A stretch of 64,000 nt of DNA from Planctomyces sp. (GTDB lineage Bacteria; Planctomycetota; Planctomycetia; Planctomycetales; Planctomycetaceae), in the NCBI GenBank assembly GCA_016795105.1, contig JAEUIH010000017.1, positions 1 through 64,000 of the forward strand, given 5' to 3'. Both the position numbers and the translations under genes were made by a program. Of the stretch, positions 1-64,000 are shown one piece after another (position 1 is the first letter of the stretch; each line of letters starts with the position of its first letter). A model generated the notes under the pieces. It was not told the DNA's origin, ran no database searches, and saw only the letters and a program-made list of their open reading frames with translations.

Positions 1-2
1 CT

Positions 3-50
3 GACGGGGACTTGCACCCCGCTGATTTGATTCACTCGCAAACGCACTAG
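3..50 (+). CDS. Possible 3' end of an unidentified gene (partial)
   Basis: From base 3 one frame stays open for 15 codons, ending in the residues DLHPADLIHSQTH and a TAG at 48-50. The TAG is the first three bases of the first repeat half-copy. This could be the tail of a gene entering from the left edge, or chance. I do not recognise the peptide. It is too short to assign a family, and sequence to the left is needed. Confidence 0.25.
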   Translation, partial: DGDLHPADLIHSQTH

Positions 51-137
51 CAGGCACATTCCATGTGCCGTCCGCAAACGCTGCACCGACACGACCGAAG
101 ACGACGAAAAATAAAAACAAACGCAGGGCTGCGCGAG

Positions 138-196
138 GCGGACGGCATTCGGAGAATGCCTGCTACTGTAGCAGGCACATTCCATGTGCCGTCCGC
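138..196. repeat. Complete cloverleaf palindrome, copy 1
   Basis: The 59 bp divide without leftover bases into an outer stem GCGGAC/GTCCGC (138-143 with 191-196) and three hairpins. Hairpin 1 has arms GGCATTC/GAATGCC around GGA (144-160). Hairpin 2 has arms TGCTA/TAGCA around CTG (161-173). Hairpin 3 has arms GGCACAT/ATGTGCC around TCC (174-190). All arms are perfect, so single-stranded DNA or RNA of either strand could fold into a four-way junction. This resembles REP-type elements; the function is unknown. Confidence 0.85.
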
Positions 197-260
197 AAAC
201 GCTTCGCAATCACGGCGGAAGCGACGCCAAACCAAAAAACTGAACGCACGGCAGCGCGAG

Positions 261-319
261 GCGGACGGCATTCGGAGAATGCCTGCTACTGTAGCAGGCA
301 CATTCCATGTGCCGTCCGC
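261..319. repeat. Complete cloverleaf palindrome, copy 2
   Basis: This is identical in sequence to the copy at 138-196: outer stem 261-266 with 314-319, and hairpins at 267-283, 284-296 and 297-313. Perfect identity of the cores contrasts with substitutions in the linkers between them, which suggests the core is the conserved part of the unit or is homogenised. Confidence 0.85.
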
Positions 320-408
320 AAACGCTTCACAAACGCTGCGGAAGCGACGCGAAACGAAAACACTGAACGCACGGCAGCGCGAGGCGGACGGCATTCGGAG
401 AATGCCTG

Positions 409-3400
409 CTACTGTACGGGCGGTTGGCCACCAACCTCGGCTCCCGGAGTTGGTTGGCCAGGGAAACCTGGAGGCTGGCCGGGGAACATTGGGTTTCCGG
501 GACCATTAGCTGCCTTGGTTTCCGGGTTCAAGATCTTGTGGAGCTTCTCCTGAAGCAATTCAATATCCACGGTCGGATCCATTTTGATGACCTCAACTAC
601 TGAGGACGACATCGCAGCATCATCCAGTTGCTCGATCATCTCGCCTATGGTCTCCATCAGAGACGCTGTCGATGACACGATCAGTGTGTTAGAAGATTCG
701 TCAACGCCTATCGATAGTAGCCCCTTGAACCGAATCGGTTCGTCTTCAGAATCATCAGAATCATCAGATGCCCCGCCGGGCATAAACGTGACGAACCCAC
801 CACCACCCGACGGACGTTCGTTCTTGTCGCCGGAACTGAGCGCCTTATCGTTTGAGCTCAGCAGGTCGCGAAAGACATCCTTGACTGCTGCTGCGACGGA
901 TGATGCCTTGGCATGCTTCAAACGATACATCGTTGTCATTCGCATAGATCGAGTATCGGCGGGTTCCGGTACATCGTACAGTTCAATGAGTTCCTCGATG
1001 ATCTTTAGTTGTTGTGGATCCGCATCTCGAACCAGAATCGTGCTGGTAAAGTTGTCGGAGATAAACTGAGGCTGTCTGCGGCGTGAAAGGCTGTGATTGC
1101 CCTTCACCTTCTTCTTTGAAGGCACCATCCCAAAAAACGGATCGTAAGACATCGTGGATTCTGTCTGTTCTTCCGCCTTGAAGTAGTCTCGAAGGGTGAT
1201 TGTGATCCATGATGGTGTCGCATACTTCAGCCGAAATACTCGATAGTTCTTCTTCGAACGACTGAGCTGGCTCAGCAATTCTTCGACGTCAGCAAGAGCG
1301 TTGGGATCATCACTGGTGACAATCATACGACCATCCGGACCAACCGACAGTCGAACCGGAGGCTCTGACTGAAGCTTTGAATTCCTCAGCGGTGGTGCTG
1401 ACACTTCGGTATCTTCGGCGTTTACTGGCTCCTGACTTCGAAGGCCCGGTTCCGGTCGATCCTCGACTTCGCCTGGTTCTTTTCCAATCTGGCTATTGTC
1501 CAGTTCCGGCAGGCTGGTGACCGTCGAAATCACCGACTCAGCCATCACCGCTTCTGAACGAGTCGGATCAGAAGTTGCGGACTGGTCTGCAGAACGGAGA
1601 AGCGATTCAAACTTTCGATGACCAGGATTCCTCAAATCATGGATTCTGACTTCTGAGTGCGTCATATCCTCCTTGAGTTGTATCCGCTCGTCACCTGCTT
1701 TTTCAGGCTTTTCAGCTTCACTATCTGTTGGCAGCTGTTTTGGTAAACTGAATTCCAGAGGGTTCTTCCTATGCCATAGTTGCTCGAGCCGCCGCTGCAG
1801 CTCCGGGAGGTCTTCAGACGGACTTAACTCAAAGACTCGGATGTTCCCTTCTGGTGCGTTTGGATCCGGTAATTCACCCAGCTTGCGAAGCAGGTTCAGG
1901 ATCTCTTCCATCTCCACAGTATTCGCATAAACCAGCAGTCGGTTGTTCTCAAGGTCTGCATCCACGCGAAATCCCCGATCCGGAGGTTCCTGCTGGCTCT
2001 GCATCGGAAACCCAAAGTTGATGTAGCCAAACGGATTCTGCTGATTCGAATTCTCTTCCGCCGGCGGGGCCATCAACGCTCGAATTGTGCCTGCCACGTA
2101 TTCAGAATCCAGCCGTTTAAGCGGTATCACCTCAAACGTCCGAGCCGACTGATCCAGCCGTTCAACCAACGTGGTAATCGTGAGATGATCTGCGAGCGAC
2201 GCCCAGGCTATGATCGCCTTTGTCTTTTTGTCAACCTTGATTACAGTGCCTGGATCCAGATCACCGAGTTGCTGCAGAAGATCGTGCAAAGTTTGCGGGT
2301 CTACAGTTTCCAGACGATAGATCTTCATCCGGTTAATGTTCTGCAGCAGTGAGTTCCCGTTGTCTGCCGGGACATCCACCTGCAGAATACTCTGTTCTAT
2401 CACTGCCATCTGATCCGGAGAAGCCTGAGCCAGAATCATGTTCTCCCGGTGATTAAGAACCAGTCGAGTTTCAATCTTTTTTCGCGGCTGTCCACCTGGT
2501 TGCCCGGCCTGTGCCGCCGCAGCCTGCATCTGCATTTGCATCTGCTGCTGCATTTGCATCATTTGTTGCTGCATCATGTTGGGATCCATCGCCCCGGATG
2601 CAGCCGGCATCCCGGTATCCTGAAGTCCCAGCAGATCACGCAACATCCGAATAACTTCTTCAGCTCGTCGATGTTTCAGATGAAAGGCCCTGACAAGTTG
2701 CTCGTGGCCATCATCTGATTGTTCTGACTGAAGGATCTCCCAGATGTCTCTCAAACTTGCAGCAGTATCAATGACTTCCAGACGATTCGTTCTTGACAGT
2801 TTATGGATCTGACCAGCAGAACTTAGCATCGGCTTCAGTTCTTCCACTGCTTCATCTGCGATCAGCCACTGCAAATCAAAAGAGATCTTGCACATTGTAT
2901 GTTCCGGAAGCGATGCAAGTTCTTCCGGACGGACTCGAGGAACCAACGACGGGTTGAGCTGAGCTACCTTCACAACGGACAACACTTCGCCGTTGAGCAC
3001 CATTGTGTATCCGCGCGACAGCAGATGGCGATTCAACAGGTCGCGTGCTTCGGGAAGCTTATACTCCCGCGTCGTTGTCAGATTCAGTGAGTCACCTGGA
3101 AGTTCCTGCCAGTCAAGCGACAGTGCGGACGCATCTGCGATCCACTGCATCACCACATCCCACGGCTGACCAACAAGACTGAAGGTGACGAGCCCATCCG
3201 GGTTCGTGCGAATCTGCTGATCAATCGGCAGCGGCACGAATTCCTTTGCCTTTGGACGCTGAACAGGAGACGCTGAACCCGCTGCTCCGGGTGGACTGAC
3301 AGAAGGAGAACCAGGGACAGGAGTTCCCGGGGGCGGAACCGCACCTGGCATCACGCCTGGCGGTAAGCTCTGGCCAGGTGGTGTCATCTGGGCTCCAGGA

Positions 3401-3651
3401 GCCGGCATGACGACGCCCGGAGGTAGCTGTACAGTAGTATCAACCGCAGGCTTTTCATCCACAATGATGACGCTCTCGGTCACTGCTTCGTCAACGGAGC
3501 CAGACGGGACGACGGCATCCTGTCCGCAGGCTGCTGCAGTCGTCAGCAGAAAAGCCAGTTTCGTACAGAAAAACCGCACCCGATTCGAGGAAACGGAAGA
3601 TTGAAATGGTGCTGCAAGCAGATTGTCTGCCGGTTTCGAACACTTGAACAT
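409..3651 (-). CDS. Secretin N-domain (NolW-like) repeat protein lacking a secretin pore
   Basis: A 1080-residue secreted or envelope protein. A hydrophobic segment near residues 26-42 followed by CGQDA looks like a signal peptide or lipobox-like end. The 24 residues before it may not be translated: a GTG at 3579 is an alternative start, and neither start has a strong ribosome site. A Pro/Gly-rich linker (about 70-125) is followed by several repeats of the secretin-N type (for example YRLETVDPQTLHDLLQQL, VIPLKRLDSEYVAGTIRAL, FRLKYATPSWITITLRDYF). A Gln/Met-rich insert lies near residue 360. I see no C-terminal secretin beta-barrel, so it is GspD-like only in its periplasmic ring domains. The extreme C-terminus is Pro/Gly-rich and its TAG stop lies in the palindromic repeat. 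A scaffolding role is inference. Confidence 0.8.
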   Translation of the reverse strand: MFKCSKPADNLLAAPFQSSVSSNRVRFFCTKLAFLLTTAAACGQDAVVPSGSVDEAVTESVIIVDEKPAVDTTVQLPPGVVMPAPGAQMTPPGQSLPPGVMPGAVPPPGTPVPGSPSVSPPGAAGSASPVQRPKAKEFVPLPIDQQIRTNPDGLVTFSLVGQPWDVVMQWIADASALSLDWQELPGDSLNLTTTREYKLPEARDLLNRHLLSRGYTMVLNGEVLSVVKVAQLNPSLVPRVRPEELASLPEHTMCKISFDLQWLIADEAVEELKPMLSSAGQIHKLSRTNRLEVIDTAASLRDIWEILQSEQSDDGHEQLVRAFHLKHRRAEEVIRMLRDLLGLQDTGMPAASGAMDPNMMQQQMMQMQQQMQMQMQAAAAQAGQPGGQPRKKIETRLVLNHRENMILAQASPDQMAVIEQSILQVDVPADNGNSLLQNINRMKIYRLETVDPQTLHDLLQQLGDLDPGTVIKVDKKTKAIIAWASLADHLTITTLVERLDQSARTFEVIPLKRLDSEYVAGTIRALMAPPAEENSNQQNPFGYINFGFPMQSQQEPPDRGFRVDADLENNRLLVYANTVEMEEILNLLRKLGELPDPNAPEGNIRVFELSPSEDLPELQRRLEQLWHRKNPLEFSLPKQLPTDSEAEKPEKAGDERIQLKEDMTHSEVRIHDLRNPGHRKFESLLRSADQSATSDPTRSEAVMAESVISTVTSLPELDNSQIGKEPGEVEDRPEPGLRSQEPVNAEDTEVSAPPLRNSKLQSEPPVRLSVGPDGRMIVTSDDPNALADVEELLSQLSRSKKNYRVFRLKYATPSWITITLRDYFKAEEQTESTMSYDPFFGMVPSKKKVKGNHSLSRRRQPQFISDNFTSTILVRDADPQQLKIIEELIELYDVPEPADTRSMRMTTMYRLKHAKASSVAAAVKDVFRDLLSSNDKALSSGDKNERPSGGGGFVTFMPGGASDDSDDSEDEPIRFKGLLSIGVDESSNTLIVSSTASLMETIGEMIEQLDDAAMSSSVVEVIKMDPTVDIELLQEKLHKILNPETKAANGPGNPMFPGQPPGFPGQPTPGAEVGGQPPVQ

Positions 3652-4637
3652 GGGACAGGCTGGCTTTCAGGTTCAATTTTCTACTGTCGAAATCAAGTTG
3701 CCGGACCGGACCGAGGATTCACAATCTTCATAAATTTGTCTGGCATTTTCTGTTGTCAGGCGGGGAAAGCAAGCAGATTTCCGACCACCCATAAGGAATG
3801 GCCACGTAACGGTCGCCGCTGCAGCCGAATTCCCGCTTGAAAACCGACCCTTCACTGCAATTTTTTTGCAAAGTCGCTGGTTTTCAGAATTCCGACTTGG
3901 TTTGCGAGATCAAGTTAAAGATTCGACTCCGCAGGGTGCTCAACTTCGACTGGACGCAATCCGCAGCTGCACAGCATTCTTAAAGATCACCCCTGGATAG
4001 AGTCGGGGATAGATACATGCGTGCTGTAACGCGAGTGCCATCGCGGTTTCATCACGCAGAGCGTAATGACTACTCTCGCTGTGATAGAGACTCCTCGTAT
4101 TACTAACAGTTGATTTCTTTTCGAGCCGCAAAGATTCTAAACGGTGAGTTGCGTAAGTTGTTTGTTGCTGGCGTTTTGCGTATCGAGGATTGCAGTGCCT
4201 TGATTCCGACTGCATCCATCGTGATTGGTAACCACGAAATACACGAGCGACACGAAAGAACACAAAACCGCGAACACAGCCCCTAAGTGCTCTCGTATGG
4301 CAAGAGAATGAGGGCAGAAAAATGCACGACTCCACCATTCGCCTGCCGCCATTCTTCTGCCATACCCCGAACTCCTGGCCCCCTGCGACTCTTTCGTGTG
4401 GTTCGTGTCTTTCATGGTTAAACAACCAACCCTGCCTGCGACTGAACTTAGTTGCGGCTGAGCGAAGCGAAGCCGCGCTGGGTAATTGACCTTCATCAAA
4501 TCGTCATGATCCATTCACACGATTCACATTCGGGTTTCAGAGTTTTCTAACACTGCGTTCACCAGTTCTTCGTTTTGCTTTTGATCATACCGCTGTCGAA
4601 GTCAATCACCTGCTGATCCCTATCAAGGAGAAGAAAC
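3652..4637. other. Long intergenic stretch with an inverted-repeat element
   Basis: Nearly 1 kb between the secretin-like gene (leftward) and the PhoX-like gene (rightward), so it must hold both promoters. The open frames here give low-complexity peptides without domains or ribosome sites, so I call none. A TGCAA/TTGCA hairpin with a T-rich loop lies near 3857-3871. The part around 4230-4419 is bounded by inverted repeats, annotated separately. I found no tRNA-like fold or transposase remnant. Confidence 0.6.
4230..4419. repeat. MITE-like segment bounded by ~30 bp imperfect inverted repeats
   Basis: The left arm starts AACCACGAAATACACGAG at 4230. The right arm, read on the minus strand from 4419, starts AACCATGAAAGACACGAA. 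The first 30 positions agree at 26 sites and then diverge. The 190 bp segment encodes no protein that I can support. The arms are built from short CACGAAA-type words often seen in dispersed intergenic repeats, so this may be a non-autonomous mobile element or a repeat family. No clear target-site duplication was found. Confidence 0.5.
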
Positions 4638-6014
4638 ATGCAGGGTGGAATGAAAAGTGGTCGTCGAGGATTTCTGACGGCAACGGCTGCGGCTCTTGGA
4701 TCCTGGGCGGTTCCGGATTCCTTTCGCAGTTTAATGGCATCACCAGTGAAGCGAACTGCTGATATAAGGCTGACGCCTGTTCAGGACGAATTGACAGGTC
4801 TGCCGCTGTTATCCCTTCCAGCCGGATTTCGTTATGTGTCTTTCGGCTGGACGGGAGACTCAATGACAGACGGACGGATCACTCCATCTGAGCACGATGG
4901 CATGGGCGTTATCAGCGATGATAACGGTATCGTCACAATCTGCAGAAACCACGAACTGAAGACAAGCGGTCAGCCTTTCGGTCCGGAGAACATGACCTTT
5001 GACACGCAGGCGACGGCCGGCTGTTCAAATCTGAAGTTCGATACAAAGAACGGGAAATGGCTTGAGTCAATTTCCAGCCTGTCCGGCACATTGAAAAACT
5101 GTGCAGGCGGTCCGACACCGTGGGGTACGTGGCTCAGCTGTGAAGAAACCGTTTTGGAAGATGGCGATGAGGATGATGGGGTTGTTCTGAAACTTTCTCA
5201 GAAGCATGGTTACATCTTCGAAGTCCCTCCAACTGGTGCTGCTGATCCTCAGCCGATCCGCGCGATGGGACGCTTTGTCCACGAAGCGGTTGCCGTCGAT
5301 CCGATGACCGGAATCGTGTATGAGACGGAAGATCGAAAACCCGCTGGATTCTACCGTTATGTGCCTGTCCAGCCTGGCAAACTTTCGATGGGTGGGCGTC
5401 TGCAGATGATGAAAGTCTCCGGCAATCCAAACCTGTCGGAAGAAGCGGACGTTGGAAAGAAATACGACGTGAGCTGGGTCAATATCGACGACCCGGAGCG
5501 AGCTCACTCACCGGGTACAAAGGACGAAGGCGGGGTCTACCAACAGGGTCAAATACAGGGTGGTACTGCCTTCCAGAAGCTTGAAGGCTGCTGGTGGGGA
5601 AGTGAACGTTGCTTCTTTGTCGCAAGTCATGGTGGCCGAAAAGGATGCGGCCAGATCTGGGCCTACAGTCCTCGCTGGGAAACGCTGGAACTCATCTTTG
5701 AATCTCCGGGCTCCGAGCTTCTCGACTGCCCGGACAATCTTTGCATCAGTCCACGTGGAGGCATGGTTCTGTGTGAGGACGGCGATCGAGTCCCACAGAA
5801 GCTGCAGGTCCTGACACCTGGCGGACGCCTTTCCGAATTTGCTCAAAACAACGTTGTCCTTGATGGCAGTCGAAACGGTCTGAAAGGCGACTTTCGAGAC
5901 TCCGAGTGGGCTGGTGCAACGTTCAGTCCGGATGGCCAATGGCTGTTTGTCAACATTCAGGTTCCCGGGATCACATTCGCCATCAACGGTGACTGGAAAC
6001 GCATGGGGATCTGA
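4638..6014 (+). CDS. PhoX-family (DUF839) secreted phosphatase-like protein
   Basis: 458 residues. The N-terminus carries a twin-arginine signal (GRRGFLTATAAALG, about residues 8-21), so export in folded form by Tat is likely. The body has the blocks typical of the PhoX/DUF839 beta-propeller family: PWGTWLSCEE, HGYIFEV, MGRFVHEAVAVDP with IVYETED, and near the end FSPDGQWLFVNIQ. Known PhoX enzymes are calcium/iron-dependent phosphomonoesterases; activity here is inferred from the family. The ATG is preceded by AAGGAG at 4625-4630. It stands alone between a long upstream region and a hairpin just after the stop. Some DUF839 members are uncharacterised, so substrate is uncertain. Confidence 0.8.
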   Translation: MQGGMKSGRRGFLTATAAALGSWAVPDSFRSLMASPVKRTADIRLTPVQDELTGLPLLSLPAGFRYVSFGWTGDSMTDGRITPSEHDGMGVISDDNGIVTICRNHELKTSGQPFGPENMTFDTQATAGCSNLKFDTKNGKWLESISSLSGTLKNCAGGPTPWGTWLSCEETVLEDGDEDDGVVLKLSQKHGYIFEVPPTGAADPQPIRAMGRFVHEAVAVDPMTGIVYETEDRKPAGFYRYVPVQPGKLSMGGRLQMMKVSGNPNLSEEADVGKKYDVSWVNIDDPERAHSPGTKDEGGVYQQGQIQGGTAFQKLEGCWWGSERCFFVASHGGRKGCGQIWAYSPRWETLELIFESPGSELLDCPDNLCISPRGGMVLCEDGDRVPQKLQVLTPGGRLSEFAQNNVVLDGSRNGLKGDFRDSEWAGATFSPDGQWLFVNIQVPGITFAINGDWKRMGI

Positions 6015-6036
6015 TTCGAAATTGAGATAACGAAAA

Positions 6037-6060
6037 GCTGCTCAAACTGTCCTGAGCAGC
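6037..6060 (+). terminator. Hairpin after the PhoX-like gene
   Basis: Perfect 8 bp arms GCTGCTCA and TGAGCAGC surround an 8-base loop, 22 bases after the stop codon. No uninterrupted T run follows, so it may be a weak or factor-dependent terminator. Confidence 0.5.
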
Positions 6061-6118
6061 CCTGACACATCGTCGTTCTGTTTTCTGTTCGCTATTAAAG
6101 AAGAGGAGTCTGAAACAC

Positions 6119-7114
6119 ATGAGAGCACTTTTCCAAAGAAAAAAGACTGGATTTACACTGATCGAACTGCTGGTGGTCATCGCCATCATTGCAATTCTTA
6201 TTGCACTTCTGTTGCCAGCTGTTCAGCAGGCACGCGAGTCAGCTCGCCGTACACAATGCAAGAACAATCTGAAGCAGATAGGACTGGCTCTGCACAATTA
6301 TGAAAGTACATATAACATCCTGCCACATGCCATGTGGGGTAATGGGGTTACGCCATGCACTACAAACCAGGACAATGGGTTTGGCTGGATGGTTTCCATT
6401 CTGCCAATGATCGAGCAGGCAAATCTTTATCAGCGAATCAATCCTCAGGGACAACCAGGGATTTTCAGTGCGACGATGATTGCTCAGTTCTATCCGGGAG
6501 CGACGATCATTCCAGGCGGAGACACGATCATCTCTGGATATCTCTGCCCATCATCAGCAATGCCAACGATCGTACCGGCAAGCTTTAATATCCCTGGAGG
6601 TCCAGGAAATCTCGTCGCTGACAAGTTTGAGGCTGTCGGATACGCAACCTCCAGTTACAAGGCCGCCGGCGGTTCCAATTCGGGCGACTTCGGAATGATG
6701 CACAAAGCATGCGAAGGCGGGGGAGTACGTTTCCGCGACGTGACAGACGGTCTGAGCAACACGATTATGGTCGGAGAGTCGACATACTGCAGTTCAGATG
6801 CAAGTACTGCCAATCGACTGCTCGGAACTGGTGCCACTGAATTCCGCGACTGGCCAATCTGGATTGGCTCGGGCGGGCAGAGTGATGAAGCGATTCGAAT
6901 CAATGGCCGCTTCAACAGTCCGATCAATGCACGCACCAACTTCAATCGGATGTTTCAGGCAATTAACGATGACAACGCATTCAGCTATCACACAGGTGGA
7001 GCTCAATTCTGCCTGGGTGATGGTTCAGTTCGATTCATCAGTGAGAACGTTGACACGCGGACCTATGACTGGCTGCACGATAAGCGAGACGGTCAGGTTA
7101 TTGGCGACTTCTGA
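6119..7114 (+). CDS. DUF1559 protein with type IV pilin-like N-terminus
   Basis: 331 residues. The N-terminal prepilin motif ([19 protein letters not shown], residues 11-29) would be cleaved by a prepilin peptidase after Gly11, leaving a hydrophobic helix that anchors or assembles the protein. Next comes the DUF1559 hallmark [20 protein letters not shown] and, near the C-terminus, [17 protein letters not shown], the H-X9-DG type signature. Planctomycetes carry many such paralogues; their role is unresolved, with pseudopilin-like or surface functions proposed. A purine-rich stretch containing GAGGAG lies about 10 bases before the ATG. A terminator-like hairpin and a lipoprotein gene follow. 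Two further paralogues sit at 53448-54377 and 60772-61689. Confidence 0.92.
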
Positions 7115-7144
7115 TTGAGATCGACTTTTTGTTTCTTCACGCGT

Positions 7145-7171
7145 CCACCGTTCAGCGAAACTGAACGGTGG
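7145..7171 (+). terminator. Strong hairpin after the DUF1559 gene
   Basis: Perfect 11 bp arms CCACCGTTCAG and CTGAACGGTGG around the loop CGAAA, 30 bases past the stop. There is no T run downstream, but a TTTTTGTTT stretch lies just upstream. Likely a transcription end or mRNA-stabilising hairpin. Confidence 0.65.
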
Positions 7172-7313
7172 TCAGGTCTAAGTACATCCGCATCTGTCTG
7201 CACAGGCCCTGCCTAAGACTCGGCTGCTGTGAATCAACACTGCCTGTAGTCAGTGGGTCACGCCGCGAATCGTTTATTCACTGCTCCTTAGACAAACCTT
7301 TCGGAACTACCAA

Positions 7314-7763
7314 ATGAAGCCCGCTGTATTGATGTTGTGCGTTGGGATGCTTATCGGCATCGCCGGTTGCGGAGACTCGATCAAAGAGTTTCCTTGCGCT
7401 AAAGCATCCGGAGTCGTGATGTGTGAAGGCTCCCCTGTTCAGGGCGCGATGGTCTACTTTTCACCGAAATCGACAGGCAAGTCGGCTGAAGTTGGTAAGC
7501 CTGGATTCGCAATTACCGATGAAGCCGGCCGTTTTGTGCTGTCAACTTATGGTACCGGCGACGGGGCTGTTGTCGGTCCACACGTGGTGCGTGTCACCAC
7601 CAGCAAAGAGTTTCCCTGCGACTGCATTGGTGAGGAAACTCTCGATCTGATGAACGTGGATATCGTCGCTGACAAGGACAATGAGTTTGAAGTGAAGCTT
7701 CCAAAACGAACGGCACCTGCTCAAAAGAACCCGTTTGATGATCCCGAGGAAGAGAAGGAATAG
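7314..7763 (+). CDS. Small lipoprotein with carboxypeptidase-regulatory-like fold
   Basis: 149 residues with a lipoprotein signal peptide ending in the lipobox IAGC (Cys19), so it is probably lipid-anchored outside the cytoplasmic membrane. The remainder (VVMCEGSPVQGAMVYFSPKS, then ITDEAGRFVLST, then VGPHVVRVTT) matches the transthyretin/carboxypeptidase-regulatory-like beta-sandwich often found just after DUF1559 genes in planctomycetes. The tail is charged and ends PEEEKE. Function unknown; the pairing with the upstream DUF1559 gene suggests a shared surface role, though a strong hairpin separates the two. Confidence 0.75.
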   Translation: MKPAVLMLCVGMLIGIAGCGDSIKEFPCAKASGVVMCEGSPVQGAMVYFSPKSTGKSAEVGKPGFAITDEAGRFVLSTYGTGDGAVVGPHVVRVTTSKEFPCDCIGEETLDLMNVDIVADKDNEFEVKLPKRTAPAQKNPFDDPEEEKE

Positions 7764-7874
7764 TGTACTGCCGACCGTTGATTTTTGTGTTGATTGAAGT
7801 GAATGGGGATGAGCCATTGTGCTTAACCACCGCGCAAAGGTCAGAAATACCCAGGCTGTAGCGAACCAGAGGTC

Positions 7875-9374
7875 ATGTCCGTGGATGGTCTTTCAACAAC
7901 CGAGAAACGTTCCGAAGGGTCACTGCGATATGACGCGCTTCGACGTTCGTTGTCCGAACCGATCTCCGCCTCCAGCCTCGTCTTCTTTCGCATCAGTTTT
8001 GGTGTGATGATGGCATTCTGGGTCTTCGACTATCTGCGAACGGATCGAATCCGGTTGCTGTGCGCTCCTGACGTATTCCACTTTCACTACTCCGGGTTCT
8101 CATGGGTCCGCCCGTGGCCCGGAGACGGAATGGTGTTCGAATTTGTCTTAATGCTGCTCGCAGCAGTCATGATTGCTGCGGGTGCAATGTATCGAATCGC
8201 TGCAATTACTTTTGCACTGGGGTTTACTCACTTCTTCCTGATTGATCGGACCAACTACCAGAACCACTACTATCTGATTGTTCTTATCAGTTGGCTGATG
8301 GTTCTACTGCCGGCAAATCGACAATACTCTGTGGATGTGCTGAATGGCTCTGTGAAGAGTTCAGGGTTGATTCCCAGATGGTGTCTGCTGCTGGTGCAGT
8401 TCCATGTCGCATTGCCTTATGTGTTTGGTGGTGTTGCCAAGATTGACACTGACTGGCTCAGCGGCGAGCCCATGAAAAACATCCTCGAGATCCAGGGTTG
8501 GGCGGATAGCGCAAACGGATGGTTCGGTAAGGATGAGTTGGCACTCTTCTTTACCTGGGACGGACTGCTGTTCGATCTGCTAGTCGTCCCGGCCGTTCTG
8601 TGGCGAAGAACCCGGAGTCTGGCGTTTCTGGCCGCCGTCGGTTTCCATCTTTCCAACAGCCTGATGTTCCGGATTCACGTATTTCCGTGGCTCATGATCG
8701 CTGCGACTACAATGTTCTTCTCGCCCGATTGGCCGAACCGTTTCTCTCGGTGGTTGAAACGCGGAGAAAACAACACTGACGCACAGCAATCAGAGGCAGT
8801 ACGAGGCGGCATCATCTCAAAGCCCGCAATGATCATGATGCTGGTCTACTGCGGTTTTCACGTACTCTGGCCACTGCGCCATCTTCTCTACGACGGAAAC
8901 ACCGGCTGGACTGAACAGGGACATTACTTCGCGTGGCGGATGATGCTTCGCGGCAAGACAGTGGGACTCCGATACTATCTGACAAACCCCGAGACAGGGA
9001 TCACTCAGCACGCAGATATCCAGGAGTTCCTGAACCCGGAACAGCAAATCAAGTTTGCCAAAGATCCTGAGATGATCCTCGATCTGGCTCATCGCCTTGC
9101 TCAGGAACTCCTGCGTCGAACGGGAACACAAACCGAAGTTCGCGCATTAGTGCTGGCTTCTTTGAATGGACGCAAGCCGCAGTTGTTGATTGACCCAACA
9201 GTCAACCTGGCAGCCGAGCCGGGCTTTGCTTTTCATCGTCGCTGGATTGTTCCGCTGCACGAACCTCTGCGGAATGAACCATGGACCGTCCCACTCAACG
9301 ACTGGGAAAGTCATGTTGACCTCCCCAATCTTCCTTTTACTGAAGTCACCAACGTAAATCTCTGCAAACCATAA
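7875..9374 (+). CDS. HTTM / vitamin K-dependent gamma-carboxylase-like membrane protein
   Basis: 499 residues with several hydrophobic segments between about residues 35 and 310. FFRISFGVMMAFWVFDYL, the HFHYSGFSWVRPWPG block, LIDRTNYQNHYYLIVLISW and PYVFGGVAKIDTDWLSGEP are characteristic of the HTTM domain shared with vitamin K gamma-glutamyl carboxylases. The C-terminal third (about 330-499) is soluble and holds GLRYYLTNPETG. In animals the family carboxylates glutamate using vitamin K hydroquinone; the bacterial substrate is unknown. The ATG at 7875 gives a complete domain. The next gene starts 16 bp after the stop, so co-transcription with the phosphatase is likely. Confidence 0.82.
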   Translation: MSVDGLSTTEKRSEGSLRYDALRRSLSEPISASSLVFFRISFGVMMAFWVFDYLRTDRIRLLCAPDVFHFHYSGFSWVRPWPGDGMVFEFVLMLLAAVMIAAGAMYRIAAITFALGFTHFFLIDRTNYQNHYYLIVLISWLMVLLPANRQYSVDVLNGSVKSSGLIPRWCLLLVQFHVALPYVFGGVAKIDTDWLSGEPMKNILEIQGWADSANGWFGKDELALFFTWDGLLFDLLVVPAVLWRRTRSLAFLAAVGFHLSNSLMFRIHVFPWLMIAATTMFFSPDWPNRFSRWLKRGENNTDAQQSEAVRGGIISKPAMIMMLVYCGFHVLWPLRHLLYDGNTGWTEQGHYFAWRMMLRGKTVGLRYYLTNPETGITQHADIQEFLNPEQQIKFAKDPEMILDLAHRLAQELLRRTGTQTEVRALVLASLNGRKPQLLIDPTVNLAAEPGFAFHRRWIVPLHEPLRNEPWTVPLNDWESHVDLPNLPFTEVTNVNLCKP

Positions 9375-9390
9375 GTGACAGGATTTTTCT

Positions 9391-10809
9391 ATGCTCGTTC
9401 GACAACGAAATCAACTTCGCCAATTTCTGGCATGTGCAGCGATTCTGCAGCTGACAGTAGTGTCCACGTCTGCGCAGGATACAAGTCCGAAAACGATTCC
9501 GCTGGTGCCAAAGGTGGAACCAGCCGAGTTCGCTCGGCCATCCATTCTTCCCGACCGCATTGTCCTCACGTGGGCCGACGATCCAACGACGACTCAGGCT
9601 GTCAGCTGGCGAACTGCTGTCAGTGTAGAACGCGGCCTTGCCGAAATTGCAATTGCAGATGCCGGTCCCCATCTTGAAGCAAACAGCAAACAAATCGTTG
9701 CAGTCACTCAGCCACTCACGACAGATCTTAACACGGCACACTTCCACACGGTGAAGTTCGAAGGACTTACTCCAAAGACGAAGTATGCCTATCGAGTCGG
9801 CGATGGTGTGAACTGGAGCGAGTGGTTTCACTTCAGCACCGCCAGCACCGATCCGGAGCCGTTTTCTTTCATCTATTTTGGCGATGCACAAAACGATATT
9901 CGCTCAAAGTGGTCTCGAGTCATACGTGAAGCTTATGGCGATGCACCAAAAGCGAAGTTTATGATTCATGCTGGTGATCTGATCAATCGAGCTGAAGCTG
10001 ACGTTGAATGGCAGGAATGGACAGACGCGGGCGCATGGTTGAACGCTATGGTGCCCAGCATTGCGATTCCCGGAAATCATGAACAAGCCAAAGCAGAAGA
10101 CAACTCGCGGCGAATTTCTCACCACTGGCGTCCTCAGTTTGCGTTCCCCGAAAATGGTCCCGAGGGACTCGAAGAATCCTGCTACACACTTGTCTATCAG
10201 GGCGTTCGAATCATCGGGCTCAATAGCAATGAAAAAACAGACATTCAGGCTGAGTGGGTCGACCGCATTCTTGCAGAGAATCAGCAGAAGTGGGTCATCT
10301 GCACGTTTCACCACCCGATTTTCTCAACCGGTAAAGATCGTGATAACGCCAGTTTGAGAGCCCTTTGGAAGCCGATCTTTGACAAGCACCATGTCGACCT
10401 GATCCTTCAGGGCCACGACCACACCTACGGTCGTACAGGTTTGACAACACCAATGACTCTGACACCGGAAGAGAACACTTCAACTGGAGCAAACACAGCC
10501 GACAGTGCTTCCGGCACTGTATACGTTGTTTCGGTGAGCGGTCCGAAGATGTATAACCTGCAACGACATCCATTTATGAGCCGACACGCTGAAGATACTC
10601 AGCTGTATCAGATCATCCATATCGATGGTGACAAGCTGCATTTCGAAGCGTTCACGTGTGTCGGTGAACGATACGACGCGTTCACGCTGGAGAAACAGCC
10701 TGGCACGATCAATAAGCTCATTGAACAGGTCCCGAATACACCTGAAAGACTCCGCCCTCCTGTGCAGGAAAAACCAGCCGACCGCGCAGCGGCAGCATTC
10801 GGACGCTGA
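9391..10809 (+). CDS. Secreted purple acid phosphatase-like metallophosphoesterase
   Basis: 472 residues with an N-terminal signal peptide ending near SAQD. A fibronectin-like purple acid phosphatase N domain (about 45-150; LTWADDPTTTQAVSWRT, then FEGLTPKTKYAYRVGDG) is followed by a calcineurin-type phosphoesterase domain. The metal-binding motifs appear in order: YFGDAQND, HAGDLINR, PGNHEQ, FHHPIF and GHDHTYGR. It should hydrolyse phosphate esters outside the cytoplasm; the exact substrate is not predictable. It follows the HTTM gene by 16 bp and precedes the DNRLRE gene by 36 bp, so it sits in a run of exported proteins. Confidence 0.88.
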   Translation: MLVRQRNQLRQFLACAAILQLTVVSTSAQDTSPKTIPLVPKVEPAEFARPSILPDRIVLTWADDPTTTQAVSWRTAVSVERGLAEIAIADAGPHLEANSKQIVAVTQPLTTDLNTAHFHTVKFEGLTPKTKYAYRVGDGVNWSEWFHFSTASTDPEPFSFIYFGDAQNDIRSKWSRVIREAYGDAPKAKFMIHAGDLINRAEADVEWQEWTDAGAWLNAMVPSIAIPGNHEQAKAEDNSRRISHHWRPQFAFPENGPEGLEESCYTLVYQGVRIIGLNSNEKTDIQAEWVDRILAENQQKWVICTFHHPIFSTGKDRDNASLRALWKPIFDKHHVDLILQGHDHTYGRTGLTTPMTLTPEENTSTGANTADSASGTVYVVSVSGPKMYNLQRHPFMSRHAEDTQLYQIIHIDGDKLHFEAFTCVGERYDAFTLEKQPGTINKLIEQVPNTPERLRPPVQEKPADRAAAAFGR

Positions 10810-10845
10810 AATTCAATTCCCTGTCACTACATGGAGTATACTGCG

Positions 10846-11643
10846 ATGAAAAGAAATTCAATGTGGGTTCGAGGGGCGTGGTTGCTCGCCACTTACTGCA
10901 TGGTCGTGCAGGCAGAAGGTCCTGAAGAATCAGGCTCTCTACAGGTCGCATCGTTTCGCAACGGCGAAAACGGCTATGCCGGTACGATCGATTCAGAGAT
11001 CTGGGCACTGGCCCCGACAACGATACTCGAAGACAACCCAAACGCTTCAACAGACGCAGACAACGATGGTGGAGAAAGTCAGGTCGTCATGCGATTTGAT
11101 CAGATCATCGGCGATGCAAGCGGCCAGGTTCCTAAGTTTGCATCCGTACGTTCTGCGAAACTCTACGTCAGCGCATTTGATCAGGGAAGCACCGTCAACC
11201 TTCACCGAATGCTTGTCCCGTTTGATAAGTCCGCCACCTGGGGCAGCCTGGTAGCAGGCGTCTCCGCAGATGGAATGGAAGCCGCGCGTCATAAAGACAG
11301 CTTCACGTTCGGAAAGATCGCTGCAAACTCATCCGAAATCATCTTCGATGTCACCGATACGGTACAGGGATGGGTGAACGGTCAACCCAATCACGGCTGG
11401 GTGTTCCTGAATACCGGCGGCAATGGATGGGACTTCTATGCGTCCGAATTCGAAGACCTAAAACAACGTCCCCGGCTGCAGATTGAATTTCAGCCGATTG
11501 ATCGGTCTGATCCGACTGATCTGTCTGATCTGTCTGATCTGTCTGATCCGACTGATCCGACTGATCCGACTGATCCGACTGATCCGACTGATCCGACTGA
11601 TCCGACTGATCCGACCGATCCGGCCCAGGCCCCTAAACCATAA
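10846..11643 (+). CDS. Secreted DNRLRE-domain protein with Asp-Pro-Thr repeat tail
   Basis: 265 residues from the ATG at 10846, chosen because GGAG lies 9 bases upstream and a signal peptide (MKRNSMWVRGAWLL) follows at once; an ATG at 10831 in the same frame is the alternative. The body (about 30-215) has features of DNRLRE/carbohydrate-binding-like beta domains: AKLYVSAFDQGS, then WVNGQPNHGWVFLNTGG and RPRLQIEF. The C-terminus is a tandem tripeptide tail, Asp-Leu-Ser then Asp-Pro-Thr, encoded by a 9 bp DNA repeat, and ends in PAQAPKP. The tail may be a wall or matrix spacer. It lies between a phosphatase and a DUF1501 gene. Confidence 0.7.
   Translation: MKRNSMWVRGAWLLATYCMVVQAEGPEESGSLQVASFRNGENGYAGTIDSEIWALAPTTILEDNPNASTDADNDGGESQVVMRFDQIIGDASGQVPKFASVRSAKLYVSAFDQGSTVNLHRMLVPFDKSATWGSLVAGVSADGMEAARHKDSFTFGKIAANSSEIIFDVTDTVQGWVNGQPNHGWVFLNTGGNGWDFYASEFEDLKQRPRLQIEFQPIDRSDPTDLSDLSDLSDPTDPTDPTDPTDPTDPTDPTDPTDPAQAPKP
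11500..11625 (+). repeat. In-frame 9 bp tandem repeat (14 units)
   Basis: Fourteen consecutive 9 bp units, consensus GATCCGACT with a GATCTGTCT variant in units 3-5, stay in frame and give alternating Asp-Pro-Thr and Asp-Leu-Ser steps. Because the unit is three codons, copy-number change by slippage would alter tail length without a frameshift. Confidence 0.9.
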
Positions 11644-11693
11644 CAATAGCACGCTGTCCCCTCGCATTCACCAATCCCTCAGGAGGTTCGATA

Positions 11694-13076
11694 ATGTCTG
11701 CTGTATCAGGAACTTTGCACGGTGACCCATCCCACTTCAAACGTCGAACTCGACGCGAGATGCTCTATGCCGGTTGGCTTGGAGGTCTGGGTTTGTCACT
11801 CGGCCAGATGTTGAAACTCGAAGCTGCCGGCCAGCCTGGCACCGGTAGCTTACAGTCTGAAGTCAACCAGTCAGCCTCAGAGCCCAAAGCGAAGTCCGTA
11901 ATCCACATCTATCTTCAGGGTGGATTTGCTCATATGGACAGTTTTGATCCGAAGCCCGATGCTCCCGTGGAGTATCGCGGTATCCTCGATCAGATTCCCA
12001 CCTCAGTGCCCGGCGTGCTGTTCAGTTCACACATGCAGAAAACAAGTCAGATTGCAGACCGTCTGACGGTTGTACGCAGCATGACACACACAGAAGTCGA
12101 CCACGCACGTGGTGAGCACAGTATGTTTACGGGATATCGACCAAGTCCGGCGCTGGTATATCCGAGCATGGGAAGTGTCGTGGCCCATGAACTGGGAACT
12201 CGTGGTGCAATGCCCCCATATGTTTGTGTCCCGACTGCGGGCAGTCAGTTTCTCGGAAGCGGATATCTAAGCAACGCCTTTGGACCATTCGCACTGGGCG
12301 CGGATCCGGCTCGAACGGGGTTTTCTGTTCGCGACCTGAACTTGCCACAGGGAGTTGATGAATCTCGATTTCAGTCTCGTCGAGACTGGAAGTCCCTGGT
12401 TGACGAACACTTCAAGAAAGCAGAGAAAGACGACGCCATTGCCACAATGGATTCGTTCTACCAGAAAGCCTACTCGCTGCTGGGATCACCTGAAGCAAAA
12501 GAAGCGTTCAGCCTGAATGGTGAAACTGACGAAACTCGTGAGCTCTACGGCATGAAGGCCTGGGGACCAATCCTTCGTCCATCGGCCGGTGCCCGTTTTC
12601 TGATCGCGCGACGGCTGGTTGAAGCTGGAGTTCGATTCGTCACTGTCACTTATGGTGCATGGGATACACATTCGTATCACTACCGAGGTATTGAAACTCA
12701 GATGCCGGATCTTGATTTTGCATTCTCCGGCCTGATTCAGGATCTTGAGAACCGCGGACTTCTGGATTCTACTCTGGTATTGATCACCAGCGAGTTCGGA
12801 AGAACACCCAAGGTCAATGCCGGCGGGGGCAGAGACCATTGGCCGCGAGTATTCAGTATTGTGATGGCCGGCGGAGGTGTGAAGCGAGGGTTCGTCTATG
12901 GAGCGTCCGATGCTCTTGCAGGCGAAGTCGCCGATTCACCACTCTCAGTTGAAGACTACGCCACCACACTTTACCACCTGCTCGGTATCGACGCCCACAA
13001 GGACCTGATGTCTCCGGGTGATCGGCCGCAACAGATTGTACTGGGCGGCAACGTCGTTTCAGAACTCATCGGCTGA
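11694..13076 (+). CDS. DUF1501 exported protein (sulfatase-like fold)
   Basis: 460 residues. An N-terminal twin-arginine-like signal (RRTRREMLYAGWLGGLGLSLG) suggests Tat export. DUF1501 blocks include IHIYLQGGFAHMDSFDPKPDAP, HARGEHSMFTGYRPS, FVTVTYGAWDTHSYHY, LITSEFGRTPKVNAGGGRDHWP and the terminal HLLGIDAHKD. The family belongs to the alkaline-phosphatase/sulfatase superfamily but its reaction is not established. AGGAGG lies at 11680-11685, 8 bases before the ATG. In planctomycetes these genes usually sit next to DUF1549/DUF1553 genes, as here (15681-18146). Confidence 0.9.
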   Translation: MSAVSGTLHGDPSHFKRRTRREMLYAGWLGGLGLSLGQMLKLEAAGQPGTGSLQSEVNQSASEPKAKSVIHIYLQGGFAHMDSFDPKPDAPVEYRGILDQIPTSVPGVLFSSHMQKTSQIADRLTVVRSMTHTEVDHARGEHSMFTGYRPSPALVYPSMGSVVAHELGTRGAMPPYVCVPTAGSQFLGSGYLSNAFGPFALGADPARTGFSVRDLNLPQGVDESRFQSRRDWKSLVDEHFKKAEKDDAIATMDSFYQKAYSLLGSPEAKEAFSLNGETDETRELYGMKAWGPILRPSAGARFLIARRLVEAGVRFVTVTYGAWDTHSYHYRGIETQMPDLDFAFSGLIQDLENRGLLDSTLVLITSEFGRTPKVNAGGGRDHWPRVFSIVMAGGGVKRGFVYGASDALAGEVADSPLSVEDYATTLYHLLGIDAHKDLMSPGDRPQQIVLGGNVVSELIG

Positions 13077-13149
13077 GACCCTCAGTGTGAATTTCTGACA
13101 CGGCCCACTCTGTCTGACACCAGTCAATTCAACGTTTGAAGGACGTTCC

Positions 13150-15684
13150 ATGAGACAATGCGCGCTGATATTAGCTGTTCCGATTTTGCTGCAGTCGCTT
13201 CTTCCGGCTGCTCCGCCATCGGTTGAGCGAATATTCCCCATTACCGGGCAGAGGGGAACACGATTTGAGCTCACGATGGCGGGGTCCGGTCTGGATCGGG
13301 CTGAATCGATCGTCTTCTACAGGCCGGGGATCCGGTTTGTGGAGATCCAGGCCGAGTCTCCGAATCAGGCAAAGGTGATCCTCGAAAGTACCAGCGACTG
13401 TGATCTCGGTTCACATCCGTTCCGGGTCTATTCGAACGATGGTTTTTCCGATCTTCGCACAGTGCGAATGACGTCTCTGCCGATCGTTGTGGAAACCGAA
13501 GACAACAGTGACTTCGACGCTGCACAACCAGTCAGCCTCAATTGCACGGTCGCTGGTGTGGTTGAGGCGGGAGATTCCGACTACTTCCGATGCTCACTCC
13601 GACAGGGGCAGCGATTGTCCGTCGAAGTAGAAGCGATTCGGACAGGTGCGGCGATGTTTGATGCAGTATTAAACCTATATGGGCCGGATGGGACGTGGCT
13701 GTATTCAGCAGACGATGCCGCGCAGACGCAGCAGGATCCGTTCCTGACGTTCAGAGCTCCGTCGGATGGTGAATATGTCATCCAGATTCATGAGTCAGCG
13801 TTCGAGGGTGACGAAAACAGCTGCTATGCACTTCACATTGGAGAGTTCGCTCGTCCAACGTGGGTGTACCCAGCGGGGGCAGAAGCCGGAAGCAGTGTGG
13901 CACTTGAGTTCGGCGATTCGTTGAATGAACTGACATCAATTTCAAAGTCAATTCCTCAAACCACCGTAGCGATGTCTGAAATCGAATGCGGCGGAGCAGA
14001 TTCCAACTCCCCGGTTCGTCTTCCGTTTCGAATTTCGTCGTTTCCAAATCAAATGGAAATCGAACCAAACAACCAATTGAACGCGACAACTCCCGAAGCC
14101 GTGAATCTGCCTGTCGCTCTCAACGGACGACTTCAAAATCCCGGTGACATTGATGTGTTTCCAATTCGAGCACACCAGGGCGATGTCATGAACTTTGAGG
14201 TCTTTTCTGCTCGGATTGGCAGCCCTGCGGATACCATCCTCACTGTATCAGACAAGTCCGGAAAAATCCTGGGGCGCAGTGATGACGGGCTCAGCCACGA
14301 TAGTCAGCTGACACTACAATTCCCTGCGGACGATGTCTTCTTTGTGTCCGTATCTGATAAACGGGAAAACGGAGGCGATGAATTTATCTATCGAGTTGAG
14401 ATCAGTCCGTACAAACCGCAACTGACTGCATTTCTGTCTCGTCCTGACCGACGTTCACAGGACTACCAGACGATTGCAGTGCCGCGAGGAAACAGGGTTC
14501 TCACGTGGCTTGCATGCCAAAAGACCGGGTTCACCGCTGATGTTCAACTCATGTGCAGCGGACTTCCGGAGGGTGTCAGCGTCTCAGAATGTGTGATTCC
14601 AGCTGATCGATTCTGGATGCCAATGATCCTCGAAGCGAACGAGAGTTCCGGTAACATCGGGACCCTTGTCGATGTGACTGCGTCTGCGGAACTCCATAGC
14701 CAGAGTATCCACGGCAACTTCCGTCAGATTGTCGATCTGGTGGCCGCATCTGCGGACCAGTTGTATCAGGCTGCAGAAGTCGATCGACTGGCAGTTGCGG
14801 TCGTTGACCCTGTAGATTTTCAAATCGAACTCGTTCCACCCACCACTCCACTGTCTCCCGATGGAACGCTCGACCTGAAAGTAATGATCCACCGCAGGAA
14901 TGGATTCAGCGAGCCTGTCACAATCTCAGCTCCGTTTCTTCCGCCATGGGTAGACGCTCCGGCGTCGGTGAATGCCGGGCCGGATCAAACAATGGTGATG
15001 TTTCCTCTCCGTGCATGGTCTCAGGCTGAGCCTCGTGACTGGAGCTTCTGTCTGGAAGCGAAAGCCAGAATTGTTGCAAAGGAAGCAAGCGCATCTGTGG
15101 CGAACGAAGCAGGTTCAACTGGCATGGCAGAGCCTGGCAGACAGGGACGTGGCCAGCGTCGACGTGATGCCAGCGTCAGGACCGCAGCGGTCGCTTCACA
15201 ACTGGTTGAGCTGAAGATCGCAACATCGCCCGTAAGTGGAACACTGCCGGCGCATGTCATGAGTCCTGGAACCGAATCGAGGCTCATCTGCAGGTTTGAA
15301 CGTGGAAACGATCTGCCTGCGGATTTAACAGCCACGCTCGAAGGTTTGCCGAACCGTGTCACAGCGGTTCCGGTGAAAGTGAGTGCGATTGACTCAACAG
15401 CAGCATTCCGGATTGTCGCCGAGGACTCTGCTCCGCTGGGGACGTTTTCAGGACTGTCGGTACGGTTCTCCGGGATTCGGGATGATCATTCGGTCTCATG
15501 GAAGGTTGGATCGGGCGGAACACTCAGGCTTGTCAGGGCTGACGAACTTGTTCCCGGAGCAGACGGGCAGCCGCTGAGTCGCCTTGACATTCTTCGCTCA
15601 CGGGCGAAGTCAAACGCAGGCAGCTCAGCTTCAGAGAATTCAAAATCAGAAGATTCAGACTCAACGGAGATTCCGCTTCCATGA
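13150..15684 (+). CDS. Secreted protein with pre-peptidase C-terminal (PPC) domains
   Basis: 844 residues with a signal peptide (about 1-21). An IPT/TIG-like region (PPSVERIFPITGQRGTRFEL) is followed by two PPC-type beta domains: GDSDYFRCSLRQGQRLSVEVEA with YVIQIHESAFEGDE (about 135-225), and GDIDVFPIRAHQGDVMNFEVF with FFVSVSDKRENGGDEF (about 330-415). The C-terminal half has further Ig-like stretches and a low-complexity end rich in Ser/Glu. No catalytic motif is visible; it is probably a periplasmic binding or adaptor partner of the next gene, with which it overlaps by 4 bp (ATGA), implying translational coupling. Confidence 0.8.
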   Translation: MRQCALILAVPILLQSLLPAAPPSVERIFPITGQRGTRFELTMAGSGLDRAESIVFYRPGIRFVEIQAESPNQAKVILESTSDCDLGSHPFRVYSNDGFSDLRTVRMTSLPIVVETEDNSDFDAAQPVSLNCTVAGVVEAGDSDYFRCSLRQGQRLSVEVEAIRTGAAMFDAVLNLYGPDGTWLYSADDAAQTQQDPFLTFRAPSDGEYVIQIHESAFEGDENSCYALHIGEFARPTWVYPAGAEAGSSVALEFGDSLNELTSISKSIPQTTVAMSEIECGGADSNSPVRLPFRISSFPNQMEIEPNNQLNATTPEAVNLPVALNGRLQNPGDIDVFPIRAHQGDVMNFEVFSARIGSPADTILTVSDKSGKILGRSDDGLSHDSQLTLQFPADDVFFVSVSDKRENGGDEFIYRVEISPYKPQLTAFLSRPDRRSQDYQTIAVPRGNRVLTWLACQKTGFTADVQLMCSGLPEGVSVSECVIPADRFWMPMILEANESSGNIGTLVDVTASAELHSQSIHGNFRQIVDLVAASADQLYQAAEVDRLAVAVVDPVDFQIELVPPTTPLSPDGTLDLKVMIHRRNGFSEPVTISAPFLPPWVDAPASVNAGPDQTMVMFPLRAWSQAEPRDWSFCLEAKARIVAKEASASVANEAGSTGMAEPGRQGRGQRRRDASVRTAAVASQLVELKIATSPVSGTLPAHVMSPGTESRLICRFERGNDLPADLTATLEGLPNRVTAVPVKVSAIDSTAAFRIVAEDSAPLGTFSGLSVRFSGIRDDHSVSWKVGSGGTLRLVRADELVPGADGQPLSRLDILRSRAKSNAGSSASENSKSEDSDSTEIPLP

Positions 15685-18146
15685 AAACTGCTTTACGAAT
15701 TGTTCACAAGCCCGCAATCCGGCTGTTGATGGCCGCTTTCGCCGCGTGCATTGCTTCAAAGGTGGCTCTGTGCGGAGCTTCCGATCAAACCACGTCGGAT
15801 TCACTTCAGATCCTTCCCCGGGATTTGGTTTTGTCCGACGCGTCCGATACTCATCGACTACTGTTGTCGGCTCTATCAGCGGATGGAAGTCATCAGGATT
15901 TGACGGCAGCCGCACAATGGTCTGTCAAAAATCCTGCAATCGCGGAGATTCGCGAAGGGCGAATCTATCCTGTCTCCGACGGGACGACGGAAGTGGAAGC
16001 TGTCATTAACGGTGTGAGTAAAACAGCAACTGTGAAAGTCGTCAATTCAGGCGCAGTACCGAATCTCAGCTTCCGCACCGATGTCCTTGCGATTCTCACT
16101 AAGGCCGGATGCAATTCCGGAAAGTGCCACGGTGCTGCTTCCGGTAAAGATGGGTTTCGACTCAGTCTGTTCGGATACGATCCGCCGGGCGACCATTATC
16201 GGCTGACACGAGAAATGAATGGTCGTCGAATCAACACAGCGTCCCCGGAAACCTGTCTGTTCATTGCGAAAGCGCTTGGAAATGTTGATCACACTGGCGG
16301 TGGTCCAATTGTCGAAGACACTCCGCACTATCAGGTTCTTATTGACTGGATCAACAATGGAGCTGCCGGAGATACCTCAGAGACGCCTGTTCCCACTGGA
16401 ATTAAAGTTTATCCTGAAAATGCGGTGTTTGCTTCCGACAACAAGACTCAACAACTGATCGTTCTTGCCGAATTCAACGATGGGTCCGTTCGGGACGTCA
16501 CTGACCGAGCAGTATTCCTGAGCAACAACGATGCGGCGGCCAGTGTTGCGGTTGATGGAGTCGTTCATGCGAACGGTCGCGGGTCCGCATTTGTGATGGC
16601 TCGATTCGATCAGTATACCGAAGGCTGCTCGATCATAGTTCGACCGGGGGTCCCTTATCAGTTTCCCGACATTCCGGCTGAAAACAAGGTAGATGAACTG
16701 GTCTACCGTCGTTGGCAGGAACTTCACCTTCTCCCGTCAGATCTGTGCTCTGATGAAGTCTTTCTCCGACGAGCTTATCTGGACTTGACCGGCGTTCTTC
16801 CAACAGAAGCCGAGCAGACAGAATTCCTGACAGATCCATCATCCGAAAAGCGATCGGCATTGGTTGATGCTCTGATCGAACGCCCCGAGTTTACCGACAT
16901 CTGGGTCATGAAGTGGGCGGAAATGCTCCAGATTCGCACAACGAACGGAGTCAGTCCAAAGGGCCTGCTGCTTTACGACCGCTGGCTGCGTGAGCGAGTT
17001 CATCAGGGCGAAACCGTTGACCAGATCGTCCGAGAAATCCTCTCTGCGACAGGTGGAACTTTCGAAAATCCGGCAACGTCCTACTTTCAAACCGAAACGA
17101 CTCCTCAATTGCTCGCGGAGAACGTCGCCCAGTCAATGTTGGGCACCCGTATTCAGTGTGCGCAATGTCACAATCATCCATTCGACCGCTGGACGATGGA
17201 CGACTACTACGGTTTCTCTGCATTCTTCAGTCAGGTTGGTTATAAGCAGGCAAGAGATCCTCGGGAAATCATGGTATTCAATGCTGGTGAAGGGGTCCTG
17301 AAGCATCCGGTCGCCGATCGCACGGTTGTACCTACATTTCTCGGATCCGGAATCCCGGAAATCCCCGACGCAGTGGACTATCGCCGCGTCGTGGCAGACT
17401 GGATCGTGTCTGAACAAAATCCAGCCTTCGCCCGCAATCTCGCCAATGTCGTCTGGGCTCACTTCTTTGGAATTGGAATCGTTGAACCAGTCGACGATAT
17501 GCGTGTAAGCAATCCACCCTCCAATCCGGCTTTGTTGCAGGCTCTTGCCACTCAAATCACGTCAGATCAGTATGACATACGACCTGTGATTCGCATGATC
17601 TGTACTTCACGCACATATCAACTGGAAACTCGCAGGAATGAATCCAACAAACTGGATGAGCGTCACTTCTCGCATGCAAAAATTCGGCGGCTTCGAGCCG
17701 AGATTCTGCTGGACACCATCAGTCAGGTAACTGGAACAACGGACGAATTTCGAGGACTTCCGGCGGGAAGCCGTGCTGTCCATGTTCCGGACGGCCAGAC
17801 CCCAAATTACTTCCTTACGACGTTTGGTCGTTCGACTCGAAATACAAGCTGCTCATGTGAAGTCAGGACCTCTCCAACACTGTCACAGGCACTCCATCTT
17901 TTGAACGGAGAATCAACAACCGGAAAGATCAAGGAAGGTGGTGTTGTTGAGTCCCTCCTTGCGGACAACAGCGACACAACGACAGTTGTAGAAAGACTCT
18001 ACCAGAGATGTCTTTGTCGCCGCCCGACGGAGTCAGAGATGACTGCGATCAAACAGAAGATTGACTCTTCTGCTGATCGAACTCAGGCTCTTCATGACCT
18101 GTTCTGGGCATTGCTGAACTCAAACGAATTCATTTTTAATCACTGA
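15681..18146 (+). CDS. DUF1549/DUF1553 protein with Big2-like domain and cytochrome-type Cys motifs
   Basis: 821 residues with a signal peptide. Order: Big2-like Ig domain (about 30-115), a Cys motif AGCNSGKCHGAAS with a four-residue spacing, a second Ig-like stretch (about 230-315), DUF1549 (DELVYRRWQELHLLPSD onward) including a canonical CxxCH in CAQCHNHPFDRWTMDDYYG, then DUF1553 (PAFARNLANVVWAHFFGIGIVEPVDD, RTYQLETRRNESN, LHLLNGEST, LCRRPTESEM). Family members are abundant planctomycete secreted proteins of unknown activity, possibly heme proteins acting on polymers. The ATG overlaps the stop of the PPC gene. Confidence 0.88.
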   Translation: MKTALRIVHKPAIRLLMAAFAACIASKVALCGASDQTTSDSLQILPRDLVLSDASDTHRLLLSALSADGSHQDLTAAAQWSVKNPAIAEIREGRIYPVSDGTTEVEAVINGVSKTATVKVVNSGAVPNLSFRTDVLAILTKAGCNSGKCHGAASGKDGFRLSLFGYDPPGDHYRLTREMNGRRINTASPETCLFIAKALGNVDHTGGGPIVEDTPHYQVLIDWINNGAAGDTSETPVPTGIKVYPENAVFASDNKTQQLIVLAEFNDGSVRDVTDRAVFLSNNDAAASVAVDGVVHANGRGSAFVMARFDQYTEGCSIIVRPGVPYQFPDIPAENKVDELVYRRWQELHLLPSDLCSDEVFLRRAYLDLTGVLPTEAEQTEFLTDPSSEKRSALVDALIERPEFTDIWVMKWAEMLQIRTTNGVSPKGLLLYDRWLRERVHQGETVDQIVREILSATGGTFENPATSYFQTETTPQLLAENVAQSMLGTRIQCAQCHNHPFDRWTMDDYYGFSAFFSQVGYKQARDPREIMVFNAGEGVLKHPVADRTVVPTFLGSGIPEIPDAVDYRRVVADWIVSEQNPAFARNLANVVWAHFFGIGIVEPVDDMRVSNPPSNPALLQALATQITSDQYDIRPVIRMICTSRTYQLETRRNESNKLDERHFSHAKIRRLRAEILLDTISQVTGTTDEFRGLPAGSRAVHVPDGQTPNYFLTTFGRSTRNTSCSCEVRTSPTLSQALHLLNGESTTGKIKEGGVVESLLADNSDTTTVVERLYQRCLCRRPTESEMTAIKQKIDSSADRTQALHDLFWALLNSNEFIFNH

Positions 18147-18171
18147 TTGTATGAAGAACAGGTAATCTCAA

Positions 18172-19650
18172 ATGGCAACAAAAGCGAAGCCGTACTTGCA
18201 TATTGTATGCGGAATAGTCCTGAGTCTTCAGCCAGTTGTTTATGCACAGGATGCTGAGGACAAAACAGATGTTGTGAGCTGGGACCAGGTGCGTCCCGTC
18301 TTTCAAAAGCGGTGTTTTGCATGTCATCGAGGCGAGCAGGCGCGAGGCGGCCTGGACTTGTCCAGCGTTGCCGCAATTCGCGCCGGTTCGACGTCCGGAG
18401 CAGCTGTGGTCTCAGGGCATCCGGAGCAGAGTCTGATTTACACACTTCCGGCTCATCTTGAGAATCCTCAAATGCCGCCGAGTGGTAACCGAATCCCACA
18501 ACGTGAACTGGAACTGATCTCGGGCTGGATTTCCGGCGGACTCTCCGAGAAGCTCTCCAGTCCCACGACGGGTAAGGTAGACGGAGGCGAGTCGGCAGTG
18601 CTGCGAACAAACCTCACAAGGATGTCGCGTCGTCCCGTGGCGGCGGGCGACCTCGCTCGGGTCAGAACAAATCCCCTCAACCTGCGCATTAAGCCTCGCA
18701 GCCTCTCATCGGGTACATCACAAGTACTGCCGGAACTCCGGTCCGATGTCCCGCCAGTGACTGCAATGGCAACGAGCCCAACAGCGACGATTGTTGCAAT
18801 TTCGGGACATCAGCAGATCCTGCTTTTCAACTGGGAAACTGCTGAACTGGTTTCCTCGATCTCCTTTCAGCACGGAGACATCTTCAACCTGAGTTTCTCC
18901 GCAGACGGTACAATATTGATGGTGGCCGGAGGAGTCGGGGCCGCGTCGCACACACTGACGATTTACCAGGTCGACACAGGCGAGCAACTTTTTGAACACA
19001 TCGGGGAAACTGACGTCATACTTGCGGCGGATTTAACATCCGACGGGAGACTGACAGTATACGGTGGCCCTGAGCGAGTCGTTTATCTGCGAGATACTGT
19101 CAGCGGAGAGACCATTGCAGAGATCCGCAGGCACACTGACTGGGTCACTTCGGCTGCATTCAGTCCCGACGGATTGCTGGCAGCAACTGGAGATCGATTT
19201 GGGGCGGTATACGTCTGGGAAACTTCAACGGGAAAGGAGTTTCAGTTGTTTCGGGGACACATCGGAGCTATTCAGGGGCTTCACTGGAGCGACAAGGGGG
19301 ACACGTTGATCTCAACGGGGCTTGATGGCACCATCTGCACCTGGAATATGCATGATGGAAAGCTGCTCACCAAAGAGTCGGTTGCGGCAAAAGGAATTCT
19401 CTGCAGTGATCTGGTCGCCGGCACCAATCACATCATCCTGGGCAACCGCAGCCATCAACTGGAACGTCGCAGTCTCGAGGGCACGGCAATCTGGATGACA
19501 GAAATGTCAGATGAAGTGGTTCGACTCGCAGTCAGCCATGACCAACAATACGTTATTGCCGCAGACTGTCTGAGCAACGTTAGTATTTTCCGACTCTCCG
19601 ATGGTCATCGCACGACAACAATTCAACTTCCGGAACTGTCAAAAAAGTAG
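18172..19650 (+). CDS. Planctomycete-type cytochrome c domain fused to WD40 propeller
   Basis: 492 residues with a signal peptide (about 1-24). The planctomycete cytochrome C domain follows (WDQVRPVFQKRCFACHRGEQARGGLDLSS, CxxCH heme site; PQMPPSG supplies a Met that may be an axial ligand). From about residue 195 the protein is a set of WD40-like repeats (for example TDWVTSAAFSPDGLLAATGD, GAIQGLHWSDKGDTLISTGL). It starts 25 bp after the DUF1553 gene. The combination suggests an exported electron-transfer or sensing protein; the partner is unknown. Confidence 0.87.
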   Translation: MATKAKPYLHIVCGIVLSLQPVVYAQDAEDKTDVVSWDQVRPVFQKRCFACHRGEQARGGLDLSSVAAIRAGSTSGAAVVSGHPEQSLIYTLPAHLENPQMPPSGNRIPQRELELISGWISGGLSEKLSSPTTGKVDGGESAVLRTNLTRMSRRPVAAGDLARVRTNPLNLRIKPRSLSSGTSQVLPELRSDVPPVTAMATSPTATIVAISGHQQILLFNWETAELVSSISFQHGDIFNLSFSADGTILMVAGGVGAASHTLTIYQVDTGEQLFEHIGETDVILAADLTSDGRLTVYGGPERVVYLRDTVSGETIAEIRRHTDWVTSAAFSPDGLLAATGDRFGAVYVWETSTGKEFQLFRGHIGAIQGLHWSDKGDTLISTGLDGTICTWNMHDGKLLTKESVAAKGILCSDLVAGTNHIILGNRSHQLERRSLEGTAIWMTEMSDEVVRLAVSHDQQYVIAADCLSNVSIFRLSDGHRTTTIQLPELSKK

Positions 19651-19697
19651 TTCGGAACAAACAAGAGCCAAATATTGAAATCTAATTGGTGATAAGC

Positions 19698-20951
19698 ATG
19701 CTGACGAGATTTATCGGTACATCACTGGCTGCACTCTCGCTGTTGTCAGGCACCTTTTGGCCTGCCACTGAAGGAAGTGACTGGCCATCCTGGCGAGGGA
19801 GTCGAGGCGACGGGATTCAGCGAGATGCGAATCCGCCCGTCAAATGGAGCCCGGACAGCAACATCACGTGGCGCACTGCGGTGCCTGGTCGAGGACGATC
19901 GTCGCCGATTGTTGTCGGCATGAACGTGATCCTCACGACAGGTGTGGAAGATGACCAATCGCGTCGAGTACTCTGTTTCGATACCGAATCCGGCAACCTG
20001 AAGTGGAATACCGTCGTTCATAACGGGCCCGGCGGCCAGATGCACCGCGACAATACCACGGCCTCTTCAACACCTGCATCTGACGGCGAACGAATCTTTG
20101 CAGCGTTTGTGGATGACCAGGGAATGACGGTTGCCGCCCTCAGCATGAACGGCGAACTTCTGTGGAAGAAACACCCGGGAACGTACTTTTCAAATCATGG
20201 TTTTGCCGCCTCACCCGTATTGTTCGAACAGGGCGTCATCGTCAACGGGCATCAGGATGGAACAGCATTTGTTGTGATGCTGGACCAGAAGACCGGAGAT
20301 GAAGTTTGGCGATACACTCCCGAAGTTCACCTGCGTTCATTTTCAACTCCTGTACTGACAAAGTATCGGGATCAGGATCAACTCATCCTGACCGGAGCCT
20401 CCAGAACTCTGGCACTTAACCCACATACCGGTACACTGATCTGGAGTGTCGAAGGTCCCAGTGACAAGTTTGTATGTTCACCGTCCGTTGGCCATGATAT
20501 GGTCTTCAGCTTTGCAGGCTCTCCCGACAAGAAAGCGCTCGCAGTCAAACTTGGGGGCGAAGGGCAGGTATCTGAGTCACATGTTGTTTGGAGAAGCGAT
20601 CGAGGAATGCCCTATGTACCAACTCCTCTGCTTCACGGAGATTACCTCCATGTCATCAGTGATGGCGGTGTTTATCAGTGCATCGATGCAGTCACTGGAA
20701 AAGTTCAGCACACTGCCAGAGCACTCGGGTCCGTCTATAGCTCTCCAGTAGCCGTTAGCGATCGCATCTATCTGTTTGAAGACTCAGGACGCTGCACTGT
20801 GATCCAGAATGGCCCGAAATTCACCGTCATTGCTCAGAATGAAGTTGGTGAAGATACCTACTGCACTCCCGCTATTTCCGGAGATAGTCTCTTCGTGAGA
20901 ACCGAGTCCAATTTGCTGCGAATCGCTGAACAAAAGCCCAATGAGCCCTGA
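19698..20951 (+). CDS. Secreted PQQ-like beta-propeller protein
   Basis: 417 residues from the ATG at 19698; upstream TTG and GTG codons in frame (19686, 19689) are less likely. Signal peptide followed by SDWPSWRGSRGDGI, the usual opening of planctomycete PQQ-like (outer membrane protein assembly BamB-like) propellers, then blade motifs such as LLWKKHPGTYFSNHG, KTGDEVWRYTP, PHTGTLIWSVEG and DAVTGKVQHTARALG. No dehydrogenase-specific Cys pair is seen, so I do not assign enzyme activity. It is the last gene of the secreted run and is followed after 9 bp by the HD-domain gene. Confidence 0.82.
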   Translation: MLTRFIGTSLAALSLLSGTFWPATEGSDWPSWRGSRGDGIQRDANPPVKWSPDSNITWRTAVPGRGRSSPIVVGMNVILTTGVEDDQSRRVLCFDTESGNLKWNTVVHNGPGGQMHRDNTTASSTPASDGERIFAAFVDDQGMTVAALSMNGELLWKKHPGTYFSNHGFAASPVLFEQGVIVNGHQDGTAFVVMLDQKTGDEVWRYTPEVHLRSFSTPVLTKYRDQDQLILTGASRTLALNPHTGTLIWSVEGPSDKFVCSPSVGHDMVFSFAGSPDKKALAVKLGGEGQVSESHVVWRSDRGMPYVPTPLLHGDYLHVISDGGVYQCIDAVTGKVQHTARALGSVYSSPVAVSDRIYLFEDSGRCTVIQNGPKFTVIAQNEVGEDTYCTPAISGDSLFVRTESNLLRIAEQKPNEP

Positions 20952-20960
20952 AGGTATTCG

Positions 20961-21560
20961 ATGAGTCCGAAGATTTTAGATCGATTTGGAAGATCCATGT
21001 CAGACACGCAACCCGTAGACCAGATCCTCACCGTATTCCGAGAGAAAGGACACCGTCACTACGGGGAGAATGTCAGCGAACTGGAACACGCTCTGCAGAC
21101 AGCCGAGTTTGCTCATCAGTTCGGGGAACCGGATGCGGTGGTCCTCTCCTGCCTCCTGCATGACTATGGACACATGCTGCATGATCTCGGCGAAGATATC
21201 GCCCAGCAAGGCGTTGATGCCCAACACGAAGAGCTGGGCGCAAGACTATTGACGGAACTGTTTCCGCCTGAAATCGTGGAACCCGTGCGCCTTCATGTTG
21301 CTGCGAAACGCTATTTGTGCTGGAAAGAACCGGCTTATATCGAAGGACTGTCTACGTCGTCTCAACAAAGTCTTGAACTGCAGGGAGGACCAATGTCCGA
21401 CTCGGAAGCTGCTCAGTTCGAGGCCCTTCCGCACTTCAAAGCCGCCGTTCAGGTGCGAAAGTATGATGATATGGGAAAGGTCCCGGGCATGAAGACTGCA
21501 TCAGTCGAAAGCTACAGGGACCTCATCCAGCGGTTTTTGAAATCGCCTCCTACCCGTTAG
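20961..21560 (+). CDS. PhnZ-like HD-domain protein
   Basis: 199 residues. The HD motif is in LSCLLHDYGHMLHDL, and HEELGARLLTELFPPEIVEPVRLHVAAKRYLCW, LELQGGPMSDSEAAQFE and the final YDDMGKVPG match the PhnZ-like mixed-valence di-iron oxygenase group of HD proteins, including the upstream HYGENVSELEHALQTAE block with Tyr and Glu. PhnZ cleaves 2-amino-1-hydroxyethylphosphonate to glycine and phosphate. No PhnY or phosphonate transporter lies nearby, so the substrate may differ. GAAGGT precedes the ATG; an internal ATG at 20997 is possible. The 3' end overlaps the convergent ExbB-like gene by 11 bp. Confidence 0.78.
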   Translation: MSPKILDRFGRSMSDTQPVDQILTVFREKGHRHYGENVSELEHALQTAEFAHQFGEPDAVVLSCLLHDYGHMLHDLGEDIAQQGVDAQHEELGARLLTELFPPEIVEPVRLHVAAKRYLCWKEPAYIEGLSTSSQQSLELQGGPMSDSEAAQFEALPHFKAAVQVRKYDDMGKVPGMKTASVESYRDLIQRFLKSPPTR

Positions 21561-22404
21561 CCTGAGAGTCGTTTGCGCTGGATTTCGAGGTGCGTTTAAT
21601 CATTGATGCTCGGCGATAATCTGCGAACACGTGCTCAGCCAGCAATGCAGTTTCCGCCGACAGTTCATCGATGCGATTTCGGAAGAACGAAAAGGCGGCG
21701 AGTGATGGGATCGCCACTGCCAGACCCTGTAATGTTGTAATCAATGCGCGGTAGATACCAGGTGCCAGTTCACTCACCTGAGGATTGGCCTTCTGTTCGA
21801 ATTCCATGAATGCGAGAATCATGCCCCAAACAGTTCCCATCAATCCAAGCATGGGAGCCAGAGCACTGATCACTGACAGAAATTCGGCGCGACGAAACAG
21901 TCGTGCAGACTGTTCAACAGCCGCGTCTTCCATTGCCTTTTCTATGCTCGAATATCCAAGGCCAATTTCATCAAGCCCGGACTGAAGAACTCGGCTCAGA
22001 TAACCTGGGTACTTCTCACATAGCTTCTTTGCCTCTTCAAACTTCCGTTCCGCCAGACATCGGTGCACTTCTTCTGCCAGTCCCGGAGGCATTAAGGAAG
22101 TTCTGCGGACCGTCATGCCCTGATCAATAATCAGAGCCACCATTACGAAGCTCAGCAGGACAATGATATAACCAATGGTACCACCTGCCGCGAGCATGTC
22201 GCGTACGTTCAGAAACGATCTTCCTTCGGCGGACACCTGAACATTTCCTGTGTCCGGCGGTGTTTCCGTTGCGTCGGAGCCTGACTGAGCCATTGCAGAT
22301 GAGGCAAACAGCAGGAGAATCAAAATGCCAATTGCTGCCATCAGCTGCCGAATCAGGCTCGTCCGTGTACGAACATTCGAGACGACTGGTGAAGGATAGC
22401 GCAT
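21550..22404 (-). CDS. MotA/TolQ/ExbB-family proton channel protein
   Basis: 284 residues from the ATG at 22404; the open frame extends further upstream but that part does not look coding. A signal-like hydrophobic segment (about 18-38) is followed by the three-helix TolQ/ExbB core: MLAAGGTIGYIIVLLSFVMVALIID, EFLSVISALAPMLGLMGTVWGMILAF and IYRALITTLQGLAVAIPSLAAFSFF. The family uses proton flow to energise TonB/Tol-type transport across the outer membrane. The ExbD partner is not in the window on this strand downstream; the gene is alone and convergent with the HD gene. Confidence 0.88.
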   Translation of the reverse strand: MRYPSPVVSNVRTRTSLIRQLMAAIGILILLLFASSAMAQSGSDATETPPDTGNVQVSAEGRSFLNVRDMLAAGGTIGYIIVLLSFVMVALIIDQGMTVRRTSLMPPGLAEEVHRCLAERKFEEAKKLCEKYPGYLSRVLQSGLDEIGLGYSSIEKAMEDAAVEQSARLFRRAEFLSVISALAPMLGLMGTVWGMILAFMEFEQKANPQVSELAPGIYRALITTLQGLAVAIPSLAAFSFFRNRIDELSAETALLAEHVFADYRRASMIKRTSKSSANDSQANG

Positions 22405-22633
22405 GTGACAATCCGTTGTCTTTTCAAATGAATTCGGCTGAAAAAATGAGCGTTCAGTTTCAAATTGTAGCCGCCAACCCCGGCCGCGCAAATGCGGACA
22501 TCTGACTTTCGGCAGTTTGCCGATCACGATCAACGGCGGTACAATCATCGTGAAAGTCGAGGAGTCGATGATTTCCGCCATCGAATTCGGTGATTTTTCT
22601 ACCCCATCCCCAAAGCCTGCCCGAGGGTTCGTC

Positions 22634-23224
22634 ATGCACAGATTCCTGGTGATCCTGCAAGTTTCGGTTGTTCTCTGCTCTTCTATGCTTTCATTCTCTG
22701 CTGCGTTTGCCGACGAAGACGATGCTGAAGTCACAGCTGAACGCCAGATGGCATTTCAGGAGCAAATGGCAAATGTCGTGATGATTGGTTCATTTACAAT
22801 CGATGGCCAGTCGGACGACAAACCGCTCAAAGAAGAACGCTACGAGATCGATAGTGTCAGTCATCTGGGATCGAATCTGTGGATCTTCACAGCTCGAATC
22901 AAGTATGGAAACATCGACACGAAGCTGCCGATTACAGTTCCGGTCGAATGGGCCGGGGACACGCCAATGGTTTCACTCACAAACCAGACACTGCCTGGAC
23001 TCGGAGAAGCGTTCTCAGCACGCGTGATCTTTTATGAAAAGCGGTATGCGGGAACATGGCAGCATGGAACAGTTGGCGGACACATGTTTGGTCGTATCGA
23101 AAAGAAATCCCCAGGCGAGAAGGAACCAGCAGACGAAAAGACGCCTGGCGATAACGAAAAGAAGGATGTGCAAAAGCCAGACCAGAAGTCTTCACCCTCA
23201 ACGCCCTCCTCAGACAAAAAGTAG
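22634..23224 (+). CDS. Secreted hypothetical protein with charged tail
   Basis: 196 residues from the ATG at 22634, followed at once by a signal peptide ([19 protein letters not shown], ending near AFADE). The mature domain (about 40-155; [36 protein letters not shown]) looks like a compact beta domain conserved among planctomycetes, but I cannot name a family. The C-terminal 45 residues are Lys/Glu/Pro-rich and probably disordered. It lies 17 bp upstream of the dihydroorotase gene and is divergent from the ExbB-like gene. Confidence 0.68.
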
Positions 23225-23241
23225 TCGATAGAAGCCTGTCT

Positions 23242-24546
23242 ATGAAGACCCTCATTCGAAATGCGACCGTCGTCCTTCCGCAGGAAACAGGTCACTTTGA
23301 TGTGTTCATCGAGGACGGAAAGATCGGTGGTATTGGAACCGGACTTCCTGTCACCGCAGACGAAGTCATCAATGCAAGAGGCCTGCATCTGATTCCAGGT
23401 GTCATTGACGACCAGGTGCATTTTCGAGACCCCGGTCTCACTCACAAGGAAGACCTTATCACCGGCAGCCGCGCCTGTGCTCGAGGTGGCATTACAACAT
23501 TCCTTGAGATGCCAAATACTCGGCCTGAAACGATTACACTCGAGGCGCTCGACGCCAAACTGGCCATGGCTTCAGAAAAATGCCGCGTCAACTACGGCTT
23601 CTACGTGGGAGCAACGCCCCACAACGTTGAAGTCCTGAAGTCAGCAACTCGCACGCCAGGAATCAAAATTTTCATCGGGTCAAGTACAGGCAATCTTCTG
23701 GTTGACAGCCAGGAAGCACTTGAGCGAATCTTTGCAGAGACAACGCTGCCGATTTGTGCTCACTGTGAAGATGAATCGACTGTTCGGGAGAATTCTGCAC
23801 GAATCGGGGGCGGCCACAAGTACTCGGACCACAGCCTGATCCGAGATCATAAAGCTGCACTCATCGCAACGACTCGGGCGGTTGAACTGGCTGAACGACA
23901 TCGTCACCGATTTCATGTACTGCATGTTTCAACGGCAGAGGAAGTCGAGTTTCTGCGAACAACAAGCGACCTGATTACCGCCGAAGCGTGTCCACACCAC
24001 TTGTTCTTCAACATTGATGACTATGAGACTCTGGGTTCGCTGGTGCAGATGAATCCATCGATTAAGACAGCCAAAGACAACGAAGTCATCTGGCAGGGTC
24101 TGCTCGATGGCACGATTGAAGTGATCGCAACAGACCATGCTCCTCATCTCATGGAGGAAAAAAGGCAGCCTTACCCCAAGTCCCCATCAGGATTGCCTGC
24201 CGTTGAAAACAGCCTCGCTCTTCTCCTGAATCAGGTCAGTCTCGGGAAATGCGCAATCGAACAGGTTGTTGGGTGGATGTGCAGCGCTCCGGCCCGAGTC
24301 TGGGGAATTGCTGGTAAAGGCGAAATCCGTGAAGGGTATGATGCAGACCTCGTGCTCGCTGACCTCAATAAAACGGCCACGATCCGCAACGAAGAACAAC
24401 TGACAAAGTGCGGCTGGTCTCCCTGGCACGGAACACAGCTGACCGGATGGCCAGTCAGAACATTCGTCCATGGTGAAACTGTATTTGCAGATGGAAGCGT
24501 GATTGACAGTGTCCGAGGTCGCGAGGCGCTCTACGACCGAACCTGA
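23242..24546 (+). CDS. pyrC: Dihydroorotase
   Basis: 434 residues, full length for a class I dihydroorotase of pyrimidine biosynthesis (carbamoyl aspartate to dihydroorotate, cytoplasm). Landmarks: [28 protein letters not shown], the metal-site block [43 protein letters not shown] and the catalytic [16 protein letters not shown]. The first metal His of the usual HVHF motif is Gln here (DQVHF), a substitution I recall from other bacterial members. It follows the secreted hypothetical gene by 17 bp and is followed by a hairpin. Confidence 0.92.
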
Positions 24547-24570
24547 ACTGATCCTATGTACCGCTTCGTC

Positions 24571-24585
24571 CGGCAGAAACTGCCG
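24571..24585 (+). terminator. Short hairpin after pyrC
   Basis: Perfect 6 bp arms CGGCAG and CTGCCG around AAA, 24 bases past the pyrC stop, followed by ATTGTCTTT. A plausible but weak intrinsic terminator. Confidence 0.45.
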
Positions 24586-24731
24586 ATTGTCTTTCAGCGT
24601 CCGGCTGACAGAATCCAGGAAACAGCAATCCCGCCTATGAGTCACTGCAGGTCTGCGATACAACCCGCGGCAGTTGGTCTTCACCGGCCAACCGTTGGTG
24701 ATTAGCGGGTATAGTTGAAAAGGATTCGCAC

Positions 24732-26633
24732 GTGTCGGCTGCCTCCGGTAGTGACAGGGGTCATTGTGAACATTCTTCGGGCACAAGAACAACGCGTCAG
24801 CTGATTGTTCGGCTCCTTGGAATCACGATGGAGTATCGATTGCGCTGTCTTGTTGTCGTTGCGATGCAGACCATGCTTGTCGCCTTGAATCTGGCAACTC
24901 TGAGACTGACGGGAGTCGGCATTGATTACCTGCGTTTCTGCATGATTCCAGGAACGGGAAAACCGTCATTTCCCATGAACTGGACTCCTCCGGCGTCATG
25001 GTCCCCATTTACCGTCATCGCAGTACTCTCCGCGACGATACTTGCAGTCGCGATCCTGACAGCCTTATTGAAATATCTGGCTGCTATCTCTTCCGCTGCA
25101 CTTTCACAACAACTGTTGATTCGCATACGTACCCAGGTCTATGCTCGACTCCAGCAGCTGAGCTTTCAGTTCTATGACCGAGGCGCAAGCAGCTCGATCA
25201 TCAACCGAGCAGCCGGAGATGCGAATGCCGTGCGCAGCTTTGTTGATGGCGTCGTGATCAAAGTTCTGACCGTGGCACTGACTCTCACAGCATATCTGAT
25301 TTATATGCTCAGCGTTCATGTCAGCCTGACCCTGATCTGCCTTGCCACAACTCCACTGCTGTGGATCGGAGCGACAATCTTCTCGCGTCGAGTACAGCCG
25401 GCCTATCGTCGAGCCAGCGAACTGGGCGACGTTATGATTCGTACACTCGTCGAAAATCTTCAGGGTGTGCAGGTTGTTAAGGGCTATGCCAGAGAAAAAG
25501 AGCAGTGCGTAAAGTTCGCCGCAGCAAATCAGAACATCCGCGACCTGAAAGAATCCATTTTCTTCAAAGTCTCGACGTTTCAGCCCGTGATGGGTCTTGT
25601 CACTCAGGTCAATATGCTGATCCTGATCGGCTATGGAGGGCACCTGGTGATTCAGGGCGAACTTGCCATGGGAGCTGGCATGTTTGTGTTTGCGAATCTG
25701 CTTCACGAGTTTGCCAATCAGGTCGGGCAGATCACAAACATTGCGAACTCAATTCAGTCGAGCCTTGCCAGTGCTGAACGAGTCTTTGAAGTGCTCGATG
25801 AACCTGTTCGCATCCAAAGCCGTCCCGGAGCCATTCATCTTTCGCCGATGACGGGTGACGTCCGCTTTGAGAACGTCAGTTTCGGATACTCGCCGGAACG
25901 AAGAGTTCTCAGGAACATCTCTTTGACGATCACCCCGGGTGAATGTGTCGCCATAACCGGACCGACTGGTAGCGGCAAGACGACATTGATGGCACTGATG
26001 ATGCGATTTTATGACGCAGATGGTGGGCAGATCAGAATTGATGGTCACGACATCCGCGATGTCGAGCTTCATGATCTGCGAAGGGGAATGGGGCTGGTAT
26101 TCCAGGAGAGTTTTCTCTTCAGCAATACAATTGCAGCCAACATTGCATTTGGACGGCCAAACGCGAGTCTGGACGAAATTCGATCTGCTGCGGAAATGGC
26201 TTCGGCCCACGGATTTATCAGTGAACTCCCAAATGGATATGAATCCATGATCGGCGAACACGGCTCAAATCTCTCCGGCGGACAGCGCCAGCGACTTGCA
26301 CTTGCCAGAGCCATCCTCGCGAATCCTCGCATACTGTTGCTCGACGACGCGACCGCATCTGTCGACCCGGAAACAGAACATGAAATTCAGGAAGCCATGC
26401 TCAGTGCCACCGATGGACGAACAACGATCATGGTCTCGAATCGGCTAAGTGCACTTCGCAGGGCGGATCGAATTGTTGTCCTTCAGAACGGTATGATCGA
26501 CGCGGTCGGGACTCACGACGAACTACTGACTGCAAGCACCTATTACCGTGAGCTCTGCGAACTTCAGACCTCAGAACAACAGGAATTTCAGGCAACTGCT
26601 CAAGTTGAAGATACTCAACTCGCGACTCACTGA
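24732..26633 (+). CDS. ABC exporter half-transporter (membrane domain fused to ATPase)
   Basis: 633 residues from a GTG at 24732 preceded by AAAAGGA 8 bases upstream. An N-terminal type I exporter membrane domain (about 30-340, with QLSFQFYDRGASSSIINRAAGDANAVRSFVD) is fused to an ATPase: Walker A GPTGSGKTTL, Q-loop FQESFLF, signature LSGGQRQRLALARA, Walker B ILLLDDATASVD. The residue after Walker B is Asp in place of the usual catalytic Glu (LLLDDATA), as in the degenerate site of heterodimeric exporters. The next gene, 63 bp on, encodes a second half-transporter, so the two probably pair. The substrate is unknown. Confidence 0.92.
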   Translation: MSAASGSDRGHCEHSSGTRTTRQLIVRLLGITMEYRLRCLVVVAMQTMLVALNLATLRLTGVGIDYLRFCMIPGTGKPSFPMNWTPPASWSPFTVIAVLSATILAVAILTALLKYLAAISSAALSQQLLIRIRTQVYARLQQLSFQFYDRGASSSIINRAAGDANAVRSFVDGVVIKVLTVALTLTAYLIYMLSVHVSLTLICLATTPLLWIGATIFSRRVQPAYRRASELGDVMIRTLVENLQGVQVVKGYAREKEQCVKFAAANQNIRDLKESIFFKVSTFQPVMGLVTQVNMLILIGYGGHLVIQGELAMGAGMFVFANLLHEFANQVGQITNIANSIQSSLASAERVFEVLDEPVRIQSRPGAIHLSPMTGDVRFENVSFGYSPERRVLRNISLTITPGECVAITGPTGSGKTTLMALMMRFYDADGGQIRIDGHDIRDVELHDLRRGMGLVFQESFLFSNTIAANIAFGRPNASLDEIRSAAEMASAHGFISELPNGYESMIGEHGSNLSGGQRQRLALARAILANPRILLLDDATASVDPETEHEIQEAMLSATDGRTTIMVSNRLSALRRADRIVVLQNGMIDAVGTHDELLTASTYYRELCELQTSEQQEFQATAQVEDTQLATH

Positions 26634-26696
26634 TCATTGCAGATACGTTTTGAAGATTCGCTTTCCACCAGAGTTCAGAAGACAGATACAGCGACG

Positions 26697-28505
26697 ATGA
26701 CTCGAGTTGCACTCCCGGCCAGCAGCCTCACACGGCACATTGAACGAGAAGGCGAGCCAGGACAGCGGCCGCTGGATTTCCGGCTGATTGCTCGAATGCT
26801 GGAACATACTCGTCCCTCGGCTTCGATGCGTTTCTGGCTGTTAGTCACCGTGGTCCTGCGAGCCTTTCAGATGCCGGCTTTGACATGGATCGTGGCTGCT
26901 GTGATTCGCGGCCCCGTTGCAGCGGGTGACGCAGCAGGCGTGACTCTGGGTGCAGTCATTTACGCACTCCTGGCGATCTCAACGCAGGTTGTTCTGCACT
27001 TTCGTCAGCGGCTTGCTCTGCAGCTTGGGGAAGCTGTCGTCAATGACCTCAGAAATCGACTTTTTGCACACATTATGCGAATGCCGATGAAGTGGTTCCA
27101 CAACAACCGCATCGGTCGAGTGATCAGTCGCATGACATCGGACATGGAAGACATTCGGATCGGTGTGCAGGAAATTCTCTATGTGTCACTCGTTCAGGTC
27201 GGGCAAATGCTCATCGCCGCCGCTGCCATGATCTGGTACGACTGGACTTTGTTCCTGATTGTCCTTGGACTTGCTCCTGTCATCTGGTTCACCAACCAGC
27301 GGTTCCATCGACAGTTAAGTACAGGACTTCGCGACATGCGCGAGTCGTTCAGCCGAGTAACGGCAACGCTGGTTGAATCCGTCGTCGGAATCCGAGTCAC
27401 TCAGGGGTTCGTGCGACATGAGCAGAACTCGGAGATGTTTCATCAGCTTGCGGAAGACCATTCAAAGTACAATACCGCTGTTCTGAAAACACAGGGCACC
27501 TTCCTGCCACTGCTGGAACTCAACAGCCAGGTCTTTGTTGCACTGCTGTTGCTTGTGGGAGGATATCGAGTTCTGACGCCTGGCTATTCGACGGACATCG
27601 GAGATATGGTCGGTTTCTTCTTCATGGCCAACTTGTTCTTTTCGCCCATTTCAATCCTGGGAAATCAGTATAATCAGGCGATGACGGCCATGGCAGGGGC
27701 GGAACGGCTGTTTCGTCTTCTCGACACTGAACCTGAATGGTCTGACGTTCCCGATGCAAAGGCGCTTCGTCCGATTCGCGGACACGTCGAACTTCGCGGT
27801 GTTACGTTCGGTTATCATCCCGATCAGCCGGTACTGCGGGAAGTCAACTTTCACGCGCTGCCCGGTGAGACGATCGCGCTGGTCGGACACACCGGCAGCG
27901 GAAAATCGTCGATTATCAACCTGGTGGCGAGGTTTTACCTTCCAAACAAAGGGCAGGTGCTGATCGACGGACAGGACATCCGGACGGTTACGGGCGAATC
28001 CCTGCATCGCCAGATGGGAATCGTACTCCAGCAGAACTTCCTTTTCTGCGGAACCGTCGCAGACAATATTCGTTTCAGCCGACCGGACGCCACAGATGCA
28101 GAAATCATGCAGGTTCTGGAAGAACTGGACTGCACTGATCTGTTGGTGAATCTGCCCAACGGACTGAACACCGCTGTGGGTGAAGGCGGCTCGTCATTGT
28201 CATCAGGCCAGAAGCAGTTGATTTGTTTTGCCCGAGCGATGCTGGCAAATCCAGCAATTCTGATTCTTGACGAAGCAACCAGCAGCATCGACAGTGCGAC
28301 TGAGGCTCGCCTGCAGCAGGCCCTTCAGGTCCTGCTGCGCGGTCGAACAAGCTTTGTTGTTGCGCATCGTCTCAGCACAATCCGAAACGCCAGCCAGGTG
28401 CTCGTTCTGGACCATGGTCAAATTGTCGAACATGGTCGCCATGATGAACTGATTACCCTCGACGGAATCTACGCCGGACTGTATCGCCGATTCGTTGAGC
28501 AGTAG
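26697..28505 (+). CDS. ABC exporter half-transporter, second subunit
   Basis: 602 residues from the ATG at 26697; a TTG at 26637 extends the frame by 20 unconvincing residues. Membrane domain (about 45-320, MPMKWFHNNRIGRVISRMTSDMEDI) and ATPase with Walker A GHTGSGKSSI, Q-loop LQQNFLF, signature LSSGQKQLICFARAML and Walker B ILILDEATSSID, which keeps the catalytic Glu. The signature has LSSGQ instead of LSGGQ. Combined with the Asp in the partner, the pair looks like a heterodimeric MsbA/LmrCD-type exporter with one weak site. Confidence 0.92.
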   Translation: MTRVALPASSLTRHIEREGEPGQRPLDFRLIARMLEHTRPSASMRFWLLVTVVLRAFQMPALTWIVAAVIRGPVAAGDAAGVTLGAVIYALLAISTQVVLHFRQRLALQLGEAVVNDLRNRLFAHIMRMPMKWFHNNRIGRVISRMTSDMEDIRIGVQEILYVSLVQVGQMLIAAAAMIWYDWTLFLIVLGLAPVIWFTNQRFHRQLSTGLRDMRESFSRVTATLVESVVGIRVTQGFVRHEQNSEMFHQLAEDHSKYNTAVLKTQGTFLPLLELNSQVFVALLLLVGGYRVLTPGYSTDIGDMVGFFFMANLFFSPISILGNQYNQAMTAMAGAERLFRLLDTEPEWSDVPDAKALRPIRGHVELRGVTFGYHPDQPVLREVNFHALPGETIALVGHTGSGKSSIINLVARFYLPNKGQVLIDGQDIRTVTGESLHRQMGIVLQQNFLFCGTVADNIRFSRPDATDAEIMQVLEELDCTDLLVNLPNGLNTAVGEGGSSLSSGQKQLICFARAMLANPAILILDEATSSIDSATEARLQQALQVLLRGRTSFVVAHRLSTIRNASQVLVLDHGQIVEHGRHDELITLDGIYAGLYRRFVEQ

Positions 28506-28510
28506 TTGAA

Positions 28511-28780
28511 TCAGGTTTGCAGGTGAACTGCCTGAAATCCCATTGCAGTGAACCGAGCAAGTTCAATTGCATCGAGAATCTTGACGGCCTGAATAGCATC
28601 GAATCCGATGATCACACGACGAGCGCCAGAAGCGTCGGGCGTCTTCCGTTCAAGCAGGATCAGATCCCCGCAGAGCATATAATTGCAGAAAGGGATGGTT
28701 TCACTGAACGAGGTCACAATCAAACCCGTTCTGGGAATGCTGACCGGCCACTCTGCAAAAATTCGTTTCATGTCCTTCAT
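28511..28780 (-). CDS. Small conserved hypothetical protein
   Basis: 89 residues from the ATG at 28780, chosen because AAGGAGG lies 5-8 bases upstream; the longer frame to 28969 is not supported. The sequence (MKDMKRIFAEWPVSIPRTGL, SFSETIPFCNYMLCGDLILLERKTPD, then RRVIIGFDAIQAVKILDAIEL) has no transmembrane segment and no motif I recognise. Two Cys lie eight residues or fewer apart in FCNYMLC. It is convergent with the ABC pair, with 5 bp between stops. Function unknown, but the ribosome site and the codon use support a real gene. Confidence 0.7.
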   Translation of the reverse strand: MKDMKRIFAEWPVSIPRTGLIVTSFSETIPFCNYMLCGDLILLERKTPDASGARRVIIGFDAIQAVKILDAIELARFTAMGFQAVHLQT

Positions 28781-29213
28781 CGGGACCTCCTTATCATCAT
28801 CTGGTTCTTTGTCGACTCTGTCTTTCCGGCGACTGCCATCGCGACTCTTCCAGGGATTACTTAGCTCGTGGTATTCACCCTGTCGCGATTGAATTGCGCG
28901 AATCCGAGGGATTGCCCGTGACTGATGGGGAATCCCCCCGTCTGCAGAATCGGCACAACAGACAGTCACTGTTTCACCCCTGCAACCGCCGCGTTGGCTC
29001 CAGCCCTAAAGTTCGAAACGTCTGCCACGTTTCCCCTCGTTTCGTCAAAATCCGAACACGCCATTGCAAGCACCTACTGAACGCTTCGATAAGACCAAAG
29101 CGCAGATGTCCCTTTCGTGGCCTGACGACGCCGAGGTTGGGACATGACAGGGCTCTGCGCATCGTTTTTGGTTCACTCAAAGATGCCACCTGGCGGCGGG
29201 GAACTCGAGCATC
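28781..29213. other. Intergenic stretch without a supported gene
   Basis: Spacer of 433 bp between the divergent small hypothetical gene and the HDOD gene; both promoters should be here. Open frames across it give unstructured Arg-rich peptides without ribosome sites. I see no strong hairpin, repeat or RNA gene. Confidence 0.5.
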
Positions 29214-30182
29214 GTGTCTTCTGATGTTTCACATAAATTCTCGTGGGAAAACCTGAGAAACGAAGCAATTGCCTCGGTTCAGGCGGGCAATCTCCCTCAA
29301 TCTATTGAGCTGCCGGCGCTACCGCACGCGGTGAGCGAATTCGTTCAGAAATCTGCAAACCCCGACTTCGAAGTCAAGGGGCTCGCAGCGATCGTTGAGA
29401 AAGACAGCGCTCTGACCGTCGAACTGCTCCGCCACGTGAACTCAGCGTTCTATGTTCAGCGAACACCGGTCCGCAACGTGAAAGACGCAATTCTGCACAT
29501 CGGTGTGAATGCCGCCAAGATTCACCTGCTGGCAGCGGGCATGAAGGCAGCGTCGCGTGCTATGAAGTCAAAGCTTGTCAATCAGCGAAACTTCTGGAAT
29601 GAGTCACTTCAGCGGGGGCTTTTTGCAAAAGAAGTCGCACGCCGTCTTCGACTTGATACAGGACTAGCGTTTCTGGGTGGCCTGCTGCAGGACTATCTGC
29701 TTCCAGTTCTGACAAATCACTTCGACAAGGACTACCTGAGATTTCTGGAACAGGATTCTCGGCAGGGAAGAGACCTGGTGGATTGGGAACAAGAAACATT
29801 TGGATGGGATCATGCATCCGCAGGCGCATGGTATGCATCAAAATGGAATTTCCCCGACGATCTGCTGTGCGCCATTTTCTACCATCATAAGATGAAAACG
29901 ACGCTCGAAGATCCTGAGCCGGAATTCTTCAAACTTTTCCCCATTGCAATTGCCAGTATGCTGCCTGACCAGCTGCAGCAGACAAAGAACGGGTTCTTTG
30001 AACTGCTGCGTGTCGACAAACAGTGTCGCGCGATCAATCTCGAGGATCTGTGCAAGGTTGTCGACGAAGAACAAATGAAGCTGGCCGAGGGATACGAGAT
30101 CCCAAATCATCTGTCGAAACTCTTCGAGCAAACCAGGCATGTTGTTGAACAGCAACAGGCCGCACAGGCTATTGCTCCATAA
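29214..30182 (+). CDS. HDOD-domain signalling protein
   Basis: 322 residues starting at a GTG at 29214 with GGGGA about 11 bases upstream. The HDOD domain (about 25-225) is visible in IELPALPHAVSEFVQKSANPDFEVKGLAAIVEKDSALTVELLRHVNSAFY, VRNVKDAILHIGVNAAKIHLLA and the later FLGGLLQDYLLPVL and WYASKWNFPDDLLCAIFYHH. HDOD proteins are non-catalytic HD relatives involved in signalling and stress control. No additional output domain is attached. The 3' end overlaps the convergent frr gene by 14 bp. Confidence 0.88.
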   Translation: MSSDVSHKFSWENLRNEAIASVQAGNLPQSIELPALPHAVSEFVQKSANPDFEVKGLAAIVEKDSALTVELLRHVNSAFYVQRTPVRNVKDAILHIGVNAAKIHLLAAGMKAASRAMKSKLVNQRNFWNESLQRGLFAKEVARRLRLDTGLAFLGGLLQDYLLPVLTNHFDKDYLRFLEQDSRQGRDLVDWEQETFGWDHASAGAWYASKWNFPDDLLCAIFYHHKMKTTLEDPEPEFFKLFPIAIASMLPDQLQQTKNGFFELLRVDKQCRAINLEDLCKVVDEEQMKLAEGYEIPNHLSKLFEQTRHVVEQQQAAQAIAP

Positions 30183-30729
30183 CTTCCTTCTCTTTCGATG
30201 CCGCTCTGTCGTTAACGACACCCTCGAATTTTCGAGTCAACTCCTGAATCTTCTCCTTCGTTGCATCGCGGTCGTCTTCAGACATAACTTTGTCCTTCTC
30301 TGACTGATCCGCATGCTTGTTGGCGTCACGTCGAATATTGCGAATCGCCACGCGAGTTTCTTCCGCGAGATCCTTCACACGTCCAGTCAGTTGTTTTCGA
30401 CGTTCCGTTGAAAGCGGCGGGACGTTTAGCCGGATGACCCGACCGTCGTTGTTGGGAGCCATTCCCAGATCGCTGGCAACGATTGCTTTTGCGATCGCAT
30501 CCAGAGTCCCTGCATCAAATGGTCGAATCATAATCTGCTGAGGTTCGGGAACACTGATGTTCGCGACCTGTTTCAGTGGGGTAGGAGAACCGTAGTAGTC
30601 GACTCGCACGGAATCGACAAGCCCCGCATTGGCCCGACCTGTCCGAACTCCCTTAAGCGCGTTCGTCAGGACCTGTACGGCCTTCTCCATCCGTTCCTCG
30701 GCGTCCATCAGAATTTCGTCCTGGTCCAT
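30169..30729 (-). CDS. frr: Ribosome recycling factor
   Basis: 186 residues, normal length for RRF, which splits post-termination ribosomes with EF-G in the cytoplasm. Family blocks: LKGVRTGRANAGLVDSVRVDYYGSPTPLKQVANISVPEPQQIMIRPFD with DAIAKAIVASDLGMAPNNDGRVIRLNVPPLSTERRKQL (domain II and hinge), then the long helix VKDLAEETRVAIRNIRRDANK. The usual upstream pyrH/tsf neighbours are absent; upstream is a divergent protease gene. Confidence 0.97.
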   Translation of the reverse strand: MDQDEILMDAEERMEKAVQVLTNALKGVRTGRANAGLVDSVRVDYYGSPTPLKQVANISVPEPQQIMIRPFDAGTLDAIAKAIVASDLGMAPNNDGRVIRLNVPPLSTERRKQLTGRVKDLAEETRVAIRNIRRDANKHADQSEKDKVMSEDDRDATKEKIQELTRKFEGVVNDRAASKEKEVMEQ

Positions 30730-30906
30730 AGCGATCAGTTCCTCTCAGAACAACGGTTTCTCTTGCAGATTCTTCAAATCCACCAAATCACGGGCTTAGA
30801 ACCCGAATGGTAGTGGACAAGCCGGGTGCGTCAATTCGGTCGCGGTGTTGAAAAATTTCGCCCCCCGCTGTTTTCCAGAGCCAGTAACTCCGTTTACAAT
30901 CCTGCT

Positions 30907-31938
30907 ATGTACGCGACCGACAGCATACTTTCGGCTTCATTTCCTGCAGGACACTGGCTGGGTGTTCGTGTCCGCATCAGCTTCCTGTTGCCCGTCGCTG
31001 TCATGGCGATCATGTGGAGACTGGACAGCCTCACTCTTGGAACCATCGGGGGAGCCATCCTTCTCCTCAGTCTGATAATTCATGAGTTGAGTCATCTGAT
31101 CGCTGCCAGACTCTCCGGTGGTGATTCCGAGGAAGTCATTCTCTGGCCCCTCGGTGGCCTCATCATCCCTGAACCGGGATATGTCGGTGGTGCTGTCTGG
31201 AAGATGCTGTTGGCAGGACCCGCAGCAAATCTGCTGATCGCCGCCATCTCTGGATATCTGCTCTGGAACGGCGGAACCGTTGAATCACTTTTGAATCCGT
31301 TTCAGAAGTTTTCTGTTTCACCCGGAGATACGTGGACCCTGACTGCACTCCGGATGACATTTGCCGTCAACTGGTGTCTCGTACTGCTGAATCTGATTCC
31401 CGTTCTTCCTTTTGACGCCGGTCATGGGCTGCATCATTTCCTGACACTTCGCTTTAGTGATGTTGAATCTCGCGATTTGATGATGAGATTCGGACTTGTC
31501 ACCAGTCTGATGGGAGTTCTTGCCGGTTTTGTGTTCGATGTCAGCGCTGTGACTGCTCTTTCAGCGTTCATCCTTGTGCTGCATATCCACGAAGTCATGA
31601 TCAGTGAACCGGAACCAACAGAAGACACATCATTTCTCGGCTATGACTTCTCGGAAGGATACACAAGTCTTGAACGCTCCGCCGGCGAAGGCCCCGAGAG
31701 CGAAGACAGTGTTCACCGCGACGAAGCCGTCCGCGCTGGTATTCTTGAACGCTGGAAATCGCGCCGCGACGAAGAGCGGATTCGCCGAGAATTCGAACAG
31801 AAGGAGTCGGAGGATCGTCAGCTCGACGAAATTCTGGCGAAACTTCACGAGCAGGGGCGTGAATCACTGACTGCATCAGAACTTCGACTTCTCGACAAAG
31901 TCAGCGAACGGCTCCGACAACAGCAGCTGCATCAATAA
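30907..31938 (+). CDS. Site-2 protease-like (M50) membrane metalloprotease
   Basis: 343 residues from the ATG at 30907. Zinc site HELSH at residues 59-63 within a hydrophobic helix, and the second-site motif LNLIPVLPFDAGH (about 161-173) with Asp170 as the likely third ligand. Four to six membrane segments occupy residues 10-245, followed by a cytoplasmic Arg/Glu-rich coiled-coil-like tail (about 280-343). Members cleave proteins within the membrane, often releasing transcription factors; no CBS or PDZ domain is seen here. It is divergent from frr. The longer frame starting at 30826 adds no convincing sequence. Confidence 0.88.
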   Translation: MYATDSILSASFPAGHWLGVRVRISFLLPVAVMAIMWRLDSLTLGTIGGAILLLSLIIHELSHLIAARLSGGDSEEVILWPLGGLIIPEPGYVGGAVWKMLLAGPAANLLIAAISGYLLWNGGTVESLLNPFQKFSVSPGDTWTLTALRMTFAVNWCLVLLNLIPVLPFDAGHGLHHFLTLRFSDVESRDLMMRFGLVTSLMGVLAGFVFDVSAVTALSAFILVLHIHEVMISEPEPTEDTSFLGYDFSEGYTSLERSAGEGPESEDSVHRDEAVRAGILERWKSRRDEERIRREFEQKESEDRQLDEILAKLHEQGRESLTASELRLLDKVSERLRQQQLHQ

Positions 31939-31979
31939 CCCCAGGATGACTCTCCATTCAACTTCAGAATGATTTGACA

Positions 31980-32636
31980 ATGCCCAAATTCCGCCTTTCA
32001 TCTTCAGTTTTACTGTCCGTCCTCTGCTTCGCAGGGTGTGCAGATGACAGCAGCACTTCAGAGACTCCACCCATTCGCACTGCTGAGACTCCGGAAACTC
32101 CGGCGACAGAGACAACTTCGACGACGCCCAATGAAGCACCGTCATCCGATGGCACGGCAGCTGATGCAGTCGCATCAGAGCCAACAGCCGCCGGAGGCGA
32201 AGTCAAGTCGTTCGAAGGCATGAAGTTCTCGGTTCCGTCGTCATTTAAAGACATGCCACTGTCGGAAATGCAGCGAGGAATCATTGCAGCGAAGTTTGGA
32301 ATTCCGGATGCCGGCGAAGCCGTTTCTTTTACCCTGTCTGTTTCAGGTGGCACGATCGAAGACAATATCAGCCGCTGGAAGGGGCAGTTCTCTGGAGGCC
32401 AGCCAGCAACTCAGGAAACACTCTCCACAAACGCAGGAGAAGCCACGGTTGTCCGTCTGCAGGGCAATTTTGTACCCGGTATGGGCCGTCCACCAGAAAG
32501 CGACTGGAGTATGATCGGAGTGATCATTCCAATGGCAGAGCGTAACTACTATGTCAAACTGACGGGCCCAACTGACCAGATTGCTCGTGCAGAAGATGCC
32601 TTCCTGGCATTCTGCAAATCTGCCGGACCGGAATAA
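31980..32636 (+). CDS. Lipoprotein, hypothetical
   Basis: 218 residues from the ATG at 31980. Signal peptide with lipobox FAGC, then a Thr/Pro/Glu-rich linker (about 25-70) and a folded domain beginning GGEVKSFEGMKFSVPSSFKDM. The domain (SRWKGQFSGGQPATQETLSTNAGEATVVRLQGNF, then EDAFLAFCKSAGP) resembles conserved planctomycete lipoproteins of unknown function. Its TAA stop directly abuts the GTG of the serine hydrolase gene, so the two are translationally linked. Confidence 0.75.
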   Translation: MPKFRLSSSVLLSVLCFAGCADDSSTSETPPIRTAETPETPATETTSTTPNEAPSSDGTAADAVASEPTAAGGEVKSFEGMKFSVPSSFKDMPLSEMQRGIIAAKFGIPDAGEAVSFTLSVSGGTIEDNISRWKGQFSGGQPATQETLSTNAGEATVVRLQGNFVPGMGRPPESDWSMIGVIIPMAERNYYVKLTGPTDQIARAEDAFLAFCKSAGPE

Positions 32637-33710
32637 GTGGATTCAATTCGACTGAATCTTGAGTCAGTTTGTCGCAGGTACAACCTTCCGGTGCTCGACA
32701 TCGAAGCTGGTTCCTGCGATGAAGCCTCAATTTCGTTTGCGTGGAGTCATGGACAGACTCTCAAGGCCTGCCCTCCCCGAAGATTCCTCGTCGCTTCCAT
32801 TACTAAGCCCATCGTCGGCATGCTGGCAATCCAGTTCGCTGAACACGGCTGCCTCGGGATGAATGATCGAGTTCTCGAATATCTTCCTGAATTTGACTGT
32901 TCAACGCTTCGAAGAATCACAATCCGCCATCTGCTGACACATACGTGCGGTCTTCCGGATATGCTGCCGGAGAATCAGGAACTCCGCAGACAACACGCGC
33001 CGCTCCAGGCCTATGTCGCTGCGACTGCAAATTGTCAGCCCGAATTCTCGGCAGGTGTGGATTGTCGCTACTCAAGCATGGGGTTCGCCGTCCTCGGTGC
33101 AATTCTCGAACGCGTCTCCGGAAAGTCACTTCAGGTACTGGTCGCTGACCACATCTTTCAGCCTCTGCAGATGACCTCCAGTTGGCTGGGGCTACCCGAA
33201 TCCGACGCAACCACACTGATGCCCACCATCGAACCCTGTGAACTTCCGGTATGGCAGTCTCAGGATTCCAACTGGAACTGGAACAGCCTCTACTGGCGAA
33301 CCCTTGGAGCTCCATGGGGCGGAATGATTTCGACAGTCGCCGACCTGGGGATGTTGGCACGAATGATGCTGCGACACGGAGTCTCTGGTGAGAACCAGGT
33401 ACTTTCGCCAGTTGGTATCAGACTAGCAACATCTCATCAGACTCGATGGATCTCCGGGCTCCCCGCGTCCGTGGCCGATACCCAACGATGGGGACTCGGC
33501 TGGCGACTCAACTGGCCGGATCACCCCGCATCGTTTGGCGACTTTGTCTCGCCGGATGCTTACGGTCACTGGGGAGCAACTGGTACCATGATCTGGATCG
33601 ACCCGGCGGAACAGACCTATTGCGTGATTCTGACCACTCGGCCCTATGAACAGAGTGCGGCCGCAATCCGAAGTCTCTCCAACATTGCTGCTGCCATGCC
33701 TAAACTCTGA
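32637..33710 (+). CDS. Serine hydrolase of the class C beta-lactamase/esterase family
   Basis: 357 residues starting at a GTG immediately after the previous stop. The SxxK nucleophile motif is ASITKP, a YxS-type second motif lies in CRYSSMGFAVLG, and HLLTHTCGLPDM is the typical family block. A Lys/His-Gly third motif may be HWGATGT near the C-terminus. There is no signal peptide, so it is likely cytoplasmic. The family includes esterases, D-amino peptidases and beta-lactamases; without a canonical YxN I would not call it a beta-lactamase. Shares an operon with the upstream lipoprotein. Confidence 0.85.
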   Translation: MDSIRLNLESVCRRYNLPVLDIEAGSCDEASISFAWSHGQTLKACPPRRFLVASITKPIVGMLAIQFAEHGCLGMNDRVLEYLPEFDCSTLRRITIRHLLTHTCGLPDMLPENQELRRQHAPLQAYVAATANCQPEFSAGVDCRYSSMGFAVLGAILERVSGKSLQVLVADHIFQPLQMTSSWLGLPESDATTLMPTIEPCELPVWQSQDSNWNWNSLYWRTLGAPWGGMISTVADLGMLARMMLRHGVSGENQVLSPVGIRLATSHQTRWISGLPASVADTQRWGLGWRLNWPDHPASFGDFVSPDAYGHWGATGTMIWIDPAEQTYCVILTTRPYEQSAAAIRSLSNIAAAMPKL

Positions 33711-33773
33711 GTCTGGGCAGCGCATATCGAAGCTGGTCTTGATTGCCGGAGTTCAACCGGTCAAACTTTGCTT

Positions 33774-35207
33774 ATGAATCATATTCAGGCAGATGCTCCC
33801 AATGTTGAACTCACGTTTGTCAGCGGCACGCTCGTCATTCGTGGCGTTTCAGGTGCCTGTCTCGATGCATGGTTTCCATCCGACATCTGGGTATATGACT
33901 CGCGTATTGAGGCATTTCGTTGTGACGCGTGCCACTATGTTTCGGTGATCCGTGAGCTGCAGAGCCGAAGGGTGATGTTCACCAATATGATTGGTGCATT
34001 TCGGGACGTTCCCTGGCGTGCGGACGAGAAGACTCAGTTGCGACCGGAACAAGTGGATGCCGTTGAAGCGTGGGTCAACGCCGGACAGCGTGGATGCATT
34101 GTGATGCCCACCGGCACCGGAAAGACAGAAGTCGCACTTACGATCATGCGATACACGCGAACCTCGACGCTCGTTGTTGCCCCCGTTCGGGACCTGATGT
34201 ACCAATGGCACCGTCGCATCCTGCAGTCGCTGGGTTATGATGCCGGGATTGTCGGCGACAATGTCTTCCGAGTCGCTCCTGTTTCTGTCACAACCTACGA
34301 CAGCGCCTGCATCCATATGCAGAAATTCGGAGACAAGTTCGGGCTCATCGTCTTTGATGAGTGTCATCACCTTCCGGGACAATTGAGGCGTGACGCCGCA
34401 CTGATGAGTGTTGCACCATATCGGCTTGGACTGACAGCAACGCCCGAACGCTCTGACGGCCGGCATCTTGATCTGCCGCAACTGATCGGTCCGTTTGTCT
34501 ACGATCTTCCGATCACGAAAGTCAGGGGACGAACACTTGCCGAGTACGACGTTGTTCGAGTTCCGGTACACCTTTCCGACGACGAACAACAGAAGTACGA
34601 CCGTTATTCTGAACAAATCCGGGACTACATGCAGATCCAGCGTGAAAACAATCCCGACTATACGTGGGAAGATGTGTGCGCGGAAAGCACATCCTCCCCG
34701 GAATCTCGAAAGGCTCTCGTAGCATGGCTGGCGAAGCGATCAATCGAAGACCGTGCGGAAGAGAAGCTGAGAGTTCTTGAGGACCTGTTTCGGCTGCATT
34801 CCGGGGAACGCTGTATCGTGTTTGCAGGTTCGAACGCAATGGCTCGAGATGTCTCTATGCGGTTCCTGATTCCATGTTTGCTGAACCACTGTGCGAAGAA
34901 GGAGAGGATTGACATTCTGGATGGTTTTGCAGCTGGCCGGTATCCAGCCATTGTTGCCAATCAGGTTCTTGACGAAGGCGTTGATGTTCCTGCAGCCAAG
35001 ATTGCGATCGTGATCGGGGGCATGGCTTCGTCGCGTCAGGCCCGCCAGCGTCTGGGGCGCATTCTCAGACGATCCGGCAACGCTCGTGCAACTCTGTATG
35101 AGATTGTCTGTTCGGGGACCAACGAAGAACTCCGATCAAGGAAACGACGTCGGCACGAGACGTTTGATGGAACCATCCATCAGCGAAAGTCGAAGGGATC
35201 AGACTGA
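33774..35207 (+). CDS. XPB/Rad25-like superfamily 2 DNA helicase
   Basis: 477 residues from the ATG at 33774. The N-terminal 80 residues look like the XPB damage-recognition-like region. Helicase motifs: LRPEQVDAVEAW, Walker A MPTGTGKTE (111-119), DECHH (195-199), LTATPER, then IVFAGSNAMARD, VANQVLDEGVDVPA and the arginine-finger motif RQRLGRILRR. Archaeal and eukaryotic XPB unwind damaged DNA during repair. The stop is 4 bp from the start of the DUF790 nuclease gene, the same pairing as archaeal XPB with Bax1. A defence-type helicase was considered but no other defence gene is nearby. Confidence 0.87.
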   Translation: MNHIQADAPNVELTFVSGTLVIRGVSGACLDAWFPSDIWVYDSRIEAFRCDACHYVSVIRELQSRRVMFTNMIGAFRDVPWRADEKTQLRPEQVDAVEAWVNAGQRGCIVMPTGTGKTEVALTIMRYTRTSTLVVAPVRDLMYQWHRRILQSLGYDAGIVGDNVFRVAPVSVTTYDSACIHMQKFGDKFGLIVFDECHHLPGQLRRDAALMSVAPYRLGLTATPERSDGRHLDLPQLIGPFVYDLPITKVRGRTLAEYDVVRVPVHLSDDEQQKYDRYSEQIRDYMQIQRENNPDYTWEDVCAESTSSPESRKALVAWLAKRSIEDRAEEKLRVLEDLFRLHSGERCIVFAGSNAMARDVSMRFLIPCLLNHCAKKERIDILDGFAAGRYPAIVANQVLDEGVDVPAAKIAIVIGGMASSRQARQRLGRILRRSGNARATLYEIVCSGTNEELRSRKRRRHETFDGTIHQRKSKGSD

Positions 35208-35211
35208 CCTC

Positions 35212-36435
35212 ATGCTGACAAAGGACCTCTCCGTCGCAAATCTTGACTTCCAGAGATTCCGAATTGAACCGGATCGACTGACTCAGGGGAAACACGCGCA
35301 CTACCTTGCAATTGTGGAAGCGATGCTGAATGTCTATCGAAATGGAATTGGCCTGAGGCGACGAGATCTGCATCGTCGCGTTCAAAATCTGTTCACAGAT
35401 ATCCCGGATTGCCCGCCGCGACGGATTGAAGCATTCTGCAAATTGCTCGATGACCAGTCCGTCTATGACGATTCATGGCGAAAAAAGGCGCCCGCTTTGC
35501 GGAAGGAAGTATTCGGCAAGGCCGCTCCTCACCATCCACTCGTGCAGACCGCCGATTCACTGTTCGAATCAACCGTCTCGCATATTCAACAGCGAATCTC
35601 TTCGGAACTCGGTAAACCGTGGCACGAAATTGAAGATCAATTGTATGCAGATGTGATCGAATTCCACCGCCTTAAAGAATTTCCTGGCTATCCGGATGGC
35701 CGTGCACTGTTGTCGCGATACAACGTCGCTCAGGTGCAGGTGGCTTTGTTCTCTGCTTTGTCATTGCAGCTGCGAGTCAGCGGAAACTTCAAACAGATTC
35801 TGCGAGCCATTCGACTGGCCCGGCTAATGCATACCATTAACCGTGTCCGCGACAGTATTTTTGACATTCGGATCGATGGACCTGCATCCGTGCTGAGAGA
35901 GACACGCCGCTACGGCGTTCAAATGGCTCGCTTTCTTCCGGCCCTTGTGGCGTCTACGGGATGGTCTCTGGAAGCACAGATCGCGGTGTCAGGCAGATTG
36001 CGAATGACACTTGAACTCAGGGATACGGATGGGCTCCGCAGCCACGTCGCTCCGGAAACTGAATTTGACAGCTCAATCGAACAGGAGTTCTCCAATAAAT
36101 GGGGGACAGAGCCACGCGAAGGCTGGACGTTGTTTCGGGAGAGTGAGTTCCTGTTTGCAGGTCAAAAGACATTCGTTCCCGACTTTGTGTTCCTCCACCA
36201 GACCGGCGTCAGGATCTATTTCGAAATCGTCGGATTCTGGACTCCCGAATATCTGGACGCTCGAAAGAAAACGCTGTTCACCTTTGCTGATTACCCAATT
36301 ATGCTGGCGGTTCACCACCTCGCTGAAAGCCAGTTTTCTGACGTTTGCAAATCGCACAGAGTGATCAGTTACAAGACAACACTGACGGTAAAACCCGTGA
36401 TCGAGGCTCTGAATTCGTTCCTGAACGCCTCCTGA
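35212..36435 (+). CDS. DUF790/Bax1-like nuclease, partner of XPB helicase
   Basis: 407 residues from the ATG at 35212; the frame extends upstream inside the helicase gene but MLTKDLSVANLDFQRFRIEPDRL is the usual DUF790 opening. The N-terminal half is helical (FHRLKEFPGYPDGRALLSRYNVAQVQVALF). The C-terminal part carries a PD-(D/E)xK-like nuclease core with PDF (Asp324) and FEIVGFWTPEYLDARKK (Glu338). In archaea Bax1 binds XPB and cuts beside the unwound bubble, a minimal excision-repair module. The 4 bp spacing from the helicase indicates co-translation. Confidence 0.85.
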   Translation: MLTKDLSVANLDFQRFRIEPDRLTQGKHAHYLAIVEAMLNVYRNGIGLRRRDLHRRVQNLFTDIPDCPPRRIEAFCKLLDDQSVYDDSWRKKAPALRKEVFGKAAPHHPLVQTADSLFESTVSHIQQRISSELGKPWHEIEDQLYADVIEFHRLKEFPGYPDGRALLSRYNVAQVQVALFSALSLQLRVSGNFKQILRAIRLARLMHTINRVRDSIFDIRIDGPASVLRETRRYGVQMARFLPALVASTGWSLEAQIAVSGRLRMTLELRDTDGLRSHVAPETEFDSSIEQEFSNKWGTEPREGWTLFRESEFLFAGQKTFVPDFVFLHQTGVRIYFEIVGFWTPEYLDARKKTLFTFADYPIMLAVHHLAESQFSDVCKSHRVISYKTTLTVKPVIEALNSFLNAS

Positions 36436-36501
36436 TTCTGGTTCCATCCGCTAAACTCACCTTCATACGAATCATTTCGCAATATCCAAGGGCGAACTTT
36501 C

Positions 36502-39500
36502 ATGATGTTCAATATGCAATGCCTGTTTCTCTGTGCTCTTGCGATTCCATATGTCACCGTTGGAACTCTGAATGCCGCAACACTTCGAATCACCGATGAA
36601 CCCGTTGAGCAACACGAGTTGTTTGACGGAATCTCGCTGACAGGCTGGGATCATGACCCTGCTCACTGGCGTGTCGAAAATGGAAGTATTGTAGGCGAGA
36701 TCCCTCCAGGCACATCACTGGATCACAATACCTGGATCGTCTGGAGGGGCGGAGAGTTGATTGACTTCGACCTTCGACTGCAGGTCAGGCTGACAGGTGA
36801 ACCAGCCGCAAACTCCGGAATCCAGTTTCGTTGTCAGGTACGAGATGTAAACCATGTCTCAGGATACCAGGCAGACCTTGATCAGGGTGCGACGTGGCTC
36901 GGACGAATTTACGATGAACATGGACGGGCTCTGCTTGTCGAACGAGGCACTCGTGTTCACATCCAGCCGGACGGAAAATCGAGTGCAGAGTCGTTTGCGC
37001 CGGCACATCAATATGCCGTCCTGTTCCGCGACAACGACTGGAATGAATATCGCATCATTGGCATTCAGGACAGAATTGCGGTCTTCGTAAACGGAACGTT
37101 GTTCAGCGAGTTGTGGGATGAACAAACTGGCGAACAGGACCTCCGGGGACAACTGGCGTTTCAGCTTCATAGCGGTCCGGCAACTCGAGTTGAATTTCGC
37201 GATATCCGTCTTGAAGTTCTCGAGCCGGACGATCAGCGACTCAGGCCTTTTAGACTCATTGCTCCTGAACCGTCTGTATCAGACGTCAATACTGGCATCA
37301 CACCCACAGATGCAGACGGCAATTTGCTGAATCTTGGATTCGAATCAGGTGACCTTCGAGACTGGACCGTCGAAGGAAATGCGTTTGACCGCCAGCCTGT
37401 ACAAATGGATGGAATCTCGCGACGCTGGCCCGATCAACAAAGTAACAAAGAGGGATTGTACTTTTTCGGCGGCTACGAACATGTTCAGGATCGCGGCACG
37501 GGCTCCCTGACTTCAGTCCCGTTCAAAGTAACACACCCGTGGGGCAGTATACTGGTCGGGGGAGGTAAGGGGCCCGCAACACGCGTTGAATTGGTCAGGG
37601 CAGCCGAGGGATCATCGCCAGAGGAGGTCCTGTTTACGGCTTCTGGTTCAGAACGAGAACAAATGCAGCGTGCGGCCTTCGATCTTCGCAAACACATTGG
37701 AGAGATGATCTTTGTAAGAATCATCGACGAGAGCTCCGGCGGTTGGGGGCATCTGAATGTTGATGACTTCCGTTTTCATTCAGAGCCGCCGGCAGACAGT
37801 ATCGAAACGAGCGAGTGGAGATCAATCAGGAATCCGGTTCTTCAGCACCTGATCCCGAATTCTATCAGTTCCGAAAACGCAAACTCTGGTGCAGAGACGC
37901 AAAGGGGGATTGAAACCACCAGCCAGATGTTTGTACCTGAAGGGTTCTCTGTCGATGTGATCGCCGCTGAGCCTGTTCTCCATCAACCAATGGCGTTCAC
38001 GTTCGATGAGAAGGGCCGGATTTGGGTCGTCGAAGGGCACTGCTATCCACAGAAACGCCCTGCCGATGAGGGGTTGGACAAGATCCTGATCTTTGCGGAC
38101 AACGATCGCGACGGGCACTTTGAAGACCGCAAAGTGTTCTTTGAAGGACTGAATCTTGTCAGCGGCCTCGAAGTTGGATACGGCGGGGTCTGGATCGGAG
38201 CCGCACCGGAATTACTCTTTATCCCGGATACGAACCACGATGACCTGCCTGACGGCCCACCACAAGTCCTGCTCGACGGATTCGGTTACGCAGATACGCA
38301 CGAAACGTTGAATAGTTTTCAATGGGGACCGGACGGGTGGCTTTATGGAAATCAGGGTGTATTTAATACATCTCAGATCGGAAAACCCGGAGGGCGGGCA
38401 GAAGACCGCCAGACACTCAGCGCCGGAGTTTGGCGATTTCATCCGCTCCGCCACGAGTTTGAAGTGTTTGCTCACGGCGGCAGCAACCAATGGGGACTCG
38501 ACTACGATGACATGGGCCAGTGGTTCATGACTCATTGTCGAAGCTTCTGGGGTAAAGGAGGCACCACACACGTTATGCAGGGTGGTCATTACTGGAATCA
38601 GGTCAATTCCGGCTATGCCGATTTCGTATCATCTGAAGCCATCGCTGATCTGGCCGGTACTCGTAACTATCTGCTTGCATCGGCCCGCTATGACCACGGC
38701 GCTGGTGGTGCAGGTAAACCGGGTACCGATGAAGTCTTCGGAGGTCATTCGCATGTAGGAACAATGATCTATCTGGGGGATAACTGGCCATCAGAATTCC
38801 GAAATCACCTGATGACACACAATCTGCATGGGCACCAGATCAACCACCAGATGAATCTTCGGGAACAGGGTGGATATCGAACAGTACACGCCGGACAGGA
38901 CCTTCTGTTTTGCGCCGACCGACAATTCATCGGTGTCGATCTGCAGTACGGCCCCGATGGCGCTGTCTATATCAGTGACTGGTATGACCCAAGACATTGC
39001 CACAACCCCGACGTGGAACAGTGGGATCGCGGCAATGGCAGGATTTATCGAATGAGGTATGATTCGACATGGAAAGCTGCCAGTGTTGATTACTCTGCCG
39101 CGACCGATGATGAACTGGTCGCTGCTCAGCTTCATCTCAATGACTGGCATGCTCGAACGGCTCGCAGAATTCTCCATGAACGCTCTGCAGATGGCCCTGT
39201 GTCTCAATCAGCCATCGATTCTCTGATCCATATTCTGACCAGCCATCCGGACACGTCGCGTCGGCTCCGGGCTATGTGGGCACTCCATTGTATTGGACAA
39301 CTTCAAACAAACGATCCGAAAGCCAGCCCGCTGAAGAATGCATTCAGTGACAACGACGAATATGTGCGATCCTGGGCAGTCCTCCTGTCGGCGGAGTCTC
39401 AACCTTCTGAGACTCTCAGGAAGTCGTTAGTGACCATCGCAAATCAGGAACGATCTCTCATGGTAATGAGAGCCCTGGCTTCGGTGATTCAACGACTGCC

Positions 39501-40800
39501 ATCAGACACCGCGTGGCAAATTGCGGAATCACTGTCGAGTCGGGAGCAAATTGCAGAGGATCGAGATTTACCATCCCTGCTGTGGTTTGGTATCGCACAA
39601 CTTGTACCAAACGATCTGAATCGCGCTCAACGGCTCGCGGATTCGACACCAGTTCCGGCGATTCGACATCAGATTCTGTGGTACACTGCCAAAACCAGTG
39701 ATAAAGGCCGCGATAATCTTGTTGCACGAATCAGCGAATCCACAGGCACCAGTCAACACCAGCTCGTGCAGCTGCTGGAACTGTCGGTCCGAGGGATGAG
39801 GAAATTGAATGCTCCCCAACGCTGGCAGCAGGTGTCCGCCAGCCTTTATGACTCCGAAGACGCTACAATACGGGCCGCTGCGGAATCCATTGGACGGTCA
39901 TTCGGCGATCAGGCTCTCTATGCCCGAATTCGCCAGAGACTTGATTCTGACATGACCTCAGTTGAGGCGAAGCGGCGTGCACTGGCCATTCTCGCCGACG
40001 ACACGTCGCCGGAAAACCTTGACCGCTTCCTCAGGTTTCTTGATTCTCCCGAACTCGCGCTGCACACCATTCCACTTCTTAGACGCTATGACGACATTTC
40101 TGTTGCAGAGCATCTGGTCGATCGACTCAACGGCTGGCCAGAGGCTGAATCCGCCGCCGCAATGGAAGCATTGACCGGGCGAGCTTCATGGGCCACGATT
40201 TTACTTGATCAAATCTCAGCAGATGCAATCCCCAGGTCGCGTCTGACTGCATACCATGCGAGACAGATTGCAAGTCTCGGCGACCAGACTCTGACGGACC
40301 GGCTTCAAAAGGACTGGGGAGCACTTCGACCTGCGTCGGATGAGGTTCGAGCAGAAGTCATTGCTCAGGCTGCTGCTTACAAGGCTGCCCCGCTGTGGGC
40401 TTTTAGTGCAGAGAACGGCGCTCTGCACTTTAAGAAACACTGTGCCGTATGCCATCTCCCGAATCAGCAAAGTGAAGCGATTGCTCCGCGTCTTGCTGGT
40501 TCCGGGGCCAGGGGAATTGACTACATCGTCGAAAACGTTCTGAACCCTAATGCTGTGATTGGGCGTGATTATCAGGCACGGATCATTGCCACTCATGAGG
40601 GACAGGTGCTGAATGGACTGATCGAGAAAGAGACAGACTCGGCGATTATCCTGCGAACCCTGACTTCGAGTGTCACAATTCCCAGGGACGACATTGAGGA
40701 AATCAATGTCTCAACCAGCTCGTTCATGCCGGAGGGACTTCTGAAAACACTGAACGATCGTGAACGAATCGAGCTGTTCAAGTATCTCATGGGACTCTAG
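36502..40800 (+). CDS. Giant secreted protein: DUF1080, dehydrogenase-like propeller, HEAT repeats and cytochrome c
   Basis: 1432 residues with a signal peptide (about 1-26), AAGGG 9 bases before the ATG. Order: DUF1080 concanavalin-like domain (LFDGISLTGWDHDPAHWRVENGSIVGE, about 40-245), a carbohydrate-binding-like stretch (GDLRDWTVEGNAFDRQPV, about 280-430), the planctomycete membrane-bound-dehydrogenase-type propeller (FVPEGFSVDVIAAEPVLHQPMAF, RIWVVEGHCYP, VSDWYDPR-like YISDWYDPRHCHNPD), helical HEAT-like repeats (about 870-1290), and a C-terminal cytochrome c with CAVCH. A role in oxidation of sugars or their polymers is suggested by the family but unproven. Confidence 0.88.
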   Translation: MMFNMQCLFLCALAIPYVTVGTLNAATLRITDEPVEQHELFDGISLTGWDHDPAHWRVENGSIVGEIPPGTSLDHNTWIVWRGGELIDFDLRLQVRLTGEPAANSGIQFRCQVRDVNHVSGYQADLDQGATWLGRIYDEHGRALLVERGTRVHIQPDGKSSAESFAPAHQYAVLFRDNDWNEYRIIGIQDRIAVFVNGTLFSELWDEQTGEQDLRGQLAFQLHSGPATRVEFRDIRLEVLEPDDQRLRPFRLIAPEPSVSDVNTGITPTDADGNLLNLGFESGDLRDWTVEGNAFDRQPVQMDGISRRWPDQQSNKEGLYFFGGYEHVQDRGTGSLTSVPFKVTHPWGSILVGGGKGPATRVELVRAAEGSSPEEVLFTASGSEREQMQRAAFDLRKHIGEMIFVRIIDESSGGWGHLNVDDFRFHSEPPADSIETSEWRSIRNPVLQHLIPNSISSENANSGAETQRGIETTSQMFVPEGFSVDVIAAEPVLHQPMAFTFDEKGRIWVVEGHCYPQKRPADEGLDKILIFADNDRDGHFEDRKVFFEGLNLVSGLEVGYGGVWIGAAPELLFIPDTNHDDLPDGPPQVLLDGFGYADTHETLNSFQWGPDGWLYGNQGVFNTSQIGKPGGRAEDRQTLSAGVWRFHPLRHEFEVFAHGGSNQWGLDYDDMGQWFMTHCRSFWGKGGTTHVMQGGHYWNQVNSGYADFVSSEAIADLAGTRNYLLASARYDHGAGGAGKPGTDEVFGGHSHVGTMIYLGDNWPSEFRNHLMTHNLHGHQINHQMNLREQGGYRTVHAGQDLLFCADRQFIGVDLQYGPDGAVYISDWYDPRHCHNPDVEQWDRGNGRIYRMRYDSTWKAASVDYSAATDDELVAAQLHLNDWHARTARRILHERSADGPVSQSAIDSLIHILTSHPDTSRRLRAMWALHCIGQLQTNDPKASPLKNAFSDNDEYVRSWAVLLSAESQPSETLRKSLVTIANQERSLMVMRALASVIQRLPSDTAWQIAESLSSREQIAEDRDLPSLLWFGIAQLVPNDLNRAQRLADSTPVPAIRHQILWYTAKTSDKGRDNLVARISESTGTSQHQLVQLLELSVRGMRKLNAPQRWQQVSASLYDSEDATIRAAAESIGRSFGDQALYARIRQRLDSDMTSVEAKRRALAILADDTSPENLDRFLRFLDSPELALHTIPLLRRYDDISVAEHLVDRLNGWPEAESAAAMEALTGRASWATILLDQISADAIPRSRLTAYHARQIASLGDQTLTDRLQKDWGALRPASDEVRAEVIAQAAAYKAAPLWAFSAENGALHFKKHCAVCHLPNQQSEAIAPRLAGSGARGIDYIVENVLNPNAVIGRDYQARIIATHEGQVLNGLIEKETDSAIILRTLTSSVTIPRDDIEEINVSTSSFMPEGLLKTLNDRERIELFKYLMGL

Positions 40801-40832
40801 AGTCGATCAGCGAGACTGGTTGATATTCGCGC

Positions 40833-42107
40833 ATGACGGACAACCTTGAAAAAGAAAACGCAACTGAGGTCCAGTACCTGTCAGACGACCAGGTGTTTGT
40901 CTGGCTCCGGAGACAGCTGGAGCCGAAATACACTGTCGTTTCGAATCCAGGTCCCGGTTACTTTGAAGAATCCCGGTACAACTATGCGGTCTTCGATGGC
41001 GACACACTGCTTGCAGAGTTTCACGGCGAGTTCGGAATCAGACCCGCTGGAGAACTGGCTCAGGCTGCCAGAGCACTTGTCCGTCAATTGCACCTTAAGA
41101 ATCCACTCACTGACAACTCACAGTCATACTCCCGGTCTCTTCAGCAGCCGACCGACGAGCATGTGATGAAACATGTGGTCGCCACACGCCTGCCTCCTCG
41201 ACGCAATCCCCGTACATGGTTTGGCTCCGGAAGAGCCGCATTTACATTTCTGCTTCAGGCGGTCGTAAAGCCACGAAGAATCTGGTTGCCGGGATTCATT
41301 TGCTGGTCGCTGCCAGATGTAATCCGACGAAGATTCCCGGCAATCACCATCAGCTTCTACCACGTCGATCGTTCACTGAAATGCCATTATCCGGACCATC
41401 TTCAGGAAGGCGACGCAATCGTCGTTGCCCATTTCTTTGGAGCCATCTGCGCCATCCCCGAGGTTCCGTCGGGCGTCACCATACTTGAAGATTTATCACA
41501 CGTGTTGATTTCTGACGGATCCGTCGCAGGTCACTTTCGCTTTGGCAGTCTCCGAAAGGTCCTTCGTCTTGCAGACGGCGGTTTTGTTGATGGTTGCTGG
41601 AATCCGTCCTATGAATCAGGTCTTCCGGAAATTCGCTGGCTCAGAACCGCAGCCCGAGACTGGAGAGACCTCCGCGAGGCAGAAAACATGCTTGACCGCA
41701 ATCCGGCGATGAACGATATGTCAAGCCAGTCACTGGCAGCCCTGTTGAGCTCAGACCTGCTCACAATTGCCGAAATACGACGTCGGAACGAAGCTTACCT
41801 TAGTGACCATTTCCCAATCGGTGAAAGTCTCGTTTCGTTCAGCGATCAGGAAGTTCCGCTTCTGCACATTCGACGATTTGAGAGCGAGATCCTCAGGGAT
41901 CGAACCCGCAGGAAACTGGCCGAACAACAGATCTTCTGCTCAATCCACTGGCCCGTCCATCCTGTGGTGAGATCAACAGCTGCTCATGCTGTTACTGCCG
42001 ACGCGGACTGGCTTGAACGTCATTCACTCTGCATACCGATCAGTGAAGACTACGATTTGAAGACAATGCAACGAATCTGTGAAGCTGCCTCAGAAGTCGA
42101 CGTGTGA
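40833..42107 (+). CDS. PLP fold type I (DegT/DnrJ-like) protein with extra N-terminal domain
   Basis: 424 residues. From about residue 128 the order of motifs matches DegT/DnrJ-type aminotransferases: GSGRAAFTFLL, LPGFICWSLPDVI, ILEDLSHVL (Asp220 would pair with the pyridine nitrogen), FGSLRKVLRLADGG (Lys242 as the likely Schiff-base lysine) and IFCSIHWPVHP. The first ~115 residues (VFVWLRRQLEPKYTVVSN, NYAVFDGDTLLAEFHGEFG) form a separate small domain I do not recognise. It starts 32 bp after the giant gene and is convergent with thiG. Substrate unknown; a sugar or amino-acid amine transfer is inference. Confidence 0.6.
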   Translation: MTDNLEKENATEVQYLSDDQVFVWLRRQLEPKYTVVSNPGPGYFEESRYNYAVFDGDTLLAEFHGEFGIRPAGELAQAARALVRQLHLKNPLTDNSQSYSRSLQQPTDEHVMKHVVATRLPPRRNPRTWFGSGRAAFTFLLQAVVKPRRIWLPGFICWSLPDVIRRRFPAITISFYHVDRSLKCHYPDHLQEGDAIVVAHFFGAICAIPEVPSGVTILEDLSHVLISDGSVAGHFRFGSLRKVLRLADGGFVDGCWNPSYESGLPEIRWLRTAARDWRDLREAENMLDRNPAMNDMSSQSLAALLSSDLLTIAEIRRRNEAYLSDHFPIGESLVSFSDQEVPLLHIRRFESEILRDRTRRKLAEQQIFCSIHWPVHPVVRSTAAHAVTADADWLERHSLCIPISEDYDLKTMQRICEAASEVDV

Positions 42108-42121
42108 TCTGCCTCGGATGA

Positions 42122-42958
42122 TCAGCGTTGTGGCGTCCATGTAATGACGCCTTCTGTTGGGCTTGAGGCAGTTGCATACAACTTTCTGGGGATTCGGCCC
42201 GCCAGCCATGCATGTCTTCCGGCCAGACAGGCCTGTTTCATTGCAAATGCCATGCGAAGAGGGTCCGTTGCACTGGCAATTCCGGTATTCAGCAGGACGC
42301 CGTCGCAACCAAGTTCCATCGCAATCGCCACGTCGCTGGCTGTTCCGACTCCTGCATCTATGATCACAGGATAGTCCGGGTCATTTTCCTTGAGGTATTC
42401 AAGACAGATTCGGAGATTATTTGGGTTGAGGACACCCTGTCCGCTTCCGATCGGACTTCCTGCCGGCATCACAGATGTTGCCCCGCCCTCTTTGAGTCGG
42501 CGAGCAGTGATCGGGTCATCAGATGTGTAACACAACACCTGAAATCCGTCTTTAACCAGCAACTCCAGCGCCTGTACGGTCGCAAGCGGATCCGGGAGCA
42601 GGGTTCTGGTATCCGCCAAAACTTCAAGTTTCACCCAATCGGCACCTGGGTTGTTCAAGCCACGCAGTATCTCTCGACCGAGACGAGCTACACGGATCGC
42701 ATCGTCCGCGTTAAAGCAGCCGGCAGTATTCGGCAGAATTGTATATCGATTGAGATCAATGAAATCCAGAATATTGCGTCCTGACGCATCGACCAGTCGC
42801 TCTCGACGGACTGCAACCGTGATTACATCCGAACCACTGGCCTCGAGACACTCCTGCATGAGTTCGAAAGTTGAATACTTCCCGGTGCCTACAATCAGCC
42901 GTGACTTGAGCGAATGTGTCCCCAGCTTGAGGGGACTGTCTTCAGGCAACACAGACAT
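42122..42958 (-). CDS. thiG: Thiazole synthase
   Basis: 278 residues from the ATG at 42958. Forms the thiazole phosphate of thiamine from deoxyxylulose phosphate, dehydroglycine and ThiS thiocarboxylate. Blocks: [63 protein letters not shown] (Schiff-base Lys), [18 protein letters not shown] and [31 protein letters not shown]. The thiS stop is 6 bp upstream, and GGAGG inside the end of thiS can serve as ribosome site. Confidence 0.97.
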
Positions 42959-42964
42959 CAACCT

Positions 42965-43165
42965 CTAACCTCCACCAACCAATGTTACAATTTCGATTCG
43001 ATCGCCGGCACTCAGACGACAGGCCTCGTGATGCTCGCGCGGCACAAGCTCCAGATTTCGCTCAACAGCACAATATCGATTTTCAATTTTGAGCGATGCC
43101 AGCAGATCGGCGATGGTCCAGCCATCCGGAATCTGTCTGCATTCCCCGTTGATCACTAGTTCCAT
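42965..43165 (-). CDS. thiS: Sulfur carrier protein ThiS
   Basis: 66 residues from the ATG at 43165. Ubiquitin-like fold opening MELVINGECRQIPDGWTIADLL and a C-terminal TLVGGG, the di-glycine end that becomes a thiocarboxylate for thiazole formation. Followed by thiG after 6 bp; thiF/thiO/thiH are not in the window. Confidence 0.92.
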   Translation of the reverse strand: MELVINGECRQIPDGWTIADLLASLKIENRYCAVERNLELVPREHHEACRLSAGDRIEIVTLVGGG

Positions 43166-43253
43166 GGTCGAGCTTCTTACCGCAACGGAGGCCACCTTGT
43201 CGTTTCACCCAATGCTTCTAAAGAATATCAGGAGTCTTGTCGTTGAAACACTC

Positions 43254-44039
43254 TCAGCCTTGTACCGGTTGCAACTTTCCCAGTGCAGCCAAAACACCGT
43301 CCCAAAGTCGCAGTCGACTTGTCATTGCCAAACGAGCGGCCCGAATGGCTTCGTCGATTGACTTTTCGGACTGTCCACAAATCCTATTGACCAGCTTTCG
43401 AGTCAACGGGCCATGCTGATCGGCATCAAGCTCAATATGCCGTTCGATGTAATACTTCAAACGAGGCACCGCCAGACCGGATGCTTCAAACCCCGCCAGA
43501 AGTCGCTGAAACATTTCCGGGATAACGTCTTCTCGTCCAAAACAGAACGCCGCCGCTACCTCAGACGCTGATCCCTGACTTGCCAGCTGAAATGTCAGAG
43601 TCACGAACTGGCGAACAGATTCCGGCATCGCAGTCGCCTGAAGCGCTTTTTCAAACTGCTGTTGAGTCCGCAGGCTGTTCACAAATGAAATGATGCTGGA
43701 AAGGGGCGCATCGACATCCTTCATGGCTTCCAGATAAAGTTCAAAGTGGCTGCAGTAACTTCCAAGGCCGTCCTGATCCGTCTCTTCACTCAGCACGATT
43801 TCGTTCACGAATCGAGTAAGTTCGGGATCCGACGGAGGCAGCCACGGAATTGTCATGGCCGACAATTCGTTCTGAAGACGTTTCAGCAGCCACATGAAGT
43901 CAAATACTGCAAACACATGGTGTGACATGAATGTTCGCAGTTGCTGCTGATCGGAAATCGAATGATACAAAGGGTGATTGACCAGTTGTTCTCTGAGATC
44001 CTGAGTCGCTGCGGAAATTGTATCAACCGGCGAATTCAT
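43254..44039 (-). CDS. DUF3050 protein (heme oxygenase-like fold)
   Basis: 261 residues, soluble and mostly helical. NHPLYHSISDQQQLRTFMSHHVFAVFDFMWLLKRLQ, EIVLSEETDQDGLGSYCSHFELYLEAM, AFCFGREDVIPEMFQRLL and YIERHIELDADQHGPLTRKLV are the DUF3050 blocks; the conserved His and Glu residues in these (for example HH in FMSHHVF and HIELDADQHG) would form a diiron or metal site in heme-oxygenase-like proteins. Function unproven. The ATG overlaps the stop of the upstream membrane protein by 4 bp. Confidence 0.85.
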   Translation of the reverse strand: MNSPVDTISAATQDLREQLVNHPLYHSISDQQQLRTFMSHHVFAVFDFMWLLKRLQNELSAMTIPWLPPSDPELTRFVNEIVLSEETDQDGLGSYCSHFELYLEAMKDVDAPLSSIISFVNSLRTQQQFEKALQATAMPESVRQFVTLTFQLASQGSASEVAAAFCFGREDVIPEMFQRLLAGFEASGLAVPRLKYYIERHIELDADQHGPLTRKLVNRICGQSEKSIDEAIRAARLAMTSRLRLWDGVLAALGKLQPVQG

Positions 44040-44467
44040 GGGCGTCTGAATCCATCAATAACAATGCGAGTAAATGGGTACCACCAAATCATATCGTTCA
44101 CTGGAATCAGCAGCAGCACATCGGCGGGAATTGTCCCCTGCCAAACTGTCCACAACAGACCAACCGGACCAAGAATCTTTGCAAGCAAGCCGACCAGAAC
44201 CATTAGACAGTGCCGTGAAGGATCAGACGATGCAACGCAGTAGCCGACTCCCATCAGCAAAACAATCAGGCCAGTGCCCTGCCAGAGAAAATCATCGTGC
44301 AATGGGGCGCCGAAGCCATAAACCAATGCTGACTTCGAAGGGAAAACGATGACAAAGATTCCCCAGACAGCACAGTGAATTCCGGATATCAACAGCGATA
44401 TTCGCTTCCACTGTTCGACCGGCCTGATTCGACTCCCTGATTCCGACGGAACGCCAGTTTCCATCAT
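44036..44467 (-). CDS. Small membrane protein
   Basis: 143 residues with four hydrophobic helices (about 23-43, 62-80, 88-108, 113-130). No domain I can name; it resembles short alkyl-hydroperoxide-like or DoxX-like planctomycete membrane proteins in size and layout only. The gene overlaps both neighbours by 4 bp (ATGA at each end), so it is made with the SDR-type protein and the DUF3050 protein. Confidence 0.75.
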   Translation of the reverse strand: MMETGVPSESGSRIRPVEQWKRISLLISGIHCAVWGIFVIVFPSKSALVYGFGAPLHDDFLWQGTGLIVLLMGVGYCVASSDPSRHCLMVLVGLLAKILGPVGLLWTVWQGTIPADVLLLIPVNDMIWWYPFTRIVIDGFRRP

Positions 44468-45366
44468 GCCAACTCATGTTCGAGGCAGGACTTCAAATCT
44501 GGATTTTGGAATTCAAATCCACTATCAAGCAGCCTCTTTGGAACAACTCTGGTACTTGCGAGGAGCAGGTCATTGGCCATCTCACCGAGAGCCAGTCGTG
44601 CTGCAAAGGCTGGCATCGGGAAAATCGCAGGACGATGAAGAACTCCGGCGAGCGTCTTCGTAAAATCGCGATTTGTCATTGGCTGAGGACTCACAGCATT
44701 CACGGGGCCTGAAATCGAAGGCGTCTGAACGCACCATGCCAAAACGCGAGTGAGGTCGTGAAGACCAATCCAGCTCCAGTATTGACGCCCGGAACCGATA
44801 ATTCCTCCAACGCCAAGCTTGAACGGGAGCAGCATCTTCGCTAATGCCCCACCCTGCGGGCTCAAAACAACTCCAATTCGCACTCGCACAACTCGAAGCC
44901 CCAGCGATTCAGCCGCAACTGCCTCCGCTTCCCATTCTCTACATACATCCGGCAGAAAACCTGACCCCGGACCTGCAGTTTCGTCAAGGACCTTGTCACC
45001 CTGATCCCCATATAGCCCGATCGCAGACGCACAAATCAGCGTGGATGGACGTTTCTTCAGACCTCGGAGAGAATTCACGATGCTTCGAGTCCCTGCGACT
45101 CGACTTGACCGAATTCTTGCCTTCAGTGCATCGTTCCACCGCCCGGCTGCAATGTTTTCTCCCGCGAGGTGCACAATCGTGTCTACAGATTCCAGACGTG
45201 CCGGGTTTGTGATCCCTTTGTCAGCGTCCCAGTGAATGCTGTCTTCATAACCCTCTGACTGTTTGCGGCTTAGAGCAAGAACTTTGTGGCCAGTCGCCTT
45301 CAGAAGACTGCAAAGTTCCTTTCCTACCAGTCCGGTAGCTCCGGAGACTGCGACTGTAGATGACAT
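44464..45366 (-). CDS. TIGR01777-family NAD(P)-binding epimerase-like protein
   Basis: 300 residues from the ATG at 45366. Rossmann motif VAVSGATGLVGKELCSLL at the N-terminus, IVHLAGENIAAGRWNDALKARIRSSRVAGTRSIV and SAIGLYGDQGDKVLDE are hallmarks of TIGR01777 (YfcH) proteins, and the C-terminal DUF1731-like region has NRDFTKTLAGVLHRPAIFPMPAFAARLALGEMA with the end GFEFQNPDLKSCLE. Cytoplasmic SDR fold of unknown substrate. It is the first gene of a three-gene overlapping operon. Confidence 0.92.
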   Translation of the reverse strand: MSSTVAVSGATGLVGKELCSLLKATGHKVLALSRKQSEGYEDSIHWDADKGITNPARLESVDTIVHLAGENIAAGRWNDALKARIRSSRVAGTRSIVNSLRGLKKRPSTLICASAIGLYGDQGDKVLDETAGPGSGFLPDVCREWEAEAVAAESLGLRVVRVRIGVVLSPQGGALAKMLLPFKLGVGGIIGSGRQYWSWIGLHDLTRVLAWCVQTPSISGPVNAVSPQPMTNRDFTKTLAGVLHRPAIFPMPAFAARLALGEMANDLLLASTRVVPKRLLDSGFEFQNPDLKSCLEHELA

Positions 45367-45493
45367 GCTGACGCTGCTTTCACGCTGATTCGGTAAACGA
45401 TGGAGCAAATCGATTCTGTCTGACACGACACTGACAGGGTTCTAGTCCCCGTCGTCGAAATTTCAATTCGTCCGACAGAACACTCCAGCAGTC

Positions 45494-46774
45494 TCAGGAT
45501 TCAACGGTTCGTCGGAGATCCGGATCATCCACTCGTTGAATCATCAGAGAGACGTTATGGCCACCAAAGCCAAAACTATTGTTCATTGCATATTTCACAT
45601 CTTTCCTGACGGCGTGATTCGGTGTGTAGTTCAAATCACAGGATGGATCAGGAGTCCGGTAGTTGATCGTGGGTGGAATTATCCCGGAGCTAAGCGCAAG
45701 ACAACAGGCCGACATTTCGATCGCGCAAGCCGCCCCAATCATGTGCCCCAGCATGCTTTTCGTCGAACTAATCTGCAATTTCGCTGCATCTGCGCCAAAA
45801 ATGGTCTTCAGAGCAACAGTCTCCATCGAATCGTTGTACTGAGTACTTGTCCCATGAGCATTGACATAAATTGAGTCCGCAATCTCTGCAGCATTCAAGC
45901 CTGCTTTACTGATCGCGGAATGGATTGCCTTGATGGCCTGTCGAGCATCCGGGTCCGGCTGGACAAGATGAAAAGCGTCCGTCGTGGATCGTCCCGAAAG
46001 CACTTCCGCCCATGCACGTCCTCCGCGTTTGCGTAAGTGCTCTTCCGTTTCAAAGATCAGCACGGAGGCACCTTCTGCCATGATGAATCCGCTGCGACCT
46101 GCATCAAATGGGCGCATAGATTCCTTCGGGCGGTCATTCATCCCACGGCACATCGCCTTCATGTTGACAAACGACGAAATTCCGAGTCGAGTGAGCGATG
46201 CTTCGGTGCCGCCGGTAATCACAAAATCCGCGTCCCCCCGTCGCAGATACTCCATGGCGTCAATCATCGCATGGCCGGACGAAGAGCAGGCGCTGCTTGT
46301 TGTGTAACAGGTTCCTCGAACACCAAACGCCAGACTCACGTTTCCCGGAGGAGCATTTGGCATCAGCATCGGAATTGTAAATGGACTGACGCGAGACGGC
46401 CCCTTGGTCAGAAGTCGCTCCATCTGAAACTCATACGTCTCAAGCCCGGCAAGTCCTGCTCCGAGAATCACGGCTGCGTTCTCACCAATATCCGACAAAG
46501 GCAAGCCGGCATCTTCGAGTGCCTCATAGGCTGCATGAACTGCAAACTGACTTGCACGGTCCATTTTGCGAGCGGATACCAGATCATTCACATTGATCCG
46601 AGCCTCGTTCATTCCGCGAACTTCGCCACCGATTGTGACTTCCATGTCACGAATGTCGTGTTCCATCAACTGGTCGATTCCGCAATCCCCCTGAGTCAGT
46701 CGATTCCAGAAGGTTTTACGATCATTCCCAAGACAACTTGTGACGCCAAGACCCGAAATAAAAATACGCTGCAT
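45494..46774 (-). CDS. Beta-ketoacyl-ACP synthase (FabF/KAS II-like)
   Basis: 426 residues from the ATG at 46774. The catalytic triad is intact: Cys163 in TSSACSSSGHAM, His307 in NAHGTST and His344 in KSMLGHMIGA, with Lys339. It condenses malonyl-ACP with an acyl-ACP in fatty acid or polyketide synthesis. It has no fabG, acpP or fabD beside it, unlike a housekeeping fabF, so it may serve a specialised lipid. A 127 bp gap separates it from the downstream operon. Confidence 0.93.
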   Translation of the reverse strand: MQRIFISGLGVTSCLGNDRKTFWNRLTQGDCGIDQLMEHDIRDMEVTIGGEVRGMNEARINVNDLVSARKMDRASQFAVHAAYEALEDAGLPLSDIGENAAVILGAGLAGLETYEFQMERLLTKGPSRVSPFTIPMLMPNAPPGNVSLAFGVRGTCYTTSSACSSSGHAMIDAMEYLRRGDADFVITGGTEASLTRLGISSFVNMKAMCRGMNDRPKESMRPFDAGRSGFIMAEGASVLIFETEEHLRKRGGRAWAEVLSGRSTTDAFHLVQPDPDARQAIKAIHSAISKAGLNAAEIADSIYVNAHGTSTQYNDSMETVALKTIFGADAAKLQISSTKSMLGHMIGAACAIEMSACCLALSSGIIPPTINYRTPDPSCDLNYTPNHAVRKDVKYAMNNSFGFGGHNVSLMIQRVDDPDLRRTVES

Positions 46775-47089
46775 GACACGAATTCCGAAAGTCCGTTTTT
46801 CCGAAGGATGTCGACACATTCGCCAACATCTCTGCGGGTAATGGGTGTTCCTGATGAACCGGGCCGAATGTCTCCCGACAGGGTGACGAACGACAGATCG
46901 CCCGGAATTCGCGTACTACAGCAAACATGGAGCGGACTTCAACCAATCGTGCGTTGAATCGACTAAAACACCCGGATTTCGCAGGAATTCGGCCGCAGCA
47001 CAGCAACAACGCCGCGTCCAGGGTGGCGCTGTCATGGTGCTGTGCGACGATGTGCTGTGTGCGGCCCATCCCTGTTCACATCAGCCGAT
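46775..47089. other. Intergenic stretch between ketosynthase and PEP-CTERM genes
   Basis: 315 bp with no supported gene. It contains the end region of the PEP-CTERM transcript and the promoter of the ketosynthase gene, both leftward. Open frames here lack ribosome sites and domains. No repeat or RNA structure was noticed. Confidence 0.45.
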
Positions 47090-47872
47090 TTACCGCATTC
47101 TCGACCGCAAAAACCGTCTGAAAATCAACATTCCGAACGCCCCCGGTAAGGATGCCAGAAATGTGGGCTCCGGAACCGCAGCAGGCGGACTGAGGTACCC
47201 ATCAACCAGAAATCCCCCAGCCGCCTCGTGATTTCCAACTCGCCATGTACCGCTGGTCTGCTCCGCCGCCGAACCATACAGCCGAAATTCAACTGCCACC
47301 GAAAGATCAAGAAATTCAGAAGGCAGGGCGAAATTGTGCAGCCGGACAAAATCGTTATCGGGCAGTTCAAACAAAGTTCCAGTGATTGACTCTGAAAACC
47401 CCGAAAGGCTGCTGCGGAGTTCCATACGCCGAGGTCCCGTCAATGATCGACGTTCACTGAAACTCATCGAAGTCACCGACATCCGCCGACCGCTTTCAGG
47501 CCCAATCGTGAACACAAAGTAGTCTGCCGCCGGATCCACGGCTCCTGTAGACCAGCCAGATGCGTTCATCGCCCCCGAGGCCGTCTGAGTCACCAAACCC
47601 GGACCGCGAGTAAAGCTGGATGCGGTCAGATCATCCGTGAGAAGGATCGGCGACACCGATGTCTGTGCACCTGTCGCAGTACTGAAATCATACAACACGA
47701 GCCCCGCCATACTCTGACTGGTGCTGACAAACACCATGACCAGAATGACAGCAAACGCAGACACGGTCGTCCGCATCAACTGCCACATCTCACGTCGCAG
47801 ACCGTTCGCGTTTTTTGAAAATCCACTGAATTTTTTGAAGCCGCTGTTGGTGAATATCCCCTGTTGAGACAT
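47090..47872 (-). CDS. PEP-CTERM sorting-domain exported protein
   Basis: 260 residues from the ATG at 47872 (AGGCGG 8-14 bases upstream; an ATG at 47890 is also possible). A signal anchor lies at about 35-55 (FAVILVMVFVSTSQSMA). The C-terminus has VPEP followed by a hydrophobic stretch (FLASLPGAFGMLIF) and an Arg-rich end, the exosortase sorting signal. The mature part is a secreted, mostly beta domain (SVTSMSFSERRSLTGPRRMEL). The exosortase itself is not in the window, so it must be elsewhere in the genome. Confidence 0.85.
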   Translation of the reverse strand: MSQQGIFTNSGFKKFSGFSKNANGLRREMWQLMRTTVSAFAVILVMVFVSTSQSMAGLVLYDFSTATGAQTSVSPILLTDDLTASSFTRGPGLVTQTASGAMNASGWSTGAVDPAADYFVFTIGPESGRRMSVTSMSFSERRSLTGPRRMELRSSLSGFSESITGTLFELPDNDFVRLHNFALPSEFLDLSVAVEFRLYGSAAEQTSGTWRVGNHEAAGGFLVDGYLSPPAAVPEPTFLASLPGAFGMLIFRRFLRSRMR

Positions 47873-47917
47873 TGTTTTGTCCGCCTGCATCTAAATGCCG
47901 CGTCTGGGTATATGCGG

Positions 47918-47946
47918 GTGATATAAACCACACACCCTAATGTCAA
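47918..47946 (-). promoter_or_regulatory. Probable promoter of the PEP-CTERM gene
   Basis: On the minus strand TTGACA (47941-47946) is a perfect -35 hexamer. TATCAC (47918-47923) with a 17-base spacer, or TATATC (47920-47925) with 15, is the -10 candidate. It lies just upstream of the start codon region and just after a hairpin that ends the previous transcript. Confidence 0.5.
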
Positions 47947-47950
47947 TATC

Positions 47951-47986
47951 GGCTGTCTGAATTTTTCAAAAAGAATTTAGGCAGCC
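47951..47986. terminator. 16 bp hairpin between DUF1501 and PEP-CTERM genes
   Basis: Arms 47951-47966 and 47971-47986 around a CAAA loop pair over 16 positions, with three G-T wobbles on the plus-strand RNA (13 Watson-Crick pairs). The wobbles favour folding of plus-strand RNA. It sits 19 bp after the DUF1501 stop, so it probably ends that leftward transcript. Confidence 0.6.
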
Positions 47987-48004
47987 ATGACGCCGGGCCG
48001 CGTC

Positions 48005-49504
48005 CTAAATCAGATCGTGCAAAACATGCCCATGCACATCGGTCAGCCTGCGGTCAACACCATCGTGGCGAACGGTCAGTTTCTGATGATCGATTCCGAG
48101 CAGATGCAGAACCGTCGCATGAATATCATAGACACGAGTCGGGTTGTCTCGATCCAGCGGCTTGTATCCCCATTCATCGGAAGGGCCATAGGAGACGCCG
48201 CCTCGAATTCCTCCTCCACAAAGCCAGTTTGTAAAGACATACGGGTTGTGATCCCTCCCCCTGCCTCCCTGACTCGACGGCATTCTGCCAAACTCTGTAG
48301 TCCACAAAATCACAGTGTCTTCAAGCAGCCCTCGCTGCTTTAAGTCGCGAATCAGGGCCGCTGTCCCAACCGCCATCCCCATCGCCAGCGGAAAGTGATC
48401 TCGCTCCAGATCTTCATGGCTATCCCAGTTGCGGCGAGGAAAACTATTATCGTTGCCCGACCAAATCTGAACAAATCGCACACCTCGCTCAATCAGCCGT
48501 CTGGCAATCAGACATTTCCTTCCAAAGTACTCAGCCTCCTCTTCCGGGTTGATTGACTCCGGCCAGGTTTTTCCGGATGTATCAAGCCCATACATTCGCA
48601 GGGTCGCTTCGCTTTCCTGAGCAAGATCAAACGCCTCTGGTGCACTCAACTGCATTCGAGCAGCAAGCTCATAGGACTGAATTCTTGACGTGAGTCGGGA
48701 ATCACCGGGATGCTGATCGGCCCAGCCACTATTCAGTGTCTTCAGCAACTGTAGCCCATCCCGATCCGATTCTTTTGTAATGAACTGAGCCGTTGCGTGC
48801 AGATCGTCAATGGGGTTCTTTCGCTGGGGAAAGATCGTGGTGCCCTGAACACTTGCCGGAAGAAATGCGGAACTCCAGTTCCTCGGGCCGTTGCTCGCAT
48901 AACCTCGATGATCCGGCAGGACCACGAAAGTCGGCAGATTGGCATTGATGGATCCCAGTGCATAGCTGACCCAGGCTCCCATCCCGGGAAACCCTGGACG
49001 CTCAAAGCCCGTCGCCTGGAGATAAGTTGCCTGGCTGTGAACTCCTGTACGTCCCGTCATATTGTGGACAAAGGCGATTTCATCAATGACATTGCCGAGT
49101 GGAGCCACAGCGCTGCTGATCGCCTTACCGGATTGTCCGTACCGGGAGAACGGAAACGGTGACTTCATCCATGGCCCGAGTCCATTCTGGAATGCTTCCA
49201 CATGTTCGCCAAAATCGGACGCTTCGCCGTGATGAGCTTCAAGAAATGGCTTGTGATCCCACAGGTCGATATGACTCGCAGCACCTCCCATAAACAACTG
49301 TATCACTCGTTTTGCACGAGCCGGGTGATGCAGCTTCTTTAATACCCCCCCCGTTGCTGATCCGACTTGATTCTGCATCGACGAGTCATCAATTGCATTT
49401 GCTTCGTGCAGCATCGCTGAAAGCGCAACCGCGCCAAAACCATTTGCAGAGTCCCACAGGAAATGCCGACGCGAATGCTCGTGGGTTTTATGATCGCTGT
49501 TCAC
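48005..49504 (-). CDS. DUF1501 exported protein (second copy)
   Basis: 499 residues with a twin-arginine signal (SRRHFLWDSANGFGAVALSAML). DUF1501 blocks: KRVIQLFMGGAASHIDLWDHKPFLEAHHGE, FPGMGAWVSYALGS, LIARRLIERGVRFVQIWSGNDNSFPRRNWDSHEDLERDH, LWTTEFGRMPSSQGGRGRDHNPY and HATVLHLLGIDHQKLT. Unlike the copy at 11694-13076 it has no DUF1549/1553 gene beside it. It is the last gene before a strong hairpin. Confidence 0.9.
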   Translation of the reverse strand: MNSDHKTHEHSRRHFLWDSANGFGAVALSAMLHEANAIDDSSMQNQVGSATGGVLKKLHHPARAKRVIQLFMGGAASHIDLWDHKPFLEAHHGEASDFGEHVEAFQNGLGPWMKSPFPFSRYGQSGKAISSAVAPLGNVIDEIAFVHNMTGRTGVHSQATYLQATGFERPGFPGMGAWVSYALGSINANLPTFVVLPDHRGYASNGPRNWSSAFLPASVQGTTIFPQRKNPIDDLHATAQFITKESDRDGLQLLKTLNSGWADQHPGDSRLTSRIQSYELAARMQLSAPEAFDLAQESEATLRMYGLDTSGKTWPESINPEEEAEYFGRKCLIARRLIERGVRFVQIWSGNDNSFPRRNWDSHEDLERDHFPLAMGMAVGTAALIRDLKQRGLLEDTVILWTTEFGRMPSSQGGRGRDHNPYVFTNWLCGGGIRGGVSYGPSDEWGYKPLDRDNPTRVYDIHATVLHLLGIDHQKLTVRHDGVDRRLTDVHGHVLHDLI

Positions 49505-49755
49505 AACGAAAGCCTCCGCCTCACCTCATTTGGAACTCGGTGCCGATTCATGCCTCGGCTCAACCTGTATTCTTGTCGACTTCACCAAAAAAAGGCAGCG
49601 TTTTTCGGCCAATTTGCTTCTCGATGCTGAGAAGTTCAAACCCATTCCTGACATAGTGCACGCCCCCATGTTGACAACTTTCGCCGTTCAGGCGATCACT
49701 TGAGCCAGCAGGAAATTATTGTTCCCAGTCGTCCTGAGTTTCAGGGATTCCTCCC

Positions 49756-50655
49756 ATGTCCAATTCCTTCCACCAGCCTCCGGTGAATCCCGGCAACGGA
49801 GTGGAAGGTCCGGACGCGGGACTGTCGCAGCAGCATTCCGTTCCAAACTCCGAAGTGGCCGGAACAGGCATTGATCGATGGTTGCTGGGACGTCTGCTTC
49901 CAACTCTGCTTGGAGCCTGTTCTCTGCTCTATGCGGTGACTCTGATCTATCATGTGAGCGTTCCGGAAAATTCCGGAGAGCAAATCGCTATCCTCGAACA
50001 TTGTCGACAGCTCTGCCTGAAAGCCGGTCTTCTGTCAAACAGTCCGGCCGGCGAAGAATTTCCGACCTATGTGACTTCGACTGGAAACAGGCCGTTGTCC
50101 ACGGCACTTAATGCCATTCTCTCAGACCCCGCTGTTCCAAAGTATGCATCAGAAGAGCACCCTCTCCTGGGACACAAGGCGCCCGACTTTCTTTTGACGG
50201 ACCCCGAAGGCATGTCGCATTCACTGAGTGAATTCACCAGTGGCGGCCCCGTCCTTGTTGTCTTCAATTATGGCTATTCATGTGAACATTGTGTTGAACA
50301 ACTCAAAGCCCTCCAGGAAGACATTCACTTCTTCGCGGAACTGGGGGCATCGATCGTAACCCTCAGCAGTGAGTCACCCGAATCATCACTTGACGCATTT
50401 TCAAAATTTGGTCGATTCGATTTCCAGGTGCTGTACGATCAGGCTGACCAGGTCGCCTCGCAATATGGCTGCTACTCCACCCCTACCCTGTCGTCTGAAG
50501 AAACTCGGCAACACGGCACTTTCCTGATCGACGCATCGGGTCATGTAATGTGGGCCTATCGAGGTCAACTGCCATTTGCTCAAAACCGCAGTCTTCTGAA
50601 ACAGATCGCTGCGTTGACCCAACAGGATTCGGACGTTGTTGCCAGCAACCCCTGA
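49756..50655 (+). CDS. Membrane-anchored redoxin (AhpC/TSA-like)
   Basis: 299 residues. A cytoplasmic N-terminal tail of about 40 residues, one membrane helix (about 42-65, LLGRLLPTLLGACSLLYAVTLIY), a linker, and a thioredoxin-fold domain from about 140: LGHKAPDFLLTDPEGMSHSLSEF, VFNYGYSCEHCVEQLKALQEDI (CEHC, a CxxC active site) and GTFLIDASGHVMWAYRGQ. Probably a periplasmic thiol-disulfide or peroxide-reducing protein. Divergent from the DUF1501 gene and convergent with the diguanylate cyclase gene. Confidence 0.85.
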   Translation: MSNSFHQPPVNPGNGVEGPDAGLSQQHSVPNSEVAGTGIDRWLLGRLLPTLLGACSLLYAVTLIYHVSVPENSGEQIAILEHCRQLCLKAGLLSNSPAGEEFPTYVTSTGNRPLSTALNAILSDPAVPKYASEEHPLLGHKAPDFLLTDPEGMSHSLSEFTSGGPVLVVFNYGYSCEHCVEQLKALQEDIHFFAELGASIVTLSSESPESSLDAFSKFGRFDFQVLYDQADQVASQYGCYSTPTLSSEETRQHGTFLIDASGHVMWAYRGQLPFAQNRSLLKQIAALTQQDSDVVASNP

Positions 50656-50660
50656 TCGAA

Positions 50661-51608
50661 CTACCTGATCTGAGAATCCCTCAATCCAGCCTGCACGTTG
50701 TTTCTTCCCGCAGCTTTCGCCGCATACAGCAGATGATCGGCTGCGGAAAGCAATTGATCCACGGTCGGACAAATCGTACTCTCAGGCGAAAGTGCAGTCA
50801 CCCCAATGCTGCACGTGACAGGGATTTCTCCGGCCTGTGTGACAAACGGGTGGGATGATATCACAAGCCGAATCCGTTCTGCCATTCGTCGAGCTTCTTC
50901 AATTGCCATCGACTCAACGAGTACAAGAAATTCTTCGCCGCCCAACCTTGCCAGAACATCTCCCTGCCGAAGGCATCCGCGAATCCGCTCACAGAAGATC
51001 CTCAGGACTTCGTCTCCGGTCAGATGGCCGTGAGAATCATTGATCACCTTGAAGTGGTCGATATCCATCAGGATGATACACAGGCCTGACTGTTGACGAA
51101 TCGATCGCAAAACGCCCTGCTCCAATGCCGGAATCAAATACGCTCGATTGAATGCATTCGTCAGTGGATCACGCGTCATCAGTTCATGAACAACAGCGTG
51201 GTACTGGGCTTCCTCATCGATTGATGACATGAATTTCAGAATCGTATTACCAAGTCGAATCAGCTCGCCGCCTTTGAGCCGTCGACGATCCTGAACGATC
51301 TCATCATCGACATAAGTCCCGTTTGTGCTCCCCAGATCGATGACGAGATAACCTTGTTCGTCAGCATCGATCGCAGCATGAGTTCGGGATGCGGCATTGT
51401 CTTCAAGTGTCACATCGCAGGAAAGGTCACGCCCCATGAGCGTTCTGCGACTGCTTAGTCGAATCATCTCTGCATTGACTCTTGCAGGATAGATCTGCAA
51501 CAGACACCCTCGGCCCGGATGGACCGACTCGGGAAAAAGCTGAGGCATCCCGGATGCATGAGTTTCTGCAAGCGATTTAGGAATCGGCTGCTGTGACGGC
51601 TTTCCCAT
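50661..51608 (-). CDS. Diguanylate cyclase with FHA domain
   Basis: 315 residues, soluble. FHA domain (about 38-128) with MGRDLSCDVTLEDNAASRTHAAID and IDLGSTNGTYVDD, which binds phosphothreonine. GGDEF domain (about 145-310) with MDIDHFKVINDSHGH and active-site GGEEF at residues 223-227, and an intact inhibitory RxxD (RQGD, 214-217). It should make cyclic di-GMP under phospho-dependent control. The gene starts 3 bp after the stop of the ATPase gene, so the two share an operon. Confidence 0.94.
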   Translation of the reverse strand: MGKPSQQPIPKSLAETHASGMPQLFPESVHPGRGCLLQIYPARVNAEMIRLSSRRTLMGRDLSCDVTLEDNAASRTHAAIDADEQGYLVIDLGSTNGTYVDDEIVQDRRRLKGGELIRLGNTILKFMSSIDEEAQYHAVVHELMTRDPLTNAFNRAYLIPALEQGVLRSIRQQSGLCIILMDIDHFKVINDSHGHLTGDEVLRIFCERIRGCLRQGDVLARLGGEEFLVLVESMAIEEARRMAERIRLVISSHPFVTQAGEIPVTCSIGVTALSPESTICPTVDQLLSAADHLLYAAKAAGRNNVQAGLRDSQIR

Positions 51609-51611
51609 GAA

Positions 51612-52547
51612 TTATTCACTCAGCAACATGGCTGCTTCGGAATCAATCGCTTCCTCTTCAGCTCGCCGCACTCGCACCGGCAGCTCTCGATCCGGCCCCC
51701 GTCGATACAGAACGAGGGTCACTTCATTGCCCGCTGAGTTAAAAAACAGCTCATCAGTGAATCCCTTCATCATCAATAGCCCGCGTCCGCTTGCCAGCAG
51801 CAGCTCCGGGTTGTTGGCGCGTTCCAGTGCCGCAGCCACATCAAATCCCTTACCTTCGTCAGATACCTTCACCCAGAGCCCAAACGGACTCGCTGTTTCA
51901 GTCACTCGAATCAATCGACGCTTGTAAGGCATCAATTTTTCCCGTTCGGCGGCGATTTCAGAAAACTGACACGAACCGTCTTCGCGCAGGTCTGAAGACA
52001 ACTCCAGATTGCCATGATAAAAAGCATTCGCAAGCGCTTCTTCCAGCGCCATGCAGAAGTGATTTTCTACCGTCGTTCCACCCAGCGAAAATTCTGAAAT
52101 TCCCTGCAGAAGGCGATTTCGGAGCTGGGGAATCAGGCTGGATCGCGTTGCACACTTCAACTCTGTCACTCTCAAATGAGGAGATCTGACGATCACATCT
52201 TCCTGTATTGAGGGTGCCGAGCTCGTCATGATTGCAAATTCCTGCACGCGAAGGATCAGGCCGGACGGAGAGAGAGTTTCCCAAATCGCCAGCTTTTCAG
52301 CAATGTTGTGACAAACCCAGCGCGCAAGTGCAAATGGTTTTTCGCAAACTCGTCCACTTGACGACAGCTGCTGCGTTGAATCTCCATCGCGTACAACCCA
52401 GCTTCCGGCAGGGACTTTTGACAAATCAGCAGATTCCCACGCCTCGCAGCTTAGGTGCCTGATGCTGGGCTCCGGCAGCAGATTTCTGCACACGAGGAAT
52501 ACCTCGCGAAAGAAATCAGCGCGGTTGGAGACGATCAAAATCTGCAT
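51612..52547 (-). CDS. RsbW-like GHKL ATPase with N-terminal extension
   Basis: 311 residues from the ATG at 52547 with AAGGGG just upstream. The first ~125 residues (MQILIVSNRADFFREVFLVC) look like a degenerate receiver-type domain without the phosphoacceptor pattern I can identify. The C-terminal part (about 130-280) is a GHKL ATPase of the anti-sigma-factor kinase type: MALEEALANAFYHGN (N box), VSDEGKGFDVAAAL and ASGRGLLMMKGFTDEL. It would phosphorylate an anti-anti-sigma partner; none is adjacent. Co-transcribed with the FHA-GGDEF gene. Confidence 0.8.
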   Translation of the reverse strand: MQILIVSNRADFFREVFLVCRNLLPEPSIRHLSCEAWESADLSKVPAGSWVVRDGDSTQQLSSSGRVCEKPFALARWVCHNIAEKLAIWETLSPSGLILRVQEFAIMTSSAPSIQEDVIVRSPHLRVTELKCATRSSLIPQLRNRLLQGISEFSLGGTTVENHFCMALEEALANAFYHGNLELSSDLREDGSCQFSEIAAEREKLMPYKRRLIRVTETASPFGLWVKVSDEGKGFDVAAALERANNPELLLASGRGLLMMKGFTDELFFNSAGNEVTLVLYRRGPDRELPVRVRRAEEEAIDSEAAMLLSE

Positions 52548-52860
52548 TTGGCCCCTTTTCCCGCTGAGACCACACTTGAATTGTGAGATTTTCTACGCTT
52601 CGAATACTTTGTTTCCAAAAAACCACACTGGCGCGCCCATTTTGAGATTCGCCAATATTCGGGACGGTTTGATTCAACAAGTGTATCGATTTTGACACTT
52701 CTCCGAATCTCGTCGACTTCCAGGACAAATCCAGTTGAAACTTTTGTAATGACCGGCACAAGATTCGTACTAATACGGTAAAGTTTCACTCAATTAGAGT
52801 ATTCCGAACGGGTTTCGACGTCTTTCTGACTCCCTGATTGTGCACTCAACAACGTCAAAC

Positions 52861-53295
52861 ATGTTTACGCCAGGCCAATTTTTTCAGCGATTGCTCTCAT
52901 TCACAGTGCTTTTTGCACTATTGAACGGATCGCTGTTTGGCCCCATCCTCCACTCCCATAATTCCTGTTGTTCTGGTCAGCAAGCTCCAACCGCTGATAC
53001 GGAGTCTGCATCCAATTGTGCATGTCATTTCCATTTAGAGGCACGAGTCTCTGACGCCAGGACATGCCCAACTGACAAGACGACTGGTGATCATTCGAAA
53101 GGTGGGGATGAAACACCGCCCGAACATGATCAAAATTGCGGCATCTGTTTCGTTCTTGCACAGTTTGCCGTCACTTCATTCGAGTCTCATTTTGAGTTTC
53201 GCTCAGAACCTGCCGCAACCATTGTTCTGTTGAGCGAATCATGCACTGAAACAATAACTCCATCCGTTTCAGCCAGAGGTCCCCCGGTGATCTGA
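52861..53295 (+). CDS. Secreted Cys/His-rich small protein
   Basis: 144 residues from the ATG at 52861; a GTG at 52840 would add seven. Signal peptide (FTVLFALLNGSLFGPILH) then clusters of Cys and His: HSHNSCC, NCACHFH, and DQNCGICFVLAQ. The spacing suggests metal binding, and the layout recalls DUF2946-like proteins that occur near metal-transport genes, but I cannot confirm the family. The DUF1559 gene follows after 152 bp. No metal exporter lies nearby. Confidence 0.6.
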   Translation: MFTPGQFFQRLLSFTVLFALLNGSLFGPILHSHNSCCSGQQAPTADTESASNCACHFHLEARVSDARTCPTDKTTGDHSKGGDETPPEHDQNCGICFVLAQFAVTSFESHFEFRSEPAATIVLLSESCTETITPSVSARGPPVI

Positions 53296-53447
53296 GGCCT
53301 TCTTCAACGTGTGTTCCGCAGTGGTCATAGCCTCCTGCGTCGAACTCTGAAGCTTACGTTCCTCGGCACTCTTGATTCTTTACACCTTGCCGGTGTTGCG
53401 CTCATGCAATGATGCGCTTCGCTGACTCTCTGGATTTGGGGTTTTCC

Positions 53448-54377
53448 ATGATCTTCTCAACACACCGAAACGCGTCGCGTTTACGCGGTTTTACTCTGAT
53501 CGAACTTCTCGTTGTTATCGCCATCATTGCGATCCTGATCGCCTTACTCCTCCCCGCAGTGCAGCAGGCCCGCGAGGCCGCCCGCAGAACTCAGTGTCGA
53601 AACAATCTGAAGCAGATCGGACTCGCCCTTCACAACTACCACGATACCTTCAACACAATGCCTCCGGGCTGGATTGCAGTCGATGACACAGGGATGCCAA
53701 GCGCCCACGAAGGCACTAGTGGAATTGGTTGGGGCGCAATGATCCTGCCCTATATGGAGCAAAAGAACCTCTGGGAACGCTTTGACCCAAATTATTCCAT
53801 CGCCGACCCAGTCAATGCAGCGTTCATTTCATCGCTGGTCCCGGGCTATCGATGCCCGTCCGATCCTCAGCCTGATTACTTTGATATTCATGAAGAAGGG
53901 GGCGGCGCTGTGCTGGCTCGACTTCCAATCGCCAACTACATCGGATCCTTTGGTACCGAAGAACTTGATGGCTGCGAAAACACGCCTGGTGATCTTCCTG
54001 TCATGGCCAACGGTCAGTGTAAAGGAGATGGAGTGTTTTATCACCTCAGCAAAGTCAATCTGCGGGATATCACAGATGGAACATCCAACACGTTTATGGT
54101 TGGTGAGCGGAAGACGCTTGTCGCACTTGGCTGGTATTCAACATGGCCCGGAATGGTCCCTGAGGGAGAAGAAGCATTTCAGCGAGTTTGTGGATCCGCT
54201 GACCACCCACCGAATCACCCGGCCAACCATTTCGATGACTTCAGCAGCCGACATACGGGCGGAGCCAACTTTTGTCTGGGAGATGGTTCCGTGCGATTCA
54301 TCTCGGAAAATATTGATCAGGGGATTTACCAGAGCCTCGCCACAATTCAGGGTGGCGAAGTAGTGGGTGAATTCTGA
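53448..54377 (+). CDS. DUF1559 protein with type IV pilin-like N-terminus (second copy)
   Basis: 309 residues from the ATG at 53448, which places the prepilin cleavage motif ([19 protein letters not shown]) at residues 15-33; the in-frame ATG at 53409 would give an unusually long leader. DUF1559 blocks [20 protein letters not shown] and [17 protein letters not shown] are intact, with several Cys in the central region. Its 3' end overlaps the convergent MMPL exporter gene by 31 bp. Confidence 0.92.
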
Positions 54378-56713
54378 TCGTTACTGGTTCCGGCTGACTC
54401 CTGCTTCTGCTCAATCATCTGCTTTTGTTCAAACCTTCTTCCGAACGGTGAAAGAAGTAGTGCGGGCAGAAGCAGGAGGTCTCCCAACAGAGCCGACGCA
54501 AGCAAACCCACCATCATCACCGCGAATCGACTTGTCGGTGCAAAGTCGCTCCCTGCAAATACCAGCAGCCCAAGTGAGCAGGTGACGGATGTCTGAATCA
54601 TTGCTCGACCACAGTGTCGGTATGAAAATAATACTGCTTCATACCGTGTCATTCCGGACGCCAGCGATCTCCTGAAGAACGTAAGGAAGTGCAGAGTATC
54701 GTCGACGGCGATTCCGAGGGCGACGCTGGCCGTCATGACGGATCCAATATCCATCGGAGCATCTGCCCAGCCCATAATCCCAAACATCAGTACGATCGGA
54801 AAAATATTCGACATCATTGCCAGGAGCCCGTTTAGCACTCCGGCCTCCACAACGGTCATTGTGATCGTAATGACAATAAGTGCAGAGATCATGCTGTCAA
54901 ACAAATCCAGCAGCAGCTGTCGCTGGATCTGGTGCACAAGCGGCATGACTCCGGTTGTGGAAATCCTGAGCCCCTCAATCGGACGATCATTGGCCCCCAG
55001 CGAAACGGGCCGAACGGCTTCTTCAACACTATTGAGCAATACACCATAGTCAATCGGCTCGATGGCACTGCACCGGGCGGTCAGCCTCCACGTTTCAATC
55101 GAATCCCCGTTCTTCAGAAATCCTGCCGTCTCCAGGACAGGTCGAATTCGGCGAACGGCCTGATTGACAGCCGCAATTTTCAACCGCTCAGGCATTCCGT
55201 TCATTGGCGGTAGCTCAGGAAAGAACGTCAACGCCGATGTGGAAGCAGACACGTTCTTTACAGAATGCACAGCTTTGTCAACCTGATGCAATCGCTCCAT
55301 TCGTTGTCGGTCACTCAGTCGACACGACTCGTCGAACGTAATCAGCACTTCGATGGGCACCAAATGCCCGATTCTCGCTTCAAGCCATCGATAGTCATCC
55401 AGCAGACGATGATCACTTTTGAAGAGAGTCTCAATGCGCACTGAGGCAGTCAGATTTGGAAGCCCCGCGGCACCGGCTAACATCAGCCCGAACAGAGTGG
55501 TCAGTGACAACAGATTTCTTTGACTCAGAAAACTGCAGAGGTGATACCATCCATCTTTCTGGTTCTCCTCCACAACCGCTGGCATCGTCGATTCGGGGGA
55601 CGTTCTCCTCAATGGAAACATCAGCAACCCGCAGGGTATTACGGTCAGCACCGATGCAGCCGTCAGACACACACCCACCGTCGAATACACGCCAAACAAA
55701 CGAATTGGCTCCAGGCCGCTGACCATCAGTGAAGCAGTGCCCATCGCCGTCGTCGCTGCGGACAGAGTACACGGAAGCCACCCATCGTGAAAACAGTGAA
55801 TCGCCGCTTCCTGAGGTGACCTGGTTGCGAGGGCCTCAAAGTAATAGTTCGCCAGATGTATCCCGCCAGCGACTGCAATTACCTGAATCAGGGGCGGAAT
55901 AATAATCAATAACGCACTCAGAGTTTCACCGCTGAAGTGAATAATCGCAAGCGTCGTGCCCTGACAGAAAAGTGCAGTACCAAACACCAGCAATGCTCCG
56001 CGGAATGATCGAAGAGATATCCAGCAGATTACGAAAATGACGATTCCCGACGGACCCGCCCATGTCGAAAGTGAACTCTGGCTGGCCTCGTCAACTGTCA
56101 GCCCGTCTATCACCGGTCCGGCAAGATGTATCTCCGATTCATCGATACTGAAACACAACACGATCGCTCGTCGGATGAGATGAACGACGTGTGCTCGTTC
56201 CGCCAGGCCCTCTCGAGTGAACATCAGGATGACACATGTCGAAGAACCATCGCGGCCAACCTGAGTTCCCATTAAACGGCGGATCGCGGCTTCCCGCGAA
56301 ATCAAAGGTCGCTGAGCCCCCTGAATGACGTTTTCGTCTTCTGATGCCGTCCCGTCAGCAGGTCCAGCACTCGTCATTGACAGCAAAGTTCTCCGGCCAC
56401 AAATCACGGAGTGAAAATATGGTTTCCCGTCTGCTCGGCGAAATATTGCTGCCGTTTCAAACGCGTGCACGAGCTTATCAAGTCGTTCGTCTTCAACTCG
56501 ACACTCGTCCCAGCCTGCGATGACGGCGTCTCCGGGACCAAACAACTCCGTAAAATGGTCATAGTCGGCGCGAGCACTGAACTCCGGCCCCACCCAGTCA
56601 ATTGGAGAATTATTGTTGGCTCGCAAAGCCATTGCTGCCCCATAGACAATAAACGGCAGCAACAGCAGACCGTATGCAGCAAGGAGACGGATGCGAGCGT
56701 AAGTGTTCAGCAT
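54347..56713 (-). CDS. MMPL/RND-family membrane exporter
   Basis: 788 residues with about 12 membrane helices in two halves. N-terminal helix ([18 protein letters not shown]) followed by a periplasmic domain (about 35-215), then helices with the RND/MMPL pattern ([41 protein letters not shown]), a second periplasmic domain and helices ending in [25 protein letters not shown] proteins export lipids such as mycobacterial glycolipids and hopanoids. The TGA of the NnrU/ICMT-like gene abuts its ATG. In this setting a lipid-exporter role is the best inference. Confidence 0.87.
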
Positions 56714-57538
56714 TCACGCAGCCAATCGGGGTTGATCCGACTCATTCATCGTGTCAATGACATTCAACTCGCCGTCTTTCGAAACTTCCATACCCTCAGA
56801 ACGCGACTTCGGAAAAACGAATATCGGATAGCCCGGCACTCTCCCCCGATAGTTGCGATATGAATCCCCGAGAAAAAACTCCAGCCGTTCGTCTTTTAGC
56901 CAGCTGCCGATAAAAATGTAGACTGTCCAGACGCCCGTCAGTACAGCATGGTCCAAAGTCATGGTTGGCACAAACCAGATTAATCCAAGAAAGCTCAGAT
57001 AAATCGGATGCCTGAACCAGCGATAAAGAGATCGTTCTTCAAACTCGCGACGAGGAAGTCGTTTTCCGTTCCACCAATATAGCCATGGAGTGAGTCCCGT
57101 CTGATACCCCAGTCCACTCAGGTACAAACTGTAAAACAACATCACCCACGAGCCATAGAATCCGCAGAGGATAAACGTCTTACCCGTCGCAGTTAAATCC
57201 CAGACAAGTGTTGATGTCGTTTGCCAGCACTGAAACAACAGATGGAGACTTCCACAGGTCACAAGACAGAATACAAGTCCATAGAACTCGGACGGTATCC
57301 ATCGTTTCAGCCGTCGACTCACGGCCGGATGAAGCATCAGGCTGTGCGGGATCGCAAACTGAAACGCGAGCAACATGTCGATTGCCAGCCAGTCAGTACT
57401 CTCCTGAATTCCCCCGAATCTGAGGAATTCAAACAACGAAACGACTGTAATTGCGAAGCATGCCTGAGTCCCCAGTCCAAAAATCAATCCCGGAAGTCGC
57501 CTTAGATCACCGAGGCTTTTCCGCAACAAAACAGCCAT
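56714..57538 (-). CDS. NnrU/ICMT-like integral membrane methyltransferase-family protein
   Basis: 274 residues with six or seven hydrophobic helices. The C-terminal half has RHPIYLSFLGLIWF and KDERLEFFLGDSYRNYRGRVPGYP, the RHP and Glu-Tyr patterns of the isoprenylcysteine/phospholipid methyltransferase group, which includes SrsB of the Streptomyces griseus phenolic-lipid set. The N-terminal half resembles NnrU-type proteins. A methyl donor-dependent modification of a membrane lipid is plausible. It overlaps the upstream SAM-methyltransferase gene by 32 bp and abuts the exporter gene. Confidence 0.75.
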   Translation of the reverse strand: MAVLLRKSLGDLRRLPGLIFGLGTQACFAITVVSLFEFLRFGGIQESTDWLAIDMLLAFQFAIPHSLMLHPAVSRRLKRWIPSEFYGLVFCLVTCGSLHLLFQCWQTTSTLVWDLTATGKTFILCGFYGSWVMLFYSLYLSGLGYQTGLTPWLYWWNGKRLPRREFEERSLYRWFRHPIYLSFLGLIWFVPTMTLDHAVLTGVWTVYIFIGSWLKDERLEFFLGDSYRNYRGRVPGYPIFVFPKSRSEGMEVSKDGELNVIDTMNESDQPRLAA

Positions 57539-58343
57539 ACCGCATAGACCTTGTGTTATAGGCGTCGAGGATCGTCTGGAAACGATCGAGAAAAATCAGC
57601 TGCCCTCGATCAATCAGCTTCGCAATCGGGCGAACCGACAGTCGATCAACTCTGTCCCGGCAAATCTCCCATGTTCTTGATACCTGATCCGTCCAGTCGA
57701 GCGTCTTCTGCATCTTCAGACCCGCGTCAGCGAGCCAGCCCTCGTAATCGTTCATCGTTCCCAGCGATGGACAGAAAAAGCCTTCACATACGTCATAGAC
57801 TCGCTGGCGTCCCACTTCATCGAGAGGCTCATCACCTGCCAGCCATGCACAGATTGCGACTCGACCTCCAGGACGAAGCCATCCCGACATACGTCTGAAA
57901 AAAGCTGGCTTATCAAACAGGTGTTCTGTGCATTCAATACTCCATGCCACGTCAAAGCTCTCAGGACTGAATTCAACTTTTTCTGCATCTTCGCAAATGA
58001 ATCGGGTCTTCTTCTTTGTGCCGTTAAGCCAGGAACTCGTTGTCGCCCATCGCTGCTGAAACGGACTGAGTGTCACTCCGGTCACCTGACAATTGTGATG
58101 TCGGGCAAGATGAATCGAAGACCCACCCATTCCACACCCAATATCGACAACCTGATCGCCGTCTCTGACACCCGCTTCGCGAATGACGCGTTCCGTCAAC
58201 TGACGTGCCGCGACCTTTGGTGACTCGTCAGCTGACCAGAGCCCGTGATGGATGTGCTGCCCCCACAGGACGCGGTAAAACAGTGTTGAAACGTTGTAGT
58301 GATTGCGAATGACTCGCTTCTCTACGGAAGGACAGGATATCAT
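57507..58343 (-). CDS. SAM-dependent methyltransferase (tocopherol/cyclopropane-like)
   Basis: 278 residues, soluble. The SAM-binding motif is VVDIGCGMGGSSIHLARHHNC, with later SFDVAWSIECTEHLFDKPAFFRR and LRPGGRVAICAWLAGDEP. It resembles gamma-tocopherol and related small-molecule methyltransferases, including the N-terminal HYNVSTLFYRVLWGQHIHHGLW region typical of that group. The ATG at 58343 lies 39 bp after the YceI stop. A methyl acceptor such as a quinol or phenolic lipid is inference from its neighbours. Confidence 0.85.
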   Translation of the reverse strand: MISCPSVEKRVIRNHYNVSTLFYRVLWGQHIHHGLWSADESPKVAARQLTERVIREAGVRDGDQVVDIGCGMGGSSIHLARHHNCQVTGVTLSPFQQRWATTSSWLNGTKKKTRFICEDAEKVEFSPESFDVAWSIECTEHLFDKPAFFRRMSGWLRPGGRVAICAWLAGDEPLDEVGRQRVYDVCEGFFCPSLGTMNDYEGWLADAGLKMQKTLDWTDQVSRTWEICRDRVDRLSVRPIAKLIDRGQLIFLDRFQTILDAYNTRSMRYGCFVAEKPR

Positions 58344-58382
58344 TTGAGCCCTAACTCTGAATTCTGAAGATATTCGTGCACG

Positions 58383-59072
58383 TTACTTTGATGCTTCAAA
58401 AACAATGTCGCCGTAGACGCGAAGCTGATTTGCGACGCCAACGGCCCCAAAAGCCTTCTTGAATGGCGTTATACCGAAGTTCGTCTGCAGAAGATTGAAG
58501 TTCCCTTTCAATCGCTTCGTACCATCCTGCTCGGCCATCTCGGCCTCGAATTTCAAAGTTCGACTGACGCCTCGCAACGAAAACTCGCCACTCAACTCAT
58601 ACAGAGGATTTCCTTTGGGACTCTCTTTCGAAAGTTGGCGACAGGAATCGATCTTAAAGGTTGCCGTTGGGTACTTGCGCACATAGAGGATCGAATCCGC
58701 TTTCATGTTTGTATTCACCTGCTGCCGAGTAGATGCGTCCGTGGTACCTCCGAGCCCAACGTATCGACGAGCCTTCGCGGTGTCCGCATCAAACGAAGAC
58801 ATGTCGAATACGAATTCCCCGGCCCCCTGGTCTCCTTCTGCCAAATCCAGGTGCCCACTCTTCAGCTTGCCCTCGATTCCATGATCATGTCCCAATCCCG
58901 TCTTTCCCACGAAGATATATACCCGACTGGTCTCAACATTGACCTGAAGTCCGGATTCACTCTTCTCCGCTCGCGGTGAGTTCTCGTCGTTCACCGTCTC
59001 TGACGAAATCTGAGACAAAACGAATCCACTGCTCAGCCAAAACACAAGCCCCAAAAACACGCCTGATTTCAT
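58383..59072 (-). CDS. YceI-family lipid-binding protein
   Basis: 229 residues with a signal peptide (MKSGVFLGLVFWLSSGFVLS). YceI beta-barrel features: GLQVNVETSRVYIFVGKTGLGHDHGIEG, FVFDMSSFDADTAKARRYVG, YELSGEFSLRGVSRTLKFEAEM and NFGITPFKKAFGAVGVANQLRVYGDIVFEA. Members bind polyisoprenoid or other amphipathic lipids in the periplasm. Its ATG is preceded by AAGGGAG (59082-59088 on the minus strand). It is the first gene of the leftward operon and is divergent from the BlaI-like gene. Confidence 0.9.
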   Translation of the reverse strand: MKSGVFLGLVFWLSSGFVLSQISSETVNDENSPRAEKSESGLQVNVETSRVYIFVGKTGLGHDHGIEGKLKSGHLDLAEGDQGAGEFVFDMSSFDADTAKARRYVGLGGTTDASTRQQVNTNMKADSILYVRKYPTATFKIDSCRQLSKESPKGNPLYELSGEFSLRGVSRTLKFEAEMAEQDGTKRLKGNFNLLQTNFGITPFKKAFGAVGVANQLRVYGDIVFEASK

Positions 59073-59288
59073 TTGTCCGTACTCCCTTAAAACCTCGAGC
59101 CATCCTGAAGAGTGTCAATACCGGGAACGGCTCCAATTCGGAGGATCAGCAGATTTCAGTCAGTTCGCTCTTGACCATCTTCCGAAGAATCACGACCATC
59201 CGTGGGGAAGAAATACTATAAATGTCGTTTTTATGTCGAGACCGATTTTCGCGATTTCCGCGAATGGCGAACAAGTCCGAGGTGCAGA
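59073..59288. promoter_or_regulatory. Divergent control region between YceI and BlaI operons
   Basis: Both operons start here. The word GACCATC recurs at 59173-59179 and 59194-59200 (21 bp apart, two helical turns). ATACTATAAAT at 59213-59223 is a possible -10 for the rightward operon without a good -35. A 17 bp dyad TTCGCG-5-CGCGAA lies at 59248-59264, just before the BlaI ribosome site. These are candidate operators; the classical BlaI operator word was not recognised. Confidence 0.5.
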
Positions 59289-59663
59289 GTGAAGGAATAT
59301 CGACTGACTCGATATGAGTTACAGCTAATGGACGTTCTCTGGAATCTCGGAGAAGCAACCGTTCAGGATGTCTGTGACCGTATTGAACGTGACCTTGCTT
59401 ACACCACCGTGATGACCACTCTGAATTTGCTCGTCACAAAGAAAAACGTGCTTTCCAGGACAAAACGTGGTCGTGCATTCGTTTATACACCTTTGGTGTC
59501 GAGAAACGAAGTTTCGCGTTCTATCCTGTCTGATCTGAAGGCAGTGCTGTTCGGAAATCAACTTCCAACGATGATGTTGAGCCTGATGGATGATTCGGAG
59601 ATTTCGGCTCAGGACAGCGAGGTTCTCAAGGAGGCGATCCAGAGGCTGGAGAAGAATCAGTGA
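59289..59663 (+). CDS. BlaI/MecI-family transcriptional repressor
   Basis: 124 residues from the GTG at 59289, chosen because GAGGT lies 5 bases upstream and the size then fits the family; the frame extends to a GTG at 59202. The winged-helix part has RYELQLMDVLWNLGEATVQDVCDRIERDLAYTTVMTTLNLLVTKKNVLSRTKRGRAFVYTPLVSR, followed by a dimerisation helix. BlaI is cleaved when its M56 protease partner senses stress, which releases target promoters. The gene overlaps the M56 gene by 4 bp. Confidence 0.88.
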   Translation: MKEYRLTRYELQLMDVLWNLGEATVQDVCDRIERDLAYTTVMTTLNLLVTKKNVLSRTKRGRAFVYTPLVSRNEVSRSILSDLKAVLFGNQLPTMMLSLMDDSEISAQDSEVLKEAIQRLEKNQ

Positions 59664-60775
59664 CATTCGCGTTTGCTGAATTCTGGGTTTCAATGACCCT
59701 CCAGTGCACTTTGCTGTTGTCACTGGTTGCATGGCTTTCGCGTCGCGAAACAAATTCAGTGATTCGTGATCACCTCTGGTCGTCCTGCTATCTGTTGATC
59801 CTTGTCTTGTGGACGATTGGATTCCTCTTTCCGCACCTCAGACTGTTGCCAGACCCGGACCTGCTGAGCCTGAACAAGCCGGTGGCTGGCGTGGAGGTCC
59901 TGGAACGAATTCTGCAGCTCATCGGAATTGTATGGGTCGCTGGAGTTGCACTATTGTCCATCGGCCTCGTCATTTCACTGCTCCAGACATCGCAGATTGT
60001 CAGGAAGTCATCTCCCTGGAACAGTGGGATCGAAGACTGTGAAGTTTGTCTTCGGGAGTTCGGCGTTGAGACTCGAACAACTCCTCTGGCTCTGGTTCCC
60101 TTTTGCTGGCAATTCCATCGGCCAATCATTGTGATTCCACAATGTATGCTCGATTATCCTGAATCGGAACTGCGAGCCATTCTCCGGCATGAACTTGGTC
60201 ATCTTGTTTCACGTCACCCCTTCCAGCTCTTTCTTCAACGGCTGGCTGAAATACTCTTCTGGTACCTGCCATATATGTGGAAGTGCTCTGAAATGGCGGC
60301 GATGCAGCGAGAGCTTGTTGCCGACGCATGGGCAGTTCGAAATAAAGAAGATGCAGGTGCTTTGCTTCAGGGCCTCCTGCGTCTCTCCGAGCAACCAATG
60401 GGTAAAACACCTCGAATGCCCTCCGGACTCAGTTTCGCAGGCCATGGAAGTCTGCTTCAGCACCGTGTCGATTCACTTCTGCGCCTTGTGTCTGCAAGAC
60501 CTGCGAAATCCTCAAGAGCCGGTCGCAGCTTGATTCTGCTGTGTATTGCAGCGATCGGCCTAGGAATCATCTGGCTGCCAGTGAATCCCTATGCCAGCCA
60601 CAGATCACTCGTCTCCCCATGGCCAAAGGTCTCCGCATCAGCCCTGAAAGGAATGGGGATCTCAGTCAGAGACTTCGAAATCGACAACCACCGATTACAT
60701 GAACATCCTCACTCAACAAACAGCACACCAAAGTCATTACCGTCCAACGGTCTGAATCAAAGGACCGCATTTTGA
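59660..60775 (+). CDS. M56 (BlaR1-like) membrane metalloprotease without sensor domain
   Basis: 371 residues starting at a GTG that overlaps the BlaI stop. Four hydrophobic helices (about 12-30, 40-60, 85-108 and near the C-terminus 285-305) flank a cytoplasmic zinc-protease loop with HELGH at 177-181 and the downstream Glu in [11 protein letters not shown]. BlaR1 of staphylococci has an additional penicillin-binding sensor domain of about 250 residues; that is absent here, so the signal is probably not a direct beta-lactam. It should cleave the BlaI-like repressor. Overlaps the next gene by 4 bp. Confidence 0.88.
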
Positions 60776-61689
60776 TCGCCTCGTCAGAAAAATCGGCCAA
60801 AATCGCCAGAAATGGGTCGAACCGATATCAGCTCATGGATTCTCGAAACCGCTATGGGATGACAGTCCTGGAGTTACTGGTCGTCATTGGGATCGTGACT
60901 TTGCTGCTCGCCCTGGTACTGCCTGCTGTACAGAGTGCTCGTGAAAGCGCGAGACGCCTGCATTGCACCAACAACCTGCGACAAATTGGACTTGCTCTGC
61001 ATCAGTCACACGACCTGAACACTAGACTGCCGCCTGGCTGGACTGAATCCAAAACAACTCAAACAGCATGGGCATGGACAACCGTTATTCTTCCTCATAT
61101 CGAACAGTCCGGGGTCTATGAATCGATTGACCATACCAGGGGTATCGATGCCGAAGCTCATGCTGAAATCCGAAAGACTCCCCTGGCAATGATGATCTGC
61201 CCCTCTGACCTCGTTCCTCCGTCGTTCTCACTGTACGCAGCTGCTCAGGATGATGAAGTTCACAGCGTTCAACCATCAGAGCCGTCCGTACTTGTTGAAC
61301 TGCCGTCAGCGAACTACGTTGGCATCTTTGGAAACACGGATCCGGATGCAGTGGACGGACATTCGGGAAATGGTACTTTTCTTGAAAACGATGGACTCGG
61401 CTGGAAAGACCTGACCCAGGGTTTAAGCCACGTGATGATTGTAAGTGAGCGAACTGCCAGAAAGCTGCCTTCAACATGGCTCGGTGTCCGTCAGGATGGT
61501 GAGGATGCAGAAGCCAGAATGACTGGTCATGCATGGCTTGGACCCAACCGACAAGACGCTGACGAATGTGAACTCGACAGCCGGCATGCAGACCTGATTA
61601 ATGTCCTTTTTGCTGATGGCCATGTGGAAGCCGTGTCCGACGCGGTAGACCAGACTGTCTATCGACGGATGGCTCGAAGAAACGAATAA
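60772..61689 (+). CDS. DUF1559 protein inside the BlaI/BlaR1 operon
   Basis: 305 residues from a TTG that overlaps the M56 stop (TTGA); an ATG at 60835 gives an 8-residue prepilin leader and is an equally good start. The prepilin motif is [24 protein letters not shown], less standard than the other two copies, followed by [23 protein letters not shown] and a C-terminal [14 protein letters not shown]. It is unusual to find a pseudopilin-like protein between a repressor-protease pair and biosynthetic enzymes. It precedes the methyltransferase gene by 4 bp. Confidence 0.88.
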
Positions 61690-61693
61690 TACT

Positions 61694-62407
61694 ATGCGTC
61701 TATCCGTACGGAGGCGCCAGCCTGAACTCATGGATGACCCGGCTCTCGACAGAGCAACCCATCAGCAGGCCCTGGCCGGTCTGCGGCGTGTAAACTGGTG
61801 GAGCAGGACCGATTCCGTGATCTGGAATGCTCTGAAAACAGTTCAGCCGAAGGCAACTGGTGAACCTCTTCGAATACTCGATGTCGGTTCCGGAGGTGGC
61901 GACCTTCTGTGCAGGCTCGCCGGCAGATTTGCAGGACACGAGATACCGGCCGTCTTCACGGGCTGGGATATCAGTCTCGATGCCGTGCAGTACGCCACTG
62001 AACAGGCACGGATCGCTGGTGTCAAAAACGTCAGTTTTGAAGTCCACGATTGCCTGAATGAGACGTTCCCGGAACAGAAGTTTGACGTGGTTATGTGCTC
62101 GTTATTTCTCCATCATCTTGATGAGCACGATGCAGTATCCCTCCTGAACGGAATGCGGCTCGCTGCCAGCCAGCTTGTGCTCGTTGATGACCTTGTTCGC
62201 TCAAAGTTTGGCTATTGGCTGGCATGGGCAGGATGTCGCATACTTACGCGGTGCCGTATCGTTCACATCGACGGTCCGCTTTCGGTAGAAGGTGCCTTCA
62301 CGACGGCCGAAGCACTCAAAATTGCAGACTACGCGCGCCTTTCGCCGTGCAGAATCACTCGCCACTGGCCACAGAGGTTCTTGCTCCAGTGGAGTCGAGC
62401 AAACTGA
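61694..62407 (+). CDS. SAM-dependent methyltransferase of the type III PKS cluster
   Basis: 237 residues. After a short N-terminal QPELMDDPALDRATHQQALAGLRRVN block comes a class I methyltransferase with ILDVGSGGGDLLCRLAGRF (motif I), FTGWDISLDAVQYA and VVMCSLFLHHLDEHDAVSLL. The C-terminal part (YWLAWAGCRILTRCRIVH) is hydrophobic, suggesting membrane association or a lipid substrate. The TGA overlaps the ATG of the FAD oxidoreductase. A methyl transfer onto a phenolic lipid is inferred from the neighbours. Confidence 0.83.
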   Translation: MRLSVRRRQPELMDDPALDRATHQQALAGLRRVNWWSRTDSVIWNALKTVQPKATGEPLRILDVGSGGGDLLCRLAGRFAGHEIPAVFTGWDISLDAVQYATEQARIAGVKNVSFEVHDCLNETFPEQKFDVVMCSLFLHHLDEHDAVSLLNGMRLAASQLVLVDDLVRSKFGYWLAWAGCRILTRCRIVHIDGPLSVEGAFTTAEALKIADYARLSPCRITRHWPQRFLLQWSRAN

Positions 62408-63621
62408 TGACTGAGTCCAACTTTGCACGGGTAGAGAATGAGTCCGACTGGGACGTCGTGATTGTCGGAGCCGGTCCAGCCGGAGGATACTCGGGCTTGC
62501 TTTGCGCCAGATCCGGCCTTCGCACATTGCTCGTTGAAAAACAGAAATTCCCTCGCCACAAGATCTGCGGCTGCTGCCTGAACAGCAGAGCTGTTGGATT
62601 CCTGAAAGATGCAGGCATCTGGTCCGGAATACTCACTGCTGGCGCTCGCAGACTTGACGGCATCACAATCAGTGTGCGACATCAGAAGTTAGTCGTACCT
62701 CTCAGAGAATCATGGTCCATCTCTCGCGGGACGCTCGATCAGCTCCTTGTCAGACAGGCAGTCGAAGCAGGGTGTGTATTTGTCGATGGAGTATCCGCGC
62801 AGGTCGCGGGTCCAATGACAAATAGTGGGCAGAGCCTTCGCAGAATCAAAGTCGGTACGCGGGAAGTTCAGGCCCGAGTTGTACTGGTCTGCGACGGTCT
62901 CGGTCACTCCAGCCTTGATTCACAATCGCAACTGACAACAAGGATCATGCACGGTTCCAGAGTTGGACTCGGAGGAATTCTTAGTCCGGTTGATGACTCA
63001 CCTTCAGACCAATCGGACTCGAAGCAAATTCAAGCCAATACAAGCCGGAATGAGTTCATCCGCATGATTGTTGGGAATCATGGGTATGCGGGCCTGGCGC
63101 CGCTGGAAGATGGAAGACTGAACGTAGCGGCAGCTGTTGACCCGGAGTTCCTTAAGTCCATGAACTCCCCTGCTGTCGCGTTACTCAGTCTGTTCGAAGA
63201 GGCCGGCGAACTGCCCCCCAATGGAATGGCTGCAATGGCTCTCAGAGGAACTCGGCCCCTGACTCAAAATACAAGTCCACGATCCCTTGACCGGCTGCTT
63301 CTGCTCGGAGATGCAGCAGGGTACGTAGAACCGTTCACCGGCGAAGGAATCGCATGGGCGCTTGCCTCTGCTTCACTTGCTTTGCCTGCAGCTCTTGACG
63401 TGTGTCGCAACGGCTGGAGTCGTGCAGCAGCTCTTGCGTGGGAACGTGCATATTGTCGTTCAATCTCCAGGAAACTTGGAATTTGTCGGCTGCTCTCTTC
63501 AGGTCTGCGAAGACCATGGATGCTTCAGCCTATGATCACTTTCTTTCGCATGTTTCCGTCAGCAACTGGAATGCTTGCTGCAACTGTAAATGGCTATACG
63601 TCACAAAAGGACGCAGCATAA
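62407..63621 (+). CDS. FAD-dependent oxidoreductase (geranylgeranyl reductase/hydroxylase-like)
   Basis: 404 residues from the ATG at 62407, which overlaps the previous stop (TGATG). FAD-binding VVIVGAGPAGGYSGLLCARSG at about 18-38, the second motif KFPRHKICGCCLNSRAVG, and the ribityl-binding LLLGDAAGYVEPFTGEGIAWALASA. This is the UbiH/geranylgeranyl-reductase superfamily, whose members hydroxylate aromatic rings or reduce prenyl chains. Alongside a type III PKS it most likely oxidises the phenolic product. No gap separates it from the PKS gene. The longer frame from 62215 is not supported. Confidence 0.87.
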   Translation: MTESNFARVENESDWDVVIVGAGPAGGYSGLLCARSGLRTLLVEKQKFPRHKICGCCLNSRAVGFLKDAGIWSGILTAGARRLDGITISVRHQKLVVPLRESWSISRGTLDQLLVRQAVEAGCVFVDGVSAQVAGPMTNSGQSLRRIKVGTREVQARVVLVCDGLGHSSLDSQSQLTTRIMHGSRVGLGGILSPVDDSPSDQSDSKQIQANTSRNEFIRMIVGNHGYAGLAPLEDGRLNVAAAVDPEFLKSMNSPAVALLSLFEEAGELPPNGMAAMALRGTRPLTQNTSPRSLDRLLLLGDAAGYVEPFTGEGIAWALASASLALPAALDVCRNGWSRAAALAWERAYCRSISRKLGICRLLSSGLRRPWMLQPMITFFRMFPSATGMLAATVNGYTSQKDAA

Positions 63622-64000
63622 ATGTCTCATTTTGAAATCATCGGGTTGGGTACCGCCCTCCCGGATCACTCAATCGAACAGGCGGACGCCGCGACCTTCG
63701 CCGGGACCTGTCTTTCAGGAGAAGCCGATTCAGACAGAGCAGAAACTCTGGTAAAAGCGCTCTATCGGAGGTCGGGAGTTCGATCCCGAAACAGCGTCGT
63801 ATTGGATTCTTCGACACATCGAGATGCGATTTCTCAGTCGTTCTATTCCCCGTCCGACGATCCATCGAATCGAGGCCCCGGGACTGCAGCAAGGATGCAG
63901 AAATTCGAACGTGAGGCTCCAGCGCTGGCGACGAAGGCGTGCCTTCGAGCACTCCAGGCTGCTGAAGTCAGCCCTCAGCAGATTACTCACCTGATCACTG
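63622..64000 (+). CDS. Type III polyketide synthase (chalcone/stilbene synthase family), partial
   Basis: The ATG directly follows the FAD gene stop, with AAAGGACG nine bases upstream, and the frame is open to the right edge (126 codons). It begins MSHFEIIGLGTALPDHSIEQ, contains LVKALYRRSGVRSRNSVVLD and ends in helical text (ATKACLRALQAAEVSPQQITHLIT), the pattern of the thiolase-fold N-terminus of type III PKS or KAS III proteins. The opening and the RRSGVR region fit type III PKS better. The catalytic Cys, His and Asn lie beyond the window, so the assignment rests on this N-terminal third and its neighbours. Confidence 0.72.
   Translation, partial: MSHFEIIGLGTALPDHSIEQADAATFAGTCLSGEADSDRAETLVKALYRRSGVRSRNSVVLDSSTHRDAISQSFYSPSDDPSNRGPGTAARMQKFEREAPALATKACLRALQAAEVSPQQITHLIT

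Follow-up and report, generated by a model that had tools for sequence, protein, structure and literature searches.

Gene organization of the locus

The window analysed here, a stretch of 64,000 nucleotides from a Planctomyces sp. contig, ends in a run of six forward-strand genes. The first (59289-59663, GTG start) encodes a winged-helix repressor of the BlaI/MecI/CopY family (PF03965, 98.6 bits) and is followed by a short M56 metalloprotease (59660-60775), a DUF1559 pseudopilin-like protein (60772-61689), a methyltransferase (MT, 61694-62407), a geranylgeranyl-reductase-like FAD-dependent oxidoreductase (62407-63621) and the 5' part of a type III polyketide synthase (PKS, 63622-64000). The PKS continues past the window edge to contig position 64746, giving a complete protein of 374 aa, and the ORF listed after it is convergent. 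Pfam and NCBIfam matches were found to Penicillinase_R, Peptidase_M56, DUF1559, methyltransferase and an FAD protein near the geranylgeranyl-reductase family; the truncated PKS within the window had no family match in these databases.

The BlaI and M56 genes overlap by 4 bp (GTGA), as seen on inspection of the junction in the sequence. DUF1559 and MT are separated by a 4-bp spacer, MT and FAD overlap by 1 bp (TGATG) and the PKS starts at 63622, directly after the end of FAD at 63621. M56 and DUF1559 also overlap by 4 bp (TTGA) given a TTG start for DUF1559, and an alternative ATG at 60835 would leave a gap of 59 bp. The same two genes also overlap by 4 bp in the related loci L016 (TTGA) and L036 (ATGA). 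The spacing between DUF1559 and MT is looser in these relatives, at 66 bp in L016 and 98 bp in L036. The packed BlaI-M56-DUF1559-MT-FAD-PKS operon is confirmed, with every junction agreeing with the tight single operon of a preliminary description of this DNA once the TTG start is taken for DUF1559. A scan for sigma-70 promoters and terminators gave counts below the shuffle means.

The last three genes, with the PKS in final position, are the published planctomycete alkylresorcinol operon, having the same genes in the same order (PMC10896814); the published operon is a relative of cyanobacterial hidABC. The final product of the cluster is probably an alkylresorcinol-type lipid, an unusual lipid of the membrane. 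PMC10896814 names no regulator, describes the neighbours as conserved solely among close relatives and treats the role of alkylresorcinols in planctomycetes as an open question. In contrast to that description, the BlaI-M56-DUF1559 module and a second, divergent block were found to recur with MT-FAD-PKS in several families. This block lies on the reverse strand and comprises a YceI-like lipid-binding protein (58383-59072; PF04264, 59 bits), a CMAS-like methyltransferase (57507-58343; domain match), an MddA/NnrU-like membrane protein (56714-57538; NCBIfam MddA, 104 bits, below the cut-off) and an MMPL/RND-type exporter (54347-56713; PF03176, 73 bits). YceI is the first gene of this operon and has a box upstream in relatives, and the other three assignments are also based on co-occurrence. 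We consider that the four genes belong to the system. The preliminary description tied the switch to the PKS, which holds, but omitted this divergent operon at the common operator region.

The short M56 protease and its DUF1559 partner

The M56 protein (371 aa; PF05569, 61.3 bits) is the shortest of twelve in the genome and carries the HExxH motif of a membrane protease in the form HELGH. The match of its profile to the solved BlaR1 structure 8exp (E=1.1e-10) is confined to BlaR1 residues 99-298 of 602, and a match to the sensor was not found. About 195 residues follow HExxH, with no Pfam match in that stretch, and the score against the BlaR1 model is 40.9 bits where the cut-off is 400. The C-terminal penicillin-binding sensor domain is absent, as had been proposed from the sequence and as the end of the 8exp match at residue 298 bears out. 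Such sensorless short M56 proteins form one clade. In place of the sensor there is a conserved C-terminal tail of 27 aa (60614-60694), where SPWP followed by D[FY] was observed in all 41 short M56 proteins examined and SPWP in one of twelve large ones. This tail probably lies outside the cell membrane. Structure prediction from three input sequences was mediocre for M56 (pLDDT 57) and gave a useless model for DUF1559 (pLDDT 36).

The DUF1559 protein has a pilin-like N-terminus, a PF07596 match of 154 bits and a geopilin match, and belongs to a module-specific subfamily. A specific DUF1559 gene of this pseudopilin-like kind adjoins the short M56 gene or lies in the same cluster in 35 of 41 cases. 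In 31 of the 41 it is of one subfamily, within 600 bp and on the same strand, and in four further cases the cluster itself contains it, upstream of MT. The short M56 proteins at L126-L128 and L142 lack a nearby DUF1559, and for large M56 proteins DUF1559 was found within 1 kb in none of twelve. We noticed that one large M56 protein is fused to DUF1559, with full-length relatives elsewhere; since DUF1559 is abundant and occurs in further long proteins of this genome too, we regard the fusion as no more than suggestive. Furthermore, the protein distances of BlaI, M56 and DUF1559 correlate across 30 modules. The present locus carries both features by which we define a short-M56 module, namely the SPWP...D[FY] tail and an adjoining DUF1559 of the same subfamily. 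The preliminary description rightly placed DUF1559 in the operon but missed that this M56 subfamily usually has it as a partner. There are 74 DUF1559 proteins in Rhodopirellula baltica and 68 in Planctopirus limnophila, with no known function given for them in the accessible parts of PMC2754498 and PMC10632474. These parts do not mention a link to BlaI, and a literature search found no paper combining BlaI, M56 and pilin.

Recurrence in other genomes

Among 81 genome loci, 8 have BlaI at most 9 kb from the PKS, namely 7 of the 17 that have the YceI/CMAS/MddA/MMPL block and 1 of the 64 others. This is more than chance, for which we estimate about 3% from twelve BlaI genes in 8.9 Mb. The BlaI protein is 65% identical to its L016 counterpart and 57% identical to that of L036. 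The linkage of module and cluster occurs in three families (f1, f11 and f13) with different gene orders, and this recurrence bears out the tie between the BlaI/M56 switch and the type III PKS pathway that had been noted from this locus alone. No adjoining BlaI is present in 10 of the 17 loci with the lipid block. In addition, four loci of the g39 group (L154 and L156-L158) retain BlaI and the box described below, and M56 was not found beside BlaI there. Our literature search found no paper combining BlaI, M56 and planctomycetes, or joining type III polyketide synthase and YceI.

The predicted operator

A predicted BlaI operator, the 14-bp palindrome ACTATA-AA-TGTCGT, lies between YceI and BlaI at 59215-59228, and its position is conserved in relatives. 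It is a TACA-N2-TGTA-like palindrome of the BlaI/CopY operator class at the BlaI promoter, with an additional TGTCG half-site downstream. In 13 of 14 related loci a box heads the transcription unit with the PKS genes, including where gene order differs. Among 15 loci with the lipid block and BlaI, a box scoring at least 9 was found at the YceI start in 14, at the BlaI start in 12 and at the MT start in 6 of 10, and at none of the internal controls (CMAS 0/14, MMPL 0/11), although the scoring matrix was derived from 14 boxes of the same loci, which makes the counts partly circular. Four further g39 views all have a box at the MT start. Only four of 1579 other gene starts reach a score of 15, all adjoining short-M56 modules, and the box also precedes other envelope genes beside such modules. 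This occurrence of the switch next to other envelope genes was likewise absent from the preliminary description. Where the lipid block has no adjoining BlaI, the box was present in 3 of 3 genomes with a clade-A short M56 elsewhere in the genome and in 1 of 9 without one.

L200 lacks a box although both module and cluster are present. Among loci assigned to modules outside the cluster, a set that includes the 11 large-M56 pairs, 34 of the 40 BlaI starts and 22 of the 25 DUF1559 starts have no box at score 9. Genome-wide enrichment was not found, as matches with at most one mismatch numbered 35 on one strand and 31 on the other, while the reversed pattern gave 148 and 152, and two-mismatch matches within the window are at chance level. 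The evidence for the box is its position and conservation, not the number of matches. The zero-mismatch pattern was also seen at two other places, C10 and C353.

An internal promoter uncoupling the biosynthetic genes, which the preliminary description had set against a common control, may be partly realised, as the box lies directly upstream of MT in L036 and several g39 loci. This is the same BlaI-type box, and therefore the biosynthetic genes would remain under the same repressor.

Proposed mechanism and alternatives

Regulation of the lipid cluster by the BlaI module is well supported by these comparisons of gene order and predicted sites. We propose, with a probability of roughly 0.6, that a two-operon alkylresorcinol-type lipid cluster is under one BlaI switch in which M56 removes BlaI and DUF1559 supplies the outside part. 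BlaI would bind the predicted palindrome and repress both flanking operons, YceI-CMAS-MddA-MMPL to one side of it and BlaI-M56-DUF1559-MT-FAD-PKS to the other. Activation of the sensorless M56 from outside would then lead to removal of BlaI, presumably by cleavage, and lipid synthesis and export would be switched on together. The DUF1559 protein probably provides the missing outside part in trans, perhaps by docking on the conserved tail of M56. A perturbation of the envelope is the probable signal, and not a beta-lactam; a wall or membrane signal is plausible.

A more general form of this proposal, which we offer tentatively and at somewhat less than even odds, is that planctomycetes use a split, three-part BlaR1 signalling system where a sensorless M56 has a pilin-like DUF1559 as its outside sensor, and that the switch runs remodelling of the outer envelope through the alkylresorcinol cluster, sulfatase-fold (LtaS-like) genes and glycosyltransferase genes. 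If true, this would assign a definite function to a member of a planctomycete protein family that is among the largest still unexplained. One DUF1559 subfamily becomes testable through its constant association with a signalling protease. The locus suggests that a known antibiotic-sensing switch exists in a three-part form, and BlaI/M56 signalling operates here without a sensor for beta-lactams. From the predicted operator and regulon it also follows when alkylresorcinols should be made, and with which exporter.

The role of DUF1559 could be a different one. BlaI and M56 may control the cluster with M56 sensing the membrane through its helices and tail, and DUF1559 may be an output or substrate, such as a stress-made envelope pseudopilin. 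The tail is conserved even in the few short M56 proteins without a nearby DUF1559, and DUF1559 genes of Rhodopirellula baltica respond to salt, cold and heat in the accessible part of PMC2754498. On the other hand, DUF1559 remains in the module where other cargo is present, as would be expected of a component more than of an output, and in one case it is fused to a large M56; we consider this reading unlikely, but the most serious of the alternatives. That module and lipid cluster are neighbours with no regulatory link, a mobile stress module having settled at the locus, would agree with the many clusters lacking the module and with modules carrying other cargo. It is quite improbable, since the linkage recurs in several families in differing orders and the box is found at YceI and MT starts even with BlaI elsewhere in the genome. 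A chance neighbourhood was rejected because module and cluster occur together in several families with differing orders and the box lies at operon heads.

We give least credence, and very little, to a beta-lactam response in which phenolic lipids alter the permeability of the wall and the switch, like that of Staphylococcus, senses penicillins. The BlaI and M56 family membership would fit, as would two neighbours of the short M56, a MurA-like gene that follows it in L126 and a gene for a beta-lactamase-family serine hydrolase adjoining it in L142. However, M56 lacks the penicillin-binding domain, and for this reason beta-lactam sensing was rejected for this protein. It is weakened too by a PKS deletion in Stieleria maiorica that left ampicillin resistance unchanged, as given in the accessible part of PMC10896814 for a shorter operon in a strain that may or may not carry the switch. 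The link of the pathway to beta-lactams that was suggested in the preliminary description is likewise not borne out by that result.

Relation to known repressor systems

As in BlaI-BlaR1 and MecI-MecR1, a BlaI-family repressor gene here overlaps a gene for a membrane M56 protease whose M56 region aligns to BlaR1 8exp, and the operator geometry is of the TACA/TGTA type. The system differs from these in having the SPWP tail instead of a penicillin-binding sensor, a separate DUF1559 partner, and predicted targets in lipid synthesis and export and not beta-lactamase. The copper repressor CopY belongs to the same repressor superfamily, and its operator RNYKACANNYGTMRNY, as given in the accessible part of PMC7253601, has a palindrome of equal size and spacing, so that the box agrees in geometry with BlaI/CopY operators. 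In contrast to CopY, the repressor here is paired with an M56 protease, and BlaI scored 57.5 bits against the CopY/TcrY model where 121.95 is required. The BlaI regulons of Clostridium thermocellum differ in half-site arrangement, and DUF1559 and a lipid cluster are not mentioned in the accessible part of PMC8457756. The same source places BlaI in an autoregulated operon with BlaR1 and other genes, as predicted here, and its half-sites GACTAT and GTCTAT resemble the ACTAT half-site of our box.

Gene organization of the cluster

In the 8.9-Mb genome of the window, the rightward operon was found to run BlaI, M56, DUF1559, MT, FAD and PKS, and the gene packing claimed in the preliminary description proved exact when read from the sequence. 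The PKS runs to full length past the window end, and the ORF listed after it is oriented convergently. The divergent leftward genes, which encode YceI, a CMAS-like methyltransferase, an MddA/NnrU-like membrane protein and an MMPL exporter (the lipid block), are closely packed too. A further DUF1559 gene just past MMPL (53409-54377) is unrelated by position. Among named relatives, the nearest at this locus is L016, a Fuerstiella MAG record (PKS identity 60%), whose contig is also present in G001, a genome placed in the window's genus.

Alkylresorcinols were demonstrated as products of an MT-FAD-PKS operon by Milke et al. 2024 (PMC10896814). Passages of this paper state that the adjacent genes are kept only among close relatives, that 'Saltatorellus ferox' has a lipid/isoprenoid-binding protein gene within the operon and that PKS deletion in Stieleria maiorica gave no ampicillin phenotype; its main text, searched by term, gave no match for BlaI, M56, DUF1559, repressor or regulator. 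The lipid block, counted as present when at least two of its four genes lie within 9 kb of the PKS, was observed in 14/80 named and 17/81 genome loci. These proportions are not population frequencies, because the two sets have 14 loci in common and both were drawn from the top PKS matches; the 81 were selected by us, mostly on longer contigs.

A BlaI gene no more than 9 kb from the PKS was found in 2/80 named and 8/81 genome loci. Seven of these eight belong to the 17 with the lipid block, and one genus, g39, which we suspect to be Gimesia, supplies four of the seven. Close relatives of the window's M56 (E <= 1e-22, at most five candidates per genome) occur in 39 of 397 genomes and lie no more than 8 kb from the PKS in at least nine (G000, the window's own, G001, G149, G152, G178, G388, G172, G224 and G355), spanning families f1, f11 and f13; G320, where the genes are split across contigs, is consistent with this linkage. 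The window's gene order, with YceI divergent from BlaI-M56-DUF1559-MT-FAD-PKS, is kept in loci L016 and L036, but the other linked loci are ordered differently. In g39 the order is DUF1559-MT-FAD-PKS, then MMPL to YceI, then BlaI-M56, as taken from L134, L135, L136 and L139 combined with L245, L259, L261 and L260. L162 has a co-directed row YceI-MT-FAD-PKS-CMAS-MddA-MMPL followed by the module, and family f11 shows two further arrangements (L200, L201). We noticed that four g39 loci (L154, L156, L157 and L158) keep BlaI and its box beside YceI, with M56 not found adjoining BlaI.

The BlaI-M56-DUF1559 module

The window's genome holds 12 BlaI and 12 M56 matches, which are paired. The shortest of these M56 is the window's, against 794 to at least 2856 aa for the other 11. 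The protease part of the window's M56 matches solved BlaR1 minus the sensor. In a tree of 44 M56 rows, 40 short proteins fall on one side of a branch and four large ones on the other (support 100/99, with a long-branch warning). Every one of the 41 short M56 carries SPWP and then D[FY] past its last predicted helix, with the version RD[FY] in 33 of them, and SPWP occurs in 1/12 large M56.

Of the 41 short-M56 loci, counted after removal of one duplicate (L131) and repeat views, 31 have a same-strand DUF1559 gene (at least 250 bits) within 600 bp, and in four more such a gene lies in the same cluster, upstream of MT. The remaining six are L126-L128 (one genus), L142, and L140 and L236, both cut by contig ends. 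Four sequences went into the DUF1559 profile: the window's (whole and part), L016 and L036. No DUF1559 was found within 1 kb of 12 large M56 (11 of the window's genome and L220). There are 55 DUF1559 matches in the window's genome, and chance closeness is therefore estimated by us at a percent or two. Distance matrices of 30 complete modules were correlated (M56-DUF1559 0.94, M56-BlaI 0.90, DUF1559-BlaI 0.85), values reached in none of 2000 permutations and to which shared descent contributes. A large M56 of 917 aa on contig C321 (L251:5324-8077) of the window's genome has a DUF1559 domain fused C-terminally (104 bits, residues 712-853), and relatives aligning over nearly the whole fusion (L292-L302) were observed in families f1, f2, f5 and f11. 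At its N-terminus, DUF1559 matches geopilin (E=6e-8).

The predicted BlaI operator

A 14-bp palindrome, ACTAYA-NN-TRTMGT, with an additional TGTCG half-site downstream, is common to the intergenic regions of L016, L036 and the window, where the palindrome lies at 59215-59228. This putative box fits the TACA/TGTA operators described for the BlaI/CopY family in PMC7253601, and its half-sites are similar to those given for Clostridium thermocellum BlaI in PMC8457756. A symmetric regular expression run over 3.63 Mb of locus sequence matched 30 times, and 21 of these matches lie near a YceI, BlaI or MT start. The 21 include three repeat views, and loci L266-L290 had been collected with a related pattern. 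L266 (C10:5655) and L268 (C353:14806) are the only other two zero-mismatch matches of the box pattern in the window's genome.

The scoring matrix was trained with 14 boxes and is thus partly circular. Among the 15 loci having both lipid block and BlaI, a score of at least 9 was found at YceI in 14 and at BlaI in 12, and at 6 of the 10 MT genes visible; four additional g39 MT genes on separate stretches all have the box. The internal genes of such loci have none (CMAS 0/14, MMPL 0/11). In lipid-block loci without BlaI the box was observed at YceI in 7/21 and MT in 7/22, duplicates included, and never at CMAS (0/22) or MMPL (0/14). PKS loci without the block have it at MT in 5/104, and L131, L259 and L260 among these five are other views of block loci. 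Among 1579 other gene starts, 32 scored at least 9, six at least 12 and four at least 15, the last being a gene adjoining the L236 short M56 and the cargo gene of L240-L242. By our reading, the box heads the PKS-bearing transcription unit in 13 of 14 loci with a visible head; L200 is the sole exception, the L201 box is weak (12.8), the L162 box precedes YceI and the head is not visible in L140. A second box in L036 (8085-8098), immediately upstream of MT within the co-directed operon, suggests an extra BlaI-controlled promoter.

The lipid block stands without an adjacent BlaI in twelve genomes, which are assumed to lie within the genome draw of the M56 search because the PKS search used an equally large draw made by the same procedure. 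Where a clade-A short M56 lies elsewhere (G382, G055 and G018, two of them from one genus, g53), the box was found at YceI and MT in 3/3 (scores 11.8 to 13.0). Without one, it was found in 1/9 (G082, at MT, 12.3) among G384, G373, G028, G044, G269, G361, G003, G082 and G141, the last having a clade-B module. The g53 modules (L126-L128) retain only one half-site before BlaI. In loci classified as modules lying away from the cluster, the box occurs at only 6/40 BlaI starts and 3/25 DUF1559 starts, which counts against the operator reading.

Proposed mechanism

Comparison between loci establishes, at the level of sequence, the operon, the module, the missing sensor and the predicted operator positions. 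By analogy with BlaI-BlaR1 as outlined in PMC7593790, BlaI would repress the genes until activation of the M56 protease leads to its removal. DUF1559 may act as an outside sensor or co-sensor of M56, perhaps docking on the M56 tail, and the signal would be envelope stress. A methylated, oxidised alkylresorcinol would then be made and exported jointly. The system would resemble BlaI-BlaR1 in its working, yet strictly speaking it is no BlaR1 system, since a check for the BlaR1 sensor domain showed it to be missing from the window's M56. Against this mechanism stand the many lipid clusters without an adjacent switch, four g39 loci that retain BlaI and box with M56 not found there, a few short M56 without DUF1559, and the partial circularity of the matrix. 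The three-gene module, its operator and its lipid-cluster link were not found in the open-access literature searched, which covers part of that on BlaI and planctomycetes.

Modules away from the cluster

The cargo of these modules comprises GT2-PMT fusion proteins, membrane sulfatase-family proteins, which we read as LtaS-like, PAP2 phosphatases and an EPSP-synthase-family (MurA-like) enzyme. These are mostly envelope functions, which fits the putative envelope signal. The module lies beside GT2-PMT fusion or membrane sulfatase-family genes in L130, L132, L133, L137, L227 and L235, and in L141, L230 and L240-L242, with a box upstream in some. The GT2-PMT genes of L130, L132 and L133 have a box in common with BlaI, and the L240-L242 cargo gene is 74% identical to the L141 sulfatase-family gene. 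In L126 (6673-9460; also L127 and L128), BlaI and a short M56 are directly followed by the MurA-like gene in the place of DUF1559.
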